DNA from: an uncultured Pelagibacteraceae bacterium
Lineage (GTDB): Bacteria > Pseudomonadota > Alphaproteobacteria > Pelagibacterales > Pelagibacteraceae
NCBI GenBank assembly: GCA_902584995.1
Contig: CACICF010000001.1
Location: 1-64,000, forward strand
Reading direction: 5' to 3'
Length of the DNA: 64,000 bases
The stretch's first letter is position 1; every line of letters starts with the position of its first letter. Shown one piece after another: positions 1 to 64,000 of the stretch. The notes below the pieces were generated by a model. That model searched no databases. It was not told the DNA's origin and saw nothing but the letters and a program-made list of their open reading frames with translations. Made by a program: the position numbers and the translations under genes.

Positions 1-396
1 CCTCTTAGACCAAATGATTTTTTTATTAAAAAAGTTTGTCTTGGTGCTAAGTCTAAAAAAAAAATAACAGTTGGAAATATTAAAAATATTAGAGATTACT
101 CATGGATAACGGAAATTGTAAAAGCGGTAATATTTACATCATCTTTAAAACCTAATAATTTCATTATATCTGCTGGAACCAAACTATCAGGAGAGGATGT
201 TTTGAAATTTGCCTATAAATTTAATAATTTAAATTACAAAGAATATTTTAAAACTAGTAAAAAATTTATTAGAAAAGATGAAAATAATATTTTGATTGGA
301 TCTAAAATGAATACAAAGTATCTAGAAAGAAAATTTAATTTTAAATTTAAAGTTGTTCGAAAAGAATTAATAAGAAAAATTTATAACAGTTTATGA
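1..396 (+). CDS. NAD-dependent sugar-nucleotide dehydratase/epimerase, GDP-mannose 4,6-dehydratase-like (3' end only)
   Basis: Frame 1 is open from base 1 (PLRPNDFFIKKVCLGAKSKKKITVGNIKNIRDYSWITEIVKAV...) and resembles the C-terminal part of GMD-type SDR proteins. It is truncated by the window edge, and its stop overlaps the next ATG. Confidence 0.7.
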   Translation, partial: PLRPNDFFIKKVCLGAKSKKKITVGNIKNIRDYSWITEIVKAVIFTSSLKPNNFIISAGTKLSGEDVLKFAYKFNNLNYKEYFKTSKKFIRKDENNILIGSKMNTKYLERKFNFKFKVVRKELIRKIYNSL

Positions 397-1331
397 GAAT
401 AGGCATATATTTAAGTTATGTAGGTTTAGGAGCAAACTTGCTTCATCTTTCATATTGCCATCAAATTGCGAAAAAATACGGGCCTGTATCGATTATTACG
501 TTGTGTAAAAATCTTGAGGAAACTTTGGAAGATGATCCACTGATTGAGAATGTTTATTATATAGATAAGTTTCAAAAAAGACTGACGGATATTTATAAAT
601 TAAGCAATATCATTAAAAAATTAAATTTTAATAAGCTTTTGGTATTTTATCCAAGTATGAGAATTTACCTTTCAGCAAAATTAGCAGGAATTAAAGAGGT
701 TTATATTTATAATATTTTAAAAAAAAAGAACCTACATATCGTATATGCAGCAAAAAAACTTACTGAAGATTTTTTAGGAATTAATAATTGTCCCACAGAA
801 ACAAATTTTTATATCGATGAAAAAAAGACTGCTGAAATAAAAAACTTAAATAAAAATAAATTCAAAATTGTGATTGGCGCTGGATCATCTGGACCATCAA
901 CTAGATGGGGATCTAGAAATTTTTATACTTTAATAAATAAATTAAATGAAGAGGGTAATTATTTTTTTTATATACTATGTGGTCCAAATGAAAAAGAAAT
1001 TGAGAGAGAAATCATTTCGAATTTAAAAAGCAAAAACTTTTTAACTTTGAGTGATAAAAAAATAAAAGAATTATTACCTTACTTATGTACAGCTGACATG
1101 TATGTTGGAAATGACTCTTTTGGATCTCACATTACTTCACAATCGGGTATAAAAAGTATTGTTATACTTTTGGATACTCCAAAAGCCTATACCGATTATA
1201 GTCATAATTATTATAGAGTTATACCAAAGGGTTTTAAGATTGATGAAATAACACATGATACTAATGCAAATCCGAGTCTGGTTACAGTTGATGAAATAAA
1301 AAATAAAATTGATGACATTAAATCTAACTAA
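393..1331 (+). CDS. Glycosyltransferase family 9 (heptosyltransferase-like)
   Basis: 312 aa; GAGSSGPSTRWG...FYTLI and VGNDSFGSHITSQSG motifs are typical of GT9/ADP-heptose transferase-like proteins. Confidence 0.7.
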   Translation: MRIGIYLSYVGLGANLLHLSYCHQIAKKYGPVSIITLCKNLEETLEDDPLIENVYYIDKFQKRLTDIYKLSNIIKKLNFNKLLVFYPSMRIYLSAKLAGIKEVYIYNILKKKNLHIVYAAKKLTEDFLGINNCPTETNFYIDEKKTAEIKNLNKNKFKIVIGAGSSGPSTRWGSRNFYTLINKLNEEGNYFFYILCGPNEKEIEREIISNLKSKNFLTLSDKKIKELLPYLCTADMYVGNDSFGSHITSQSGIKSIVILLDTPKAYTDYSHNYYRVIPKGFKIDEITHDTNANPSLVTVDEIKNKIDDIKSN

Positions 1332-1833
1332 TTTCTTTTAATATTTTATCTTTTGACTCATTAACAATTGCTGCCAGTCTGTTTAACTCTGGGTTAATAT
1401 CTGGATGAATTTTTTTCATAATTTTTTTATAAGAATTTATTATTTGCTCTTTAGTATATTTTTTATTTGGATCTAAATTTAAGATCTTATATGCCTCATC
1501 TCTTGAGACTGACTGTGAATTTGAATTGCTTTGAAATCCATTAAAATTGAATCGCCCAGAATTTCTTAAAACTCTAAAAAGGCCCCACAATCTCAAAAGT
1601 TGAAACAGAGAAATCCCAGCTTTTGTTTTTATTAAAGGTAAAATTGCTAGAACAAATGGAAGTGAAAATATATATCGTCCTGCATAGGCCATAATGACAG
1701 CTAATACTATTGCTGAAAAAATTATTAATATTCTAATAAATCTTGAAATTTTTTTTGCTGAAATCCTGGCAAACCAAGTCAGAAGAACATATACAACGAC
1801 AAAAATAATAAGTGTTATAAAAAAAATATTCAT
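1324..1833 (-). CDS. Membrane-anchored DnaJ-domain protein (C-terminal J domain)
   Basis: N-terminal TM segments, then C-terminal DEAYKILNLDPNKKYTKEQIINSYKKIMKKIHPDINP with an HPD motif. Confidence 0.75.
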   Translation of the reverse strand: MNIFFITLIIFVVVYVLLTWFARISAKKISRFIRILIIFSAIVLAVIMAYAGRYIFSLPFVLAILPLIKTKAGISLFQLLRLWGLFRVLRNSGRFNFNGFQSNSNSQSVSRDEAYKILNLDPNKKYTKEQIINSYKKIMKKIHPDINPELNRLAAIVNESKDKILKEIS

Positions 1834-1851
1834 ATATTAATAAAATTTATA

Positions 1852-3927
1852 ATGAAATTACCACAGCTTGAAAAAAAACCAGAAATAAAATCTTGTCACA
1901 ACACCACATGGACCGATGATTATAGTTGGATACATCAATCTGATATACTAGAAGTCTTGAAAGATAGTTCAAAACTTTTACCTGAAGTTAGAAAATATTT
2001 AGAAGATGAAAATAAGTATTTTTCTTATCAAATGAAAGATACTAAAAATATTCAAAAAAAACTTTTTGATGAAATAAAAGCAAGAATCAAATTAGATGAT
2101 GAGTCATTGCCTTACAAAGATAAAAAATATGAATATTGGACCAAGACTACAACTGAAGGAAATTATTCAATTAAATTGAGGAAAAAAATTGGTGAGGATA
2201 AAGTTGAAGAAATATGGAATGGAGATAAAGAGAAAGAAAAATTAAAAACAGAGTACTTTGGTTTAGGAGATCTAGAGGTTAGCTTTAACGATAAATATCT
2301 TGGATACTCTTTAGATTTAAAAGGTTCTGAGTACTACACAATTTATATAAGAGAAATTAAATCAGGAAAATTAATAACCGATAAAATTGAAGAAACAAGT
2401 GGAAGTATAGAATTTAGTTTGGATGATAAATATATTTTTTATTCTAAATTAGATCAACATCATAGGCCAAGAACTATTTATAGACATAAAATTGGATCAT
2501 CAGTAAAAGAGGATTTATTAATTTTTGAGGAAAAAAGTGAAGCATTTACTGTAGGTATTGGATTAAGTTCAGATGAAAAATATTTTATGATTACTAGTTC
2601 TGATCATAATACTTCTGAACAGTATTTTTTTAAAGTCGATGAAATTACTCCAAACCCTAAACTAATTCAAGAAAGACAAAAAGGCATTATTTACTCTATA
2701 AATTCATGGAATAACTTTTTTTACAAACATACAAATGAGGATGCTGAAGATTTTAAAATTGATAGATGTGATGATTTAATAAAACAAAAATGGGAACCAT
2801 TTATTAAAGCTAAAAATGAAGTTTTAATTGGAGGTTTGGTATTTTTAAACAATTGGATAATAAGATCAGAAATGTCAAACGCGCTTGGTAAAATTTTTTT
2901 AAGAGATCCAAAAACTAGCCAAGAAGAGGAAATCATTTTTAGCGATGAAGAAGTAATTGTACCAAGCATATCTTTGACTCAAAAAGATAAAAATACAGAC
3001 CAAGTATATCTTTCATACTCCTCTCCTAAAACACCAGGGAGAACTTTTTTATATAATTTGAAATCAAAATATAAAACACTAGTTAAAGAACAAGAAATTC
3101 CATCAGGACACAATCCAGATAACTATATTGTAGAACGTATAGAATGCCCATCACATGATGGGAGGATGGTTCCATTAACCATTACCAGACATAAAGATAC
3201 TGTTTTGGATGGATCATCGAATCTTTTACTTTACGGTTATGGATCATACGGAAATTCAATGTCTCCGGGATTTTCTTCTACTCGTTTAAGTTTAATAAAT
3301 AGAAATATAATTTGGGTAACAGCACATATTAGAGGAGGAATGGAGAGAGGGATGAAATGGTGGAAAGAAGGAAAACTTTTAAATAAAAAAAATACTTTTG
3401 AAGATTATATTGCTGCTGGAAAATACTTAGTTGAAAAACAATATACTTCACAAGGCAAAATAATAGGTATGGGTGGTTCTGCAGGTGGACTACTAATGGG
3501 GGCTGTTGTAAACCAAATTCCAGAACTATTTTTAGGAGTAATTATGGCTGTTCCATTTGTAGACTCATTAACAACTAATCTTGACCACTCACTTCCTTTG
3601 ACTGTTGGGGAATTTGATGAATTTGGAAATGCAAAAGAAAACAAAGAGCATTTTGATTATATTTATTCATACGCTCCATACAACAATATCAAAAAAATGG
3701 ATTATCCAAATATTTTAATTACAACAAGTCTTAGCGATAACAGAGTTCTTTTTGATGAACCGGCAAAATTTACTGCAAAATTAAGAGATCATAAAACAGA
3801 TAACAATTTACTACTCTTAAAAACTGAAATGAACGCAGGTCATGGAGGGAAATCAGGAAGAGATGGTGCTATAGAGGAAATAGCGATTGATTATGCTTTT
3901 GCATTAAAAATAGCTAAAAAAAATTAA
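1852..3927 (+). CDS. ptrB: S9 family peptidase, oligopeptidase B
   Basis: 691 aa; GGSAGGLLMG nucleophile motif, N-terminal beta-propeller-like region and C-terminal NAGHGGKSGR. Confidence 0.85.
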   Translation: MKLPQLEKKPEIKSCHNTTWTDDYSWIHQSDILEVLKDSSKLLPEVRKYLEDENKYFSYQMKDTKNIQKKLFDEIKARIKLDDESLPYKDKKYEYWTKTTTEGNYSIKLRKKIGEDKVEEIWNGDKEKEKLKTEYFGLGDLEVSFNDKYLGYSLDLKGSEYYTIYIREIKSGKLITDKIEETSGSIEFSLDDKYIFYSKLDQHHRPRTIYRHKIGSSVKEDLLIFEEKSEAFTVGIGLSSDEKYFMITSSDHNTSEQYFFKVDEITPNPKLIQERQKGIIYSINSWNNFFYKHTNEDAEDFKIDRCDDLIKQKWEPFIKAKNEVLIGGLVFLNNWIIRSEMSNALGKIFLRDPKTSQEEEIIFSDEEVIVPSISLTQKDKNTDQVYLSYSSPKTPGRTFLYNLKSKYKTLVKEQEIPSGHNPDNYIVERIECPSHDGRMVPLTITRHKDTVLDGSSNLLLYGYGSYGNSMSPGFSSTRLSLINRNIIWVTAHIRGGMERGMKWWKEGKLLNKKNTFEDYIAAGKYLVEKQYTSQGKIIGMGGSAGGLLMGAVVNQIPELFLGVIMAVPFVDSLTTNLDHSLPLTVGEFDEFGNAKENKEHFDYIYSYAPYNNIKKMDYPNILITTSLSDNRVLFDEPAKFTAKLRDHKTDNNLLLLKTEMNAGHGGKSGRDGAIEEIAIDYAFALKIAKKN

Positions 3928-3935
3928 ATTTTTAA

Positions 3936-3965
3936 CATTGAATTCTAAGAACTAGTCACCATATA
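3936..3965 (+). promoter_or_regulatory. Candidate sigma32 (RpoH)-like heat-shock promoter for hsp20
   Basis: cATTGaa ... caCCATATa about 17 nt apart, directly upstream of the Hsp20 gene; resembles alphaproteobacterial RpoH promoters (CTTG - CYTAT). Confidence 0.4.
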
Positions 3966-4027
3966 AATATAGTAAGTCGCCTAATGGGGCTTACGTAAAT
4001 TAACTTGCTTAAACAAAAGGAGTAAAT

Positions 4028-4474
4028 ATGACAAGTAAGGACTTATCTATCTTTAACTCACTGAGACCGTTTTCAATTGGATTCGATGATATGTTTGACC
4101 AATTTGAAAATATGCTTGGTAATGGTGGAATGACAATGCAATCTAATTATCCACCATATAACATCAGAAAAACTGGCAAAGATAACTATTCTATTGAAGT
4201 TGCATTAGCTGGTTTTAATAAAAATGATGTTGAAGTAGAGTTCGAAGACAATTTATTAACTGTAAGAACTAAACAGTTTAATAAGTCAGAGGACAAAAAT
4301 GAAGATGGTGAAATAATTCATAAAGGAATTTCACAAAGGCAATTTGCAAGATCCTTTACTATCGCAGATGATGTGAAAGTAAACGGAGCTGAACTTAAGG
4401 ATGGTCTTTTGACAATTGCTTGTGAAAGAATTTTACCTGATCATAAGAAAAAAAGACTTATTGATATCAAGTAA
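4028..4474 (+). CDS. Small heat-shock protein Hsp20 (IbpA family)
   Basis: 148 aa; alpha-crystallin domain (YNIRKTGKDNYSIEVALAGFNKNDVEVEFEDNLLTV). AGGAG ribosome-binding site upstream. Confidence 0.9.
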   Translation: MTSKDLSIFNSLRPFSIGFDDMFDQFENMLGNGGMTMQSNYPPYNIRKTGKDNYSIEVALAGFNKNDVEVEFEDNLLTVRTKQFNKSEDKNEDGEIIHKGISQRQFARSFTIADDVKVNGAELKDGLLTIACERILPDHKKKRLIDIK

Positions 4475-4489
4475 TTAATTTTAACCTTG

Positions 4490-4511
4490 CTTGTGGGGGT
4501 CGCCCCACAAG
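4490..4511. terminator. GC-rich hairpin between convergent genes, probable (bi)directional terminator
   Basis: CTTGTGGGG-(GTCG)-CCCCACAAG is a perfect 9-bp inverted repeat; the adjacent T-tract is weak. Confidence 0.6.
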
Positions 4512-4512
4512 T

Positions 4513-4815
4513 TTAAAAACATCCGCTTGAACTAAAAGCTATAATAGTACCACTGGCATTTACCTCAAATCTTCTCTCGCAAGGCATCCCATACTTTTTA
4601 GTTTTATAAATTAAAACTTCATTACCTGTACTATTTATAATATCCTCGGTAGGAGCACCCAGTTCCAACTTCATTTTGTTGACATCTTCACCAACAAATA
4701 ATCCAAATTTTTTATTCTCTTTTTCTGCAACTTCGTCAGTTTTATTTTTAATAGTCTGGCAAGCAGTTGTTAAAAAAACAATTGATATTAATGTTATTAT
4801 AAATTTTAATTTCAT
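4513..4815 (-). CDS. Small lipoprotein of unknown function
   Basis: Signal peptide with lipobox (LTTAC); 100 aa; no family confidently recognised. Confidence 0.6.
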   Translation of the reverse strand: MKLKFIITLISIVFLTTACQTIKNKTDEVAEKENKKFGLFVGEDVNKMKLELGAPTEDIINSTGNEVLIYKTKKYGMPCERRFEVNASGTIIAFSSSGCF

Positions 4816-4954
4816 TATCTAAACATATTACTAAAATGTGTCCAAAGATTAACTTAAAAGTTGAATAATTAATAAGTTTTCTCTCAAAAATCGATTTATT
4901 TATTGTATTTATAGAGCTTAATTCTTTATTTTTACAATTAAGATCAAGATTCTA

Positions 4955-5281
4955 ATGAATACAAAACTTACAATATCAAACATTTCAAAAATATATCCAG
5001 GATGTGTAGCAAACGATAACGTTTCATTAGAGTTTGGGAGTGGAAAAATATACGCTTTATTGGGAGAAAATGGTGCTGGCAAGTCTACACTTGTCAAAAT
5101 TTTATCTGGAGTAGTAAAACCAGATGAAGGAAAAGTTTTTTTGAATAATGAAAATATCAAACTTAATTCTCCTCTAGATGCTAAGAAAAATAATATTGGA
5201 ATGGTTTTTCAGCATTTTAATTTATTTGAAACTTTATCTGTTTTTGAAAACTTGAGTATCGATAGTAATGAAAAAAAATGA
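4955..5281 (+). CDS. BMP-type (nucleoside-like) ABC transporter ATP-binding protein, N-terminal part (frame-disrupted)
   Basis: Walker A GENGAGKSTLVKIL and Q-loop GMVFQHFNLF; terminates at TGA just after an A8 tract. The remainder of the first NBD is in ORF 5268-6455. Confidence 0.8.
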   Translation: MNTKLTISNISKIYPGCVANDNVSLEFGSGKIYALLGENGAGKSTLVKILSGVVKPDEGKVFLNNENIKLNSPLDAKKNNIGMVFQHFNLFETLSVFENLSIDSNEKK

Positions 5282-6455
5282 GGAACTTAGATTCTTGGTG
5301 AATGAAATCTTAAAAAAATATAATTTTAAAATTGATTTAGATATTCCAGTTCTAAACTTATCAGCAGGTCAAAAACAAAAAGTTGAAATAATAAGATGTT
5401 TAATTAGAAATCCTAAAGTATTAATAATGGATGAACCTACATCAGTTTTAACTGAACAGGAAACAGAAGATCTTTTTATTTCATTAAAAAAATTCTCAGA
5501 AGAAGGAATTTTAATAATTTATATAACACATAAACTAAAAGAGGTACTTTCACTCTGTGATGAAGTAGCAGTGATGAGGAAAGGCAGAGTTGTATCTGTA
5601 AACAGTACAAAAGAAGAAAAAATTGAGAGTTTGGCTAATAAAATGGTTGGAGAAAATCTAAGTACTATAAGAAAAAAAATTAAAAATTTAAAAAATAGTG
5701 AAGAAATTTTAAAAATCTCAAACTTAAATTTTAGAAGTGACGATCCTTATGAAACAAATTTAATAAATTTAAATTTTTCTTTAAAAAAGGGAGAATGCTT
5801 AGGAATAGCGGGAATTTCAGGAAATGGTCAAAGTGAATTATTTCAAATTTTGAGTGGAGAAATAATTACAGAGTATACATCTATAAAATTTAGAAACAAA
5901 GAAATTAGCAAGCTCAATCCGAGAGAAAGAAGAGAATATCTTATGGCTTTTTCACCAGAGGACCGTATTTCACAAGCGGCAGTTCCAGAATTAAAGATAT
6001 ACGAAAATGTTGCTTTAAATAATTTTAAATCTTCTAACTTTTTTGAGAGGGGATTAGTAAACGAAAAAAAAATAAAAGAACACTCAAAAAAAATACTATC
6101 TAATTTTTCTGTAAATACAGATAATGTTAATATGAAAAGTCAATTTTTGTCAGGAGGAAATCTTCAAAAGTTAATTATAGGAAGAGAATTGATTACTTCT
6201 CCAGAACTCTTGGTTTGCTTCAATCCAACTTGGGGGCTTGATGTCGGTGCTATCAATTATATTCATGAAACTCTTATAAATATCAATGAACAGGGTAAAT
6301 CCTCAATATTAATTTCTACAGATAACGACGAACTTTTAAGATTAAGCGATAGGATATGTGTAATTTATAAAGGCAAATTATCTAAAATCATGGATATAAA
6401 TGAAGTTACTCCAGAAAAATTAGGAATTTTGATGGGAGGAGGTTCAATTGATTAA
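5268..6455 (+). CDS. BMP-type (nucleoside-like) ABC transporter ATP-binding protein, C-terminal part (frame-disrupted)
   Basis: Begins with the rest of NBD1 (signature LSAGQKQKVEII, Walker B VLIMDEPTSVL) and carries NBD2 (GISGNGQSELFQILSGE; LSGGNLQKLIIGREL). YufO/RbsA-like double-NBD architecture. Confidence 0.8.
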   Translation: MKKNEELRFLVNEILKKYNFKIDLDIPVLNLSAGQKQKVEIIRCLIRNPKVLIMDEPTSVLTEQETEDLFISLKKFSEEGILIIYITHKLKEVLSLCDEVAVMRKGRVVSVNSTKEEKIESLANKMVGENLSTIRKKIKNLKNSEEILKISNLNFRSDDPYETNLINLNFSLKKGECLGIAGISGNGQSELFQILSGEIITEYTSIKFRNKEISKLNPRERREYLMAFSPEDRISQAAVPELKIYENVALNNFKSSNFFERGLVNEKKIKEHSKKILSNFSVNTDNVNMKSQFLSGGNLQKLIIGRELITSPELLVCFNPTWGLDVGAINYIHETLININEQGKSSILISTDNDELLRLSDRICVIYKGKLSKIMDINEVTPEKLGILMGGGSID

Positions 6456-7521
6456 AATTGAAAAACGTAATGATGTTTCTCCCTCAATTTACTTTTTAAC
6501 ACCAATTTTAGCTATTTTTCTTACTTTATTTGGTGGAGGAATTATTTTTTATGTGCTGGGTTTCAATCCTATAGAAGCTTTAAAATTTTTTTTTATAACA
6601 CCTATTTCTGACTTATACGGCTTAAGCGAACTTTTGGTAAAAGCAACGCCACTTTGTTTAATAGCAATTGGTTTATCTTTTTGTTTTAAAAGTAATAATT
6701 GGAACATTGGAGCCGAAGGACAACTCATTTTTGGGGGAATTGTTGGTGGTGGTGTTGCTTTATTATTTTACGGTCATGATGGTTTTTATGTTTTACCAAT
6801 AATCATTTTATCTGGTGCAATTGGAGGAATGATATTTGCAATGATCCCCGCAGTTTTGAAAACTTATTTTAATACAAACGAAATATTAGTCAGCTTAATG
6901 CTAGTTTATGTAGCTAAATTATTATTAGATTACTTAGTGGTCGGTCCTTGGAGTAATCCTGAAGGTTTTAACTTTCCTGAAACAAGACAATTTAGTGAAT
7001 CTGCAAGGATGCCTATTTTATTTGATGGTTTAAGAATTCATGCTGGAATTTTTATCACTTTAATAACTGTATTCTTAAGTTGGCTAATTTTATACAAAAC
7101 ATATTTAGGTTTTCAAATAAAAGTTTCAGGTTTAAGTTTAAAGACAGCAAAATATGCAGGCTACAAAGGTAAAACCATGATCATTATAGTTTTTATGATC
7201 AGTGGAGCATGTGCGGGTCTTGCAGGAGTTGGGGAAATAACTGGACCAATCGGTCAGTTACATAGAAATATTTCACCAGACTATGGTTTTACAGCAATAA
7301 TTGTTGCTTTCTTAGGAAGGTTAAATCCAATTGGAATTATATTTGCTTCACTGATTGTAGCTCTAACTTACTTAGGTGCAGAAACGGCACAGATTTTTTT
7401 ACAAGTACCCAAATATACAGGTCAAGTTTTTCAAGGGATGATTTTATTCTTTCTTCTTGGATCTGACTACTTGCTATTTTTTAAAATAAAATTTTTAGGT
7501 CTAAAAAAAAATGAGCTTTGA
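6448..7521 (+). CDS. ABC transporter permease (BMP/nucleoside family)
   Basis: 357 aa multi-TM protein; NIGAEGQLIFGGIVGG motif typical of YufP-like permeases. Confidence 0.85.
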   Translation: MIKIEKRNDVSPSIYFLTPILAIFLTLFGGGIIFYVLGFNPIEALKFFFITPISDLYGLSELLVKATPLCLIAIGLSFCFKSNNWNIGAEGQLIFGGIVGGGVALLFYGHDGFYVLPIIILSGAIGGMIFAMIPAVLKTYFNTNEILVSLMLVYVAKLLLDYLVVGPWSNPEGFNFPETRQFSESARMPILFDGLRIHAGIFITLITVFLSWLILYKTYLGFQIKVSGLSLKTAKYAGYKGKTMIIIVFMISGACAGLAGVGEITGPIGQLHRNISPDYGFTAIIVAFLGRLNPIGIIFASLIVALTYLGAETAQIFLQVPKYTGQVFQGMILFFLLGSDYLLFFKIKFLGLKKNEL

Positions 7522-8443
7522 TTTAAATTTCATAGGTATATTGATTGGTGCAATCATGGCATCATCAGTCCCTTTAATACTTGCTGCATCTGGAGAGTTA
7601 ATAACTGAAAGATCCGGTGTTTTAAATCTTGGTGTCGAAGGAATGATGATTATTGGAGCAATCTCAGGATTTGCATTGATGATTGTAACGGATAACTTAT
7701 TTTTTGCAGTAATAGGATCGATGCTATCAGGTTTAATTATCTCAATCATTTTTGGGATACTAACACAATCGCTACTCACAAATCACGTTGCTACAGGACT
7801 TGCATTAACTATTTTTGGTATTGGGATGTCGGCAATGATAGGAAAGAATTTTGTTGGAATACCAGGAAAAGAATTTCCCTTATTGTTCGTAAATCTTAAG
7901 GAAAATATTCCTTTTTTTGGACCAATTTTATTTGGACATTCTGTTATATTATATTTTGCTTTTTTATTACCTTTCATAACAAATTATTTTCTGAAAAAAA
8001 CAAAAATTGGATTAATAATAAGAGCCGTGGGAGACTCACCGACATCGGCATCTAATCAAGGTATTAATGTAATCTTAGTAAGATATAGTTGTATTCTTTA
8101 TGGTGGAGCTATGTGTGGATTGGCAGGTGCTTACCTTTCGTTAATTTACACTCCGCAATGGATTGAAAATATGACTGGAGGAAGAGGATGGATTGCGCTT
8201 GCATTAGTAGTTTTTGCGACATGGAGCCCTATAAAAGTTTTGATAGGTGCATTAATATTTGGTGGGATTACAATTTTACAATTACATATGCAAGCTATTG
8301 GTTTTAGAATTCCAGTTCAATTATTAAGTGCATTACCATACATCATGACGATAATAGTTTTAGTTATAATTTCTCGTGACAGTAGAAAAATTAAACTAAA
8401 CACTCCAACATCATTGGGACAAATCTTCTATAAGGAAAAGTGA
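7511..8443 (+). CDS. ABC transporter permease (BMP/nucleoside family)
   Basis: 310 aa; ERSGVLNLGVEGMMIIGAISGF typical of YufQ-like permeases. Confidence 0.85.
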   Translation: MSFDLNFIGILIGAIMASSVPLILAASGELITERSGVLNLGVEGMMIIGAISGFALMIVTDNLFFAVIGSMLSGLIISIIFGILTQSLLTNHVATGLALTIFGIGMSAMIGKNFVGIPGKEFPLLFVNLKENIPFFGPILFGHSVILYFAFLLPFITNYFLKKTKIGLIIRAVGDSPTSASNQGINVILVRYSCILYGGAMCGLAGAYLSLIYTPQWIENMTGGRGWIALALVVFATWSPIKVLIGALIFGGITILQLHMQAIGFRIPVQLLSALPYIMTIIVLVIISRDSRKIKLNTPTSLGQIFYKEK

Positions 8444-8530
8444 TGTTAGCTATTCCAAAATAATTATTTTTTTTTATTAGAATCTTGCCTACTTTGTAGT
8501 ATCACAAAACTAAATTTAAAGGGGAATCAA

Positions 8531-9595
8531 ATGTATAAAAACTTTTTAAGATATATAATTTCTGCATTATTTTTACTCGGCTTAAGCGTACAAGCTAATG
8601 CAGATTTTAAAGTTGGTTTTGTTTATGTCGGACCTACTGGGGACCATGGATGGACATACCAACATGATGAAGGAAGAAAAGCAGTAGAAGCTGCTGGAAT
8701 AAAAACTACTTACGTAGAAAGTGTACCTGAAGGTGCAGATGCGGAAAGAGTAATAAGACAATTAGCACAATCAGGACATGACCTAATTTTTACTACAAGC
8801 TTTGGTTATATGGATCCTACAAACAAAGTTGCTAAAGATTTTCCAAACGTAAAATTTGAGCATGCAACTGGATACAAAAGAGAACACCCAAATGTTTCCA
8901 CGTACTCTGCAAGATTTTATGAGGGAAGAACTTTGTTAGGTCACATGGCAGGAAAGATGACAAAAACAAATGTTATTGGATATATTGCTTCATTTCCAAT
9001 TCCTGAAGTTATTAGAGGAATTAATGCTATGACACTAGCTGCCCAAAAAGTAAATCCTGATATTAAAACAAAAATAGTTTGGGTATTTACTTGGTATGAT
9101 CCAGGTAAAGAGTCTGAGGCGGCTCAAGCTTTAATTGATCAAGGAGCGGATATTATAATGCAGCATACTGACAGTACTGCACCTGTTCAAGTAGCGGAAA
9201 AAGCAGGAGTTTGGTCATTTGGTCAAGCAAGTGATATGCAAAGATTTGCACCAAAATCAATTTTAACGTCTATTATCGATGATTGGGCACCTTATTATGT
9301 CGAAAGATCTATAGCAGCAAGAGATGGCACATGGAAACAACAAGATACTTGGCATGGATTAAAAGAGGGAATGGTTGCTATGGCTGCATACAATCCTGCA
9401 ATGGGAAGTGATTTAGTTAAAGAAGTAGAACAACTTCAAAAAGACTTAGCATCAGGAAAAACCCATTCATTTACTGGTCCAATTTATGATCAAAAAGGAA
9501 ACATTCTTGTAGCTGAAGGTTCAGTAGCAGATGACGGCATGTTAGCTGGTATGAATGTTTATGTTAAAGGAGTAGAAGGAGATATTCCTCAGTAA
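8531..9595 (+). CDS. BMP-family ABC transporter substrate-binding protein
   Basis: Signal peptide, then DFKVGFVYVGPTGDHGWTYQHDEGRKAVE; Bmp/Med family pattern. AGGGGAAT ribosome-binding region upstream. Confidence 0.9.
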   Translation: MYKNFLRYIISALFLLGLSVQANADFKVGFVYVGPTGDHGWTYQHDEGRKAVEAAGIKTTYVESVPEGADAERVIRQLAQSGHDLIFTTSFGYMDPTNKVAKDFPNVKFEHATGYKREHPNVSTYSARFYEGRTLLGHMAGKMTKTNVIGYIASFPIPEVIRGINAMTLAAQKVNPDIKTKIVWVFTWYDPGKESEAAQALIDQGADIIMQHTDSTAPVQVAEKAGVWSFGQASDMQRFAPKSILTSIIDDWAPYYVERSIAARDGTWKQQDTWHGLKEGMVAMAAYNPAMGSDLVKEVEQLQKDLASGKTHSFTGPIYDQKGNILVAEGSVADDGMLAGMNVYVKGVEGDIPQ

Positions 9596-9619
9596 TTTCT
9601 TTTTTAAAATTAAAATTTA

Positions 9620-9647
9620 AGGCCAGCTTAGTCTGGCCTTTTTTTAT
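9620..9647 (+). terminator. Rho-independent terminator
   Basis: AGGCCAG-CTTAGT-CTGGCCT followed by a T-tract, immediately after the substrate-binding protein gene. Confidence 0.9.
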
Positions 9648-9650
9648 TTT

Positions 9651-10172
9651 CTAAGAATGTTTTTTTTTTAAAACTTCAATATCTACTTCATCATAATACT
9701 CTGATGGTTGAACTATCCAAGGATCATTTTTTAATAAAATTGGACAAAAGTCAGGAGTAAAAGAAGATGATTTTTTTTTCCATAGACATGCTGTCTTTAT
9801 CTCTTGGATATAATTTTTAATTGGGTCGTACTCTTTTAACCATTCTATACTTTTGTTTAATGTTAATCCTGTATCTGACAAATCATCTACCAACAAAACT
9901 TTTTTAAAATTTTCGTTAGTTGCAATTGCACTAATATCTCTGGCAAAAATTAGTTCTCCCTGTTTATCTTGAACAGTATCACCAGAATAACTTTGGATAA
10001 CAACATAAGCAGTTGGTAATTTAAAAATTCTGGATAAAATATCTATGATTGGAGCTGCACCTCTCATTATACCAACTAGAACTGTTGGTTTATAATTTTT
10101 TTCTATCTCTAGAGCAAGTTTTTCAACTGCAGTTTTGTACTCTTCATATGTAATTATTAATTTATCAGCCAT
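9651..10172 (-). CDS. Purine phosphoribosyltransferase (xanthine/guanine type)
   Basis: PRTase motif VLLVDDLSDTGLTL and VGIMRGAAPIID; C-terminal DPWIVQPSEYYDE. Confidence 0.75.
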   Translation of the reverse strand: MADKLIITYEEYKTAVEKLALEIEKNYKPTVLVGIMRGAAPIIDILSRIFKLPTAYVVIQSYSGDTVQDKQGELIFARDISAIATNENFKKVLLVDDLSDTGLTLNKSIEWLKEYDPIKNYIQEIKTACLWKKKSSSFTPDFCPILLKNDPWIVQPSEYYDEVDIEVLKKKHS

Positions 10173-10215
10173 AGAAATTTGGTATCATAAATAAAATTAT
10201 TTAAAAAGGATAAAT

Positions 10216-10518
10216 ATGAAAACATATTGGATAAGTCTATACCTAGAAATCTCAAACCAGGATAACCTAAAAAAATATGGAGAAAAAGCTATTCCTATAA
10301 TAAAAAGTTATGGAGGAAAACCAATTGTAAGAGGTGGTAGATTAACATCATTTAGTAATACAAACATTGTCCGAACTGTTGTTTGGGAGTTTCCAAGTTA
10401 TGATGATGCAATCTCCTGCCATGAATCAACTGATTATAAATCAGCCTGGTCTTATGCTGAAGGCACTACCAAAAGAATTATGTTCATTGTTGAAGGAGTA
10501 GACCAAGAACAGATTTGA
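10216..10518 (+). CDS. DUF1330 family protein
   Basis: 100 aa; YWISLYLEI...YGEKAIPIIKSYGGKPIVRGGR, WEFPSYDDAISCHESTDYKSA. Confidence 0.75.
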   Translation: MKTYWISLYLEISNQDNLKKYGEKAIPIIKSYGGKPIVRGGRLTSFSNTNIVRTVVWEFPSYDDAISCHESTDYKSAWSYAEGTTKRIMFIVEGVDQEQI

Positions 10519-10559
10519 TAAAGTAAATTTTGAAGATATAATTATAATAAAGGAGAATT

Positions 10560-10847
10560 ATGAAAGGTTACGTTGTATGCATGTGGGAAAAAATCAATAG
10601 TGAGGAAAAACTAAAGGAGTATGCGCTAAAAGCTACATCTGCTGCGGAAAAATACTCAGGCAAATTTTTAATTAGAGGTGGAAGAAATAGAACAAATGAA
10701 GGAATAGACTCACCAAGAACTACCGTTCTTGAGTTTCCAAATTATCATACAGCGATAGAATTTTACGACTCTCCCGAATATCAGGAAGCGCTAGACGTTA
10801 TTAGAGACCATGCTGTAAGACATCATCAGATAGTTGAAGGTAGTTAA
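10560..10847 (+). CDS. DUF1330 family protein (paralogue of preceding gene)
   Basis: 95 aa; KYSGKFLIRGGR, LEFPNYHTAIEFYDSPEYQEAL; same family as the upstream ORF. Confidence 0.75.
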   Translation: MKGYVVCMWEKINSEEKLKEYALKATSAAEKYSGKFLIRGGRNRTNEGIDSPRTTVLEFPNYHTAIEFYDSPEYQEALDVIRDHAVRHHQIVEGS

Positions 10848-11467
10848 TATTGTACAGGTTCATCATCAATAGAACGCCATAAATACCAAGTGGCTACTGA
10901 ACAATAAGGAGAAAATCTCTTTTTTAAACGATTTACATAATTCATAGGTGGTAAGTAGTTTTTTTTATAGTTATTAGAAATTGCTCTAAGCAAACCAATA
11001 TCTTGAACTGGCCAGATGTTAGACCTGTTATAAGTAAATAGTAATATCATTTCTGCAGACCATCTACCTATTTGTCTTAATTCTGACAAATAAAGAATTG
11101 CTTCTTCATCACTCATTGTTTTAATAACTCTTGGATTAAAAGTTTTATTGATAAATTTTTTTGCTAACTCTTTTATACCTCTTACTTTTTGTCTACTTAA
11201 ACCACATTTTTTTAATCTATTTGAAGTAATACTATTTACTACTTTTGGATTTATCTTTCCTTTACACTCTGTTTTAAACTTTAAAAAAACTGAGTTAGCA
11301 GCAGCTACACTAATTTGTTGACCAATTATACTTTTGCACAACGATAAAAAAATATCTCTCCTTGAAGTTAAAGTTTTATCCTTGTACTTTAATATAAGTT
11401 TCCTCATAATTTTATCTTTTGAAAGATACTTAATTGCTTTTGACCAATATTTAGGTTGTTTACTCAT
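10844..11467 (-). CDS. DNA-3-methyladenine glycosylase II-like (HhH-GPD)
   Basis: SLCKSIIGQQISVAAANSVFLKF and HhH region LRQIGRWSAEMILLFTYNRSNIWPVQDIG. Confidence 0.85.
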   Translation of the reverse strand: MSKQPKYWSKAIKYLSKDKIMRKLILKYKDKTLTSRRDIFLSLCKSIIGQQISVAAANSVFLKFKTECKGKINPKVVNSITSNRLKKCGLSRQKVRGIKELAKKFINKTFNPRVIKTMSDEEAILYLSELRQIGRWSAEMILLFTYNRSNIWPVQDIGLLRAISNNYKKNYLPPMNYVNRLKKRFSPYCSVATWYLWRSIDDEPVQY

Positions 11468-12341
11468 TTTTAAAAATTAAGTTTGGCTTTTTTAAATATA
11501 TTTCTCTTCTAAATATTATGATTGAAGATAAAATTACTAATGCAGCACCAATTAAGGTCTTATATGATGGTATTTCATTCCAAACAAAATATCCAAAGAA
11601 AATGGCAAAAACTAAACTTAGGTATTTTAATGGTGAGACCAAAGAAACTTCTGAAAGTTTATATGATTGACCTAAAAGTAAATTTGCTACACCACCAAGC
11701 AAACCAATCATACACAATAATATAAAATCAAAAAAAGTTGGCATAACCCAACCAAATGGAACAGTAAGTAGTCCTAAAATTGATATTGCAATCGAGAAGT
11801 AAAATGAAATTAACCAGACAGGTTCTGAAGTAGACAGCTGTCTTATTGCAATAGCCACATAAGACATTCCTAAACAAAAAATAATTGGATAAATATAATT
11901 AAAATTTAAAGATGAAATTCCAGGTTGAGCAATAATTATTACTCCTATAAATCCAATAAAGACTGCCAACCATCTATATTTACCAATTTTTTCTGATAAA
12001 AAATATATCGACATTATTGTTGCAAATATTGGTGCTGCAAAAGAAATACTCACTACAGTGGCCAAAGGTAGGTTTCTTAGAGCAATAAATATGGACACTA
12101 TTGCCATTAAACCAGCAATGCATCTTGCAAAATGTAGTTTAGGTCGATCTGTTTTATAAAAATTTTTATAATTTTCTTTTGGTATTAAAAAAAGTATGGG
12201 TATTAAACCACAAAAACCTCTGAAAAAAAGTACTTCTCCAACTGGGTAATTTTCAGACCATTTTACAAGTACATCCATCATTGAGAATGCACAAACTGAT
12301 AGAACCATGTACAAAAAGCCTAATTGATTTTTAGATAACAT
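11460..12341 (-). CDS. EamA/DMT family transporter
   Basis: 10-TM-like hydrophobic protein with two EamA-type halves. Confidence 0.85.
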   Translation of the reverse strand: MLSKNQLGFLYMVLSVCAFSMMDVLVKWSENYPVGEVLFFRGFCGLIPILFLIPKENYKNFYKTDRPKLHFARCIAGLMAIVSIFIALRNLPLATVVSISFAAPIFATIMSIYFLSEKIGKYRWLAVFIGFIGVIIIAQPGISSLNFNYIYPIIFCLGMSYVAIAIRQLSTSEPVWLISFYFSIAISILGLLTVPFGWVMPTFFDFILLCMIGLLGGVANLLLGQSYKLSEVSLVSPLKYLSLVFAIFFGYFVWNEIPSYKTLIGAALVILSSIIIFRREIYLKKPNLIFKNE

Positions 12342-12375
12342 GGATTTAATTATATTATTATTATAGCATTAATCT

Positions 12376-12819
12376 ATGGAAATAGCAGTTTTAGCCTTGG
12401 GTTGTTTTTGGGGTCCAGAAAAAAAATATGGACAACTAGAAGGCGTTTACAGAACTGAGGTTGGATACTGCGGAGGTAATAGCCCGAATACAAATTACAG
12501 AGAGGTTTGCACCGGAACAACAAATCACGCAGAAGCTGTAAAACTTGAATTTGATCCCAAAGTAATTTCTTATGAGGAAATTGTAAAAAAATTCTTTGAA
12601 TTTCATGATCCAACAACATTGAATTCTCAAGGACCTGATTTTGGCACACAATACAGAAGTGAAATATTCTATCTTAACGATGGACAAAAGAAAATTGCTC
12701 AAAAAGTTATAAATGAAGAAAATGTGAGGCTGTCTGGAAGGGTAGTTACCAAACTTTCTGAGTTAAAAAATTACTGTGCTGCAGAGGAATATCATCAGAA
12801 GTATCTAGAAAAAAGATAG
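12376..12819 (+). CDS. msrA: Peptide-methionine (S)-S-oxide reductase
   Basis: LGCFWGPEKKYGQLEGVYRTEVGYCGG...NYREVCTGTTNHAEAV. Confidence 0.95.
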   Translation: MEIAVLALGCFWGPEKKYGQLEGVYRTEVGYCGGNSPNTNYREVCTGTTNHAEAVKLEFDPKVISYEEIVKKFFEFHDPTTLNSQGPDFGTQYRSEIFYLNDGQKKIAQKVINEENVRLSGRVVTKLSELKNYCAAEEYHQKYLEKR

Positions 12820-12820
12820 A

Positions 12821-13636
12821 ATGTCACTTGTCTCATCTGATTGGTTAGAAAAAAATTTAAATAATGTAAAAATTATAGACTGTTCTTGGCACATGCCAGG
12901 GATAAATAGAAATCCATATGAAGAATATTTGAGTAAACATATTCCAGGAGCAATATTTTTTGACTTAGATAAAAATTCAGAACAGAACACTGAATTACCT
13001 CATATGCTTCCATCAAGACAAAAATGGGAGGAAATTGTATCTTCTTTAGGTATCTCAAATGAAGATAGAATAGTAGTTTATGATGATTCAGATGTGCTGA
13101 GTTCATGTAGAGGTTGGTATAATTTTATTTATTTCGGTCATGATAAAGAGTTAGTCAGCGTTTTGGATGGTGGCTTAAAAAAATGGAAAATAGATAAAAA
13201 AATGACAACCAATGATAATACAATTATTTTAAAGTCGAAATATATTGCTAGAGAAAATAAACATCTTGTTAAAAATATTAGCGAAATCAATGACAACATA
13301 AAAACAAATAATTTTAAAGTTATTGATGCAAGAAGTAAGGAAAGATTTAATGGAACTGCACCAGATCCAAGAAAAAATGTTAGAAGTGGATCTATACCAA
13401 ATTCTCTATGTCTTCCATTTAAAGAGGTTATTAACGCCGAGGATAATACGTTTAAAAATAGATCTGAAATTTCAAAAAAATTCGACGAAATAATTGATTC
13501 TAATGATAACAACAGAGTTTTTTCATGCGGTTCTGGTATTACTGCTTGTGTTTTAAGTCTTGCATATTCCCTAGTAAATAATACATATTCTCCTACAGTT
13601 TATGATGGATCATGGGCTGAATATGGAAAATTGTAG
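12821..13636 (+). CDS. Sulfurtransferase (thiosulfate/3-mercaptopyruvate type, two rhodanese domains)
   Basis: Two rhodanese domains with catalytic loop FSCGSGITACVLSLAY. Confidence 0.9.
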   Translation: MSLVSSDWLEKNLNNVKIIDCSWHMPGINRNPYEEYLSKHIPGAIFFDLDKNSEQNTELPHMLPSRQKWEEIVSSLGISNEDRIVVYDDSDVLSSCRGWYNFIYFGHDKELVSVLDGGLKKWKIDKKMTTNDNTIILKSKYIARENKHLVKNISEINDNIKTNNFKVIDARSKERFNGTAPDPRKNVRSGSIPNSLCLPFKEVINAEDNTFKNRSEISKKFDEIIDSNDNNRVFSCGSGITACVLSLAYSLVNNTYSPTVYDGSWAEYGKL

Positions 13637-13639
13637 ATT

Positions 13640-14641
13640 ATGAAAAGATCAACAAAAGTAACAACTATAATTGTAATATTTTTTATAATTATCGCTGGTG
13701 TAATCATTGCAAGAACAATGATTGGTAATCACTTCAAAAAAAAATTTAGCAAAAGACCACCACCGGGAATTATTGTTAAAACTGTTGAACAGAGAAAATT
13801 CCAAAATATAATTGAAACCTTCGGAACAGCTGTTCCAATAAAAGTAAAGTCTTATAACGTTGAAAAGTATGAAATTTTAGAGGAGATAAAATACAATACT
13901 AAAGTAAAAGCTGGAGACATAGTAGCAAAATTAAAAAATAGAACTATTAGAGCACCTTTTGATGGTGTCATAGGAAAAAGAAACTTTTCAGACGATATAA
14001 ATGTTTCAGAAAGCTCAGTTGTAATTGATATTGAAGATGCATCTTTTTTATTTATTGATGTTGATGTACCCGAAATATTCGCTCCATTTGTTAAAAAAGG
14101 ATTAGGTGTTGATGTAAGATTTTCTGGAAATAAAGAAAAAATATATCAAGGTAAAGTAGACTCCATTGCAAGTAAAATTGATGTAAGCAATAGATCTCTT
14201 AGACTTAGAGTTAAACTTCAAAACTCAAATTCTGAAATCTTGCCAGGTGCATTAATGGAAGTTGCAATCAAATATAACGAGAGAAACTCTTTAGGAATTC
14301 CTGATACAAGTGTAATCTTGGAAGGTAATAAAGTTTATATTTATAAAGTAGATGACAAAAATATTACTAAAAGAGTAGAGGTTATAGTTGGCAATAGAAG
14401 TCAAGGATATCTTGAAGTCAAATCTGGATTAAGTAAAGGTGATATAGTTGTTGCTGAAGGTCTTAAGAAAGTAAGGCCAAATGGCAAAATAAAACCTATA
14501 AAGGACGGGGCTCAAAAAAGTAAATCCGATTGGGGCAAAAAAGAAAAACCCAATAATTCAGAAGCGAAAAAAGGTAAGTTTGACTGGATAAAGAATTTAT
14601 TTGGTAAGTCAGATTCAAAAAAAAAAGAAGATAAAAAATAA
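13640..14641 (+). CDS. RND efflux periplasmic adaptor (HlyD/AcrA family), apparently lacking the alpha-hairpin
   Basis: Half-lipoyl KVKAGDIVAKLKNRTIRAPFDGVIG is fused directly with no coiled-coil insert; beta-barrel and membrane-proximal domains follow. Confidence 0.85.
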   Translation: MKRSTKVTTIIVIFFIIIAGVIIARTMIGNHFKKKFSKRPPPGIIVKTVEQRKFQNIIETFGTAVPIKVKSYNVEKYEILEEIKYNTKVKAGDIVAKLKNRTIRAPFDGVIGKRNFSDDINVSESSVVIDIEDASFLFIDVDVPEIFAPFVKKGLGVDVRFSGNKEKIYQGKVDSIASKIDVSNRSLRLRVKLQNSNSEILPGALMEVAIKYNERNSLGIPDTSVILEGNKVYIYKVDDKNITKRVEVIVGNRSQGYLEVKSGLSKGDIVVAEGLKKVRPNGKIKPIKDGAQKSKSDWGKKEKPNNSEAKKGKFDWIKNLFGKSDSKKKEDKK

Positions 14642-14649
14642 ATAATTAA

Positions 14650-17600
14650 ATGTATTTAACTGATGTAAGTATTAGAAGACCGGCATTATCATGGGTATTA
14701 TCTTTAATATTAGTTGTTTTTGGTACTTTTGTTTTTTCAAAGTTACCTGTTAGAGAACTTCCATCCGGTTTACAACCACCCGTAGTTCAAGTTCAAGTGA
14801 AATACGCTTCAGCTTCAGCTCCTATTGTTGATGAAGAAGTAACTCAGGTAATTGAAGAAGTAATTGGTGGAGCAGAGGGTATAAAAAATATTGATGCAAA
14901 ATCAGAGAATGGAAAAAGTACAATAAATATAGAGTTCGATACAGATATTGATCTTGATAATGCCGCAAACGATGTAAGAGAAAGAGTGGCTAGAATAGTT
15001 GGAAGGCTTCCCTCAGAGGCGGATGCGCCTAGAATACTTAAGCAATCTGCAGGTTTTACAACGACAATGTGGCTGGCGTTATCCTCAGAAACCTGGACAG
15101 ACCTTGAGCTTGGAGATTATGCGGAAAGGTATTTAGTTGACCAGTTTTCAAGCATTAAAAATGTTGGTAGAATAAGAACTGGTGGACTAAGAGAACTCAG
15201 TATAAGAGTATGGATAGATCCAATCAAGTTGGCAGCGAATAATCTAACAATACAAGAAGTTGAAAGATCACTTAGAAATGAAAATGTGAGATTACCAGCT
15301 GGTACTTTAGAGGCAGAGAATATTGATCTTACAATTAATATCGATAAATCTTATAACGACTTAGAAAAACTCAAACAGCTTCCAATAAAGAAGGCTAAAG
15401 ATAACATAGTAAGATTGTCTGACGTTGCAGATTTAGAGTTGGGTCCAGTGACTGAAAAAGTTTTATTCAGAGCTCAAAGTAAAGGGGCTTTAAATTTGAA
15501 AACAATGGGAATAGGTATCTATGCGAGGAGCGGTGCATCTACTGTAGAACTTTCCAAAGATATCAAGAAAAAAATTGAAGAAGTAAGAAAAACTTTACCA
15601 GGAGATTTAAATTTAGAAATAGCATTCAATAGAGCAACTTATATAGGTGAGGCAATTAATGAGGTTTATAAAACATTAATTATTGCATTTATATTAGTTG
15701 TAATCATAATTTATTTATTTTTAGGAAACCTTAAAGCTGTAATAGTCCCTGCCATTGCTCTACCAGTGAGTTTGATTGCAACCTTTTTAGGTCTATATAT
15801 ATTTGATTTATCAATAAATATATTTGTCTTATTAAGTTTTATTTTAGCAATAGGAATTATAACAGATGATTCTGTTATTATGACTGATGCTATATATAGA
15901 AGAATCGAAAATGGTGAAACGCCGTTAGTAGCAGCGTACAAGGGTTCAAAACAAATTACTTTTGCTATTATAGCGACAACTCTTATATTAGTGGCTGTTT
16001 TTTTACCTTTAATATTCATCGAGGGAATTGCAGGAACTTTATTTAAAGAGACTGCTATTGCCTTATCATTTGCAATAGTTGTTTCATCGTTTGTTGCATT
16101 AACACTCTCACCAATGCTTGGAAGCAAGTTTCTTGACAAAAAGAAAAAATCAAATTTCTTTACCAAAAGATTTGATAAATTTTTTCAAGGTTTTTTAAAT
16201 TTTTATTCAGAAACTTTAGTATTTTGGATCAATAGAAAAAAAACAATTGTAACATTTATTGTTTTAATCATTATTGGCTCAGCTGCTTTATATAATTATA
16301 CAAAAAAGGAACTATTACCAATGGAAGATAGAGGTGTATATTTGGTAATTGGTTTTACAGATGAGGGCAGTTCTTTTCAATACACACAAAAAAGAGCCGA
16401 AGATGTGGAAAAAAGACTGATACCATTGCTAGATAAGGAAAATAGCCCATACAATAGATTTCTTATGATCGTACCAGGATTTGGCTCTGAAAATAGTTTT
16501 TTGATCATTTCACTTTTAGACAATTGGAAAAATAGAAAACAAAGCTCCCAAACAATCATGAGACAAGCCATAGGTAAAATTGTTACTGTACCTCAAACAT
16601 TAGCATTTCCTATATCCCCTCAGTCTATAAGAGTTTCAAGTTACAACAAGCCTGTTCAAATGGTTATTTACGGAAATACTTACGAAGAGCTAGAACAAAT
16701 TCAAACTCAAGTTATTAGAATGCTCAGGAAAAACAGAAATTTATCAAGATTAGAATCTGATTACAGTAGAAATAAACCAGAAGTAAATATAAAGATTAAT
16801 AAAATAAAAGCAAAAGACTTAGGGATATCTGCAGAAGCAATTGGACAAACACTAGAGACTTTATATGGTGGCAAAACAGTTACAAAATTTAATAAACTTG
16901 GTAAAGAATATCCTATAATTTTACAACAATACTTAGAGGATAGAAAAGATAAGGAAAGTTTAAGTAAAATCTTTGTTAGATCTGAAAAAACTGGTAACTT
17001 AGTTTCTCTTTCAAATTTAGTAGAATTCAATGAAAAGGGAACTGCGAGTAAGTTATCAAGATACAATAGGCAAAGGGCTGTCACGATATCTGCAAATATT
17101 AGTGAAGGATATACTTTAGCTGAAGCAATTAAATATCTTGAAGAAACAATGACTAAAGTTGCGCCTGACAAACAAATTACTTGGAAGGGTAAATCAGAGG
17201 AATTAAAAGAAACAAGTAACGAACTTTACATAATTTTTGCCTTAGCTTTGTTAACTGCTTACCTTGTTATGTCTGCAACCTTTAATTCTTTTATTCATCC
17301 ATTTATAATTATTTTAACTGTTCCACTTGCGGTATTTGGTGGTTTGGTATTTATATTATTTTTAAATTCGTCAATAAATATTTTTTCACAAATTGCGCTG
17401 GTTATCCTTATAGGAATTTCAACAAAGAATAGTATTCTTATAGTTGATTATGCAAATCAATTAAGAACCAAAGGTAAAGATATTGAGAAAGCTGTAAAAG
17501 AAGCTTGTAGTTTAAGATTTAGACCAATAATTATGACTTCATTAAGTACTATGATAGCAATGTTACCGCTTGTTATTGGAAATATTGGACCTGGAGCAGG

Positions 17601-17760
17601 AGAAGGTTCTAGACTTGCAGTTGGTGCAACAATACTTGGTGGAATGATAATTTCTACGTTCTTTACATTATACGTAACACCAACAATGTATTTAACTCTA
17701 GCCAAAAATACAAAGAGAATTGACGCTGTTGATATAGAGCTGAAAAAACAGCTAAATTAG
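14650..17760 (+). CDS. RND efflux transporter, AcrB/MexF family inner-membrane pump
   Basis: 1036 aa; MYLTDVSIRRPALSWVLSLILVVFG, GIITDDSVIMTDAIYRRIENGE, IGISTKNSILIVDYANQL. Confidence 0.95.
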   Translation: MYLTDVSIRRPALSWVLSLILVVFGTFVFSKLPVRELPSGLQPPVVQVQVKYASASAPIVDEEVTQVIEEVIGGAEGIKNIDAKSENGKSTINIEFDTDIDLDNAANDVRERVARIVGRLPSEADAPRILKQSAGFTTTMWLALSSETWTDLELGDYAERYLVDQFSSIKNVGRIRTGGLRELSIRVWIDPIKLAANNLTIQEVERSLRNENVRLPAGTLEAENIDLTINIDKSYNDLEKLKQLPIKKAKDNIVRLSDVADLELGPVTEKVLFRAQSKGALNLKTMGIGIYARSGASTVELSKDIKKKIEEVRKTLPGDLNLEIAFNRATYIGEAINEVYKTLIIAFILVVIIIYLFLGNLKAVIVPAIALPVSLIATFLGLYIFDLSINIFVLLSFILAIGIITDDSVIMTDAIYRRIENGETPLVAAYKGSKQITFAIIATTLILVAVFLPLIFIEGIAGTLFKETAIALSFAIVVSSFVALTLSPMLGSKFLDKKKKSNFFTKRFDKFFQGFLNFYSETLVFWINRKKTIVTFIVLIIIGSAALYNYTKKELLPMEDRGVYLVIGFTDEGSSFQYTQKRAEDVEKRLIPLLDKENSPYNRFLMIVPGFGSENSFLIISLLDNWKNRKQSSQTIMRQAIGKIVTVPQTLAFPISPQSIRVSSYNKPVQMVIYGNTYEELEQIQTQVIRMLRKNRNLSRLESDYSRNKPEVNIKINKIKAKDLGISAEAIGQTLETLYGGKTVTKFNKLGKEYPIILQQYLEDRKDKESLSKIFVRSEKTGNLVSLSNLVEFNEKGTASKLSRYNRQRAVTISANISEGYTLAEAIKYLEETMTKVAPDKQITWKGKSEELKETSNELYIIFALALLTAYLVMSATFNSFIHPFIIILTVPLAVFGGLVFILFLNSSINIFSQIALVILIGISTKNSILIVDYANQLRTKGKDIEKAVKEACSLRFRPIIMTSLSTMIAMLPLVIGNIGPGAGEGSRLAVGATILGGMIISTFFTLYVTPTMYLTLAKNTKRIDAVDIELKKQLN

Positions 17761-18356
17761 AATAAAATATATTTTCTAGTAGTTAGTGAGTTTTTACATT
17801 TATTAAGTTGACTTCTGTACTTCTTAGACTGTTTTTCAACTTTCTTTGCTAATAAAATAATTTTTTGTTTATTTTTATAATTTTTATAGTTTCCCCATCC
17901 CTCATGATAGGCAACATACTGCCTAAAAGCATCGTTTTTAGGTATTTTTAGTATCTTCTCTGTTTTATTTGTGTACCAACCAATAAAATCTACACTATCT
18001 TTGAACCGCGTTCGGGTAGCATATTTATTTCCAGTTTCTTCTTTATACTGTTTCCATGTACCTTTTACAGCTTGAGAATAGCCAAAAGAACTGGATGGTC
18101 TTTTATACGGAATTACTTTAAACAATTTTTGTCTTGGTGGTTTAGCCAACCAATCAAAATCAGATTCCATTTTAATAATTGCAAGTTGCAAATAAATAGG
18201 TGTTCCCCATTTTTGTTCAGATTTTTTTGCATGTTTATACCAAAGATATCTTTCAGAAAAAATTGAACAACCATCAGCTGTATTTTTAGGTATAGAAGAG
18301 CATGCAGAAACCAAAATTAGAATTATAAATATATGTAATTTATTATTTCGAATCAC
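17757..18356 (-). CDS. Lipoprotein with transglycosylase SLT-like domain
   Basis: Lipobox LVSAC; lysozyme-like YLQLAIIKMESDFDW...SSSFGYSQAVKGTWKQY. Confidence 0.75.
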   Translation of the reverse strand: MIRNNKLHIFIILILVSACSSIPKNTADGCSIFSERYLWYKHAKKSEQKWGTPIYLQLAIIKMESDFDWLAKPPRQKLFKVIPYKRPSSSFGYSQAVKGTWKQYKEETGNKYATRTRFKDSVDFIGWYTNKTEKILKIPKNDAFRQYVAYHEGWGNYKNYKNKQKIILLAKKVEKQSKKYRSQLNKCKNSLTTRKYILF

Positions 18357-18364
18357 TCTTTTTA

Positions 18365-18880
18365 TTATCTATTTTTTTTTCTCCATATCCAAGGATATTC
18401 GAATTTCATTTGCCACAATCCTAAAGAAAGATCTTTTGCATATTTTTCATATTCTTTGAATTTTCCTTTAGAATATTTTGGGTAATCAAACGCATAACCA
18501 TTCTTGACCATATAAACTGATAAACTTTCGTTATCTAAAAAACACTCTCCTAATAACCTATTAAATTGATCTTTATTTTTTTCAATTTTACAATCAATAG
18601 ATCGATTCCCTATTTTTTTAAATAATTTATCTTTTGATAATATTCCACAAAAAATATCCACTTTATTTAGAGTGCAAATTTGTTTTTTTCCGAAAAAATA
18701 ACTTTCTGGAGCATCAATTCCACTAAAACGAATTTTTTTGTTATTTATTTTAACTGTATCACCATCTGTTATAACTGCTTTTCCAGAAATTATTTTAATA
18801 TTACTATCTGAAGAAAATGAACTATTTATATTTAATATGATAAAAAAAAAACTAACTAAAATCAGTTTTAGCTTTTTCAT
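18365..18880 (-). CDS. Thermonuclease (SNase)-family protein, exported
   Basis: Signal peptide; VITDGDTVKINNKKIRFSGIDAPES, LLGECFLDNESLSVYMVKNGYAFDYPKYS. Confidence 0.85.
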   Translation of the reverse strand: MKKLKLILVSFFFIILNINSSFSSDSNIKIISGKAVITDGDTVKINNKKIRFSGIDAPESYFFGKKQICTLNKVDIFCGILSKDKLFKKIGNRSIDCKIEKNKDQFNRLLGECFLDNESLSVYMVKNGYAFDYPKYSKGKFKEYEKYAKDLSLGLWQMKFEYPWIWRKKNR

Positions 18881-19160
18881 TTAACTCATCCATCTTTTTT
18901 CGTAATTCCTCATCTGATATGTTTTTGTCTTTTAAATCTTCTTTAATTTTTCTAAAAACATCTTCGTCACCTGCTTCAGCAAAATCAGCCTTTATTACTG
19001 ATTGAATATATTCTTTTTCTTGATCTGAATTATAATCAAGTATTTGGGATACCCATTCTCCTATATATTTATTTCTTCTAGCGCTGACTTTAAATTGAAG
19101 CTCTTGATCATGAGCAAATTTCTTTTCAAAACTTTTTTTTCTATCCTCAAAAGAACTCAT
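18852..19160 (-). CDS. DUF1476 family protein, F1-ATPase inhibitor zeta subunit homologue
   Basis: FEDRKKSFEKKFAHDQELQFKVSARRNKYIGEWVSQIL matches the alphaproteobacterial zeta-subunit pattern. Confidence 0.85.
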   Translation of the reverse strand: MSSFEDRKKSFEKKFAHDQELQFKVSARRNKYIGEWVSQILDYNSDQEKEYIQSVIKADFAEAGDEDVFRKIKEDLKDKNISDEELRKKMDELNEKAKTDFS

Positions 19161-19224
19161 TGTAACAAAATAAAAAGATTTAGCTTTATGTCAATCTAAT
19201 TTAATTTATATTTATGTTAAATTT

Positions 19225-19935
19225 ATGAATTATTTAATTCTTGTAAGACATGGACAAAGTGAATGGAACCTTGAAAATCGTTTCACAGGCTGGGTAGACG
19301 TTAATTTAGCTGCTAAAGGTAAGCTTGAGGCTTGTAAAGCAGGAGAATTAATTAAGAAATTAGGTATTGAATTATCTTATTTTTACACATCTTTACAATC
19401 AAGATCGATTGAGACTCTTAATTTGATATTAAATACTATGAGAATAAAAAATCAGGAGATTATAAATGCATGGGAATTAAATGAGAGACATTACGGATCT
19501 TTAACAGGTTTAAATAAAGATGAAATGAAAAAGCTTTATGGTGAAGAAAAAATTCATACTTTTAGAAGGTCTTGGGATAATCCGCCAGAGGCTCTTAAAA
19601 AAACAAGTCCATATCACCCATTGAATATTGATATATATAAAAATGTTCCAAGAGATAAGATCCCTGATACTGAGTCATTAAAAAATACCTACGAAAGAGT
19701 GATACCATTTTATAAAAGAAATATAGAGCCAAAATTAGATAAAAATATAATTGTTTCAGCTCATGGAAATTCAATTAGATCATTGTGTAAATACCTATTT
19801 GATTTAGATAACAGAAAAATTTCAAGTCTAGAAATACCAACAGGTAATCCTTTATTAATAGAAATTGAAGAAGGAAAAATTAAAAATGCTAGTTATTTAG
19901 ATAAAGACAGAGCAAAAGACCTTTTAGTTTTCTAA
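19225..19935 (+). CDS. gpmA: 2,3-bisphosphoglycerate-dependent phosphoglycerate mutase
   Basis: LVRHGQSEWNLENRFTGWVDVNL; ELNERHYGSLTGLNKDE; VSAHGNSIR. Confidence 0.95.
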   Translation: MNYLILVRHGQSEWNLENRFTGWVDVNLAAKGKLEACKAGELIKKLGIELSYFYTSLQSRSIETLNLILNTMRIKNQEIINAWELNERHYGSLTGLNKDEMKKLYGEEKIHTFRRSWDNPPEALKKTSPYHPLNIDIYKNVPRDKIPDTESLKNTYERVIPFYKRNIEPKLDKNIIVSAHGNSIRSLCKYLFDLDNRKISSLEIPTGNPLLIEIEEGKIKNASYLDKDRAKDLLVF

Positions 19936-20618
19936 ATAAATAATTTTTCATATATTTCATAATCAGTTAAGTGCTTAAATTCTCCTTTATGTTCATGACC
20001 ATAAAGTTTGTTGTCTCTTAAAAGAGTATCCCATATTTCAGATACAGGAAAATAATTCAGTTGCTTATGAGAAATTATATCTTTATTGAATATTTGACAT
20101 CCTGTATATTTAAAATTATTTACTTTTTCCTTAAATAAAATATTATTTTTAATTTCGAAATCTCCATTAAATCTTCTATCAAAACACGATGAATTATTTA
20201 CAACCAATAAAATATCTTTAATTTTTTTTTCGAAATAGATATTTTCCATTTCAATAACTGAGGTTATGAAACTATCATCCCAAATTGTATCTGGATTAAT
20301 AACTAATACATCCTCCTCATCAGATTTATTAATGAGGCTTAAAATTCCACCACCTGTACCTAAAATTGTATCACCGTCATCAACAATTTCTATATTTAAT
20401 GGGAAATTTTTATTTTCAATAAAACTAATTATTTTTTCTTTTAAATAAAATACATTTATTTTAATTTTGTTTATTTTTAGTTTTATTAAAAATTTAATAG
20501 TATTCTCTAATAATGTTACTTCTTTGTAATTAATTAAAGGCTTAGGTAATGTATCTGTTATCGGTTGAACTCTCTTACCAAATCCAGCACAAAGAATTAA
20601 AGCAGTTTTAATTTTCAT
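19932..20618 (-). CDS. murU: Sugar-phosphate nucleotidyltransferase, MurNAc-1-P uridylyltransferase-like
   Basis: ALILCAGFGKRVQPITDTLPKPLI; adjacent to an AmgK-like kinase. Confidence 0.75.
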   Translation of the reverse strand: MKIKTALILCAGFGKRVQPITDTLPKPLINYKEVTLLENTIKFLIKLKINKIKINVFYLKEKIISFIENKNFPLNIEIVDDGDTILGTGGGILSLINKSDEEDVLVINPDTIWDDSFITSVIEMENIYFEKKIKDILLVVNNSSCFDRRFNGDFEIKNNILFKEKVNNFKYTGCQIFNKDIISHKQLNYFPVSEIWDTLLRDNKLYGHEHKGEFKHLTDYEIYEKLFI

Positions 20619-20619
20619 C

Positions 20620-21555
20620 TCAATTTTTTTTTTTATAAAAGTTTTTAATTAAAAGGTAATTTAAGTCTGTAAATATGGGGTTTTTACTTGTCCTAAGTTT
20701 GATGAGCTTCCAAGCATAAGGTATAAGTTTAAGATATTTATTTTTATTATCTCTCATAGATAAACGAGTAAATATGCCAATTATTTTAAAATTTCTAAGT
20801 ACAGATAAAATCTCAAAATCGTTTTTAAATTTTGCATAATCTAAATTTTTATTTTTTTTTAAGAATTCACTAAAAATAAAATTTTTAATTTTTATATTCG
20901 TTTTAAGCCTTACATCATCAATTAGAGATGCTAAATCATATGCAATATTACCATAAACTGCATCCTGACTATCAATCAACCCTAAACCCTTCTTAGTTAT
21001 CATTATGTTGGATATATGAAAATCTCTGTGTACAAAAACTTTATTTTTGTAAGCAATATTTTTTAATAATCTTTTAAATATTTTTTTTAATTGTTTTTCT
21101 AAAGATAGTTTTTTTTTTCCTTTAAAATATTTTTGTAAATACCAATCTATAAATAAGTTAGATTCATCCAATAACATCTTAGTGGTATAATTTGGAACTT
21201 TAAAATTTGTTTTCAAAAATGTTTTTTGATTTTTTATTTTTATATTTTTAATATTTGTTAGTAGAGCTATAATTTTTTTATAATAATTTTTTTTGTTGGT
21301 TGATTTTTGTTTTAATTTTTCAAAAACTGTTAAATCTCCAAAATCTTCTATTTCTATATAATTTTTTTTATAATGTTGAGATATTAAAGATGGTGCTATC
21401 ACTTTTTTTTTAATCAAAATTTTATTAATAGCATCATAATCTAATAAATTACTTTTTTTGTTTTTAATGCAATAAACAATTATACCACTTCTACTTCTAT
21501 AGAAATATCTAAATGATGCATCTCCTGGTAATTTTTTTAATTTATTTAAATTCAT
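20620..21555 (-). CDS. amgK: Aminoglycoside phosphotransferase-fold kinase, AmgK-like (MurNAc/GlcNAc anomeric kinase)
   Basis: VFVHRDFHISNIMITKKGLGLIDSQDAVYGNIAYDLASL; paired with MurU-like gene. Confidence 0.75.
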   Translation of the reverse strand: MNLNKLKKLPGDASFRYFYRSRSGIIVYCIKNKKSNLLDYDAINKILIKKKVIAPSLISQHYKKNYIEIEDFGDLTVFEKLKQKSTNKKNYYKKIIALLTNIKNIKIKNQKTFLKTNFKVPNYTTKMLLDESNLFIDWYLQKYFKGKKKLSLEKQLKKIFKRLLKNIAYKNKVFVHRDFHISNIMITKKGLGLIDSQDAVYGNIAYDLASLIDDVRLKTNIKIKNFIFSEFLKKNKNLDYAKFKNDFEILSVLRNFKIIGIFTRLSMRDNKNKYLKLIPYAWKLIKLRTSKNPIFTDLNYLLIKNFYKKKN

Positions 21556-22021
21556 TTAAAATTTTTTTATTTTCTGTGATAATTGAAAGATAACGTTTTG
21601 TATAATTTTCTTCATATTCAAAAATTAAGTTTATACCTTTTTTAATTTTTATTTTTTTTATTATCTCTGGCCATTCGACTAATGTAATTTGATCTTTTAA
21701 ATTTTCTTGAATACCTAAATTGTTTAATTCTTTTTTATTCTTAATTCTATAAAGATCATAATGTTTTATTAATATTTTTTTAATTTGATACTCATTCATG
21801 ACTGTAAATGTTGGACTTGTTACTTCTGTTATGTTTTGTTTATTAGCTTTTTGAAAAAAATTTATTACATATTTTACAAAAGTTGTTTTTCCAACTCCTA
21901 AATTCCCACTCAACAGTATAAAATCGCCTTGCTTTATTAATTTAGAAAATTTTTCTGCTACAGATTTAGTGTCTTTTTCCTCTGAGATATTAATCTTACC
22001 ACCCTTAGTAGCGGTAAGCAT
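21542..22021 (-). CDS. tsaE: tRNA threonylcarbamoyladenosine biosynthesis ATPase
   Basis: [42 protein letters not shown]. Confidence 0.9.
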
Positions 22022-23291
22022 CTGGCTTGTATGGTCCTTCAGTTTTAACGCTGATATAATCAGCTTGATCCTTAGATAAAGGTGTTAATTTAGCTCCAAC
22101 TTTTTCTAAATGTAATCTGGCTACTTTTTCATCTAAATGTTTAGGAAGTACATACACTTTATTCTCGTATTTATCTGAGTTATTCCATAATTCTATTTGG
22201 GCTGTAACTTGGTTTGTAAATGAAGCACTCATAACAAAGCTTGGATGTCCTGTTGCACAACCTAAATTAACAAGTCTTCCCTCAGCTAGTAAAATAAGTC
22301 TCTTATTATCTGGGAATGTAATTTCATGAACTTGTGGTTTTATTTCATCCCATTTATAATTTTTTAATGCATCGACTTGAATCTCATTATCAAAGTGTCC
22401 AATATTACAAAGGATTGATCTATCTTTCATTGCTCTCATGTGATCTGCAGTAACAATATCTTTGTTGCCAGTTGCTGTCACAACAATATCGGCTTGACCA
22501 ATCATCTCATCCATTAATACAACTTCATAACCCTCCATTGCAGCCTGAAGTGCGCAAATTGGATCTGTTTCTGTTACCATTACTCTTGCACCACTTTGTC
22601 TTAGTGACGCTGCACTTCCTTTTCCAACATCACCAAATCCAGCAACTATAGCGACTTTTCCAGACATCATCACATCTGTGGCTCTTTTGATACCATCCAC
22701 TAAACTTTCTCTGCATCCATATAGATTATCAAATTTTGATTTTGTGACTGAGTCATTAACATTTATCGCAGGAACTAAAAGCGTTCCTTGTTCTTCCATC
22801 TTTTTAAGAGCTAAAACTCCTGTGGTTGTTTCTTCACTCAATCCTTTTATATCTTTCATCAAATCTTTATAATCTTTATGCATAAGTGCAGTAAGATCTC
22901 CACCATCATCCAAAATCATATTGGGCTTCCAGTCTTTTTTGCCTTCAATAGTTTGTCTTACACACCACCAGTATTCCTCCTCTGTCTCACCTTTCCATGC
23001 AAATACTGGGATGCCAGCTTTTGCGATTGCAGCTGCTGCATGGTCTTGAGTAGAGAAAATGTTACATGAAGACCATCTAACTTCAGCACCTAGATCAACT
23101 AAAGTTTCAATTAAAACTGCTGTTTGGATTGTCATGTGTAGACAACCTAAAATTCTTGCACCTTTTAGAGGATTTTTTCCTTTATATTCTTTTCTTAATG
23201 CCATTAAACCTGGCATTTCTGTTTCTGCTAATGAAATTTCTTTTCTTCCGAATTCTGCTTCATCAATATTTTTTACTTTATAGTCAGTCAT
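22005..23291 (-). CDS. ahcY: Adenosylhomocysteinase
   Basis: 428 aa; [47 protein letters not shown]-terminal KPDAYRY. Confidence 0.98.
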
Positions 23292-23333
23292 AATTTGTGG
23301 CTTGTAACAACTTTATCTGTAATAATCAACTTT

Positions 23334-24839
23334 TCATTGGGTCGCCGGGAAAATAATTTCAACTTTTGCACCTTTGTTTGCGTTATTTTCAGCTTTTATT
23401 TGACCATTGTGTAATTCTACCAAGTTTTTTACTATATTAAGACCTAATCCAGAATGTTCACCAAAATTTTTTGGTCTATTGCTGTAAAATCTATTAAATA
23501 TTTTATTAGTATCTTTTTCAATAAATCCAGTACCCTCATCAATAACTGCAATTGTAGGATTTCCATCTTTATTATTAAATACATTAACTACTATTTCTTG
23601 ATTTGGGCCACTGAATGAAATTGAGTTTTCTAGTAAATTTGCAATTATTTGCTCTATTCTATTATTAATTCCATAAATTAAATAGTTTTCAGATCCATTA
23701 GATTTTAATTTAATGTTTATATTATCCTTTGTTTTATAAATATTGTTAAAATCATCAACAACTGAACTTGCTATATCTTTAATATCAATTTTTTGCATTT
23801 TTTCAGTTGAAATCACAACCTCATCTTTCAACATTTGAGAATAATCAGTAATAAGTCTCTCTATTCTTTCCACATCATGTGAAACAATATTAATCAATTT
23901 ATTCCTTTTTTCTTTATCATCAGTATCATAAATCACTTCTGAGGCACTTTTAAGAGAGGCTAATGGATTTCTTATTTCATGGAGTAAATCAGTTGAATAA
24001 TTTTCTGCCGTTGTAATTCTTTTATTTAATTCATTTGTCATCTCATCTAGTGACTTTGAAAGTATACCTAATTCATCATTTCTATTTTTTACACTTTCTA
24101 TATCTGCTTTCTCTTTACTTTTGTTCTTAATAATTTTTGTATAAGAAACTAGATTTTTAATTGGTTTTAGAAAATACCTATTTAAAACATAAGAAAATAT
24201 TAAAATAACTAGAAAAACAGCTATAGCTGTTCTTATAATGAAGTTTTCTCTCTCAGCAATTTTTTGAATTATATCATCAGCATTTTCTGAAATAAGTATA
24301 AAACCATTTGTTTTTTTATATTTCACATTTTGTATGCTGTATACAAAATGCTGTCCATTTACCTCTTTAACTTTGGTGATAGAAATTTTAGATTTCGAAG
24401 TATCATAATCTTTAATATCCTCATCAAATACTGTTGTAATATTTTTAGTATTTTTTGAAATATTTTTTTTGTTATCAGTATTTTCTAATAAATCTTCAAT
24501 AATCATTTCTGATGAAGGTATTGATCTAGTATCTCCCACTAATTTTAATTTATCATCAAAAAATATAACTCTATCTAATTTTTCAAAGTATGGAAATCTC
24601 GATTTTTTTGAAAAAAGAAATTCGTTAATACCATTCCTAGTAAATTTAATATCTGATTTATTTAAATTAAAAATTGTTTGATTAATAATTTCTGCATGAC
24701 TTTTCTCTTTTTCTGAAATTAAATCTTTCTGAATTGTCCCAAGATAAAAAAAGGTAAATATTCCTAAAACAATAAATACTACTAAATTAATAAATAAGAA
24801 TTTTTGTAATATGGAGAGGTTTTTTAGTATTTTTCCCAT
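23334..24839 (-). CDS. chvG: Sensor histidine kinase, ChvG-like
   Basis: TM-periplasmic-TM-HAMP; H-box DLLHEIRNPLASLKSASEVI; GLGLNIVKNLVELHNG. Adjacent to ChvI-like regulator. Confidence 0.85.
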   Translation of the reverse strand: MGKILKNLSILQKFLFINLVVFIVLGIFTFFYLGTIQKDLISEKEKSHAEIINQTIFNLNKSDIKFTRNGINEFLFSKKSRFPYFEKLDRVIFFDDKLKLVGDTRSIPSSEMIIEDLLENTDNKKNISKNTKNITTVFDEDIKDYDTSKSKISITKVKEVNGQHFVYSIQNVKYKKTNGFILISENADDIIQKIAERENFIIRTAIAVFLVILIFSYVLNRYFLKPIKNLVSYTKIIKNKSKEKADIESVKNRNDELGILSKSLDEMTNELNKRITTAENYSTDLLHEIRNPLASLKSASEVIYDTDDKEKRNKLINIVSHDVERIERLITDYSQMLKDEVVISTEKMQKIDIKDIASSVVDDFNNIYKTKDNINIKLKSNGSENYLIYGINNRIEQIIANLLENSISFSGPNQEIVVNVFNNKDGNPTIAVIDEGTGFIEKDTNKIFNRFYSNRPKNFGEHSGLGLNIVKNLVELHNGQIKAENNANKGAKVEIIFPATQ

Positions 24840-24844
24840 AAGTA

Positions 24845-25549
24845 TTATTTAACATTCCATCTATATCCACTTCCATATCTTGTTTCAATTGCTGAAAAAT
24901 CACCATCTACTTTTTTAAACTTTTTCCTTATTCTTTTTACATGACTATCAATTGTTCTATCCTCTATGTCAGTATCTTCTCGGTAAGCAACATCCATCAG
25001 TAAGGCTCTCTCTTTGATCATGCCTGGCCTCTTTGCAAGCTCCTCAACTATTTTAAATTCAGTTGTTGTGAGTTTATCTGGCAATTGCTTTCCATCCCAT
25101 TCACATTCAAGCTGGGAAGGATCTAATTTTAATTTACCATGAGAAATTATATTTTTATTTTCTTCAATATTAATATCTTTATCTTTTTTTCTTAATTGAA
25201 CTTTGATTCTCTCAACTAAAACCTTTGTTGAAAATCCACCAGTCTTACCAACAAAATCATCTGCTCCTAGTTTTAATCCGCTTACCTCGTCAGTTACTTG
25301 GTCTTTTGATGTTAAAAAAATAACAGGCATAGAAGTTTTTTTTCTAAGTTTTCTTAAGAGTTCTTCTCCATCCATTCTTGGCATTTTTATATCTATAACC
25401 GCAAGATCTGGGGGTGTTCTTGTTAATCCAACAAGTGCATTTTCACCATCTATATAAGTTTGAACTTTAAAACCCTCCTCCTCTAAAGCCATCTGTACAG
25501 ACGTTAAAAGATTTCGATCATCATCTACTAAAGCTATCGTTTGCGACAT
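24845..25549 (-). CDS. chvI: Two-component response regulator, OmpR family, ChvI-like
   Basis: IALVDDDRNLLTSVQMALEEEGF, VIDIKMPRMDGEELLRKLRKK; C-terminal wHTH with ETRYGSGYRWN. Confidence 0.9.
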   Translation of the reverse strand: MSQTIALVDDDRNLLTSVQMALEEEGFKVQTYIDGENALVGLTRTPPDLAVIDIKMPRMDGEELLRKLRKKTSMPVIFLTSKDQVTDEVSGLKLGADDFVGKTGGFSTKVLVERIKVQLRKKDKDINIEENKNIISHGKLKLDPSQLECEWDGKQLPDKLTTTEFKIVEELAKRPGMIKERALLMDVAYREDTDIEDRTIDSHVKRIRKKFKKVDGDFSAIETRYGSGYRWNVK

Positions 25550-25601
25550 AATTTAGATTAAAAAATACTAAATTGTTCATAATAGGGCAATTGTTTGTTT
25601 G

Positions 25602-28376
25602 CTAATGGAGTTCACCCCAATTTTCCCCAATATTTACATCCACTAAAAGTGGTATCGAAAATGAATGAAGTTCACTATCTTTAACACTCAACATTAAATC
25701 CTTAATTAATTTAGTGCTTTTTTTTATTTCTTTTGAGCTTTCTTCGAAAATCAATTCATCATGGATTTGTAATAACATTTTCAAACTATTTTTTTTATTA
25801 TTAGAAATTTCTTTATTTATTCTAATCATGGCTAATCTCATTATCTCTGAGGCTGATCCCTGAATAGGAGCATTGATCGCTGCCCTTTCTTGAAAATTTC
25901 TTACATTGAAATTTTTGTCATTTATTCCAGTCAGATGAGTTTTTCTTCCAAAAATATTACTCACATAACCACTTTTTCTACAAAAATTTATTGTCGTTTT
26001 CATATAATCTTTAATTTCAGGGAATTTTTTAAAATATGAATTTAAAAATTCCTCTGCTTGATTGTTGGAAACATTAATTTGTTTTGCTAAACCGTATTGC
26101 GATATCCCATAAATAATACCAAAGTTAATTGCTTTTGCTTTTCTTCTTGTCTCTGCATCAATTTTATTAATTTCTTTTCCAAAAACCTGACTTGCTGTTA
26201 AATTGTGTATATCTTCATTATTTAAAAATGCTCTTTTTAGCTGCTTCACGTCTGCTAAGTCAGCTAATATTCTCATCTCGACTTGATTATAGTCTGCTGA
26301 AATTAATTTGTTGTTTTTTTCTGATACGAAAGCTTTTCTTATATCTTTACCATCATCTGATTTTATTGGAATATTTTGTAAATTTGGATCGCTAGATGCT
26401 AGCCTTCCTGTTGAAGTTGCTGCTAATAAAAATGATGTATGCACTCTATTAGTTTTTTGATTTACATGCTCAGGTAATGCATCTGAATAAGTATTCTTAA
26501 GCTTGCTGATTTGTCTCCACTCCAAGATCAGTTTTGGAAACTGATAACCTTTAAAAGCTAAATCCTCTAAAACAGATGCACTGGTAGCAAAGCTACCTTT
26601 TTTTGTTTTTTTAAGTGCTGCAATTTTTAAATTATTATACATAATTTCACCAAGTTGTTTGGTTGAACCTATATTGAATTTTTGTTTTGATATTTTAAAA
26701 ATTGCTTTTTCTAATTTTTCAATTTTTGATGAAAATTTTAAGGATAATTTACTAAGTGAAGATTTATTAAGCCTAATCCCCTTTATCTCCATATCTGCAA
26801 GTATTTTAATAAGAGGTTTTTCAAATAACTCATAAATATTTAATAATTTTTCAGCTTTTAAAGATTTTAAAAAAATTTGATATAATCGAAATGTTATATC
26901 TGAGTCCTCTGCCGCATAATCTTTAGCTTGTGCTACATCAACTTCAGAAAAATTAAGTTGTTTTTTGCCAGTTCCAACCAAATCTTTATATTTGATTGTT
27001 TTATGACCAAGGTGAATTTCTGAGAGAGTATCCATGTTATGTCTGTTTTTTCCAGCATCTAATGTGTAAGACATGAGCATAGTATCTTCCATAGAATTTA
27101 AGGTTATCCCACGATGATAAAAAACAATGAAGTCAAATTTGATATTTTGACCTATCTTTTTAATACTCCCATCCTCTAAATATTTTTTTAAAATGCTTAA
27201 TACTTTTTTTTCGTCCAGATTGTCTCCATTAACATGATTAAGAGGTATATAGCAGGCTTTTCCAATTCTGTTTGATATTGAAATACCTACTAATTTTGCT
27301 GTATGAGGATCTAAAGAGGTTGTTTCAGTATCTATTGCAAATTCACCAATTTCCTCAGATTGTCTCATCCAATCTTTTATTTCATTCTCATTCTTTATTA
27401 ATTGATAATTACTCTTTTTAATGTCTGACAAATTTTCTAAGTTTTTTTCAATATTTCTAGTTTCCTGATCATTTTTACCTCCATATTTTGAAATAGCAGA
27501 ACTCAACAACCTGTTAAATTCCATTTCTCTTAGAAAAGAATAGAGTTTATCTTTATCAACATTTTTTAATATAAATTCCTCAATTTTATTTTTTACTGGT
27601 ACATCTTTTTTTAATGTGACTAATTTTTTACTAATAATTGCGTCTTCCTTATTATTGATCAAGGTCTCCCTTCTTTTATTTTGTTTTATTTTTGACACAT
27701 TTTTCAATAAATTTTCTAAAGTTCCGTATTCATTAATTAATTCAGCTGCGGTCTTTACTCCAATACCTGGTACACCAGGCACATTATCTGTACTGTCACC
27801 AGCCAATGATTGAACATCTATTACTTTATCTGCGGTAACCCCAAATTTATTCAACACATCATCTTTGTTTATAAACTTGTTCTTCATAGGATCATAAATT
27901 CTGACACCTTTTTTATATAGTTGCATCAAATCTTTGTCAGAGGAAACAATTGTTACTTTAGCACCTAAGTCTAAAATTTTTTCTACATAAGTCGCAATCA
28001 AATCATCTGCTTCATAATTTATTAATTCAATTGAAGGTAAATTAAATGCTTTTACGGAGTTTCTTATGTATTCAAATTGAGGAATTAAATCATCAGGAGC
28101 ATCAGATCTATTTCCTTTATATTCTGAATAAATTTCATTTCTAAAATTTTTTCTAGCAGAGTCAAATATTACAGCAAAGTGCGTAGGCTTTTCTAAGTTA
28201 TCATTTGATTTTGAATCCTCTAATAATTTAAAAAGCATATTGCAAAATCCACTTACCGCACCAACTGGCAACCCATCACTTTTTCTAGTTAAAGGGGGTA
28301 AGGCGTAATATGCTCTAAAAATATAACCTGAGCCATCTATTAGGTAAAAATGATCACTTTTTTTAATTTTCTCCAT
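25602..28376 (-). CDS. polA: DNA polymerase I
   Basis: 924 aa; 5'-3' exo, 3'-5' exo (FAIDTETTSLDP) and polymerase motifs (SADYNQVEMRILADL, QIHDELIFE). Confidence 0.98.
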   Translation of the reverse strand: MEKIKKSDHFYLIDGSGYIFRAYYALPPLTRKSDGLPVGAVSGFCNMLFKLLEDSKSNDNLEKPTHFAVIFDSARKNFRNEIYSEYKGNRSDAPDDLIPQFEYIRNSVKAFNLPSIELINYEADDLIATYVEKILDLGAKVTIVSSDKDLMQLYKKGVRIYDPMKNKFINKDDVLNKFGVTADKVIDVQSLAGDSTDNVPGVPGIGVKTAAELINEYGTLENLLKNVSKIKQNKRRETLINNKEDAIISKKLVTLKKDVPVKNKIEEFILKNVDKDKLYSFLREMEFNRLLSSAISKYGGKNDQETRNIEKNLENLSDIKKSNYQLIKNENEIKDWMRQSEEIGEFAIDTETTSLDPHTAKLVGISISNRIGKACYIPLNHVNGDNLDEKKVLSILKKYLEDGSIKKIGQNIKFDFIVFYHRGITLNSMEDTMLMSYTLDAGKNRHNMDTLSEIHLGHKTIKYKDLVGTGKKQLNFSEVDVAQAKDYAAEDSDITFRLYQIFLKSLKAEKLLNIYELFEKPLIKILADMEIKGIRLNKSSLSKLSLKFSSKIEKLEKAIFKISKQKFNIGSTKQLGEIMYNNLKIAALKKTKKGSFATSASVLEDLAFKGYQFPKLILEWRQISKLKNTYSDALPEHVNQKTNRVHTSFLLAATSTGRLASSDPNLQNIPIKSDDGKDIRKAFVSEKNNKLISADYNQVEMRILADLADVKQLKRAFLNNEDIHNLTASQVFGKEINKIDAETRRKAKAINFGIIYGISQYGLAKQINVSNNQAEEFLNSYFKKFPEIKDYMKTTINFCRKSGYVSNIFGRKTHLTGINDKNFNVRNFQERAAINAPIQGSASEIMRLAMIRINKEISNNKKNSLKMLLQIHDELIFEESSKEIKKSTKLIKDLMLSVKDSELHSFSIPLLVDVNIGENWGELH

Positions 28377-28426
28377 AATGTAATGATATCTTAATTTCTT
28401 TAAATGTAATAAATGTATGCCGTCAT

Positions 28427-29356
28427 ATGAATAAAAAAAACGTTTTAAATGTTAAAAACTTAAATAAAATTTATTCAAAAAAAGGCTCTAAACAAACACA
28501 TGCCCTTAATAATTTAAACTTAGAGGTGAAAGAGGGTGAAATTTTTGGATTACTAGGACCAAATGGAGCTGGAAAGAGCACATTTATAAATATTTTAGGT
28601 GGGTCAGTAATTAAAACTGACGGTGAAGTGAATGTTTGGGGATTTAATTTGGATAAGAATCCAAGACAAGTAAGAGCATCTATTGGAATAGTTCCACAAG
28701 AGGTAACACTAGATCCATTTTTCAGTCCCAGAAAATTATTAGAACTTCAAGCTGGATTATATGGAATAAGAGAAAAAGATAGAATTACTGAAACTATATT
28801 AAAACTTGTGTCACTAGAAGAACAAGCTGATAGTTATGCCAGGAGTTTGTCAGGAGGTATGAAAAGAAGATTATTAGTTGCTAAAGCAATGGTTCATCAA
28901 CCTCCAATTATAATTTTAGATGAGCCTACAGCAGGTGTAGACGTTGAACTTAGAACAACATTATGGGAAAACGTTAGATCACTTAATAAAAGAGGTGTCA
29001 CAACAATACTTACTACTCATTATCTTGAAGAGGCAGAAAAAATGTGTGATAGGATAGGTATTTTAAGTGAAGGAAATTTAGTTGCCTTAGATACAACAAA
29101 AAATCTTTTAGAAAGAATTCAAACTAAGATTGTTTATTTTATATTAGATAAAAAAACTAATATTAAAGATGGCCTATTCGAATCTTTAAAAATAATCTCA
29201 AACGAAGAAAAAAAATTAGTTTTGTCCTATGAGAAGAGCAAATTAAGTATTGATAGAATTATTGCAGAAATTAAAAAACAAGGTGTAATAATTCAGGATA
29301 TTTCAACTGACGATGGCGATCTTGAAGATGTGTTCTTAAGACTTACAAAAAGTTAA
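28427..29356 (+). CDS. ABC transporter ATP-binding protein (ABC-2 type, no adjacent permease)
   Basis: GPNGAGKSTFINILGG, YARSLSGGMKRRLLVAKAM, IILDEPTAGVDVELR. Confidence 0.9.
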   Translation: MNKKNVLNVKNLNKIYSKKGSKQTHALNNLNLEVKEGEIFGLLGPNGAGKSTFINILGGSVIKTDGEVNVWGFNLDKNPRQVRASIGIVPQEVTLDPFFSPRKLLELQAGLYGIREKDRITETILKLVSLEEQADSYARSLSGGMKRRLLVAKAMVHQPPIIILDEPTAGVDVELRTTLWENVRSLNKRGVTTILTTHYLEEAEKMCDRIGILSEGNLVALDTTKNLLERIQTKIVYFILDKKTNIKDGLFESLKIISNEEKKLVLSYEKSKLSIDRIIAEIKKQGVIIQDISTDDGDLEDVFLRLTKS

Positions 29357-29923
29357 TTATCTAGGAGATCTTTTAGATAGAATTCTTTGAAGTGTTCTTC
29401 TGTGCATTTTTAGTCTTCTAGCCGTCTCAGAGACGTTTCTATTGCATAATTCAAATACCCTATGTATGTGCTCCCATTTTACTCTATCTGCTGACATAGG
29501 GTTTTCAGGTGGAGCTGGTTTTTGATTTGGATCTGCTAAAAGTGCTTTTTCAACGTCATCTGCATCTGCTGGTTTAGCTATATAATCTATTGCTCCCTCT
29601 TTAATGGCAGCAACTGCTGTTGGAATGTTTCCATACCCAGTTAACATTATGATTCTACTTTTTAGATTTCCTTTTTGAATTTCCTTTACAACCTCTAGTC
29701 CATTTCCATCATTCAATCTAAGATCCACTACAGCAAATGCTGGACTAAGAGTTTTAACGGTCTCTATCCCAACTTTTACACTCTCCGCTTGTGTAACAGT
29801 AAAGCCTTTTTTTTCCATGGCTCTAGCCAATCTTTGTCTGAATGGATTATCGTCGTCGACTATTAGTAGTGATTTATCCTCAAAATCACTCAGTTTTTTA
29901 AGTGTAGGTTGATTTATCATCAA
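29357..29923 (-). CDS. regA: ActR/RegA/PrrA-type redox response regulator
   Basis: LLIVDDDNPFRQRLARAMEKKGF; PMSADRVKWEHIHRVFELCNRNVSETARRLKMHRRTLQRILSKRSPR, the near-invariant RegA HTH. Confidence 0.93.
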   Translation of the reverse strand: MMINQPTLKKLSDFEDKSLLIVDDDNPFRQRLARAMEKKGFTVTQAESVKVGIETVKTLSPAFAVVDLRLNDGNGLEVVKEIQKGNLKSRIIMLTGYGNIPTAVAAIKEGAIDYIAKPADADDVEKALLADPNQKPAPPENPMSADRVKWEHIHRVFELCNRNVSETARRLKMHRRTLQRILSKRSPR

Positions 29924-29985
29924 CCATATATGGAAATTAAATTAAATATTTCAATAGCATTATTTACTTTACATTAATAATTTTT

Positions 29986-30068
29986 CAGCATAAATGCTGC
30001 ACTTATGAAACTTGCATACTAGATATGCAGTTTTTTTTGTAAATTTTTTTTAGAGGTGCAGATATGCA
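29986..30068 (+). promoter_or_regulatory. Candidate structured 5' leader/attenuator of the polyamine decarboxylase gene
   Basis: CAGCAT-aa-ATGCTG dyad; TGCATA-CTAGA-TATGCA hairpin followed by T8; AGATATGCA repeated exactly at the start codon. Confidence 0.5.
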
Positions 30069-31242
30069 AAAATTTAAGTCAGTTGAAGAATTAGTTAATC
30101 AACTGAGACCAACAAAACCTGTTTATTGTATTAGAAAAGAGTCAATAAAGTTGGCCTCTAAATACTTTCAAAAAAATTTTCCAGGCAAAATTCTTTATGC
30201 TTTAAAAACTAATCCTCATCCGGTAGTTTTAAAAACTATCCTTGAAAGCGGAATAAATAGTTTTGACGTAGCCTCTATTAAGGAGATAGAAACTATAAGA
30301 AAATTAAGTCCAAAAGCTGATTGCTCCTATATGCACACCGTAAAGAGCAGAGAAAGTATAAAAGATGCATATTTTAAACATAACGTAAAAACTTTCTCTT
30401 TAGATACTAAAGATGAATTAATAAAAATTCTTGAGAGCACAAATCACGCAGAAGACCTAAATTTATTTGTGAGAGTTTCTGTATCTAATGAACATGCGGA
30501 GATAGATTTATCGAAAAAATTTGGAGCGATTAATAATGAAGCTATTGGACTTCTAAGGTTAACTAAGCAATATGCAAAAAAGGTTGGGCTAAGTTTTCAT
30601 GTTGGTTCACAGTGCATGCACCCGATATCATATTCTAAAGGAATATTTGAAATTGGTAGTATTATAAAAAAAACTAAAATTATACCTGATGTAATAAATG
30701 TTGGGGGAGGCTTTCCAACTGTTTACCCAGATTTAGTTCCTCAATCTTTAGAAAAATACTTTGACGAAATCAAAAAAAGTTTAGAAAATTTAAAGATAGA
30801 AAAACTTCCAGAAATTATATGTGAACCTGGTAGAGCAATTGTTGCAGAGAGTGGTTCAACAATAGTTAGAGTAGATTTAAGAAAAAAACAAAAACTTTAT
30901 ATAAATGACGGAACTTACGGAACTTTATTTGATGCCGGTGTTCCAAATATTGTATACCCTTCAAAAATGATTACTGACGGTAGAGTTATTTCAAAAAAAC
31001 TAACATCATTTGATTTCTATGGCCCAACATGTGATAGCATGGATTATATGAAAGGACCTTTTATCTTACCTAACAATATAAAAGAAAATGATTATATAGA
31101 GCTCGGACAACTTGGAGCTTATGGACTTACTTTTAGAACCAACTTTAATGGATTTTACTCTGATGAAATTTATGAAGTTGAAGATAATCCTATAATGACC
31201 ATGTATGACAAAGAGGCTAATAAAGAGTTTCTTGTTGCTTAA
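30064..31242 (+). CDS. PLP-dependent ornithine/lysine/arginine decarboxylase, fold III (ODC family)
   Basis: YALKTNPHPVVLKTI (PLP lysine), NVGGGFPTVYPD, CEPGRAIVAESGS, YGPTCDSMD (ODC-type GPTCD motif). Confidence 0.9.
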   Translation: MQKFKSVEELVNQLRPTKPVYCIRKESIKLASKYFQKNFPGKILYALKTNPHPVVLKTILESGINSFDVASIKEIETIRKLSPKADCSYMHTVKSRESIKDAYFKHNVKTFSLDTKDELIKILESTNHAEDLNLFVRVSVSNEHAEIDLSKKFGAINNEAIGLLRLTKQYAKKVGLSFHVGSQCMHPISYSKGIFEIGSIIKKTKIIPDVINVGGGFPTVYPDLVPQSLEKYFDEIKKSLENLKIEKLPEIICEPGRAIVAESGSTIVRVDLRKKQKLYINDGTYGTLFDAGVPNIVYPSKMITDGRVISKKLTSFDFYGPTCDSMDYMKGPFILPNNIKENDYIELGQLGAYGLTFRTNFNGFYSDEIYEVEDNPIMTMYDKEANKEFLVA

Positions 31243-32282
31243 TGTCAGACAATAAAAATCAATCAAGTAATAGAAAGAGTGATTTACTCAGTAAAGAAGT
31301 TGAGCATATTGATATAACTTCTTTTGACGCTCGAAAAATTGTTTCCTCAATGGAAAAAATGTCTTTTGCTTCCAGAGAGACTGCAAATGCTGCAAATATT
31401 TATAATGAAATGATAAAAGATAAAGATTGTACTATCTTTATGACTCTTGCAGGATCAACCTCTGCTGCTGGATGTATGCATATATATAGAGATTTAGTTA
31501 AATATAATATGGTTGATGCAATAGTAGCTACTGGTGCTTCAATTATTGATATGGATTTCTTTGAGGCACTTGGTTTTAAGCATTACCAGGGATCACAGTA
31601 TCAAGATGATACAGAGTTAAGAAACAACTACATAGATAGAATATATGATACTTACATTGATGAAGAAGAGCTTCAGATGTGCGATAAAACCATCGGGGAA
31701 ATTGCAGATCAATTGGAGCCCAAAAGTTACACATCAAGAGAATTTATAAAAGAGATTGGCAAATATCTTAAAACTAATGCAAAAAAGAAAGATTCATTAA
31801 TTGAAGTTGCCTATGACAATAATGTCCCAATTTTCTGTCCTGCCTTTACTGACTCAAGTGCTGGATTTGGTCTTGTGATGCACCAAGAAAGAAACCCAAA
31901 AAATCATATTACAATCGACTCAGTTAGAGAGTTTAGAGAATTAACAGAAATTAAAATAAAATCTAAAGGGTCAGGACTTTTTATGATAGGAGGAGGTGTA
32001 CCAAAAAATTTTATTCAAGACACTGTCATATGTGCTGAACTTTTAGGTAAAGATGTAGATATGCATAAATATGCTGTTCAAATAACAGTTGCTGATTCAA
32101 GAGATGGAGCATGTAGTAGCTCAACATTAAAAGAAGCAAGCTCATGGGGCAAAGTAGATATTGCTAAAGAGCAAATGGTTTTTGCGGAAGCAACAAGTGT
32201 GTTACCCTTAATTGCAAGTGACGTTTATCATAAAGGTGAATGGAAAAATAGAGAGAGAAAAAATTTTTCCAAGATATTTTGA
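31242..32282 (+). CDS. Deoxyhypusine synthase-like protein (probable homospermidine synthase)
   Basis: FMTLAGSTSAAGCMHIYRDLVKYNMVDAIVATGAS; DSRDGACSSSTLKEASSWGKVDIAKEQ retains the catalytic-lysine WGK of DHS. Confidence 0.85.
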   Translation: MSDNKNQSSNRKSDLLSKEVEHIDITSFDARKIVSSMEKMSFASRETANAANIYNEMIKDKDCTIFMTLAGSTSAAGCMHIYRDLVKYNMVDAIVATGASIIDMDFFEALGFKHYQGSQYQDDTELRNNYIDRIYDTYIDEEELQMCDKTIGEIADQLEPKSYTSREFIKEIGKYLKTNAKKKDSLIEVAYDNNVPIFCPAFTDSSAGFGLVMHQERNPKNHITIDSVREFRELTEIKIKSKGSGLFMIGGGVPKNFIQDTVICAELLGKDVDMHKYAVQITVADSRDGACSSSTLKEASSWGKVDIAKEQMVFAEATSVLPLIASDVYHKGEWKNRERKNFSKIF

Positions 32283-32285
32283 TTA

Positions 32286-33167
32286 ATGATCAAAAAAATC
32301 AAAATCGGTTTAATACAGAGTAAATCTTTAGGTACAATTCAATCTAATATTGATTTAGCTATAAAAAATATTAAGAAAGCTGCAAAAAAGAAGGCAAAGA
32401 TAATATGTCTTCCAGAACTATTTTTGACTAATTATTTTTGCCAAACAGAAAGTCATTCTAACTTCAAATTTGCAGAAAAAATTCCAGGAAAAATATCTAG
32501 AATATTTTGTGATTTAGCGAAGGACCTTGGTGTTGTATTAAATATTACAATGTTTGAAAAAAAAACATCCGGGTTTTATCATAACACTAGTATCATTATT
32601 AATGAAAATGGTAATATTTTGTCTAAATATCGTAAGATGCACATACCTGATGACCCGGGGTATTATGAAAAATTTTATTTCAGTCCTGGAGACCTTGGAT
32701 TTAAAAGTGTTAAGACAAAATTTGGAAAGATAGGTCCTCTTATATGTTGGGATCAATGGTTTCCCGAAGCAGCTAGATTAACGGCGTTAAAAGGAGCTCA
32801 AATTATTTTTTATCCTACTGCTATTGGATGGCATCCAAAAGAAAAAAGAAAGTTTGGAAAATCTCAATTAGACTCTTGGATCACAATGCAAAAATCTCAT
32901 GCTATTTCTAATGGAACTTATGTGGCTGCTATAAATAGAGTTGGAGTAGAAACAAAAGGTAAGAAAAAAATTGAATTTTGGGGTAATTCAATGGTGATAG
33001 ATCCTAGTGGTAAAGTGATTGCAAAAGCAGGAAATAAAAAAGAAGATATTTTAGTTTGTGAAATAGATTATAAAAAAATAGATACTGCAAGACAGCATTG
33101 GCCTTTTTTAAGAGACAGAAGAACTGAATTTTATAAAGATATTCTAAAAAATCCTGAAGATGAGTAA
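32286..33167 (+). CDS. aguB: N-carbamoylputrescine amidase (nitrilase superfamily)
   Basis: CLPELFLTNYFCQ, YRKMHIPDDPGYYEKFYFSPGD, GPLICWDQWFPEAARLTALKGAQIIFYPTAIGWHP; next to AguA. Confidence 0.9.
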   Translation: MIKKIKIGLIQSKSLGTIQSNIDLAIKNIKKAAKKKAKIICLPELFLTNYFCQTESHSNFKFAEKIPGKISRIFCDLAKDLGVVLNITMFEKKTSGFYHNTSIIINENGNILSKYRKMHIPDDPGYYEKFYFSPGDLGFKSVKTKFGKIGPLICWDQWFPEAARLTALKGAQIIFYPTAIGWHPKEKRKFGKSQLDSWITMQKSHAISNGTYVAAINRVGVETKGKKKIEFWGNSMVIDPSGKVIAKAGNKKEDILVCEIDYKKIDTARQHWPFLRDRRTEFYKDILKNPEDE

Positions 33168-34224
33168 AAAAATAAGTGAGTTCAGAATGCCCGCAGAATG
33201 GGAACCTCAAAAATCAGTTTGGATGTCTTGGCCACATAATAGAAATGATTGGCCTGGATTATTTGAAAAAATTCCAGATGTAGTTGGAAAAATAATTAAA
33301 TATTTATCAAAATATCAAAGAATAGATTTATTAGTTAATAATACCAAAAGTATTTATACCACAAAAATATATTTAAAAAAAATAGGTTGCAATATATCTA
33401 ACATTAAATTTCATAAACTTAAAACAGACAGACTTTGGTTACGAGATTCTGGACCAATATTTTTAGTCAATAAAAATAATAAAAAAAAGACTATGCTTAA
33501 TTTTAAATTTAATGCCTGGTCAAAATATAAAAATTTTAGAAACGATAACAAAATTAATAATTATATTAGTAGGTACTTAAATATTGAAAGTATTTTACCA
33601 AAAAAAATAAATTCAAAAAAATTTGAAAGAGTAGTAATGGAAGGAGGCGCATTTGATAATAATGGATCGGGCTCCATATTATTAACAAGAGAGTGCTTAT
33701 TAAGTAGTAAACAAGAGAGAAATAAAGGCTTCAAAAAAATTGACTACGAAAATCTGTTTTCAAAATATTTGAATGCGAAAAACTTTATTTGGCTTAATAA
33801 AGGAATTGTAGGAGACGATACACATGGTCATATCGATGATATTGCAAGATTTGTCTCAAAAAGAACAATTATGATAGCGGTAGAAAAAAATAGATCAGAT
33901 AAAAATTATAAAGCTCTTAAAGAAAATTTAAAAATATTACATAATAGTTCTGATGAAAATGGAAAAAAATTTAAAATTATTAAGGTTCCTATGCCTAGTC
34001 CAGTTGTAATAGAAAAAACTCGTGTTCCGGCGAGCTATTTAAATTTTTTCATAAGCAATAAAACAGTCTTGGTTCCAGTATTTAATGTGAATGAAGACAC
34101 AAAGGTTTTAAAAATTTTTAGAAAATTTTTTATAGATAGAAAAGTTATTGCCATTGATTGTAGTGATTTAATTTGGGGTTTTGGAGCCATTCATTGCATG
34201 ACACAACAAGAGCCAAAAATTTGA
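33160..34224 (+). CDS. aguA: Agmatine deiminase
   Basis: MPAEWEPQKSVWMSWPHNRNDWP, DRLWLRDSGPIFL, VMEGGAFDNNGSGSILLT, GDDTHGHIDDIARF, FGAIHCMTQQEP. Confidence 0.95.
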   Translation: MSKKISEFRMPAEWEPQKSVWMSWPHNRNDWPGLFEKIPDVVGKIIKYLSKYQRIDLLVNNTKSIYTTKIYLKKIGCNISNIKFHKLKTDRLWLRDSGPIFLVNKNNKKKTMLNFKFNAWSKYKNFRNDNKINNYISRYLNIESILPKKINSKKFERVVMEGGAFDNNGSGSILLTRECLLSSKQERNKGFKKIDYENLFSKYLNAKNFIWLNKGIVGDDTHGHIDDIARFVSKRTIMIAVEKNRSDKNYKALKENLKILHNSSDENGKKFKIIKVPMPSPVVIEKTRVPASYLNFFISNKTVLVPVFNVNEDTKVLKIFRKFFIDRKVIAIDCSDLIWGFGAIHCMTQQEPKI

Positions 34225-34225
34225 A

Positions 34226-34774
34226 TTAAGCAGCTTTTAAAGTACCTAATAATAATCTAAAAGGTATCAACATTACTAAAGCAACAAAAATCTTTACTGC
34301 TAAATCTCCTAAAGAAAGTGTCACCCAAGGTATTCCTGTTCCATAAAATGAAATTGAAAAGAACAAGAATGTATCAACGGTAGAACCAATTATTGAAGAT
34401 GCAAGTGGCGCAATAAACCATTTTTTTTGTCTTAATTGATCAAATATTTGTACATCCAATAATTGAGCAATAATAAATGCTGTTCCTGAACCAATTGCTA
34501 TTCTTACTGAGATTAAATCGGCAAAATTTGTTGAAAAAATTAGTGTAAACAAAATACCTATTGTGAATCCTATATATACAATTTTTCTAGCAACTAATTT
34601 ACCAAAAGATCTATTTGCTAGATCAGTTATTAAAAATGCTATTGGATAACTGAATGCTCCATATGTAAGAATTTCTTGTAGACCATAATATTTAATTGGA
34701 AATTGAACTAAATAATTAGACGTTAAAACAACCAATCCCATTAAAAATGAGAGTATTAAAAATACCTTATTCAT
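34226..34774 (-). CDS. VUT family queuosine-precursor transporter-like protein (YhhQ/COG1738)
   Basis: Multi-TM; TYGAFSYPIAFLITDLANRSFGKLVARKIV, RIAIGSGTAFIIAQLLDVQIFDQLR. Confidence 0.85.
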   Translation of the reverse strand: MNKVFLILSFLMGLVVLTSNYLVQFPIKYYGLQEILTYGAFSYPIAFLITDLANRSFGKLVARKIVYIGFTIGILFTLIFSTNFADLISVRIAIGSGTAFIIAQLLDVQIFDQLRQKKWFIAPLASSIIGSTVDTFLFFSISFYGTGIPWVTLSLGDLAVKIFVALVMLIPFRLLLGTLKAA

Positions 34775-35055
34775 TATGCAGATTTACTGACTAAAGATTT
34801 TTTTAATTTTTTCAGTCTTAATGATAAATCCCTAGACTTGGCTGAAATAAGAAATTGATCAAAACTACCTTTTTTATCTACTGATCTAACCCCAGCATTT
34901 GAGACTGTTAATCTTAAACTTCTCTTAAGTAGTTCACTTTTAAACTTAACTTTTTTTAAATTTGGAAGAAATCTTCTTTTAGTCTTATTGTTAGCATGAC
35001 TAACGTTATGACCCTTAAGCGGGATTTTTCCAGTAAGTTCACATTTTTTAGACAT
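34774..35055 (-). CDS. rpmB: 50S ribosomal protein L28
   Basis: [36 protein letters not shown]. Confidence 0.95.
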
Positions 35056-35098
35056 AAATTATGAGCCTGTATAGGATCTGAATCTTATCGCGTCAAGA

Positions 35099-36139
35099 TT
35101 AATTTTTAGTTCCAATAGCCTCTGAAACATTTTTAAACCCCTTATTTTTTAATAAATCAATTAATTCTATACTTATTTTTGAGGCTATACGAGGACCTCT
35201 GTAAACCATTCCAGTATATAATTGAACGAGTGTTGCACCAGAAATGATTTTTTCAAAAGCATCTTGTCCGTTACTAACACCACCCACTCCTATTATTTTT
35301 GTTTTATCTTTTAGAATTTTATAAAATTTAGAAATTGCCTCGTTTGAAATCTTTTCAATTGGTTTACCTGACAGTCCACCCTTTTCTAATTTATTTATAT
35401 TTTTTAAATTTTCTCTATTCTTATCTGTAGTATTGGAAACAATAATAATTCCAATTTCTTGTTCCATAATGATCTTGGATACTTCATTAATTTGATCGTC
35501 ATTAAGATCAGGTGAAACTTTTATTGCTAATGGAATATTTGAATTCAATTCTTTTTTTTCATTTTTTAGCTTATCAATTAATGAATTTAATTCATCCTGG
35601 TTATGAAAGTCTCTTAAATTTTCTGTATTTGGTGAGGAGATGTTTATAGTTATATAATCAGCTAAATTATAAAATTTACGAAAACAAATTAAATAATCCT
35701 CAATTCTATCTTTGGAGTCTTTATTTGGTCCAATATTTATTCCTAAAAAACCCTTTTTATTATTTTCCTTAATTGTCTGACTAATTTGTTCTGAACCAGA
35801 ATTGTTAAAACCTAATCTATTTATAAGAGCTTCATCTTCTTCAAGTCTAAAAACTCTTGGTTTAGGGTTGCCAAATTGAGGCTTTGGAGTAATTGTGCCT
35901 ACTTCAACAAAACCAAATCCAAGATTAAACAGAGGATTATATACTTCAGCATTTTTATCAAAGCCAGCGGCAACACCAATGGGTGAAGATAATTTTTTTT
36001 CACAAAAAGTTGTTTCTAAAATATGATTATCTATAGGTTTTGAGTAAGAAATATTATTTAACTTAAGTGCTTTTATCGCTAAAGAATGAGCTACTTCAGG
36101 GCTAAATTTAAAAATTAGTGGTCTTATAATATTAAACAT
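35099..36139 (-). CDS. pyrD: Dihydroorotate dehydrogenase (quinone), class 2
   Basis: SSPIGVAAGFDKNAEVYNPLFNLGFGFVEVGTITPKPQFGNPKPRVFRL; NISSPNTENLRDF. Confidence 0.97.
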   Translation of the reverse strand: MFNIIRPLIFKFSPEVAHSLAIKALKLNNISYSKPIDNHILETTFCEKKLSSPIGVAAGFDKNAEVYNPLFNLGFGFVEVGTITPKPQFGNPKPRVFRLEEDEALINRLGFNNSGSEQISQTIKENNKKGFLGINIGPNKDSKDRIEDYLICFRKFYNLADYITINISSPNTENLRDFHNQDELNSLIDKLKNEKKELNSNIPLAIKVSPDLNDDQINEVSKIIMEQEIGIIIVSNTTDKNRENLKNINKLEKGGLSGKPIEKISNEAISKFYKILKDKTKIIGVGGVSNGQDAFEKIISGATLVQLYTGMVYRGPRIASKISIELIDLLKNKGFKNVSEAIGTKN

Positions 36140-37700
36140 TTTCTAATTTACTTTTTATTAGTTCTTTAGTTTCTTGAACCCCAAAAAAGCTTATAAAAAA
36201 ACCAAATCGTGGTCCATTTTCTACCCCAAAAACTACCTCATAAATCAATTTGAACCAATCACGCAAATTTTCTTTATAGCCATTTTCTTTGCCGACTGTA
36301 TAAATTGTAGTCTGAATATCCTCTGGTTTCATTGTGTCATTACAGTTATTTAAAGAGTTTACTAAAGCCTTTAAAGCAATCTTTTCGCTTTCATTAGGTT
36401 TTTTATAAATCTTTTTAGATTTTATTACGTCATTAAAATATTTAATTGCATAAGATATTAACTTGTCAAAAATTGGATGCATATCTTCATTAATATCTTT
36501 TTTATATTTCTTTACAAATTTCCAAAGTAATTCTTTATTATCAGCATTGCTAGTCTCAACTAAATTTAATAGCATTGAGAAGGACATTATTGAATTTTCC
36601 TCTGGTATCTCTGAATTATGAACATGCCAAACAGGGTTCATTAGTTTTTGAAGTTCGTTTTGAGTTTTACCTTTTTCAATAAAATCGAGATATTCGTCAA
36701 CAGCCTTTGGAACTACTTCTCTATAAAGTTTTTTTGCCCTTTTTGGGTTCTGGTACATATACAAGGAAAGACTTTCAGGTGATGCATATTCTAGCCATTG
36801 ATCAATTGTGATACCATTTCCTTTTGACTTTGATATTTTTTCACCTTTTTCATCTAAAAATAACTCGTATGCAAAACCAGATGGATTTGACTTACCCAAT
36901 AATCTTATGATCTTTGAAGATAAAATTGCACTCTCAATTAAATCTTTCCCATACATTTCAAAATCTACATCAAGGGCATACCATCTCATAGCCCAATCTA
37001 CTTTCCATTGTAGTTTACAATTTCCATCTAAAATACTTTGCTCTAATTTTTTGCCATTGTTATCAAAAATTATTTTTGAGTTTTTAGTATCTAATTCTGA
37101 AACTGGTATCTCTAATACAATCCCTGTATCTGGACATATTGGTAAAAATGGAGAATATGTTTTTTGCCTTTCTTTACCAAGAGTAGGAATAATTATGTTC
37201 ATTATTCCTTCATAATTTTCTAAAATTAATTTTAATGTATCATTGAAAAAACCTGACTTATATAAAACTGTTGAACTTTTAAAACTGTATTCAAACTTAA
37301 ATTTATCTAAGAAATTTTTTAACATTTCATTATTATGTTCACCAAAACTGTTAAATTTTTCAAAAGGATCTGGAACTTGAGTTAAGGGTTTATGAAGGTT
37401 TTCCCCAAGTTTTTCAGGATTAGGAATATTTTCAGGAACTTTTCTGAGTCCATCCATGTCGTCAGAAAAAGTAATTATTTCTTTAGGGAGATCTGATAAA
37501 TGATTTAAAGCATTAACAATCATTGTGGTTCTTGCTACTTCACCGAAGGTACCAATGTGCGGCAAGCCGCTAGGGCCATATCCTGTTTGAAGAATAATTT
37601 TTCCCTTATTTTCAATATTTTTTTTTCTCTCTCTTAGAAGCTTTTTAGCTTCAACAAAGGGCCAAGCGTTTGTTTTGTCTATGTTGGTTTTATCTATCAC
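36132..37700 (-). CDS. lysK: Lysyl-tRNA synthetase, class I
   Basis: QTGYGPSGLPHIGTFGEVARTTMIVNAL (HIGH-like), GEKISKSKGNGITIDQWLEYASPESL (KMSKS-like); class I LysRS architecture. Confidence 0.93.
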   Translation of the reverse strand: MIDKTNIDKTNAWPFVEAKKLLRERKKNIENKGKIILQTGYGPSGLPHIGTFGEVARTTMIVNALNHLSDLPKEIITFSDDMDGLRKVPENIPNPEKLGENLHKPLTQVPDPFEKFNSFGEHNNEMLKNFLDKFKFEYSFKSSTVLYKSGFFNDTLKLILENYEGIMNIIIPTLGKERQKTYSPFLPICPDTGIVLEIPVSELDTKNSKIIFDNNGKKLEQSILDGNCKLQWKVDWAMRWYALDVDFEMYGKDLIESAILSSKIIRLLGKSNPSGFAYELFLDEKGEKISKSKGNGITIDQWLEYASPESLSLYMYQNPKRAKKLYREVVPKAVDEYLDFIEKGKTQNELQKLMNPVWHVHNSEIPEENSIMSFSMLLNLVETSNADNKELLWKFVKKYKKDINEDMHPIFDKLISYAIKYFNDVIKSKKIYKKPNESEKIALKALVNSLNNCNDTMKPEDIQTTIYTVGKENGYKENLRDWFKLIYEVVFGVENGPRFGFFISFFGVQETKELIKSKLENV

Positions 37701-37772
37701 TTTTAATTAAACAGCCTATAAAATAACGTTTTTAATAATTCTTATAGAGTTGAAATTTATTTACCATAAAAT

Positions 37773-37795
37773 AATGTCCAATCAAAATGTCCAAT
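37773..37795 (+). repeat. Tandem direct repeat duplicating the trkH translation start (period 13 bp)
   Basis: AATGTCCAAT at 37773-37782 and 37786-37795. Confidence 0.85.
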
Positions 37796-39235
37796 TATAA
37801 AACTGTTTTCTTTACCTTAGGAATTTTACAAATAATTTTAGGTTTATCGATGATTGCGCCAATTTTGGCGCAGTTTTTTTATAATGAACTAGACTCTAGT
37901 TTTATAAGTTCTGGAATTGTAACTATTATTTTTGGAGTTCTTTTTTTACTGTCTAATTTAGATCATGATAAGAAGATCAGTTTACCTCAAGCTTTTCTTT
38001 TAACAGCTTTATCTTGGTTAAGTATTGCTATATTCGGCTCTCTTCCTTTCATATTTTCAGAGATTGAATTGAGTGTAACAGATGCCTTTTTTGAGAGCAT
38101 GTCAGGTATCACTACGACTGGATCAACTATAATAACCAATTTAAATGAAACTCCTAAGAGTATACTGCTTTGGAGAGGAATGCTCCAGTGGTTAGGTGGA
38201 ATTGGTATAATCGTTATGGCAATAACTTTAATGCCCCTTATGAATATTGGAGGAATGCAGTTGTTTATCATATCCACAAGTGATACCCCGGAAAAAATTT
38301 TACCTAGATCAAAAGAAATAGCATTGAGATTGATCTTAGTATACTCAGGATTAACTTTTATATGCGCATTATTTTATAAAATATTTGGCATGAACTTTTT
38401 TGATAGTATTGTTCACTCAATGACAACAATAGCAACAGGAGGATTTTCAAACTATAACGAGTCTATTGGTTATTTTGATAGTTCTCTTATAGAATTTACA
38501 TCAATAATATTTATAATCTTAGGAAGTATTCCATTCATAGCCTACATCAAATATCTAAATGGTGACAAAAAAATATTTTTTAAAGATACTCAAATTAAAA
38601 CTTTTATTAAAATTGTTATTTTTTCAATTCTCTTAATGTATTTGTATTTGTTAATAAAAAATCAAAGTTCTTTTGATACGAGTATTAGGTCAGTTGCGTT
38701 TAATGTAATATCAATTTTAACAGGAACTGGTTATGTAACTCAAAACTTTAGTGATTGGGGTCAATTCCCATTAATTTATTTTCTTATCCTTATGTTCATA
38801 GGTGGATGTGCAGGATCTACAGCATGTGGGATTAAAATATTTAGGGTCCAAATTTTATTTCAATTTATTGCTGTACAACTTAAGAAAATAATTTATCCAA
38901 GAGGTATATTTAAAATAAAATACGAAAGTAATAATATTGATGAAAAATTTTTAGCATCAATAATATCTTTTATATTTTTATATATTGTGATTTTTTTTGT
39001 TATAACCGCTTTATTATCAACTAGTGGCCTAGATTTAACTACTTCAATATCGGCAGCTGCAACATCAATATCAAATGTAGGTCCTGGTTTAGGCGATATT
39101 ATTGGTCCAAATGGTAATTTTTCAAACTTATCTGATTTTTCAAAATGGATTTTAAGTTTAGCTATGATTTTAGGTAGATTGGAACTGTTTGCTGTATTAG
39201 TGTTATTTATTCCATCTTTTTGGAGGAAATATTAA
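37787..39235 (+). CDS. trkH: Potassium uptake protein TrkH family
   Basis: ESMSGITTTGSTII, LWRGMLQWLGGIGIIVMAI, TIATGGFSNYNESIGYF, MFIGGCAGSTACGIKIFR. Confidence 0.93.
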   Translation: MSNYKTVFFTLGILQIILGLSMIAPILAQFFYNELDSSFISSGIVTIIFGVLFLLSNLDHDKKISLPQAFLLTALSWLSIAIFGSLPFIFSEIELSVTDAFFESMSGITTTGSTIITNLNETPKSILLWRGMLQWLGGIGIIVMAITLMPLMNIGGMQLFIISTSDTPEKILPRSKEIALRLILVYSGLTFICALFYKIFGMNFFDSIVHSMTTIATGGFSNYNESIGYFDSSLIEFTSIIFIILGSIPFIAYIKYLNGDKKIFFKDTQIKTFIKIVIFSILLMYLYLLIKNQSSFDTSIRSVAFNVISILTGTGYVTQNFSDWGQFPLIYFLILMFIGGCAGSTACGIKIFRVQILFQFIAVQLKKIIYPRGIFKIKYESNNIDEKFLASIISFIFLYIVIFFVITALLSTSGLDLTTSISAAATSISNVGPGLGDIIGPNGNFSNLSDFSKWILSLAMILGRLELFAVLVLFIPSFWRKY

Positions 39236-40932
39236 TGTCTGAAACTAAACAAACCTGGGTAGAATCTTTATTAGTTTATAAAGATATTAGAATGTTAAGA
39301 ATATTGCTTCTTGGAGCAATAAGTGGATTTCCTTGGGTATTGATTGCAACAAGTTTAACTTTATGGCTACAAGAGGAGGGTTTAAAAAAATCAACCATTG
39401 GTTGGGCAGGATTAATTTTTGCAGTCTATGCTTTTAATTACTTGTGGGCACCAATTATAGACAGAATTAGAATACCATTTTTAACTAATAAAATTGGACA
39501 TAGGAGAGCTTGGATAGTTTTAATGCAGGTTGCAATTTTATTTTGTTTATTTATATGGAGTTTTATAAATCCCTCACAAAATTTAGCACTTTTAATTGGT
39601 GTTGGTTTAATTATTGCAATTGCATCTGCAACACAAGATATAACGGTTGATGCATTAAGAATTGAACAGATAAATCCAAACGAGGGAAAATCAATGGCAG
39701 CTGGAGCAGCTATGGCTGTAATTGGATGGTGGACTGGTTATAAAATGGGTGGTGCCATAGCATTATTCACAGCATCTTACTTTGAAAATCAAGGTATAGT
39801 TGATTATTGGCAACAAACTTTTTTAATATTGGGACTGTTAGTAATATTAATGAACATAGGATTAATGTTTGTTCATGAAATAAAAAATAATAATAAAAAA
39901 AAATCCCATATTAAAAATGATAAAGTAGTTGAAAAAAATATTGTTTCTACAAGTAAAAAAAATAATCTGTTTATTATTGGACTTGTTCTATTTATTTTTA
40001 TTGAGTCTTACATTCTTGCAAAAATTGTAGGAAGTAGTCTTTTCCAATTTATACCTGATACACTATTTTTTAATATTTTACTCTTTGTTATTGGTTTTAT
40101 AGGATTTGCAATCGTGACAGCTCAAAGCCAATTTGGAAGGAAAATATCAAGTTGGATAGGAAGTACAATTGGAGGACCCTTTTTTAGTTTTTTTAATCAA
40201 AATGCAATTACTGGGAAAAATATTGAATCATCTAGTGATATAATATCCATTATTTGGAAATTTATTAAAAAATATAGAATTGGACTTTATATTCTAGGAT
40301 TTATTTTTCTATTTAAGATTGGAGAAGCATTTTTAGGAAGAATGTCTGTAGTTTTCTACAAAGATATAGGTTTTTCTAAAGGAGATATAGCAATCTATTC
40401 AAAAACTTTTGGGTGGGTAACTACGGTTGTTTTCACATTTTTGGGTGGATTATTTTCTATGAGATCAGGATCTATAAAAACTTTATTTTTTGCAGGAATA
40501 TTAATGGCTGCCACAAATTTACTATTTTCTTTTTTAGATTGGTATGTAGGAACAATACCATTAATTAATTTTTATTATGATTTAAGTACAATATTTCCGA
40601 ATGCTGAAAGTTGGGTTTTAGAAACTAGTAACCACCAATTAATATTTGGATTAGCTGTAATTTTAGATGATATAACTGCTGCATTTGCAACTGTTGCTTT
40701 TGTTGCATTTATTTCCTTGCTTGTGAATAGAAACTATACAGCAACACAGTATGCTCTCCTCGCTTCAGTTGGTACAGCTGGAAGAACATTATTAGCTTCA
40801 TCTTCTGGAGCATTAGTAGAGTGGCTAAATGATGATTGGAGCGTATTCTTTTTTATTACATCAGCCATGGTTATACCATCTTTAATTTTTTTATGGTTTA
40901 TTAGAAAGAAGATTAATTTAGGTGGGAAATAG
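39235..40932 (+). CDS. AmpG-like MFS muropeptide permease
   Basis: Start reassigned to the TAATG overlap with trkH; GAISGFPWVLIATSLTLWLQEEGLKKSTIGW..., ATQDITVDALRIEQI. Confidence 0.8.
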   Translation: MSETKQTWVESLLVYKDIRMLRILLLGAISGFPWVLIATSLTLWLQEEGLKKSTIGWAGLIFAVYAFNYLWAPIIDRIRIPFLTNKIGHRRAWIVLMQVAILFCLFIWSFINPSQNLALLIGVGLIIAIASATQDITVDALRIEQINPNEGKSMAAGAAMAVIGWWTGYKMGGAIALFTASYFENQGIVDYWQQTFLILGLLVILMNIGLMFVHEIKNNNKKKSHIKNDKVVEKNIVSTSKKNNLFIIGLVLFIFIESYILAKIVGSSLFQFIPDTLFFNILLFVIGFIGFAIVTAQSQFGRKISSWIGSTIGGPFFSFFNQNAITGKNIESSSDIISIIWKFIKKYRIGLYILGFIFLFKIGEAFLGRMSVVFYKDIGFSKGDIAIYSKTFGWVTTVVFTFLGGLFSMRSGSIKTLFFAGILMAATNLLFSFLDWYVGTIPLINFYYDLSTIFPNAESWVLETSNHQLIFGLAVILDDITAAFATVAFVAFISLLVNRNYTATQYALLASVGTAGRTLLASSSGALVEWLNDDWSVFFFITSAMVIPSLIFLWFIRKKINLGGK

Positions 40933-41674
40933 TTTTTTTTGCAAAGTTCCGTGCTTGAACATCTATGAACAAGCTTCGAGAAGCTCTAAAATTAGTTCAC
41001 AACTTCTTTATGGAGAAAAATTTAGAATTATAAAAAATAAGAAAAATTTTTATAAAATAAAAACAAACTTTGACAATTATATTGGTTATATTAGATCTTC
41101 AAAATTAATAGATAATTTTGAAGCAACTCATAAAGTTAGCGCTCTTAAATCTAGGATTTTCAAAAAACCTTATAATTCTAAAAAGTTTGAAACAAAAAAT
41201 TATTTACCATTTTCAAGCAATATAGAAATAATAAAAAAACAAAATGATTATGTTATGTTCGAAAACAACAAATGGATAAAATCAAAAGATATTGTAAAAA
41301 AAATAAAAGTAGAAAAAAATATCAAAAGAATTTTAAAATTATTTTTAAATTGTAAATATAAATGGGGTGGTAAAACTTTTGAGGGTATTGATTGTTCAGC
41401 ATTACTTCAAATTTTTTATAAATATAATAATAAATTTTTTCCAAGGGACACAAAAGATCAAGTTAAAATAAAAAAAGGTGTTAACTATAAAAAATTATTT
41501 AAAAAAGGAGATATTATTTTTTGGAAAGGGCATGTTGCCGTTTGTTTAAATAAAAGAGAATTAATTCATGCATACGGTCCAAGAAAGAAAGTATTAATAA
41601 TGCCAATAATAAAGACTATAAAATTAATTGAAAAAACTGCAAAGTTAAAAGTGATTAAAATTATATCAATTTAG
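40922..41674 (+). CDS. SH3-like + NlpC/P60 family cell-wall hydrolase
   Basis: GTG start overlapping the preceding gene; YKWGGKTFEGIDCSALLQIFYKY (Cys), FKKGDIIFWKGHVAVCLNKRELIHAYG (His). Confidence 0.85.
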   Translation: MGNSFFCKVPCLNIYEQASRSSKISSQLLYGEKFRIIKNKKNFYKIKTNFDNYIGYIRSSKLIDNFEATHKVSALKSRIFKKPYNSKKFETKNYLPFSSNIEIIKKQNDYVMFENNKWIKSKDIVKKIKVEKNIKRILKLFLNCKYKWGGKTFEGIDCSALLQIFYKYNNKFFPRDTKDQVKIKKGVNYKKLFKKGDIIFWKGHVAVCLNKRELIHAYGPRKKVLIMPIIKTIKLIEKTAKLKVIKIISI

Positions 41675-42570
41675 TTTTGATCTCTTCCAAAATCTGGTTT
41701 TGCTATATCTTGTTTTAAATTCAATATTTGTTGTCTTACTTTTTTTGAATTAACCAATTTTTTTCTTAAAGTTTTATCATCTAAATTCTCAATATTTTTT
41801 TTAAATGATTTTAAATTTTTGATAAATAAATTAATTGCACTTACAATATTATTTTTGTTATTAAAAAAAATGTCTCTCCACATTATTTCGTTTGAAGCAG
41901 CAATTCTTGAAAAATCTCTTAACCCTCCCGCACTAAATTTAATTACATCTTTTTTTTGAGTCTTTTGAAAATCTTGTGCAGTCTTTATTAGATTGTAAGC
42001 TATTAAGTGAGGTAAATGACTTGTAATAGAAAATATCTTATCGTGAACTTTCTCATCCATAATTATTACTTTAGAACCAATTTTTTTCCAAAAATTAACC
42101 AATTTCTTTTGTTTTATTTTGTTTTTGTCACTAAAAATTATGCACCATTTATTAACAAATAAACTTTTACTTCCATACTTTGGTCCACTTACCTCTGATC
42201 CAGATATTGGGTGACTCATAATCCAATCAAGCGACTTTGATAGGCTATTTTTTTTTAATTTACTAATATTTCCCTTTGTGGAACCTACATCAGTAATTAA
42301 AGATTTTTTACTTAAATACTTATTTAAGTGAGGGATAACTCTTTCATACTGACTCATTGGAGTAGCAATTATAACAAAATCCATATCTGAAATTTTGTTA
42401 TTAAGTTTTTTTAAAATAATTATTTTTTTATTTATTTTTTTAATTTCTCTTATATTTTTTTTCGATTTTTCATAAACGAAAAAGTTTTTAGAAACTTTTT
42501 TATTTAAAGACGCTCTTAAAATTGAGGATCCAATTAATCCACAACCAACGATCAATATATTTTTAAACAT
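41671..42570 (-). CDS. tyrA: Prephenate/arogenate dehydrogenase
   Basis: ILIVGCGLIGSSILRASLNKK, ATPMSQYERVIPHL, VGSTKGNI, SHPISGSEVSGPKYG. Confidence 0.9.
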   Translation of the reverse strand: MFKNILIVGCGLIGSSILRASLNKKVSKNFFVYEKSKKNIREIKKINKKIIILKKLNNKISDMDFVIIATPMSQYERVIPHLNKYLSKKSLITDVGSTKGNISKLKKNSLSKSLDWIMSHPISGSEVSGPKYGSKSLFVNKWCIIFSDKNKIKQKKLVNFWKKIGSKVIIMDEKVHDKIFSITSHLPHLIAYNLIKTAQDFQKTQKKDVIKFSAGGLRDFSRIAASNEIMWRDIFFNNKNNIVSAINLFIKNLKSFKKNIENLDDKTLRKKLVNSKKVRQQILNLKQDIAKPDFGRDQN

Positions 42571-43648
42571 TTTTAAAAATTTTTTTAATCTGTTTTATTA
42601 AAAGTATATTCTCTTTCGCATTTCCAATTGTAAGCCTTAGGCAATTTTTAATACCATACGAATTCATCTCCCTAAGAATTATTCCTGATCTCTCAAGATT
42701 TCTCTCAACAAAATTTGAGCTTAATTTACAACTTTTAAAATCTAAAAGAAAAAAATTTGGTCCAATTTCATTTGTCTGAATATTGTACGAATTCATCTCT
42801 TTTTGTATTTTTTTAGCCCAAACTAAATTATGTTTTACAGATTTTTTTATAAAACTTTTATCTTTAAGAGACTCAACTGCACATTCCTGAGCTATCTTAT
42901 TAACATTAAATGGTGGTTTAATTTTATATAAAGCATCCACAATTTTTTTACTTCCGTAACCCCAACCTACTCTTAAAGATGCAAGACCATAAATTTTAGA
43001 AAATGTTCTTAATATAAACACATTATTTTTATTTTTAAAAAGCTCTAAACCTGATTTGTAATCTTCATTCAGCATATATTCAAAATACGCATCATCAACT
43101 ACTAGTAAAATTTTTTTATTTAAACGCTTTCTTAAATCTAATAACTGGTTCTTCGAAATATAGGTTCCTGTAGGATTATTGGGATTAGCTACAAATACAA
43201 TTTTAGTTCTCTTGGTTATTTTTTTTAAAATTTCATCATTAGACACCTTAAAATTTTTCTCTTTAGAAAACACAACTTTTGCCCCTACTATTTTTGAATA
43301 AATTCTATACATTAAAAAACTAAATTCTGGGACTACTACCTCATCTCCTTTATTTAAAAACAATTGACACAACATTTGAATAATTTCATCAGACCCAGAT
43401 CCACATATAATCTGATTTTGTTTACAATTATATTTTTTTGAAATTATCGATGTTAACTCTTTAAATTTTCCATCTGGATATTTTGATATATTTCCTCTAA
43501 ATTTTTTTAATACTCTAGAAGCATTTTTACTCATGCCTAAAGCAGACTCATTTGCCGATAACTTAATTATATTTTTTTTTTTATTTAAAAACGATTTTCC
43601 TGGCTTGTAAGCTTCTAATTCGATTTTTCTAAATGTTGGAGTAGTCAT
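42563..43648 (-). CDS. hisC: Histidinol-phosphate aminotransferase
   Basis: KLSANESALGMS, GSGSDEIIQMLCQLFLNKGDEVV, FVANPNNPTGTYI, RTFSKIYGLASLRVGWGYG. Confidence 0.9.
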   Translation of the reverse strand: MTTPTFRKIELEAYKPGKSFLNKKKNIIKLSANESALGMSKNASRVLKKFRGNISKYPDGKFKELTSIISKKYNCKQNQIICGSGSDEIIQMLCQLFLNKGDEVVVPEFSFLMYRIYSKIVGAKVVFSKEKNFKVSNDEILKKITKRTKIVFVANPNNPTGTYISKNQLLDLRKRLNKKILLVVDDAYFEYMLNEDYKSGLELFKNKNNVFILRTFSKIYGLASLRVGWGYGSKKIVDALYKIKPPFNVNKIAQECAVESLKDKSFIKKSVKHNLVWAKKIQKEMNSYNIQTNEIGPNFFLLDFKSCKLSSNFVERNLERSGIILREMNSYGIKNCLRLTIGNAKENILLIKQIKKIFKNV

Positions 43649-43711
43649 GTGCTAATTTTTATTAATAAATAGTCGGATAATTAAATAATACAATCAATAA
43701 TTCAAAAAAAA

Positions 43712-43738
43712 TTGACAACTAAAAATGTATCTTATAAA
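43712..43738 (+). promoter_or_regulatory. Sigma70-type promoter upstream of metX riboswitch
   Basis: TTGACA (43712-43717) and TATAAA (43733-43738), 15-16 bp spacer, just before the SAM-II element. Confidence 0.6.
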
Positions 43739-43744
43739 AGCTTT

Positions 43745-43797
43745 TTGCGCTGATTTAACTGAATTGCGAGCGCGTTAAAAAACCTGCTAAATAAGTT
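43745..43797 (+). ncRNA. SAM-II riboswitch
   Basis: GCGCTGATTTAACTGAATTGCGAGCGCGTTAAAAAACCTGCTAAATAAG matches the known SAM-II core (CGCUGAUUUAA...UUGCAAGCGCG...GCUAAA); P1 43747-43751/43769-43773; upstream of metX. Confidence 0.93.
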
Positions 43798-43829
43798 TTT
43801 TACCTCACAATTCACACCGGCAAAAATTT

Positions 43830-44963
43830 ATGAGTAACTTGAATCAATTAAATAGTGTACTTATTAAGAAAACTCTAAAGCTTGATTGTGGAAAGGAAAT
43901 ATCAAACTTCCCACTAGCTTATGAGACTTATGGAAATCTTAACGAAAATAAAGATAATGCAATATTAATTTTTCATGCATTAACTGGCGATCAGTATGCC
44001 TCGGGCATAAATCCTGTAACAAATAAAGAAGGTTGGTGGAATTATGCGGTTGGTCCAGGAAAGCCATTCGATACTGATAAATTTTTTATTATCTGTGCAA
44101 ATGTCATTGGTGGTTGTATGGGGTCTTATGGACCAGGATCTATAGATCCCTTGACTAATAAACCTTTAGGTACAAATTTTCCGGTTATTACCATTAACGA
44201 TATGGTTAACGCTCAATACAACTTATTAGACCATTTTAAAATAGAAAAATTATTTGCAGTTGCTGGAGGTTCAATGGGTGGGATGCAAGTTTTACAGTTT
44301 GTATCAAATTTTCCAAATAAAGCTAAAGTAGCTTTACCAATTGCTTGTACGGCTAGTCATTCAGCTCAGAATATTGCTTTTAATGAACTTGGAAGACAGG
44401 CAATAATGTCGGATAGTAATTGGAAAGAGGGATTGTATAATGAGAAATCAACAAATCCTGATAAAGGTTTAGCTGTTGCTAGAATGGCTGCTCATATCAC
44501 TTATTTGTCAAAACAAGGTTTACAAGAAAAGTTTGGAAGAAATCTTCAAGAAAGATCTGATTTAAAATTTGGATTTGATGCCGACTTTCAAATTGAAAGT
44601 TATTTGAGATATCAAGGCTCTGTATTTGTAGATAGATTTGATGCAAATAGTTATTTGTATATAACAAGAGCGATGGATTATTTTGATTTAACAAAACAAT
44701 TTGGTGGAAACCTGTCTAAAGCATTTAAAAATACCAAAACTAAATTTTTTATTATTTCCTTTACTTCTGATTGGTTATACCCAACATCTGAGAATAAGGA
44801 TATTGTAATAGCACTAAATGCAATAGGTGCCGATGTTGGTTTTGTTGAAATTAAAACTGATAAAGGTCATGATTCCTTTTTATTAGACGTACCAGATTTT
44901 TTAAGCACTATTAAAAATTATTTAAACACAACTTATTCTAATATTAATGAAAGAAGAATTTAA
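43830..44963 (+). CDS. metX: Homoserine O-acetyl/succinyltransferase
   Basis: LAYETYGNLNENKDNAILIFHALTGDQYASG, VAGGSMGGMQVLQF; C-terminal GHDSFLLD. Confidence 0.96.
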   Translation: MSNLNQLNSVLIKKTLKLDCGKEISNFPLAYETYGNLNENKDNAILIFHALTGDQYASGINPVTNKEGWWNYAVGPGKPFDTDKFFIICANVIGGCMGSYGPGSIDPLTNKPLGTNFPVITINDMVNAQYNLLDHFKIEKLFAVAGGSMGGMQVLQFVSNFPNKAKVALPIACTASHSAQNIAFNELGRQAIMSDSNWKEGLYNEKSTNPDKGLAVARMAAHITYLSKQGLQEKFGRNLQERSDLKFGFDADFQIESYLRYQGSVFVDRFDANSYLYITRAMDYFDLTKQFGGNLSKAFKNTKTKFFIISFTSDWLYPTSENKDIVIALNAIGADVGFVEIKTDKGHDSFLLDVPDFLSTIKNYLNTTYSNINERRI

Positions 44964-45543
44964 AGTTATATCAAAGTTTATTGAGGAAAAATCAAGAGTC
45001 TTAGATGTTGGATGTGGTGATGGAATTTTGATGGAATTTCTATCAAAAAATAAAGTAGTAGATATTAGAGGACTTGAAATTTCTAAAGAAAAAGTAAAAA
45101 AATGTTTGTCTAAAGGTCTAGCTGTTATTGAAGGCGATGCTGAAAATGATTTAAAACAATTTCCAGACTTATCATTTGATTATGTAATATTGAGTCAAAC
45201 GCTTCAAGCATTTATGAATCCAGAAAAAGTGATTGAAAATTTATTACGAGTAGGAAAAAAAGTAATTGTTACAATTCCAAATTTTGGACATTGGAAAGTT
45301 AGATTAGATTTGCTATTTAAAGGAGAAATGCCAGTTACTAAGAATCTACCTTATCAATGGTATGACACCCCAAACCTACATATGTGTACAATTCTAGATT
45401 TTTATAATTTTTGCAAAAATAGGGGAATAAATATTTTTAAAACGATTTCATTAAATGGACAAACAATCTCAGATATCAAACGTTCAAATTTAAAATATAA
45501 AAACCTAATATCTGAGTTAGGTATATTTTTATTAGAAAAGTAA
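44947..45543 (+). CDS. metW: MetW methyltransferase-fold partner of MetX
   Basis: VLDVGCGDGILMEFL, DYVILSQTLQAFMNPEKVIENLLRVGKKVIVTIPNFGHWKVRLDLLFKGEMPVTKNLPYQWYDTPNLHMCTILDF. Confidence 0.95.
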   Translation: MKEEFKVISKFIEEKSRVLDVGCGDGILMEFLSKNKVVDIRGLEISKEKVKKCLSKGLAVIEGDAENDLKQFPDLSFDYVILSQTLQAFMNPEKVIENLLRVGKKVIVTIPNFGHWKVRLDLLFKGEMPVTKNLPYQWYDTPNLHMCTILDFYNFCKNRGINIFKTISLNGQTISDIKRSNLKYKNLISELGIFLLEK

Positions 45544-45544
45544 A

Positions 45545-46264
45545 ATGAAAATAGAAATTATAAAATGTTTAGAAGATAATTTTTCATATTTATTAATTGA
45601 TGAAGTAACTAAGTCCGCTATTGTTGTGGACCCTAGTGAGTCAAAACCTATTATAGATAAAATCGAAAGTCTTAATCTTAAATTAAAATTTATAATGAAT
45701 ACTCATCATCATTATGATCATGTAGGAGGAAATAAAGAACTTAAAAAATTATACAACGCTAAAGTAATTGGGTTTGATGAGGACAAACATAGGATTCCTG
45801 AAATAGATATTTGTTTAAAAAATAATGAGATTTGGAAAGATGGTATATTTGAAACAAAAGTTATTCATATTCCAGGGCATACTTTAGGCCACATATGTTT
45901 TTATTTTTTTAGAGAAAATGTGCTATTTTCTGGAGATACATTATTTTCTTTAGGTTGTGGAAGAGTATTTGAAGGAACTCATGAGCAAATGTTTAATTCT
46001 CTTCAATTATTAAAAAATTTACCATCGAAGACAGAAATTTATTGTGGACATGAATACACATTAAAAAATTCAGATTTTTGTTTGAAGTATGATGCTAAAA
46101 ATAAGGCTTTAATTTCAAAAATTGAATTTATAAAAAATAAACTGGCCAAAGGTCAGCCAACTATTCCAACAACACTTGAAGAAGAGTTACAAACTAATAT
46201 TTTTTTAAGATCAAAAAATGTTGAAAACTTTTCAAAATTGAGAGATTTAAAGGATAATTTCTAG
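45545..46264 (+). CDS. gloB: Hydroxyacylglutathione hydrolase (glyoxalase II)
   Basis: MNTHHHYDHVGGNKELKKLY, HIPGHTLGHICFYF, LFSGDTLFSLGCGRVFEGTHEQM, YCGHEYTLKN. Confidence 0.95.
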   Translation: MKIEIIKCLEDNFSYLLIDEVTKSAIVVDPSESKPIIDKIESLNLKLKFIMNTHHHYDHVGGNKELKKLYNAKVIGFDEDKHRIPEIDICLKNNEIWKDGIFETKVIHIPGHTLGHICFYFFRENVLFSGDTLFSLGCGRVFEGTHEQMFNSLQLLKNLPSKTEIYCGHEYTLKNSDFCLKYDAKNKALISKIEFIKNKLAKGQPTIPTTLEEELQTNIFLRSKNVENFSKLRDLKDNF

Positions 46265-46274
46265 CTTATTCAGC

Positions 46275-46302
46275 TTGACTAAAATAAGGCCCTGACTATA
46301 TT
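46275..46302 (+). promoter_or_regulatory. Sigma70-type promoter for rplU operon
   Basis: TTGACT (46275-46280), 16-bp spacer, TATATT (46297-46302). Confidence 0.6.
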
Positions 46303-46329
46303 GCTGATAATTAAAAATTAGGATCATTA

Positions 46330-46740
46330 ATGTCATACGCAGTTATACAAACAGGTGGAAAACAGTACAAAGTATCGGCTGGAGAGATTATTAAAATTGA
46401 AAAATTGCCAGATTCTAATCCAGATACAAAAGTAGAATTTAATGAAATTTTAGCCTATGGAGATGATAAAAATATTGAGTTAGGTGAACCAACAGTAAAT
46501 GGAGCTAAAGTTGAAGCAGAATTATTAAAAAATGGTAAAGAAAGAACAGTTTTAATTTTCAAAAAAAGAAGAAGAAAAAATTCGAGACGAAAGAATGGAC
46601 ATAGACAGCAATTCTCGTTAATAAGAATTAATAAAATTTTTTCAAAAGATGGTAAAGTGCTATCAGAGGCTGAAAAAATGAAAAAAAAGGAAATTGCAGT
46701 TAAAGAAGCTAAAAAAGAAAAAATTGAGGCTTCAGAATAA
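46330..46740 (+). CDS. rplU: 50S ribosomal protein L21
   Basis: MSYAVIQTGGKQYKVSAGEIIKIEKL; lysine-rich C-terminal extension. Confidence 0.97.
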   Translation: MSYAVIQTGGKQYKVSAGEIIKIEKLPDSNPDTKVEFNEILAYGDDKNIELGEPTVNGAKVEAELLKNGKERTVLIFKKRRRKNSRRKNGHRQQFSLIRINKIFSKDGKVLSEAEKMKKKEIAVKEAKKEKIEASE

Positions 46741-46751
46741 ATAGGTAATTT

Positions 46752-47006
46752 ATGGCAACAAAAAAAGCAGGTGGATCATCAAGGAATGGAAGAGATAGCG
46801 CAGGTCGTAGATTAGGAGTAAAAAAATACGGTGGTCAATTAGTTGTTCCTGGCAATATTATTGTTAGACAAAGAGGTACTAAAATATTTCCTGGAGAAAA
46901 TGTTGGAATGGGTAAAGACCATTCAATTTTTTCTGTTGTTAAAGGAAAAGTAATTTTTAAAAAAAGCAAGTCAGACAGAACTTACGTTTCAGTAAAGCCT
47001 AATTAA
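46752..47006 (+). CDS. rpmA: 50S ribosomal protein L27
   Basis: [58 protein letters not shown]. Confidence 0.98.
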
Positions 47007-47034
47007 TAGACAGATAATTAACATCTGTAAAATC

Positions 47035-48018
47035 ATGAAATTTCTCGATCAAGTAAAGATATATGTAAAAGCCGGAGACGGTGGGTCTGGATCTCCGAGT
47101 TTCAGAAGAGAAAAATTTATTGAATTTGGAGGACCTGATGGAGGTGATGGAGGTAAAGGTGGTTCTGTAATGTTAGTATCAGAAAGAAATTTAAACACAT
47201 TAATTGATTTCAGATATCAACAACACTTCAAAGCTGAGAGAGGTAGAGATGGAAGCGGAAAAAATAAGACAGGCAGAGGTGGAGAAAATTTATACTTAAA
47301 AGTACCAATTGGAACTCAAGTATTTGAAGAAGATAATAAAACGCTAATATTTGATTTTAAAAAAGAAAATGAGGAATTTGTTGCAGCAATTGGTGGTAAG
47401 GGAGGATTTGGCAACACAAGATTTAAATCATCAACTAATAGAGCTCCAAAAAAATTTACCAAAGGGGCAATTGGTGAAGAATTCTGGATATGGCTACAAC
47501 TTAAAACAATTGCAGATATAGGAATTATAGGTTTGCCTAATGCAGGTAAGTCAAGCTTATTAGCTTCATTAACAAGCGCAACTCCTAAAATTGCAAATTA
47601 TAAATTTACAACTCTTAATCCGAATCTTGGAGTTGCAATATACGATGATAAAGAAATAACTTTAGCTGATATTCCAGGATTAATTGAAGGTGCACATAAA
47701 GGTACGGGATTAGGTATTAAATTTTTAAAACATATAGAGAGATGTAAAGTATTGTTACATTTAATCGATATTTCAGAAAAAAATTTGGTCAATTCATATA
47801 GTCAAGTCAGAGACGAGATGGCAAAATATAGTTCGGAACTCACAAAAAAGCAGGAAATAATTGTATTTAATAAGACAGATCTAGTTGATGAAGAAGAAAA
47901 AAATAAAAAAATAAAAGAATTTGATGAAATTATAAAGAAACCTACTTTTGAAACATCTACACTCGATAAAAAATCTGTATCTGATATTAAATCAAAATTA
48001 CTTAATTATGTATCTTAA
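47035..48018 (+). CDS. obgE: GTPase Obg/CgtA
   Basis: Obg glycine-rich N-domain GDGGSGSPSFRREKF...GGPDGGDGGKGGSV; GLPNAGKSSLLASL. Confidence 0.97.
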   Translation: MKFLDQVKIYVKAGDGGSGSPSFRREKFIEFGGPDGGDGGKGGSVMLVSERNLNTLIDFRYQQHFKAERGRDGSGKNKTGRGGENLYLKVPIGTQVFEEDNKTLIFDFKKENEEFVAAIGGKGGFGNTRFKSSTNRAPKKFTKGAIGEEFWIWLQLKTIADIGIIGLPNAGKSSLLASLTSATPKIANYKFTTLNPNLGVAIYDDKEITLADIPGLIEGAHKGTGLGIKFLKHIERCKVLLHLIDISEKNLVNSYSQVRDEMAKYSSELTKKQEIIVFNKTDLVDEEEKNKKIKEFDEIIKKPTFETSTLDKKSVSDIKSKLLNYVS

Positions 48019-49117
48019 AGACTCAAAAACAGTTGTTATAAAGATCGGATCATCTTTATTAATTAATGACAAAAAAATTGTCAGAGAAAAATGGCTTACG
48101 GAATTTGCAAAAGATGTTCAATATCTCAAAAAATTAAAAAAAAATATCATTTTAGTAAGTTCAGGAGCAATAGCTCTTGGTTGTAAGAAATTAAAATTAA
48201 GTAAAAAAAAATTAAAACTTGATAAAAGTCAAGCTGTAGCTTCAATTGGACAAATTGAGTTAATGAATCTTTTTAAAAAAACTTTCAATAAGTCAAAAAT
48301 AAATCTTTCACAAATTTTACTTACACTTGAGGATACAGAAAAAAGACGGAGAGCAATAAATGCTAAAAGAACCTTCGAAAATTTATTTGATCTTGGTTTT
48401 ATACCAGTAGTAAATGAAAATGATAGTATTGCTACCTCTGAAATAAAATATGGAGATAATGATAGGTTAGCATCTAGGGTCGCTCAGATATCCAGCGCAG
48501 ATTGTTTAATTTTATTATCTGATGTGAATGGCCTTTACTCAAAAGATCCAAAATTAGATAAAAAAGCAAAACTAATCTATGAAATAAAAAATATTGATCA
48601 AAACATAGAAAGATTGGCTACACAAAAAACTGGGGAATTTGGATCTGGAGGAATGAAAACAAAGATTGATGCTGCGAAAATTTGTCAATTTTCGGGATGT
48701 CATATGGCAATAGCTAATGGTTTAATAAATAGGCCAATACAAAAAATTTTAACTAAAAATATATGTACATGGTTTTTACCTAAAATCTCAAAATTGGACG
48801 CTAGAAAAAGATGGATAATAAGTTCAATTTCTCCTAAGGGAAAAATAATAATTGATGAAGGTGCTTTATCAGCTCTAAATAATGGTAAAAGCTTATTAGC
48901 CGCTGGGATAAAAGATGTTCAAGGTAGTTTTAATAAAGGTGATCATATCAAAATTCTTAATAATAATATGACTGAATTTGCAAGAGGCTTGAGCAGTTTC
49001 TCTTCTGATGAAATTTTAAAAATTAAAGGAAAGCACTCTAATAAAATAAATGATATTTTGGGTTATGTTTCAAAATCCGAAGTTATTCACAAAGATGATA
49101 TGGTATTAATAAAATGA
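48008..49117 (+). CDS. proB: Glutamate 5-kinase
   Basis: Likely start at ATG 48008 (MYLKDSKTVVIKIGSSLLI) rather than upstream 47948; PVVNENDSIATSEIKYGDNDRLASRVA; C-terminal PUA-like domain. Confidence 0.95.
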   Translation: MYLKDSKTVVIKIGSSLLINDKKIVREKWLTEFAKDVQYLKKLKKNIILVSSGAIALGCKKLKLSKKKLKLDKSQAVASIGQIELMNLFKKTFNKSKINLSQILLTLEDTEKRRRAINAKRTFENLFDLGFIPVVNENDSIATSEIKYGDNDRLASRVAQISSADCLILLSDVNGLYSKDPKLDKKAKLIYEIKNIDQNIERLATQKTGEFGSGGMKTKIDAAKICQFSGCHMAIANGLINRPIQKILTKNICTWFLPKISKLDARKRWIISSISPKGKIIIDEGALSALNNGKSLLAAGIKDVQGSFNKGDHIKILNNNMTEFARGLSSFSSDEILKIKGKHSNKINDILGYVSKSEVIHKDDMVLIK

Positions 49118-50361
49118 GCAAATACTTGGAAAAAATTGGATTAAATGCGAAAATTGCCTTTGAAAACAAAATAAGTAACAAGAAAAAGAATAAAGTATTA
49201 AATTATTATGCTGAACTTATCTCAAAAAATCAAAATAAAATTCTAATTGAAAATTCCAAAGATATAAAAGTTGCTAAATCTAAAAAATTAAAAGAGAATT
49301 TAATCAAAAGACTCGCTCTTAATAACGAAAAAATAAAATCGATAATTAAATCAATTAAAATAATTGCGAATTTTAAAGATCCAGTAGATGTAGATCTAGA
49401 AACTTGGAAGAGGCCGAATGGTTTAAAAATAAAGAAAGTATCAGTTCCAATTGGAATTATTGGTATAATCTATGAAAGTAGACCAAATGTTACATCAGAT
49501 GTATCCACACTTTGTTTTAAATCTGGTAACTGTGTAATTTTAAGAGGAGGTTCCGAAGCTTATTTTAGTAATAAAATTTTAGCTCACCTTTTTAGAAAAT
49601 CTTTAGAAAAAAATAAAATAAATAAAAATTTTGTTCAATTCATTGAAAATAAAAATAGAAAGCTAGTGGACTATATGCTTTCAAAAATGACTGAATACAT
49701 AGATGTTATAATTCCAAGGGGAGGAAAAAGTCTTGTTAAAAAAGTACAAGAACTTTCATCCGTACCTGTTATTGGACATCTCGAAGGTATTTGTCACACA
49801 TATGTTGATAAAGATGCAAATATATCAATGGCAAAAAAGATATTAATTAATGCCAAAATGCGTAACACTAGTATTTGTGGAGCTACTGAGACGCTATTAA
49901 TACATAAAAATAAGTCAAAAAATGTAAATGAGATTTTAAATGAATTGAGTGAAAAAGGTTGTTTAATTTATGCTGATAAAAAAATCTCTAAAATATTTAA
50001 AGGAAAATCAAAGTTAGCAAATAATAAAACTTGGGCTAAAGAACATTTATCAGCTAAAATTTCAGTAAAATTAGTTGACGACATTCATTATGCGATTAGT
50101 CATATCAACAAATATGGAACAATGCATACAGATGCAATAATTACAAACAATAATCATTCCGCAAAATATTTTTTAAAAAATGTTAAAAGTTCTATCGCAA
50201 TTCACAATTCATCAACACAATATGCAGATGGTGGCGAGTTTGGTTATGGTGGTGAGGTAGGAATTTCAACAAATAAACTTCCACCAAGAGGTCCTGTGGG
50301 ACTCAACCAGCTTGTAAGCTACAAATATGAAATATATGGATCTGGTCAAACAAGAAAGTAA
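49114..50361 (+). CDS. proA: Glutamate-5-semialdehyde dehydrogenase
   Basis: VPIGIIGIIYESRPNVTSDVSTLCFKSGNCVILRGGSEA; MRNTSICGATETLL. Confidence 0.97.
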   Translation: MSKYLEKIGLNAKIAFENKISNKKKNKVLNYYAELISKNQNKILIENSKDIKVAKSKKLKENLIKRLALNNEKIKSIIKSIKIIANFKDPVDVDLETWKRPNGLKIKKVSVPIGIIGIIYESRPNVTSDVSTLCFKSGNCVILRGGSEAYFSNKILAHLFRKSLEKNKINKNFVQFIENKNRKLVDYMLSKMTEYIDVIIPRGGKSLVKKVQELSSVPVIGHLEGICHTYVDKDANISMAKKILINAKMRNTSICGATETLLIHKNKSKNVNEILNELSEKGCLIYADKKISKIFKGKSKLANNKTWAKEHLSAKISVKLVDDIHYAISHINKYGTMHTDAIITNNNHSAKYFLKNVKSSIAIHNSSTQYADGGEFGYGGEVGISTNKLPPRGPVGLNQLVSYKYEIYGSGQTRK

Positions 50362-50872
50362 AAGAAAAATAGGAATTCTTGGTGGCACATTTGATCCAGC
50401 GCACAAAGGTCATGTAAGTATTTCAAAAGAAGCAAAAAAAAGATTTAGTCTAGATAAAATTATTTGGGCTATAACTAAAAAAAATCCTTTTAAAGGTAAA
50501 AGTAATTTGAATTTAGATAAAAGGATAAAATATGCAAAAAAAATAAACAAAAATAATTTGTTTATTAAAGTTAAATATTTTGAAAATGTAGTTAAATCCA
50601 ATCGAACCGTTGACTTAATCAAATATATTAAAAGAAAGAATAAAAATGCTGAAATTTATTTTATTATGGGGGCTGATAGTTTAATTAATTTTCACAAATG
50701 GAAAAATTCTGATTTGATCTCAAGTATTTGTAATATACTTGTTTTTGATAGAGATAAATATAAGGCTAAATCATTGAATTCTGTAAGCTATAAAAAATAT
50801 AACAAAAAAAGTATAGAATTTGTTAAATTTAAGAAAGTCAATATTTCATCTTCTAAATTAAGAAAAATTTGA
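50327..50872 (+). CDS. nadD: Nicotinate-nucleotide adenylyltransferase
   Basis: KIGILGGTFDPAHKGHVSI; IMGADSLINFHKWKNS; ISSSKLRK. Confidence 0.93.
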   Translation: MKYMDLVKQESKRKIGILGGTFDPAHKGHVSISKEAKKRFSLDKIIWAITKKNPFKGKSNLNLDKRIKYAKKINKNNLFIKVKYFENVVKSNRTVDLIKYIKRKNKNAEIYFIMGADSLINFHKWKNSDLISSICNILVFDRDKYKAKSLNSVSYKKYNKKSIEFVKFKKVNISSSKLRKI

Positions 50873-50889
50873 TACTCTTAATTTAATTA

Positions 50890-51240
50890 ATGGACAATAT
50901 CTCTTCTCTACACAAAGATATAATTAATCTTTTAGACTCGAATAAAGCATTAGACATTGTATCAATAGATTTGGATGGAAAATCATCGATTGCAGATCAA
51001 ATGATAATTGCTAGCGGAACTTCTTCTAGGCATATTCAAGCATTGTCGGAACAAGTTTATGATTTTTTAAAAAAGAATGGTGTTAATAATTGTAAAATTG
51101 AAGGAACAGAAAGTAATGATTGGAAACTAGTAGATGGAATAGATCTCATTATCCATATTTTTAATCCTGAAAAAAGAAAATTTTACGAATTAGAGAAAAT
51201 GTGGTCTGAATTGATACCTAAAGAAAAAGTAATAATATGA
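50890..51240 (+). CDS. rsfS: Ribosomal silencing factor RsfS
   Basis: IADQMIIASGTSSRHIQALSEQV, KIEGTESNDWKLVDGIDLIIHIFNPEKRKFYELEKMW. Confidence 0.95.
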   Translation: MDNISSLHKDIINLLDSNKALDIVSIDLDGKSSIADQMIIASGTSSRHIQALSEQVYDFLKKNGVNNCKIEGTESNDWKLVDGIDLIIHIFNPEKRKFYELEKMWSELIPKEKVII

Positions 51241-52379
51241 TAAGAAAGTTATATATATATCCTTTTTTTTTATTATTTTTTTTTTTTCAAACTAATTTAG
51301 TTAATTCTTCTGAAGACGATGTATATAAAAAAATAGATATTTTCTCAGAAGTATTGGATAAAATAAATAAAGAATTTGTTGATGAAGTAAATCAAAGTGA
51401 AGCAATGGACGCAGCGATAAATGGTGTATTACAATCACTAGATCCATACTCTGCATATATGACTCCAGAGTTATATGAAAGTATGCAAACAGAGACTAGT
51501 GGCGAATTTGGTGGATTAGGAATTGAAGTAAGTATGGAAGCTGGAGTAATTAAAGTTATAACACCAATGGATGACTCGCCAGCAGCCGAGGCTGGAGTAA
51601 AAGCTGGAGATTACATAGTAAAAATTAATGACGCACAAGTGCAAGGTAAATCTTTAAGTGAAGCAGTTGATATTATGAGAGGGCCTGTAGGAACAGATAT
51701 AGAAATAACTGTTCGTAGAAGAGGAGAGAGAAAAGCATTAATTTTTAACATAACAAGAGAAAAAATTAAAGTAGCATCTGTTAAATCTGAAATTTTAGAT
51801 AATCAAACTGGATATCTTAGACTTACATCATTTAATGAAAATAGCGGTGATCAAATAAAAGATAAAATTAAAGAATTTAAAAAAAATGATAAAATTAAAA
51901 ATTATATTTTAGATTTAAGAAATAATCCTGGTGGATTACTTTCTCAAGCAATCAAAATCACAGATTTTTTTATTGATAGTGGAGAAATTGTATCAACTAA
52001 AAGTAAGAGAAAATATGAAAGTAGAAAGTTTTTTGCTAGAACAGGTGATTTGATAAATGGAGATACCATTGTTGTTCTAATAAATTATGGTTCAGCCTCA
52101 GCATCTGAAATAGTAGCAGGTGCTCTTAAAGATCACAAAAGGGCAATAATAATTGGAGAAAATAGTTATGGCAAAGGATCTGTGCAATCTATTATTCCTT
52201 TAAAAAATAAAGGCGCAATTAGACTAACAGTTTCTAAATATTATTTACCCTCAGGAAAATCTATATCTGATGTGGGTGTGTCACCTGACATAGAGGTTGT
52301 AGAGGGATCTGATGGTTTTAGATTTAATACAGATACAGACAATCAACTTCAATTCGCTCTTAAACTTCTTAACGGTTAA
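51237..52379 (+). CDS. ctpA: S41 family C-terminal processing peptidase (PDZ)
   Basis: PYSAYMTPELYESMQTETSGEFGGLGIEVSMEAG; PDZ domain; INYGSASASEIVAGALKDHKRAIIIGENSYGKGSVQ. Confidence 0.95.
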   Translation: MIRKLYIYPFFLLFFFFQTNLVNSSEDDVYKKIDIFSEVLDKINKEFVDEVNQSEAMDAAINGVLQSLDPYSAYMTPELYESMQTETSGEFGGLGIEVSMEAGVIKVITPMDDSPAAEAGVKAGDYIVKINDAQVQGKSLSEAVDIMRGPVGTDIEITVRRRGERKALIFNITREKIKVASVKSEILDNQTGYLRLTSFNENSGDQIKDKIKEFKKNDKIKNYILDLRNNPGGLLSQAIKITDFFIDSGEIVSTKSKRKYESRKFFARTGDLINGDTIVVLINYGSASASEIVAGALKDHKRAIIIGENSYGKGSVQSIIPLKNKGAIRLTVSKYYLPSGKSISDVGVSPDIEVVEGSDGFRFNTDTDNQLQFALKLLNG

Positions 52380-52380
52380 A

Positions 52381-52860
52381 ATGATTGATAAATACAAAAA
52401 TTTGCCGCTCAGGAGTGGTGTTGGGATAGTTGTTTTAAATAAAGAAAATAAAGTTTTTGTGGCAAAAAGAATAGACAATAAAAAAAACTTTTGGCAAATG
52501 CCACAGGGAGGAGTTGATAAAGGGGAAGATCTTTATGAGGCGGCCATTAGGGAATTAAGTGAAGAAACTAGTATTAAGTCAGTAACTTTAATAAAAAAGA
52601 TTGATAATTTATTGACATACCATTTGCCAGATGAGCTATTGGGAATAATCTGGAAGGGTAAATACAAAGGACAAGTGCAGCAATGGTATATAATGAGATT
52701 CGATGGTGACGATAATGAAATAAATATTAAAACTAAAAACCCAGAGTTTCTTGAATGGAAGTGGGTTGATGTAAATGAAATTACTAAATTAGTTGTAACA
52801 TTTAAACTTCATGTATATGAAAAAATTCAGCAGGAAGTAAAAAAAATATTAATTAATTGA
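52381..52860 (+). CDS. rppH: RNA pyrophosphohydrolase (Nudix)
   Basis: Start taken at ATG 52381 (MIDKYKNLPLRSGVGIVVLN); WQMPQGGVDKGEDLYEAAIRELSEETSI Nudix box. Confidence 0.93.
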   Translation: MIDKYKNLPLRSGVGIVVLNKENKVFVAKRIDNKKNFWQMPQGGVDKGEDLYEAAIRELSEETSIKSVTLIKKIDNLLTYHLPDELLGIIWKGKYKGQVQQWYIMRFDGDDNEINIKTKNPEFLEWKWVDVNEITKLVVTFKLHVYEKIQQEVKKILIN

Positions 52861-53240
52861 TTTTAATACTTCAATTTTCTGATCTAATAAATATTTTTCT
52901 TGATCACTAATTTCAGAGTTACCGAGTTCCTCTTCAGCTGATTTCTGAATTTCAGATATTTTTCCTTTGTCAATATCTTTTAAATTTAAAATAAGACTAG
53001 TTAATATAGAAAGATTATTATTTTTAAATTCAATTATACCATCATTTACATAGTAGCTATCCTCTCCAGATTTTGAAAAGACTTTGATAATCCCTGGTTT
53101 TAAAAATGATATGATAGAAATATGGTCCTTTAAAATTCCAATCTCCCCTTCATATGCTGGCACTACTACTTCAGTGACATCATCTTTTAATAAAAAAGAC
53201 CTCTCAGGGTTGACTATTTCTAATGAATATTCTTCGCTCA

Positions 53241-53241
<1 letters not shown>
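52849..53241 (-). CDS. atpC: ATP synthase F1 epsilon subunit
   Basis: Located at the end of atpHAGDC; ILKDHISIISFLKPGIIKV. Confidence 0.9.
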
Positions 53242-55537
<2,296 letters not shown>

Positions 55538-55541
55538 AATT

Positions 55542-57077
55542 TTAAGCGCTAAAATCTTTTTTAAGTTGGAGAATAATTTCGTTTAAAATTTTCTCGTGTT
55601 CATCATCAAGTTTTCCAGATGTAGTAATACCTTCGATGATTTCAGGTTTTTCAGCTTTACATTTTTCAATTATTTTATTTTCGAAACTTGAGATATCTTT
55701 TTGTTCGATATCATCAAGATGCCCTTTTACACCACAGAAAATAGAAATTACTTGTTCTGCCACAGTCATTGGTGAATACTGATTTTGTTTTAGAAGCTCA
55801 GTTAATTTTGAACCTCTATTAAGTAATTTTTGGGTTGATGCATCAAGGTCTGAACCAAATTGTGCAAATGCTGCCATCTCTCTATATTGTGCTAGTTCTA
55901 ATTTCATTGAACCAGAAACTTTTTTCATCGCTTTAGTTTGCGCTGAAGATCCCACTCTTGAAACTGATAATCCAACATTGATTGCAGGTCTAATACCTTG
56001 GTTAAAAAGCTCTGTTTCTAAAAATATTTGACCATCGGTAATAGAGATTACATTTGTTGGAATAAATGCTGAAACATCCCCCCCTTGAGTTTCAATAATA
56101 GGTAGAGCAGTCAGAGATCCACCACCATGTTCATCACTTAACTTGGCTGCTCTTTCGAGCAATCTGCTGTGTAAATAAAATACATCACCTGGATATGCCT
56201 CTCTTCCAGGCGGTCTTCTCAACAAAAGAGACATTTGTCTGTAAGCTACAGCTTGTTTTGATAAATCATCATAAATTATTAGAGCATGCATACCATTATC
56301 TCTAAAATATTCACCCATTGCACATCCAGTGTAAGGTGCTAAAAATTGTAATGGTGCAGCATCTGAAGCCGTTGCAGCAACTATTGTTGTATATTCCATT
56401 GCTCCAGCCTCCTCTAACGTTTTTTCTATTTGCCTCACAGTAGATCTCTTTTGACCAACTGCTACATAAATACAATATAATTTTTTCTTTTCATCTCCAG
56501 ACTCATTAATTTTCTTCTGATTTATAATTGCATCAATAGCAACTGCTGTTTTACCAGTTTGTCTATCCCCGATAATTAGCTCTCTCTGTCCTCTTCCAAT
56601 TGGTACCAAACTATCAATTGATTTTAGACCGGTTTGCATTGGTTCGCTAACTGATTTACGTGGAATTATACCTGGAGCTTTAACTTCAACTCTGCTTCTC
56701 TTTACACTTTTATCTAGTGCGCCCTTCCCATCAATTGGATTTCCTAAACCATCAACTACTCTACCAAGCAATTCCTTACCTACTGGAGTATCAACAATCG
56801 CACCTGTTCTTTTTACAGTATCACCTTCTCTTACTGATTTATCGTCACCAAAAATTACGACACCTACATTTTCACTTTCCAAATTTAATGCCATTCCTTT
56901 TGAACCATCAGAAAATTCTACCATTTCACCCGCTTGAACATTATCTAGACCATATATTCTAGCAATACCATCTCCTACTGATAAAACCTGACCTACTTCA
57001 GTTACTTCAGCCTTATCTCCAAATTTCTTAATTTGCTCTTTTAATATCTTTGTTACTTCTGACGGATTTATTTCCAT
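55542..57077 (-). CDS. atpA: ATP synthase F1 alpha subunit
   Basis: [57 protein letters not shown]. Confidence 0.99.
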
Positions 57078-57635
57078 TTATGCCTCTATCATTTTATTTT
57101 CAATTTGTTGTAATTTATTTTTAATAGAGGTGTCTACCATAATACTTCCTACTTGTATTATTAATCCTCCAATTAAACTTTTATCGAACTTATAGTCTAA
57201 TTTTATTTTTGAGCTAAAATTTTTTGACAAATCGTTTTTAATTTTATCGATTTGATCATTTGATAATTCTTTTGAAGATATTAATTCAGCTTTAACTTCA
57301 CCTCTTTTTTTTGAACAAGTATTGACAAAGTCCTGAAGAATTAATTGCACAAAAAAAAATCTTCTTTTTGAAATCAAAAAACTCAGAAACTTAGTAAGTA
57401 ATTTATTTAAATTATATGTCTCTGCAATTTTTGATAAAACATTGTTTAAATCTTGAACTGAGTTTGTGGGGTCTTTTATTAAAGAATTAAAATCCTCGCT
57501 TTCATGAATTAATTTTAAAAAGAGGTTAGAGTGACTTTCTACTTCTTCTAATGAGTTCTCTTCATTAGATAATTCATATAGTGCTAACGAGTATCTACTC
57601 GCGGTCGTCACTGAAAAACTGTTATTTTTACTCAA
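57078..57635 (-). CDS. atpH: ATP synthase F1 delta subunit
   Basis: SRYSLALYELSNEENSLEEVE...; C-terminal DKSLIGGLIIQVGSIMVDTSIKNKLQQI; first gene of the F1 operon. Confidence 0.95.
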   Translation of the reverse strand: MSKNNSFSVTTASRYSLALYELSNEENSLEEVESHSNLFLKLIHESEDFNSLIKDPTNSVQDLNNVLSKIAETYNLNKLLTKFLSFLISKRRFFFVQLILQDFVNTCSKKRGEVKAELISSKELSNDQIDKIKNDLSKNFSSKIKLDYKFDKSLIGGLIIQVGSIMVDTSIKNKLQQIENKMIEA

Positions 57636-57733
57636 TTTTAACTCTTATTATTACTATGATTTTCTCGTGTAACTAGCACATGACTCTGTTGTCTTCAAGT
57701 ATCAGATTGACCAAATATTGTTAAATTTTAAAG

Positions 57734-59689
57734 TTAATTGAAAGATATTGGGTCAACATCAACCGTCAGTTTTATTTCTTTTGGTAATTTATAATTATTC
57801 AAGATTTGACTTAGTTTTCTTTGTATTTTTCTATTTTTATTAGATCTAATAAGTAATCGATTTCTATATCTCCCCCTGACTTTATAGATTGGTGCGTTAA
57901 CGGGTCCAAGAACTCGATCATCTAGATTATTTACCAAATAATCCTTAAGATTATTAGACTCTTGCTCTAATTTTAATTCTTTAGGAGATGTCAAAATCAA
58001 AGATACAAATCTTTCAAAAGGGGGTAAATTATAATTCTCTCTTAATTTAAGTTCACTATCTAAAAATATAAATGGATCAGGATCTGTAATTTGACTAATT
58101 ATTTTTTGATTTTTTCCAAAAGTTTGAAAATAAACTGTTGCAGGTTTTCCTGCTCTTCCAGCTCTTCCTGAAAGTTGATGATAGAGTTGTAAATTTTTTT
58201 CTGCCACTCTCAAATCATGGCCGTTTAATGTTAAATCAATATCTAACACAACAATACAATTCAATTTAGGAAAATGAAAACCTTTTGAAATTAATTGAGT
58301 ACCTATTAAAATATCAATTTCGCCACTAACTATTTGATTTAGTTTTTCTACAGAGGATTTTTTACTCATTGTGTCACTTGAAAATATTGAAATTTTTTTG
58401 TCAGGAAATAATAATTTTACTTCCTCAGCAACTCTTTCAACACCACTTCCACTAAAAACTAGATCACATTCATTACCTTTTTTACAATCTCTATTAAGGT
58501 CGCTTTTAAAACCACAGTAATGACATAAAAGTTTTTTTTTATTTTTGTGAAACACAAGATTAATTGAGCAATGTGGACAAGAATATACATTTAAACAATT
58601 TTTGCATAATGCAAATGGCGCAAAACCTCTTCTATTAATAAAAAATAATATTTGATCTTTTTTAATTAAATGTTCTTTGACTTTTTCTATAGTTTTATTT
58701 GATATCCAAGAATTTTTATTAAGTTTATTTAAATTTAAATCTATTATTTCGTAAGAGGGTAAACTTGCATCTTTATATCTTTTTAATAGCCTAGAACCTG
58801 AATACTTACTTTTTTTTACGTTTGAATAAGTTTCGATTGACGGCACAGCAGTAACTAAATTAATGGGAATATTCTCAAATTTTGCTCTAGAGATAGCCAT
58901 ATCTCTGGCATTGTAAATCACTCCCTCATCTTGTTTAAAAGATTGATCATGTTCTTCATCAACAATTATTAAACCCATATTCTTAAAAGGTAAAAATAGA
59001 GAAGATCTAGCTCCAATTACAACTTTTATTTTTCCAGAAGAAAGACCGCTCCAAATTACTTTTTTTCTTTTTAGACTGATGCCAGAATGCCAAACAGATG
59101 GATTAAAACCAAAAAATTCTTTGAATTTTTTCTCAAATTCAGCTGTTAATCCAATTTCAGGCAATAGTATTAAGGCTTGCTTATTTTTTTCTAAAATATC
59201 AAATATGTGTTTAAAATATACAATGGTTTTTCCAGAACCAGTCGTGCCTTGTAATAAATGAACCCTAAATTTATTATCTTTATTTTTTAATTCATTTAAT
59301 ATTTTATTTTGATCTCTAGATAGTTTAAACTCTTTAGAAGCATTTCTTTTTAAAAAAAAATTATATTCTTTATCATCAAAATTTTCGATTGCCTCACCAC
59401 TTAATAAATGTAATTTTAAAGACATACCTTTGGGAACTAAATTGTATTCAGAAAACCAATTTAAAAACTTGATTGTCTCTTTTTTTAGAGGTTTAATATT
59501 TAATCTTTTATCAATTTCTTTTATTTTGAAACTTTTATTATTATTTTTTTCAAAATTATCCCAAACGACTCCTGTAATTTTAGATTTACCAAACGAAACC
59601 TTAACATACTCTCCAACTTTTAAATTTAAATTACTTTTATAAGTAAATGGGTAATCAAAAATATTTGGTAAAAGAACTGGATATTTCAT
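57734..59689 (-). CDS. priA: Primosomal replication protein N' / helicase PriA
   Basis: LLQGTTGSGKTIVYFKHI, IVDEEHDQSFKQDEG, Cys-rich zinc site CKNCLNVYSCPHCSINLVFHKNKKKLLCHYCG. Confidence 0.95.
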   Translation of the reverse strand: MKYPVLLPNIFDYPFTYKSNLNLKVGEYVKVSFGKSKITGVVWDNFEKNNNKSFKIKEIDKRLNIKPLKKETIKFLNWFSEYNLVPKGMSLKLHLLSGEAIENFDDKEYNFFLKRNASKEFKLSRDQNKILNELKNKDNKFRVHLLQGTTGSGKTIVYFKHIFDILEKNKQALILLPEIGLTAEFEKKFKEFFGFNPSVWHSGISLKRKKVIWSGLSSGKIKVVIGARSSLFLPFKNMGLIIVDEEHDQSFKQDEGVIYNARDMAISRAKFENIPINLVTAVPSIETYSNVKKSKYSGSRLLKRYKDASLPSYEIIDLNLNKLNKNSWISNKTIEKVKEHLIKKDQILFFINRRGFAPFALCKNCLNVYSCPHCSINLVFHKNKKKLLCHYCGFKSDLNRDCKKGNECDLVFSGSGVERVAEEVKLLFPDKKISIFSSDTMSKKSSVEKLNQIVSGEIDILIGTQLISKGFHFPKLNCIVVLDIDLTLNGHDLRVAEKNLQLYHQLSGRAGRAGKPATVYFQTFGKNQKIISQITDPDPFIFLDSELKLRENYNLPPFERFVSLILTSPKELKLEQESNNLKDYLVNNLDDRVLGPVNAPIYKVRGRYRNRLLIRSNKNRKIQRKLSQILNNYKLPKEIKLTVDVDPISFN

Positions 59690-59709
59690 AAATAAAGTTA
59701 TGAAATATA

Positions 59710-61104
59710 TTAAGAGTGAATCTGCCTTTTATCTACAGATAATGCTGCCTCTTTAATTGCTTCTGAAAAAGTTGGATGCGCATGACAAGTTCTTGCAATA
59801 TCCTCAGAACTAGCGCCAAATTCCATAGCTACAGACATCTCAGCGATCATTTCTCCTGCATGTGGACCAATAATATGCACTCCTAAAACACGATCTGTCG
59901 AGCTATCGGCTAATATTTTAACGAATCCCTCAGGCTCATTTATCGCTTTCGCTCTTGAATTTGCCATGAATGGAAATTTTCCAATTTTATAGCTAATATT
60001 TTTTTCTTTAAGTTGTTCTTCATTTTCACCTACATAAGCAACTTCTGGAGATGTGTATATTACCCCTGGTATCAAATTATAATTTACATGTCCAGATTGA
60101 CCTGCAATCAATTCTGCTACAGCAATTCCCTCTTCCTCTGCTTTGTGAGCAAGCATAGGACCATCTATTACATCACCTATTGCATAAATATTTTTTATAT
60201 TCGTCTCAAAATTTTTATTAACTTTAATTCTCCCTTTTTTGTCAAGGCTTACACCAATTTTATCTAAGTTTAAATTGTCAGTATAGGGTTTTCGACCAAC
60301 AGAAATAAGAACTACATCTGCCTCTAGTCTGCTCTTTTTTCCATTATTAGAAATATCAACTATAACCCCTTCACTACTTTTAGAAATTTTTTCAACTTTA
60401 GTATTTAAATCAAATTTAATATTCTGTTTTTTTAAAATTTTCATAAACTCGCTAGAAATTTCTTTATCTAAACCGGGAGTTATATGGTCAAGATACTCTA
60501 TAACTTTTACTTCAGTTCCTAGTCTTGACCAAACTGATCCCATTTCTAATCCAATATATCCTCCACCTACTACAATCATTTTTTTTGGAAGCTTAGAAAT
60601 GGATAATGCCCCTGTTGAGGATAATATTTGCTTTTCATCGAACTCTATTCCAGGGAGAGGTAAAGGAGCTGAGCCAGTACTAATGATTATTTTACTAGAT
60701 TTTATCTTTGTCTCTTGATCATTATTTTTTACTAAAATTTCATCTTTAGCTATTAAAGTTCCGGTCCCCTTAATGTATGTGACCTTATTTTTTTTAAACA
60801 AAAATTCTACACCTTTCGTCAATGTTGACACTGACTTTTCTTTATTTTCCATCATTTTTTTTAAATTTAATTTTACCTCACCTGTCTCAATACCAATGTC
60901 TGCAAAATTTTTGGCTTTGTGAAAATTCTCAGAGAGATTTAATAAACTTTTTGATGGTATACATCCAATATTTAAACAAGTTCCTCCTAAGGAGCCTCTT
61001 GACTCAATGCACGCAGTATTTAATCCTAATTGTGCCAATCTTATAGCGCAAACATATCCCGCAGGACCACCACCAATTACCGTAACATCAAATTTATCAT
61101 TCAT
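59710..61104 (-). CDS. lpdA: Dihydrolipoyl dehydrogenase
   Basis: VIGGGPAGYVCAIRLAQLGLNTACIE, GGTCLNIGCIPSKSLL; C-terminal HAHPTFSEAIKEAAL. Confidence 0.98.
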   Translation of the reverse strand: MNDKFDVTVIGGGPAGYVCAIRLAQLGLNTACIESRGSLGGTCLNIGCIPSKSLLNLSENFHKAKNFADIGIETGEVKLNLKKMMENKEKSVSTLTKGVEFLFKKNKVTYIKGTGTLIAKDEILVKNNDQETKIKSSKIIISTGSAPLPLPGIEFDEKQILSSTGALSISKLPKKMIVVGGGYIGLEMGSVWSRLGTEVKVIEYLDHITPGLDKEISSEFMKILKKQNIKFDLNTKVEKISKSSEGVIVDISNNGKKSRLEADVVLISVGRKPYTDNLNLDKIGVSLDKKGRIKVNKNFETNIKNIYAIGDVIDGPMLAHKAEEEGIAVAELIAGQSGHVNYNLIPGVIYTSPEVAYVGENEEQLKEKNISYKIGKFPFMANSRAKAINEPEGFVKILADSSTDRVLGVHIIGPHAGEMIAEMSVAMEFGASSEDIARTCHAHPTFSEAIKEAALSVDKRQIHS

Positions 61105-62444
61105 TATATATTTAAAAATAATCTCCTTGGATCTTCAAGATTCTCCTTAACAGTTTTTAGAAAAGTGACAGACTCTTTTCCATCAATTATTCTGTGATCA
61201 TAAGATAATGCTAAATACATTATAGGTTTAATTTTTATTTCACCATCAACGTTAACTGGTCTTTCTACAATATTGTGCATTCCCAATACTCCAGATTGAG
61301 GAGGATTCAAAATGGGAGTTGATAACATAGAGCCATAAACTCCTCCATTACTAATTGTAAATGTTCCTCCTTGAAGATCATCAATTGATAAATTTCCACT
61401 ATTGGCTTTTTCAGATAGTCTTTTAATTTCTTTTTCTATATCAGCAAATGACATTTCATCTGCATTTCTTAAAACTGGCACAACCAGACCTTTATCGGTA
61501 CCGACTGCAAAACTTATGTTATAATAATTCTTATAAATAATATCTTCACCCTCAATTTCTGCATTTATTGCTGGAAATAATTTTAGCCCAACAACACACG
61601 CTTTCACAAAGAAAGACATCAATCCCAACTTTATGCCATATCTATTTTTGAAATCCTCTTGGTTGTCCTTTCTCATCGAAATTATCGCAGACATATCAAC
61701 TTCATTAAAAGTTGTTAACATTGCAGCATTTTCTTGGGCTTGTTTAAGTCTTTTAGCTATGGTTTGTCTTAACCTAGTCATTTTAATTCTCTCTTCCTCA
61801 CCATATTGAATTTTTCTTTGATTAGGTTGTGGATTGGTACCCATTAAACTTAAAAGGTCACCTTTTAATACTCTACCATCTCTCCCTGTTCCTTTAACCT
61901 TTTCTACATCAATATTATTTTCACTAGCAATTTTTCTTACAGCAGGCGAAAGAACAATTGGATTAATTTTTGTAGATTTAATCGTTTGTATCTCATCAGT
62001 TAGTATAAGAGGTGCTTCATTGATCTCATCTAAAAGTTCCATAGGCTCTTCTTTGCTGGTTAAAGAAGTTTCATTTGATTTTGGATTAGGTTTTTTTTCT
62101 ACATCTAGATTTATGACATTATTCTTTTTATCTTTTTTGTGATCTTCAGGAATAACTTCTATCTTCATATCTTGTTTTGAGGACGATTTTTTCTCTATAT
62201 TTGACTTTTCATTAGAAACTGAACCTAGCACTGCACCGACTTCAACAGTATCTCCATCTTTTGAATTCATTTCTGATAATATCCCACTTATTGGAGAAGG
62301 GACCTCTAAATTCACTTTATCAGTCTCAAGTTCAACAATAGCTTCATCCACTTCAACTGAGTCGCCGACTTTTTTAAGCCACTTTGAAACGGTTGCCTCT
62401 GTTATACTCTCTCCTAATTCTGGAACTAATATTTTTTCACTCAT
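61104..62444 (-). CDS. sucB: Dihydrolipoyllysine-residue succinyltransferase (2-oxoglutarate dehydrogenase E2)
   Basis: Lipoyl domain [16 protein letters not shown]3-binding domain [33 protein letters not shown]; catalytic [18 protein letters not shown]. Confidence 0.98.
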
Positions 62445-64000
62445 TATTCAAAAACTTTTTTTATAATTTCTTCTTGTTCTACCAAATGCCTTTTTGCGTA
62501 GCCAGTTGCAGGTGATGCATCAGGATTTCTTCCAATATAAAAAATATTATTATTTTTAGCTTTAATAGTTTCTAATGTCCATTGAATATAATCTCTCACT
62601 GAAAACCATGCTCCCATATTTTTTGGTTCCTCTTGGCACCAATAGAATTTAGCCTTATTTGCATAAGGTCTTAGTTCTTTGACTAAGCTTTTTACAGGGA
62701 AAGGATATAACTGTTCAATTCTAAATAAAATTACATCATCTCTTTTAATTTTTTCTCTTGCAGCTAATAAATCAAAGTAAACTTTTCCAGAACAAAGAAT
62801 AACTTTTTCAATTTCGTCAGGATTTTTTAATTTTATAAAATTTTCGTTATCATTATTTAATGCGTGATCCCATAAAATACGATGAAATGATGTTTGCTTA
62901 TTAAAATCCTTAATATCTGAAACACAATATTTATTTCTTAAAAGTGACTTTGGTGTCATTAAAACTAAAGGTTTTCTGAAGTCACGATGAATTTGCCTTC
63001 TAAGAGCATGAAAATAATTCGCTGGCGTAGTACAGTTCATCACTTGAAGATTATCATTAGCGCACAACTGCAAAAATCTCTCTAATCTTGCAGATGAATG
63101 TTCAGGTCCTTGGCCTTCATAACCATGAGGCAATAACATTACTAATCCAGAAGCTCTCTGCCATTTTCTTTCACCCGAAGATATAAATTGATCTATAATG
63201 ACTTGTGCTCCATTCGCAAAATCACCAAATTGTGCTTCCCAAATTGTTAATGTATTTGGCTCAACTAAACTGTATCCATATTCAAAACCAAGAACTGCTA
63301 ACTCTGATAGGAAACTGTCAACAATCTCAAATTTTTTTTGTGTTTTTGAGATACTATTCAACGGTATATATCTAGAATTATCCTCTTGATTTCGTAAAAC
63401 TGAGTGCCTTTGGCTAAAGGTTCCTCTTCCAGAGTCTTGACCTACAAATCTTACTGGAAAGCCTTCATTTAATAATGATCCAAAAGCAAGTGCTTCTGCT
63501 GATGACCAATCAATATTAGAACCTTGATCAATTGTTTTTTTTCTGTTTTGAAATATTTTATTAATTGTCTTATGAACATTAATCCCATTTGGAATTATAT
63601 TTATTTTATCTGAGATATTTCTCAAGAGATCAGGATCTGCACCTGTGATCCCCTTTTTATCTTTTCCTTTTTTAGGTTTGTAACTCGACCAAGCTCCTTC
63701 AAACCATTCTATTTTTGGTTTGTAATCCTTTGCAGTTTTAAATTGATCATCTAATAAAGTTTTAAATTTTTTAATTTGATTATTTAAATCATTTTCTGAA
63801 AGTAAATCCTCATCTATAAGTTTTGATCCATAAATTTTTGCCGCAGAAGGATGTGATCTTATTTTTTTGTACATAAGAGGTTGGGTGAAAGAGGGCTCAT
63901 CTCCCTCATTATGTCCAAATCTTCTATAACAAACTAAATCTAAAACCACATCTCGATTAAATTTAAGCCTGAACTCTGTTGCAATTCTTGATCCATAAAC
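62444..64000 (-). CDS. sucA: 2-oxoglutarate dehydrogenase E1 component (C-terminal part; truncated by window edge)
   Basis: Frame stays open upstream of the ORF-track start to base 64000 ([47 protein letters not shown]); [23 protein letters not shown]. Confidence 0.97.

Follow-up and report, generated by a model that had tools for sequence, protein, structure and literature searches.

Bacteria of the family Pelagibacteraceae (SAR11) carry an RND efflux system whose periplasmic adaptor has no coiled-coil hairpin; the other domains of the adaptor and the partner pump look intact. We give a probability of roughly 0.5 to the proposal that this membrane-anchored adaptor and its AcrB-type pump recruit the single, unlinked TolC of the genome without a hairpin. 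In adaptors of the AcrA/MexA/HlyD type, a long coiled-coil hairpin lies between the two halves of the lipoyl domain and contacts the TolC-like channel, and current models of RND pumps treat it as both the seal and the key for TolC, with BesA as the main exception. We found no earlier report on the SAR11 adaptors in open-access papers.

Results

The adaptor-pump locus

The window, by which we mean the whole 64,000 nt stretch of DNA analysed, comes from a ~80% complete genome, assembled into 32 contigs with a total of 1.09 Mb. The pump gene starts 8 bases downstream of the adaptor gene (Table 1), and the pair is kept in other genera. The protein is identified as an RND adaptor by TIGR01730 (RND_mfp), with a score of 144.9 bits against a cut-off of 94.9, in a single-block match that covers only profile positions 125-321, the part of the adaptor after the hairpin. 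The neighbours of the pair are the same in all five SAR11 loci compared, of which three belong to other genera: a sulfurtransferase gene lies upstream and a phosphoglycerate-mutase-like gene downstream. In several SAR11 genera the pump is also adjoined by a gene for an SLT_4 lytic transglycosylase whose start resembles that of a lipoprotein; in the window (17757-18356) this gene is convergent with the pump gene and overlaps its end. The pumps of the nearest alphaproteobacterial systems are 35-45% identical to this one, and we saw no clear SAR11-wide signature in the pump apex loops.

Table 1. Positions in the window of the adaptor, its domains and the pump
Feature	Position	Strand	Evidence
Hairpin-less RND periplasmic adaptor, 333 aa	13640..14641	+	TIGR01730 above cut-off; orthologues in relatives
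N-terminal membrane anchor, ~residues 8-27, hydrophobic helix without lipobox cysteine	13661..13720	+	Sequence; AlphaFold helix 2-34
Stretch up to and including first lipoyl half-motif, ~residues 44-98	13769..13933	+	Alignment with hairpin-bearing relatives
Deletion junction, residues 96-101 (AKLKNR); 61 extra residues here in relatives	13925..13942	+	hhalign single gap; spacing counts
Second lipoyl half-motif, residues 102-134, including APFDG	13943..14041	+	Domain search; AlphaFold; alignment
Beta-barrel domain, ~residues 135-212	14042..14275	+	AlphaFold strands and one short helix; Pfam HlyD_D23, HlyD_3
Membrane-proximal domain, ~residues 213-287	14276..14500	+	AlphaFold; alignment
Lysine-rich tail, residues 288-333, lineage-specific	14501..14638	+	Variable or missing in relatives
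AcrB/HAE1-type RND pump, 1036 aa, proton-relay residues kept	14650..17760	+	PF00873 E 1.4e-256; NCBIfam; motif alignment

The coiled-coil hairpin is absent

Both lipoyl half-motifs are present in the adaptor, and the linker between them is a turn of a few residues. As a measure of the hairpin we used the spacing between Thr63 in the GTA motif and Ala105 in APFDG, two anchors that flank the hairpin site. The 22 Pelagibacteraceae members measured have 41-45 residues here, as against 104 in four sister-family adaptors and 105-133 in the 36 nearest alphaproteobacterial relatives (105 in 34 of the 36, 119 in one and 133 in another), all of which retain the hairpin. When the family was aligned by profile with one hairpin-bearing relative using hhalign (E 3e-39, 249 aligned columns), the only gap was one of 61 residues, exactly at the hairpin. 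No exact RLS motif occurs in the hairpin region of SAR11 adaptors; the exact RLS/RLT tip motif is present in about half of the hairpin-bearing alphaproteobacterial relatives.

Structure prediction agrees with these counts. A full-length AlphaFold run on 15 sequences gave a poor model (pLDDT 52.5) and was replaced by a trimmed AlphaFold2 run on residues 39-288 with 52 sequences (mean pLDDT 75.7, falling to low values at residues 39-43, 67-75 and 116-133), in which the lipoyl halves are linked by strands and turns, with no helix between them. BesA structures were among the top Foldseek matches, aligned over 257-270 columns with no hairpin-sized gap; other top-ranked adaptors, which bear the hairpin, take about 300-350 columns. 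The preliminary description had proposed from the sequence that the hairpin is deleted between the lipoyl halves, that the adaptor otherwise looks intact, as does the AcrB-like pump, and that BesA is a precedent, and each of these proposals is borne out. Two findings that it had named as counting against its proposal, a hairpin elsewhere in the protein and a close relative with a full hairpin, were both looked for and neither was found.

The same description called the lysine-rich C-terminal tail, with its KSDW and KFDW repeats, unusual. Tail and repeats are real, but they are not a shared feature of these adaptors: the tail occurs in part of the genus only, varies there, and is seen in none of the other genera that we sampled. 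It may possibly bind the membrane.

The deletion is family-wide

Adaptor orthologues were found in 83 of 91 sampled genomes of the same genus (the source genome included; one match is partial, in an 86-aa ORF), the eight genomes without one being 55-86% complete, and in all 16 genomes sampled from six more Pelagibacteraceae genera. The pump is about as widespread as the adaptor across these genomes. Named Pelagibacteraceae single-cell genomes contain relatives of the adaptor at 93-96% identity, which places the source organism in SAR11. In the adaptor, dN/dS values of 0.05-0.15 indicate purifying selection. A local in-frame deletion, a decaying gene or an assembly artefact has nothing in its favour beyond the unusual length of the protein, and a negligible chance of being the explanation, because the same architecture is common to the sampled genomes of the genus and family (about 100 in all, some of them single-contig, besides the named single-cell genomes) and is under purifying selection.

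A phylogenetic tree that did not include spirochaetes places all hairpin-less adaptors in a single clade (support 1.000), nested within hairpin-bearing sequences, and we found no adaptor orthologue in the sister family. The simplest reading is a single deletion of the hairpin in the ancestor of the Pelagibacteraceae. This loss looks independent of the one in spirochaetes, to judge from profile scores: BesA (E 4.2e-12; Foldseek TM about 0.6) ranks below several hairpin adaptors, MexJ and AcrA among them, when scored with the SAR11 profile. The nesting in the tree likewise points away from common descent with BesA.

Candidates for hairpin-less adaptors outside the family (G607, G613, G692, G646, G714, G486 and G145) all proved to have the hairpin. 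A profile of the lipoyl junction, run against 398 Pseudomonadota genomes, gave strong full-length matches in the two that belong to SAR11 and in no others; this profile is tuned to SAR11, and diverged cases, such as the hairpin-less examples mentioned for Legionella (PMC3807786), may escape it. In the one other near-full-length match (G1008), the first lipoyl half is found further towards the start of that ORF.

A single, unlinked TolC with altered tips

There is no TolC-like gene in the window, as the preliminary description stated; this absence has no bearing on channel independence, because the genome encodes a TolC on another contig than the pump. This TolC, of 432 aa, is encoded beside recA and alaS, and no other channel of the TolC type was found in the genome. 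One TolC was found in 16 of 17 genomes of the same genus that were searched (the one without is 79% complete), and likewise one in each of the 14 searched from other Pelagibacteraceae genera. Sister-family genomes have a gene cluster close to icd (L224, L225, L226 and L227) that encodes a PadR-like protein, a hairpin adaptor and two RND pumps. It is led by tolC in three genomes read whole (tolC, then the PadR-like gene, the adaptor and the two pumps) and lies apart from tolC in the fourth. In SAR11 (G000, G012), tolC is also near icd, with recA and alaS between, and has no adaptor or pump gene with it.

SAR11 TolCs have coiled coils close in length to those of E. coli TolC, and they keep the gate positions D153, Y362 and R367 and the glycines at the tips. 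The residue before the glycine is R or K at the first tip in 30 of 31 SAR11 TolCs, and S, T or R at the second tip, likewise in 30/31. By comparison, among 21 channels from E. coli, the sister family and relatives, none has a basic residue at the first tip, and 20 have V, L or I at the second. Both tips show the change consistently across seven genera. In AcrAB-TolC, Val-Gly-Leu/Thr elements at the channel tips touch the tips of the AcrA hairpins (PMC5404916). As far as sequence can tell, the hydrophobic residue of both Val-Gly elements is absent from the tips of SAR11 TolC, a difference that is newly noted here.

Profile searches of complete SAR11 genomes found, in most of those examined, no adaptor besides the hairpin-less one. 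The exceptions are G155 and G157, which also have an M50-peptidase/HlyD cluster, and G154, with one further weak match. Lipoyl matches to proteins of about 1020 and 430 aa in G012 were rejected as adaptors, since these are pyruvate dehydrogenase subunits; a SAR11 protein of the pyruvate dehydrogenase E1 type (1018 aa; L248:4687-7740) has a lipoyl domain fused at its N-terminus. We also note a triad of genes in G157 and G073 (L234:4851-8991 and L235:3183-7337) for HlyD-like proteins of 238 and 443 aa and an M50-peptidase/HlyD protein of 700 aa, with similar matches in G155 and in sister-family genomes. The triad in G157 adjoins a gene for a protein of >1600 aa with cadherin/Ig-like repeats, for which it is possibly the export system.

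Discussion

We propose that the Pelagibacteraceae adaptors use their membrane-proximal, barrel and lipoyl domains to collar the pump trimer. In place of a hairpin tube, the tips of TolC would then meet the lipoyl ring and the funnel of the pump, much as in the arrangement proposed for BesABC, whose channel would be seated there directly (PMC3807786); substrates would leave through TolC in a proton-driven process. We favour this three-part pump because the architecture is conserved across the family, the deletion is clean, dN/dS is low and the proton-relay residues are kept, and because TolC is retained, mostly with no other adaptor found by profile, both of its tips are changed and BesABC provides a precedent. 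That TolC is unlinked to the pump counts against this reading. Its weak point is how the gate of TolC would open without hairpins: the gate is kept, unlike that of BesC, the channel partner of BesA, which is described as disrupted (PMC4446572).

The loss of the hairpin and the loss of the hydrophobic residues at the TolC tips fit a remodelled interface between adaptor and channel. This match is suggestive, not proof, and may be coincidence, because each change is a single event on the tree. More tentatively, at somewhat less than even odds, the system may have evolved independently as a tripartite pump whose gated TolC rests directly on the adaptor's lipoyl ring and the funnel of the pump, with its tip rebuilt alongside the loss of the hairpin. 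It is distinctly unlikely that the adaptor is simply a shortened version of the canonical one that works via TolC, with the tip change due to neutral drift or to another partner; the retained tip glycines and gate residues would suit such an adaptor, whereas a change so consistent at both tips over seven genera would not.

The main rival to a three-part assembly is a bipartite pump that works independently of a channel: the adaptor would support or regulate the pump, with release into the periplasm or envelope, and TolC would serve another exporter. An adaptor with neither hairpin nor RLS motif to hold TolC, a TolC gene unlinked to the pump and the missing hydrophobic tip residues are all compatible with this arrangement. 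We nonetheless consider it doubtful, given that TolC is retained in genomes that mostly offer no other candidate adaptor by profile, and that BesABC is a hairpin-less pump that can be tripartite. The preliminary description had left the choice between a channel-independent pump and a different adaptor-channel interface; the changed TolC tip favours the latter without proving it. There is also a slim chance that a hairpin is supplied in trans by an unrecognised coiled-coil protein that bridges the adaptor ring and TolC, a possibility raised by the authors of the BesA study (PMC3807786). The profile searches are compatible with such a protein, but the conserved neighbourhood contains no gene for a coiled-coil partner, and adaptor profiles find no candidate in most complete genomes.

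If a three-part assembly without hairpins is correct, it would be a second, naturally fixed way of building an RND exporter independently of the hairpin. A whole family of abundant ocean bacteria that has lost the hairpin offers an independent natural test of the need for the hairpin and of how TolC is opened. The system also bears on how SAR11 bacteria handle toxic compounds or metabolites, with one such pump in most genomes.

Comparison with known systems

Compared with AcrA and MexA, the adaptors of AcrAB-TolC and MexAB-OprM, the SAR11 adaptor has the same domains except for the hairpin, through which AcrA and MexA make tip-to-tip contact with the channel. Among the Alphaproteobacteria, the nearest AcrAB-like systems (L255-L295) share the adaptor-pump gene order, and their adaptors align end to end with that of SAR11, but all of them carry a hairpin of about 60 residues. 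The architecture of the SAR11 adaptor is that of BesA (PDB 4KKS, 4KKT, 4KKU): a short loop joins the lipoyl halves, the lipoyl, barrel and membrane-proximal domains are kept, and the partner is an AcrB-type pump. The two differ in that BesA, a lipoprotein, has a loop of nine residues, whereas the SAR11 adaptor has a membrane helix and a shorter turn, and in that the BesABC operon includes its channel, whereas SAR11 TolC is unlinked and keeps its gate residues. In Borrelia burgdorferi, the hairpin-less BesABC pump is needed for drug tolerance (PMC3807786). The SAR11 adaptors are a family-wide and apparently independently derived case of the known but rare hairpin-less RND adaptors.
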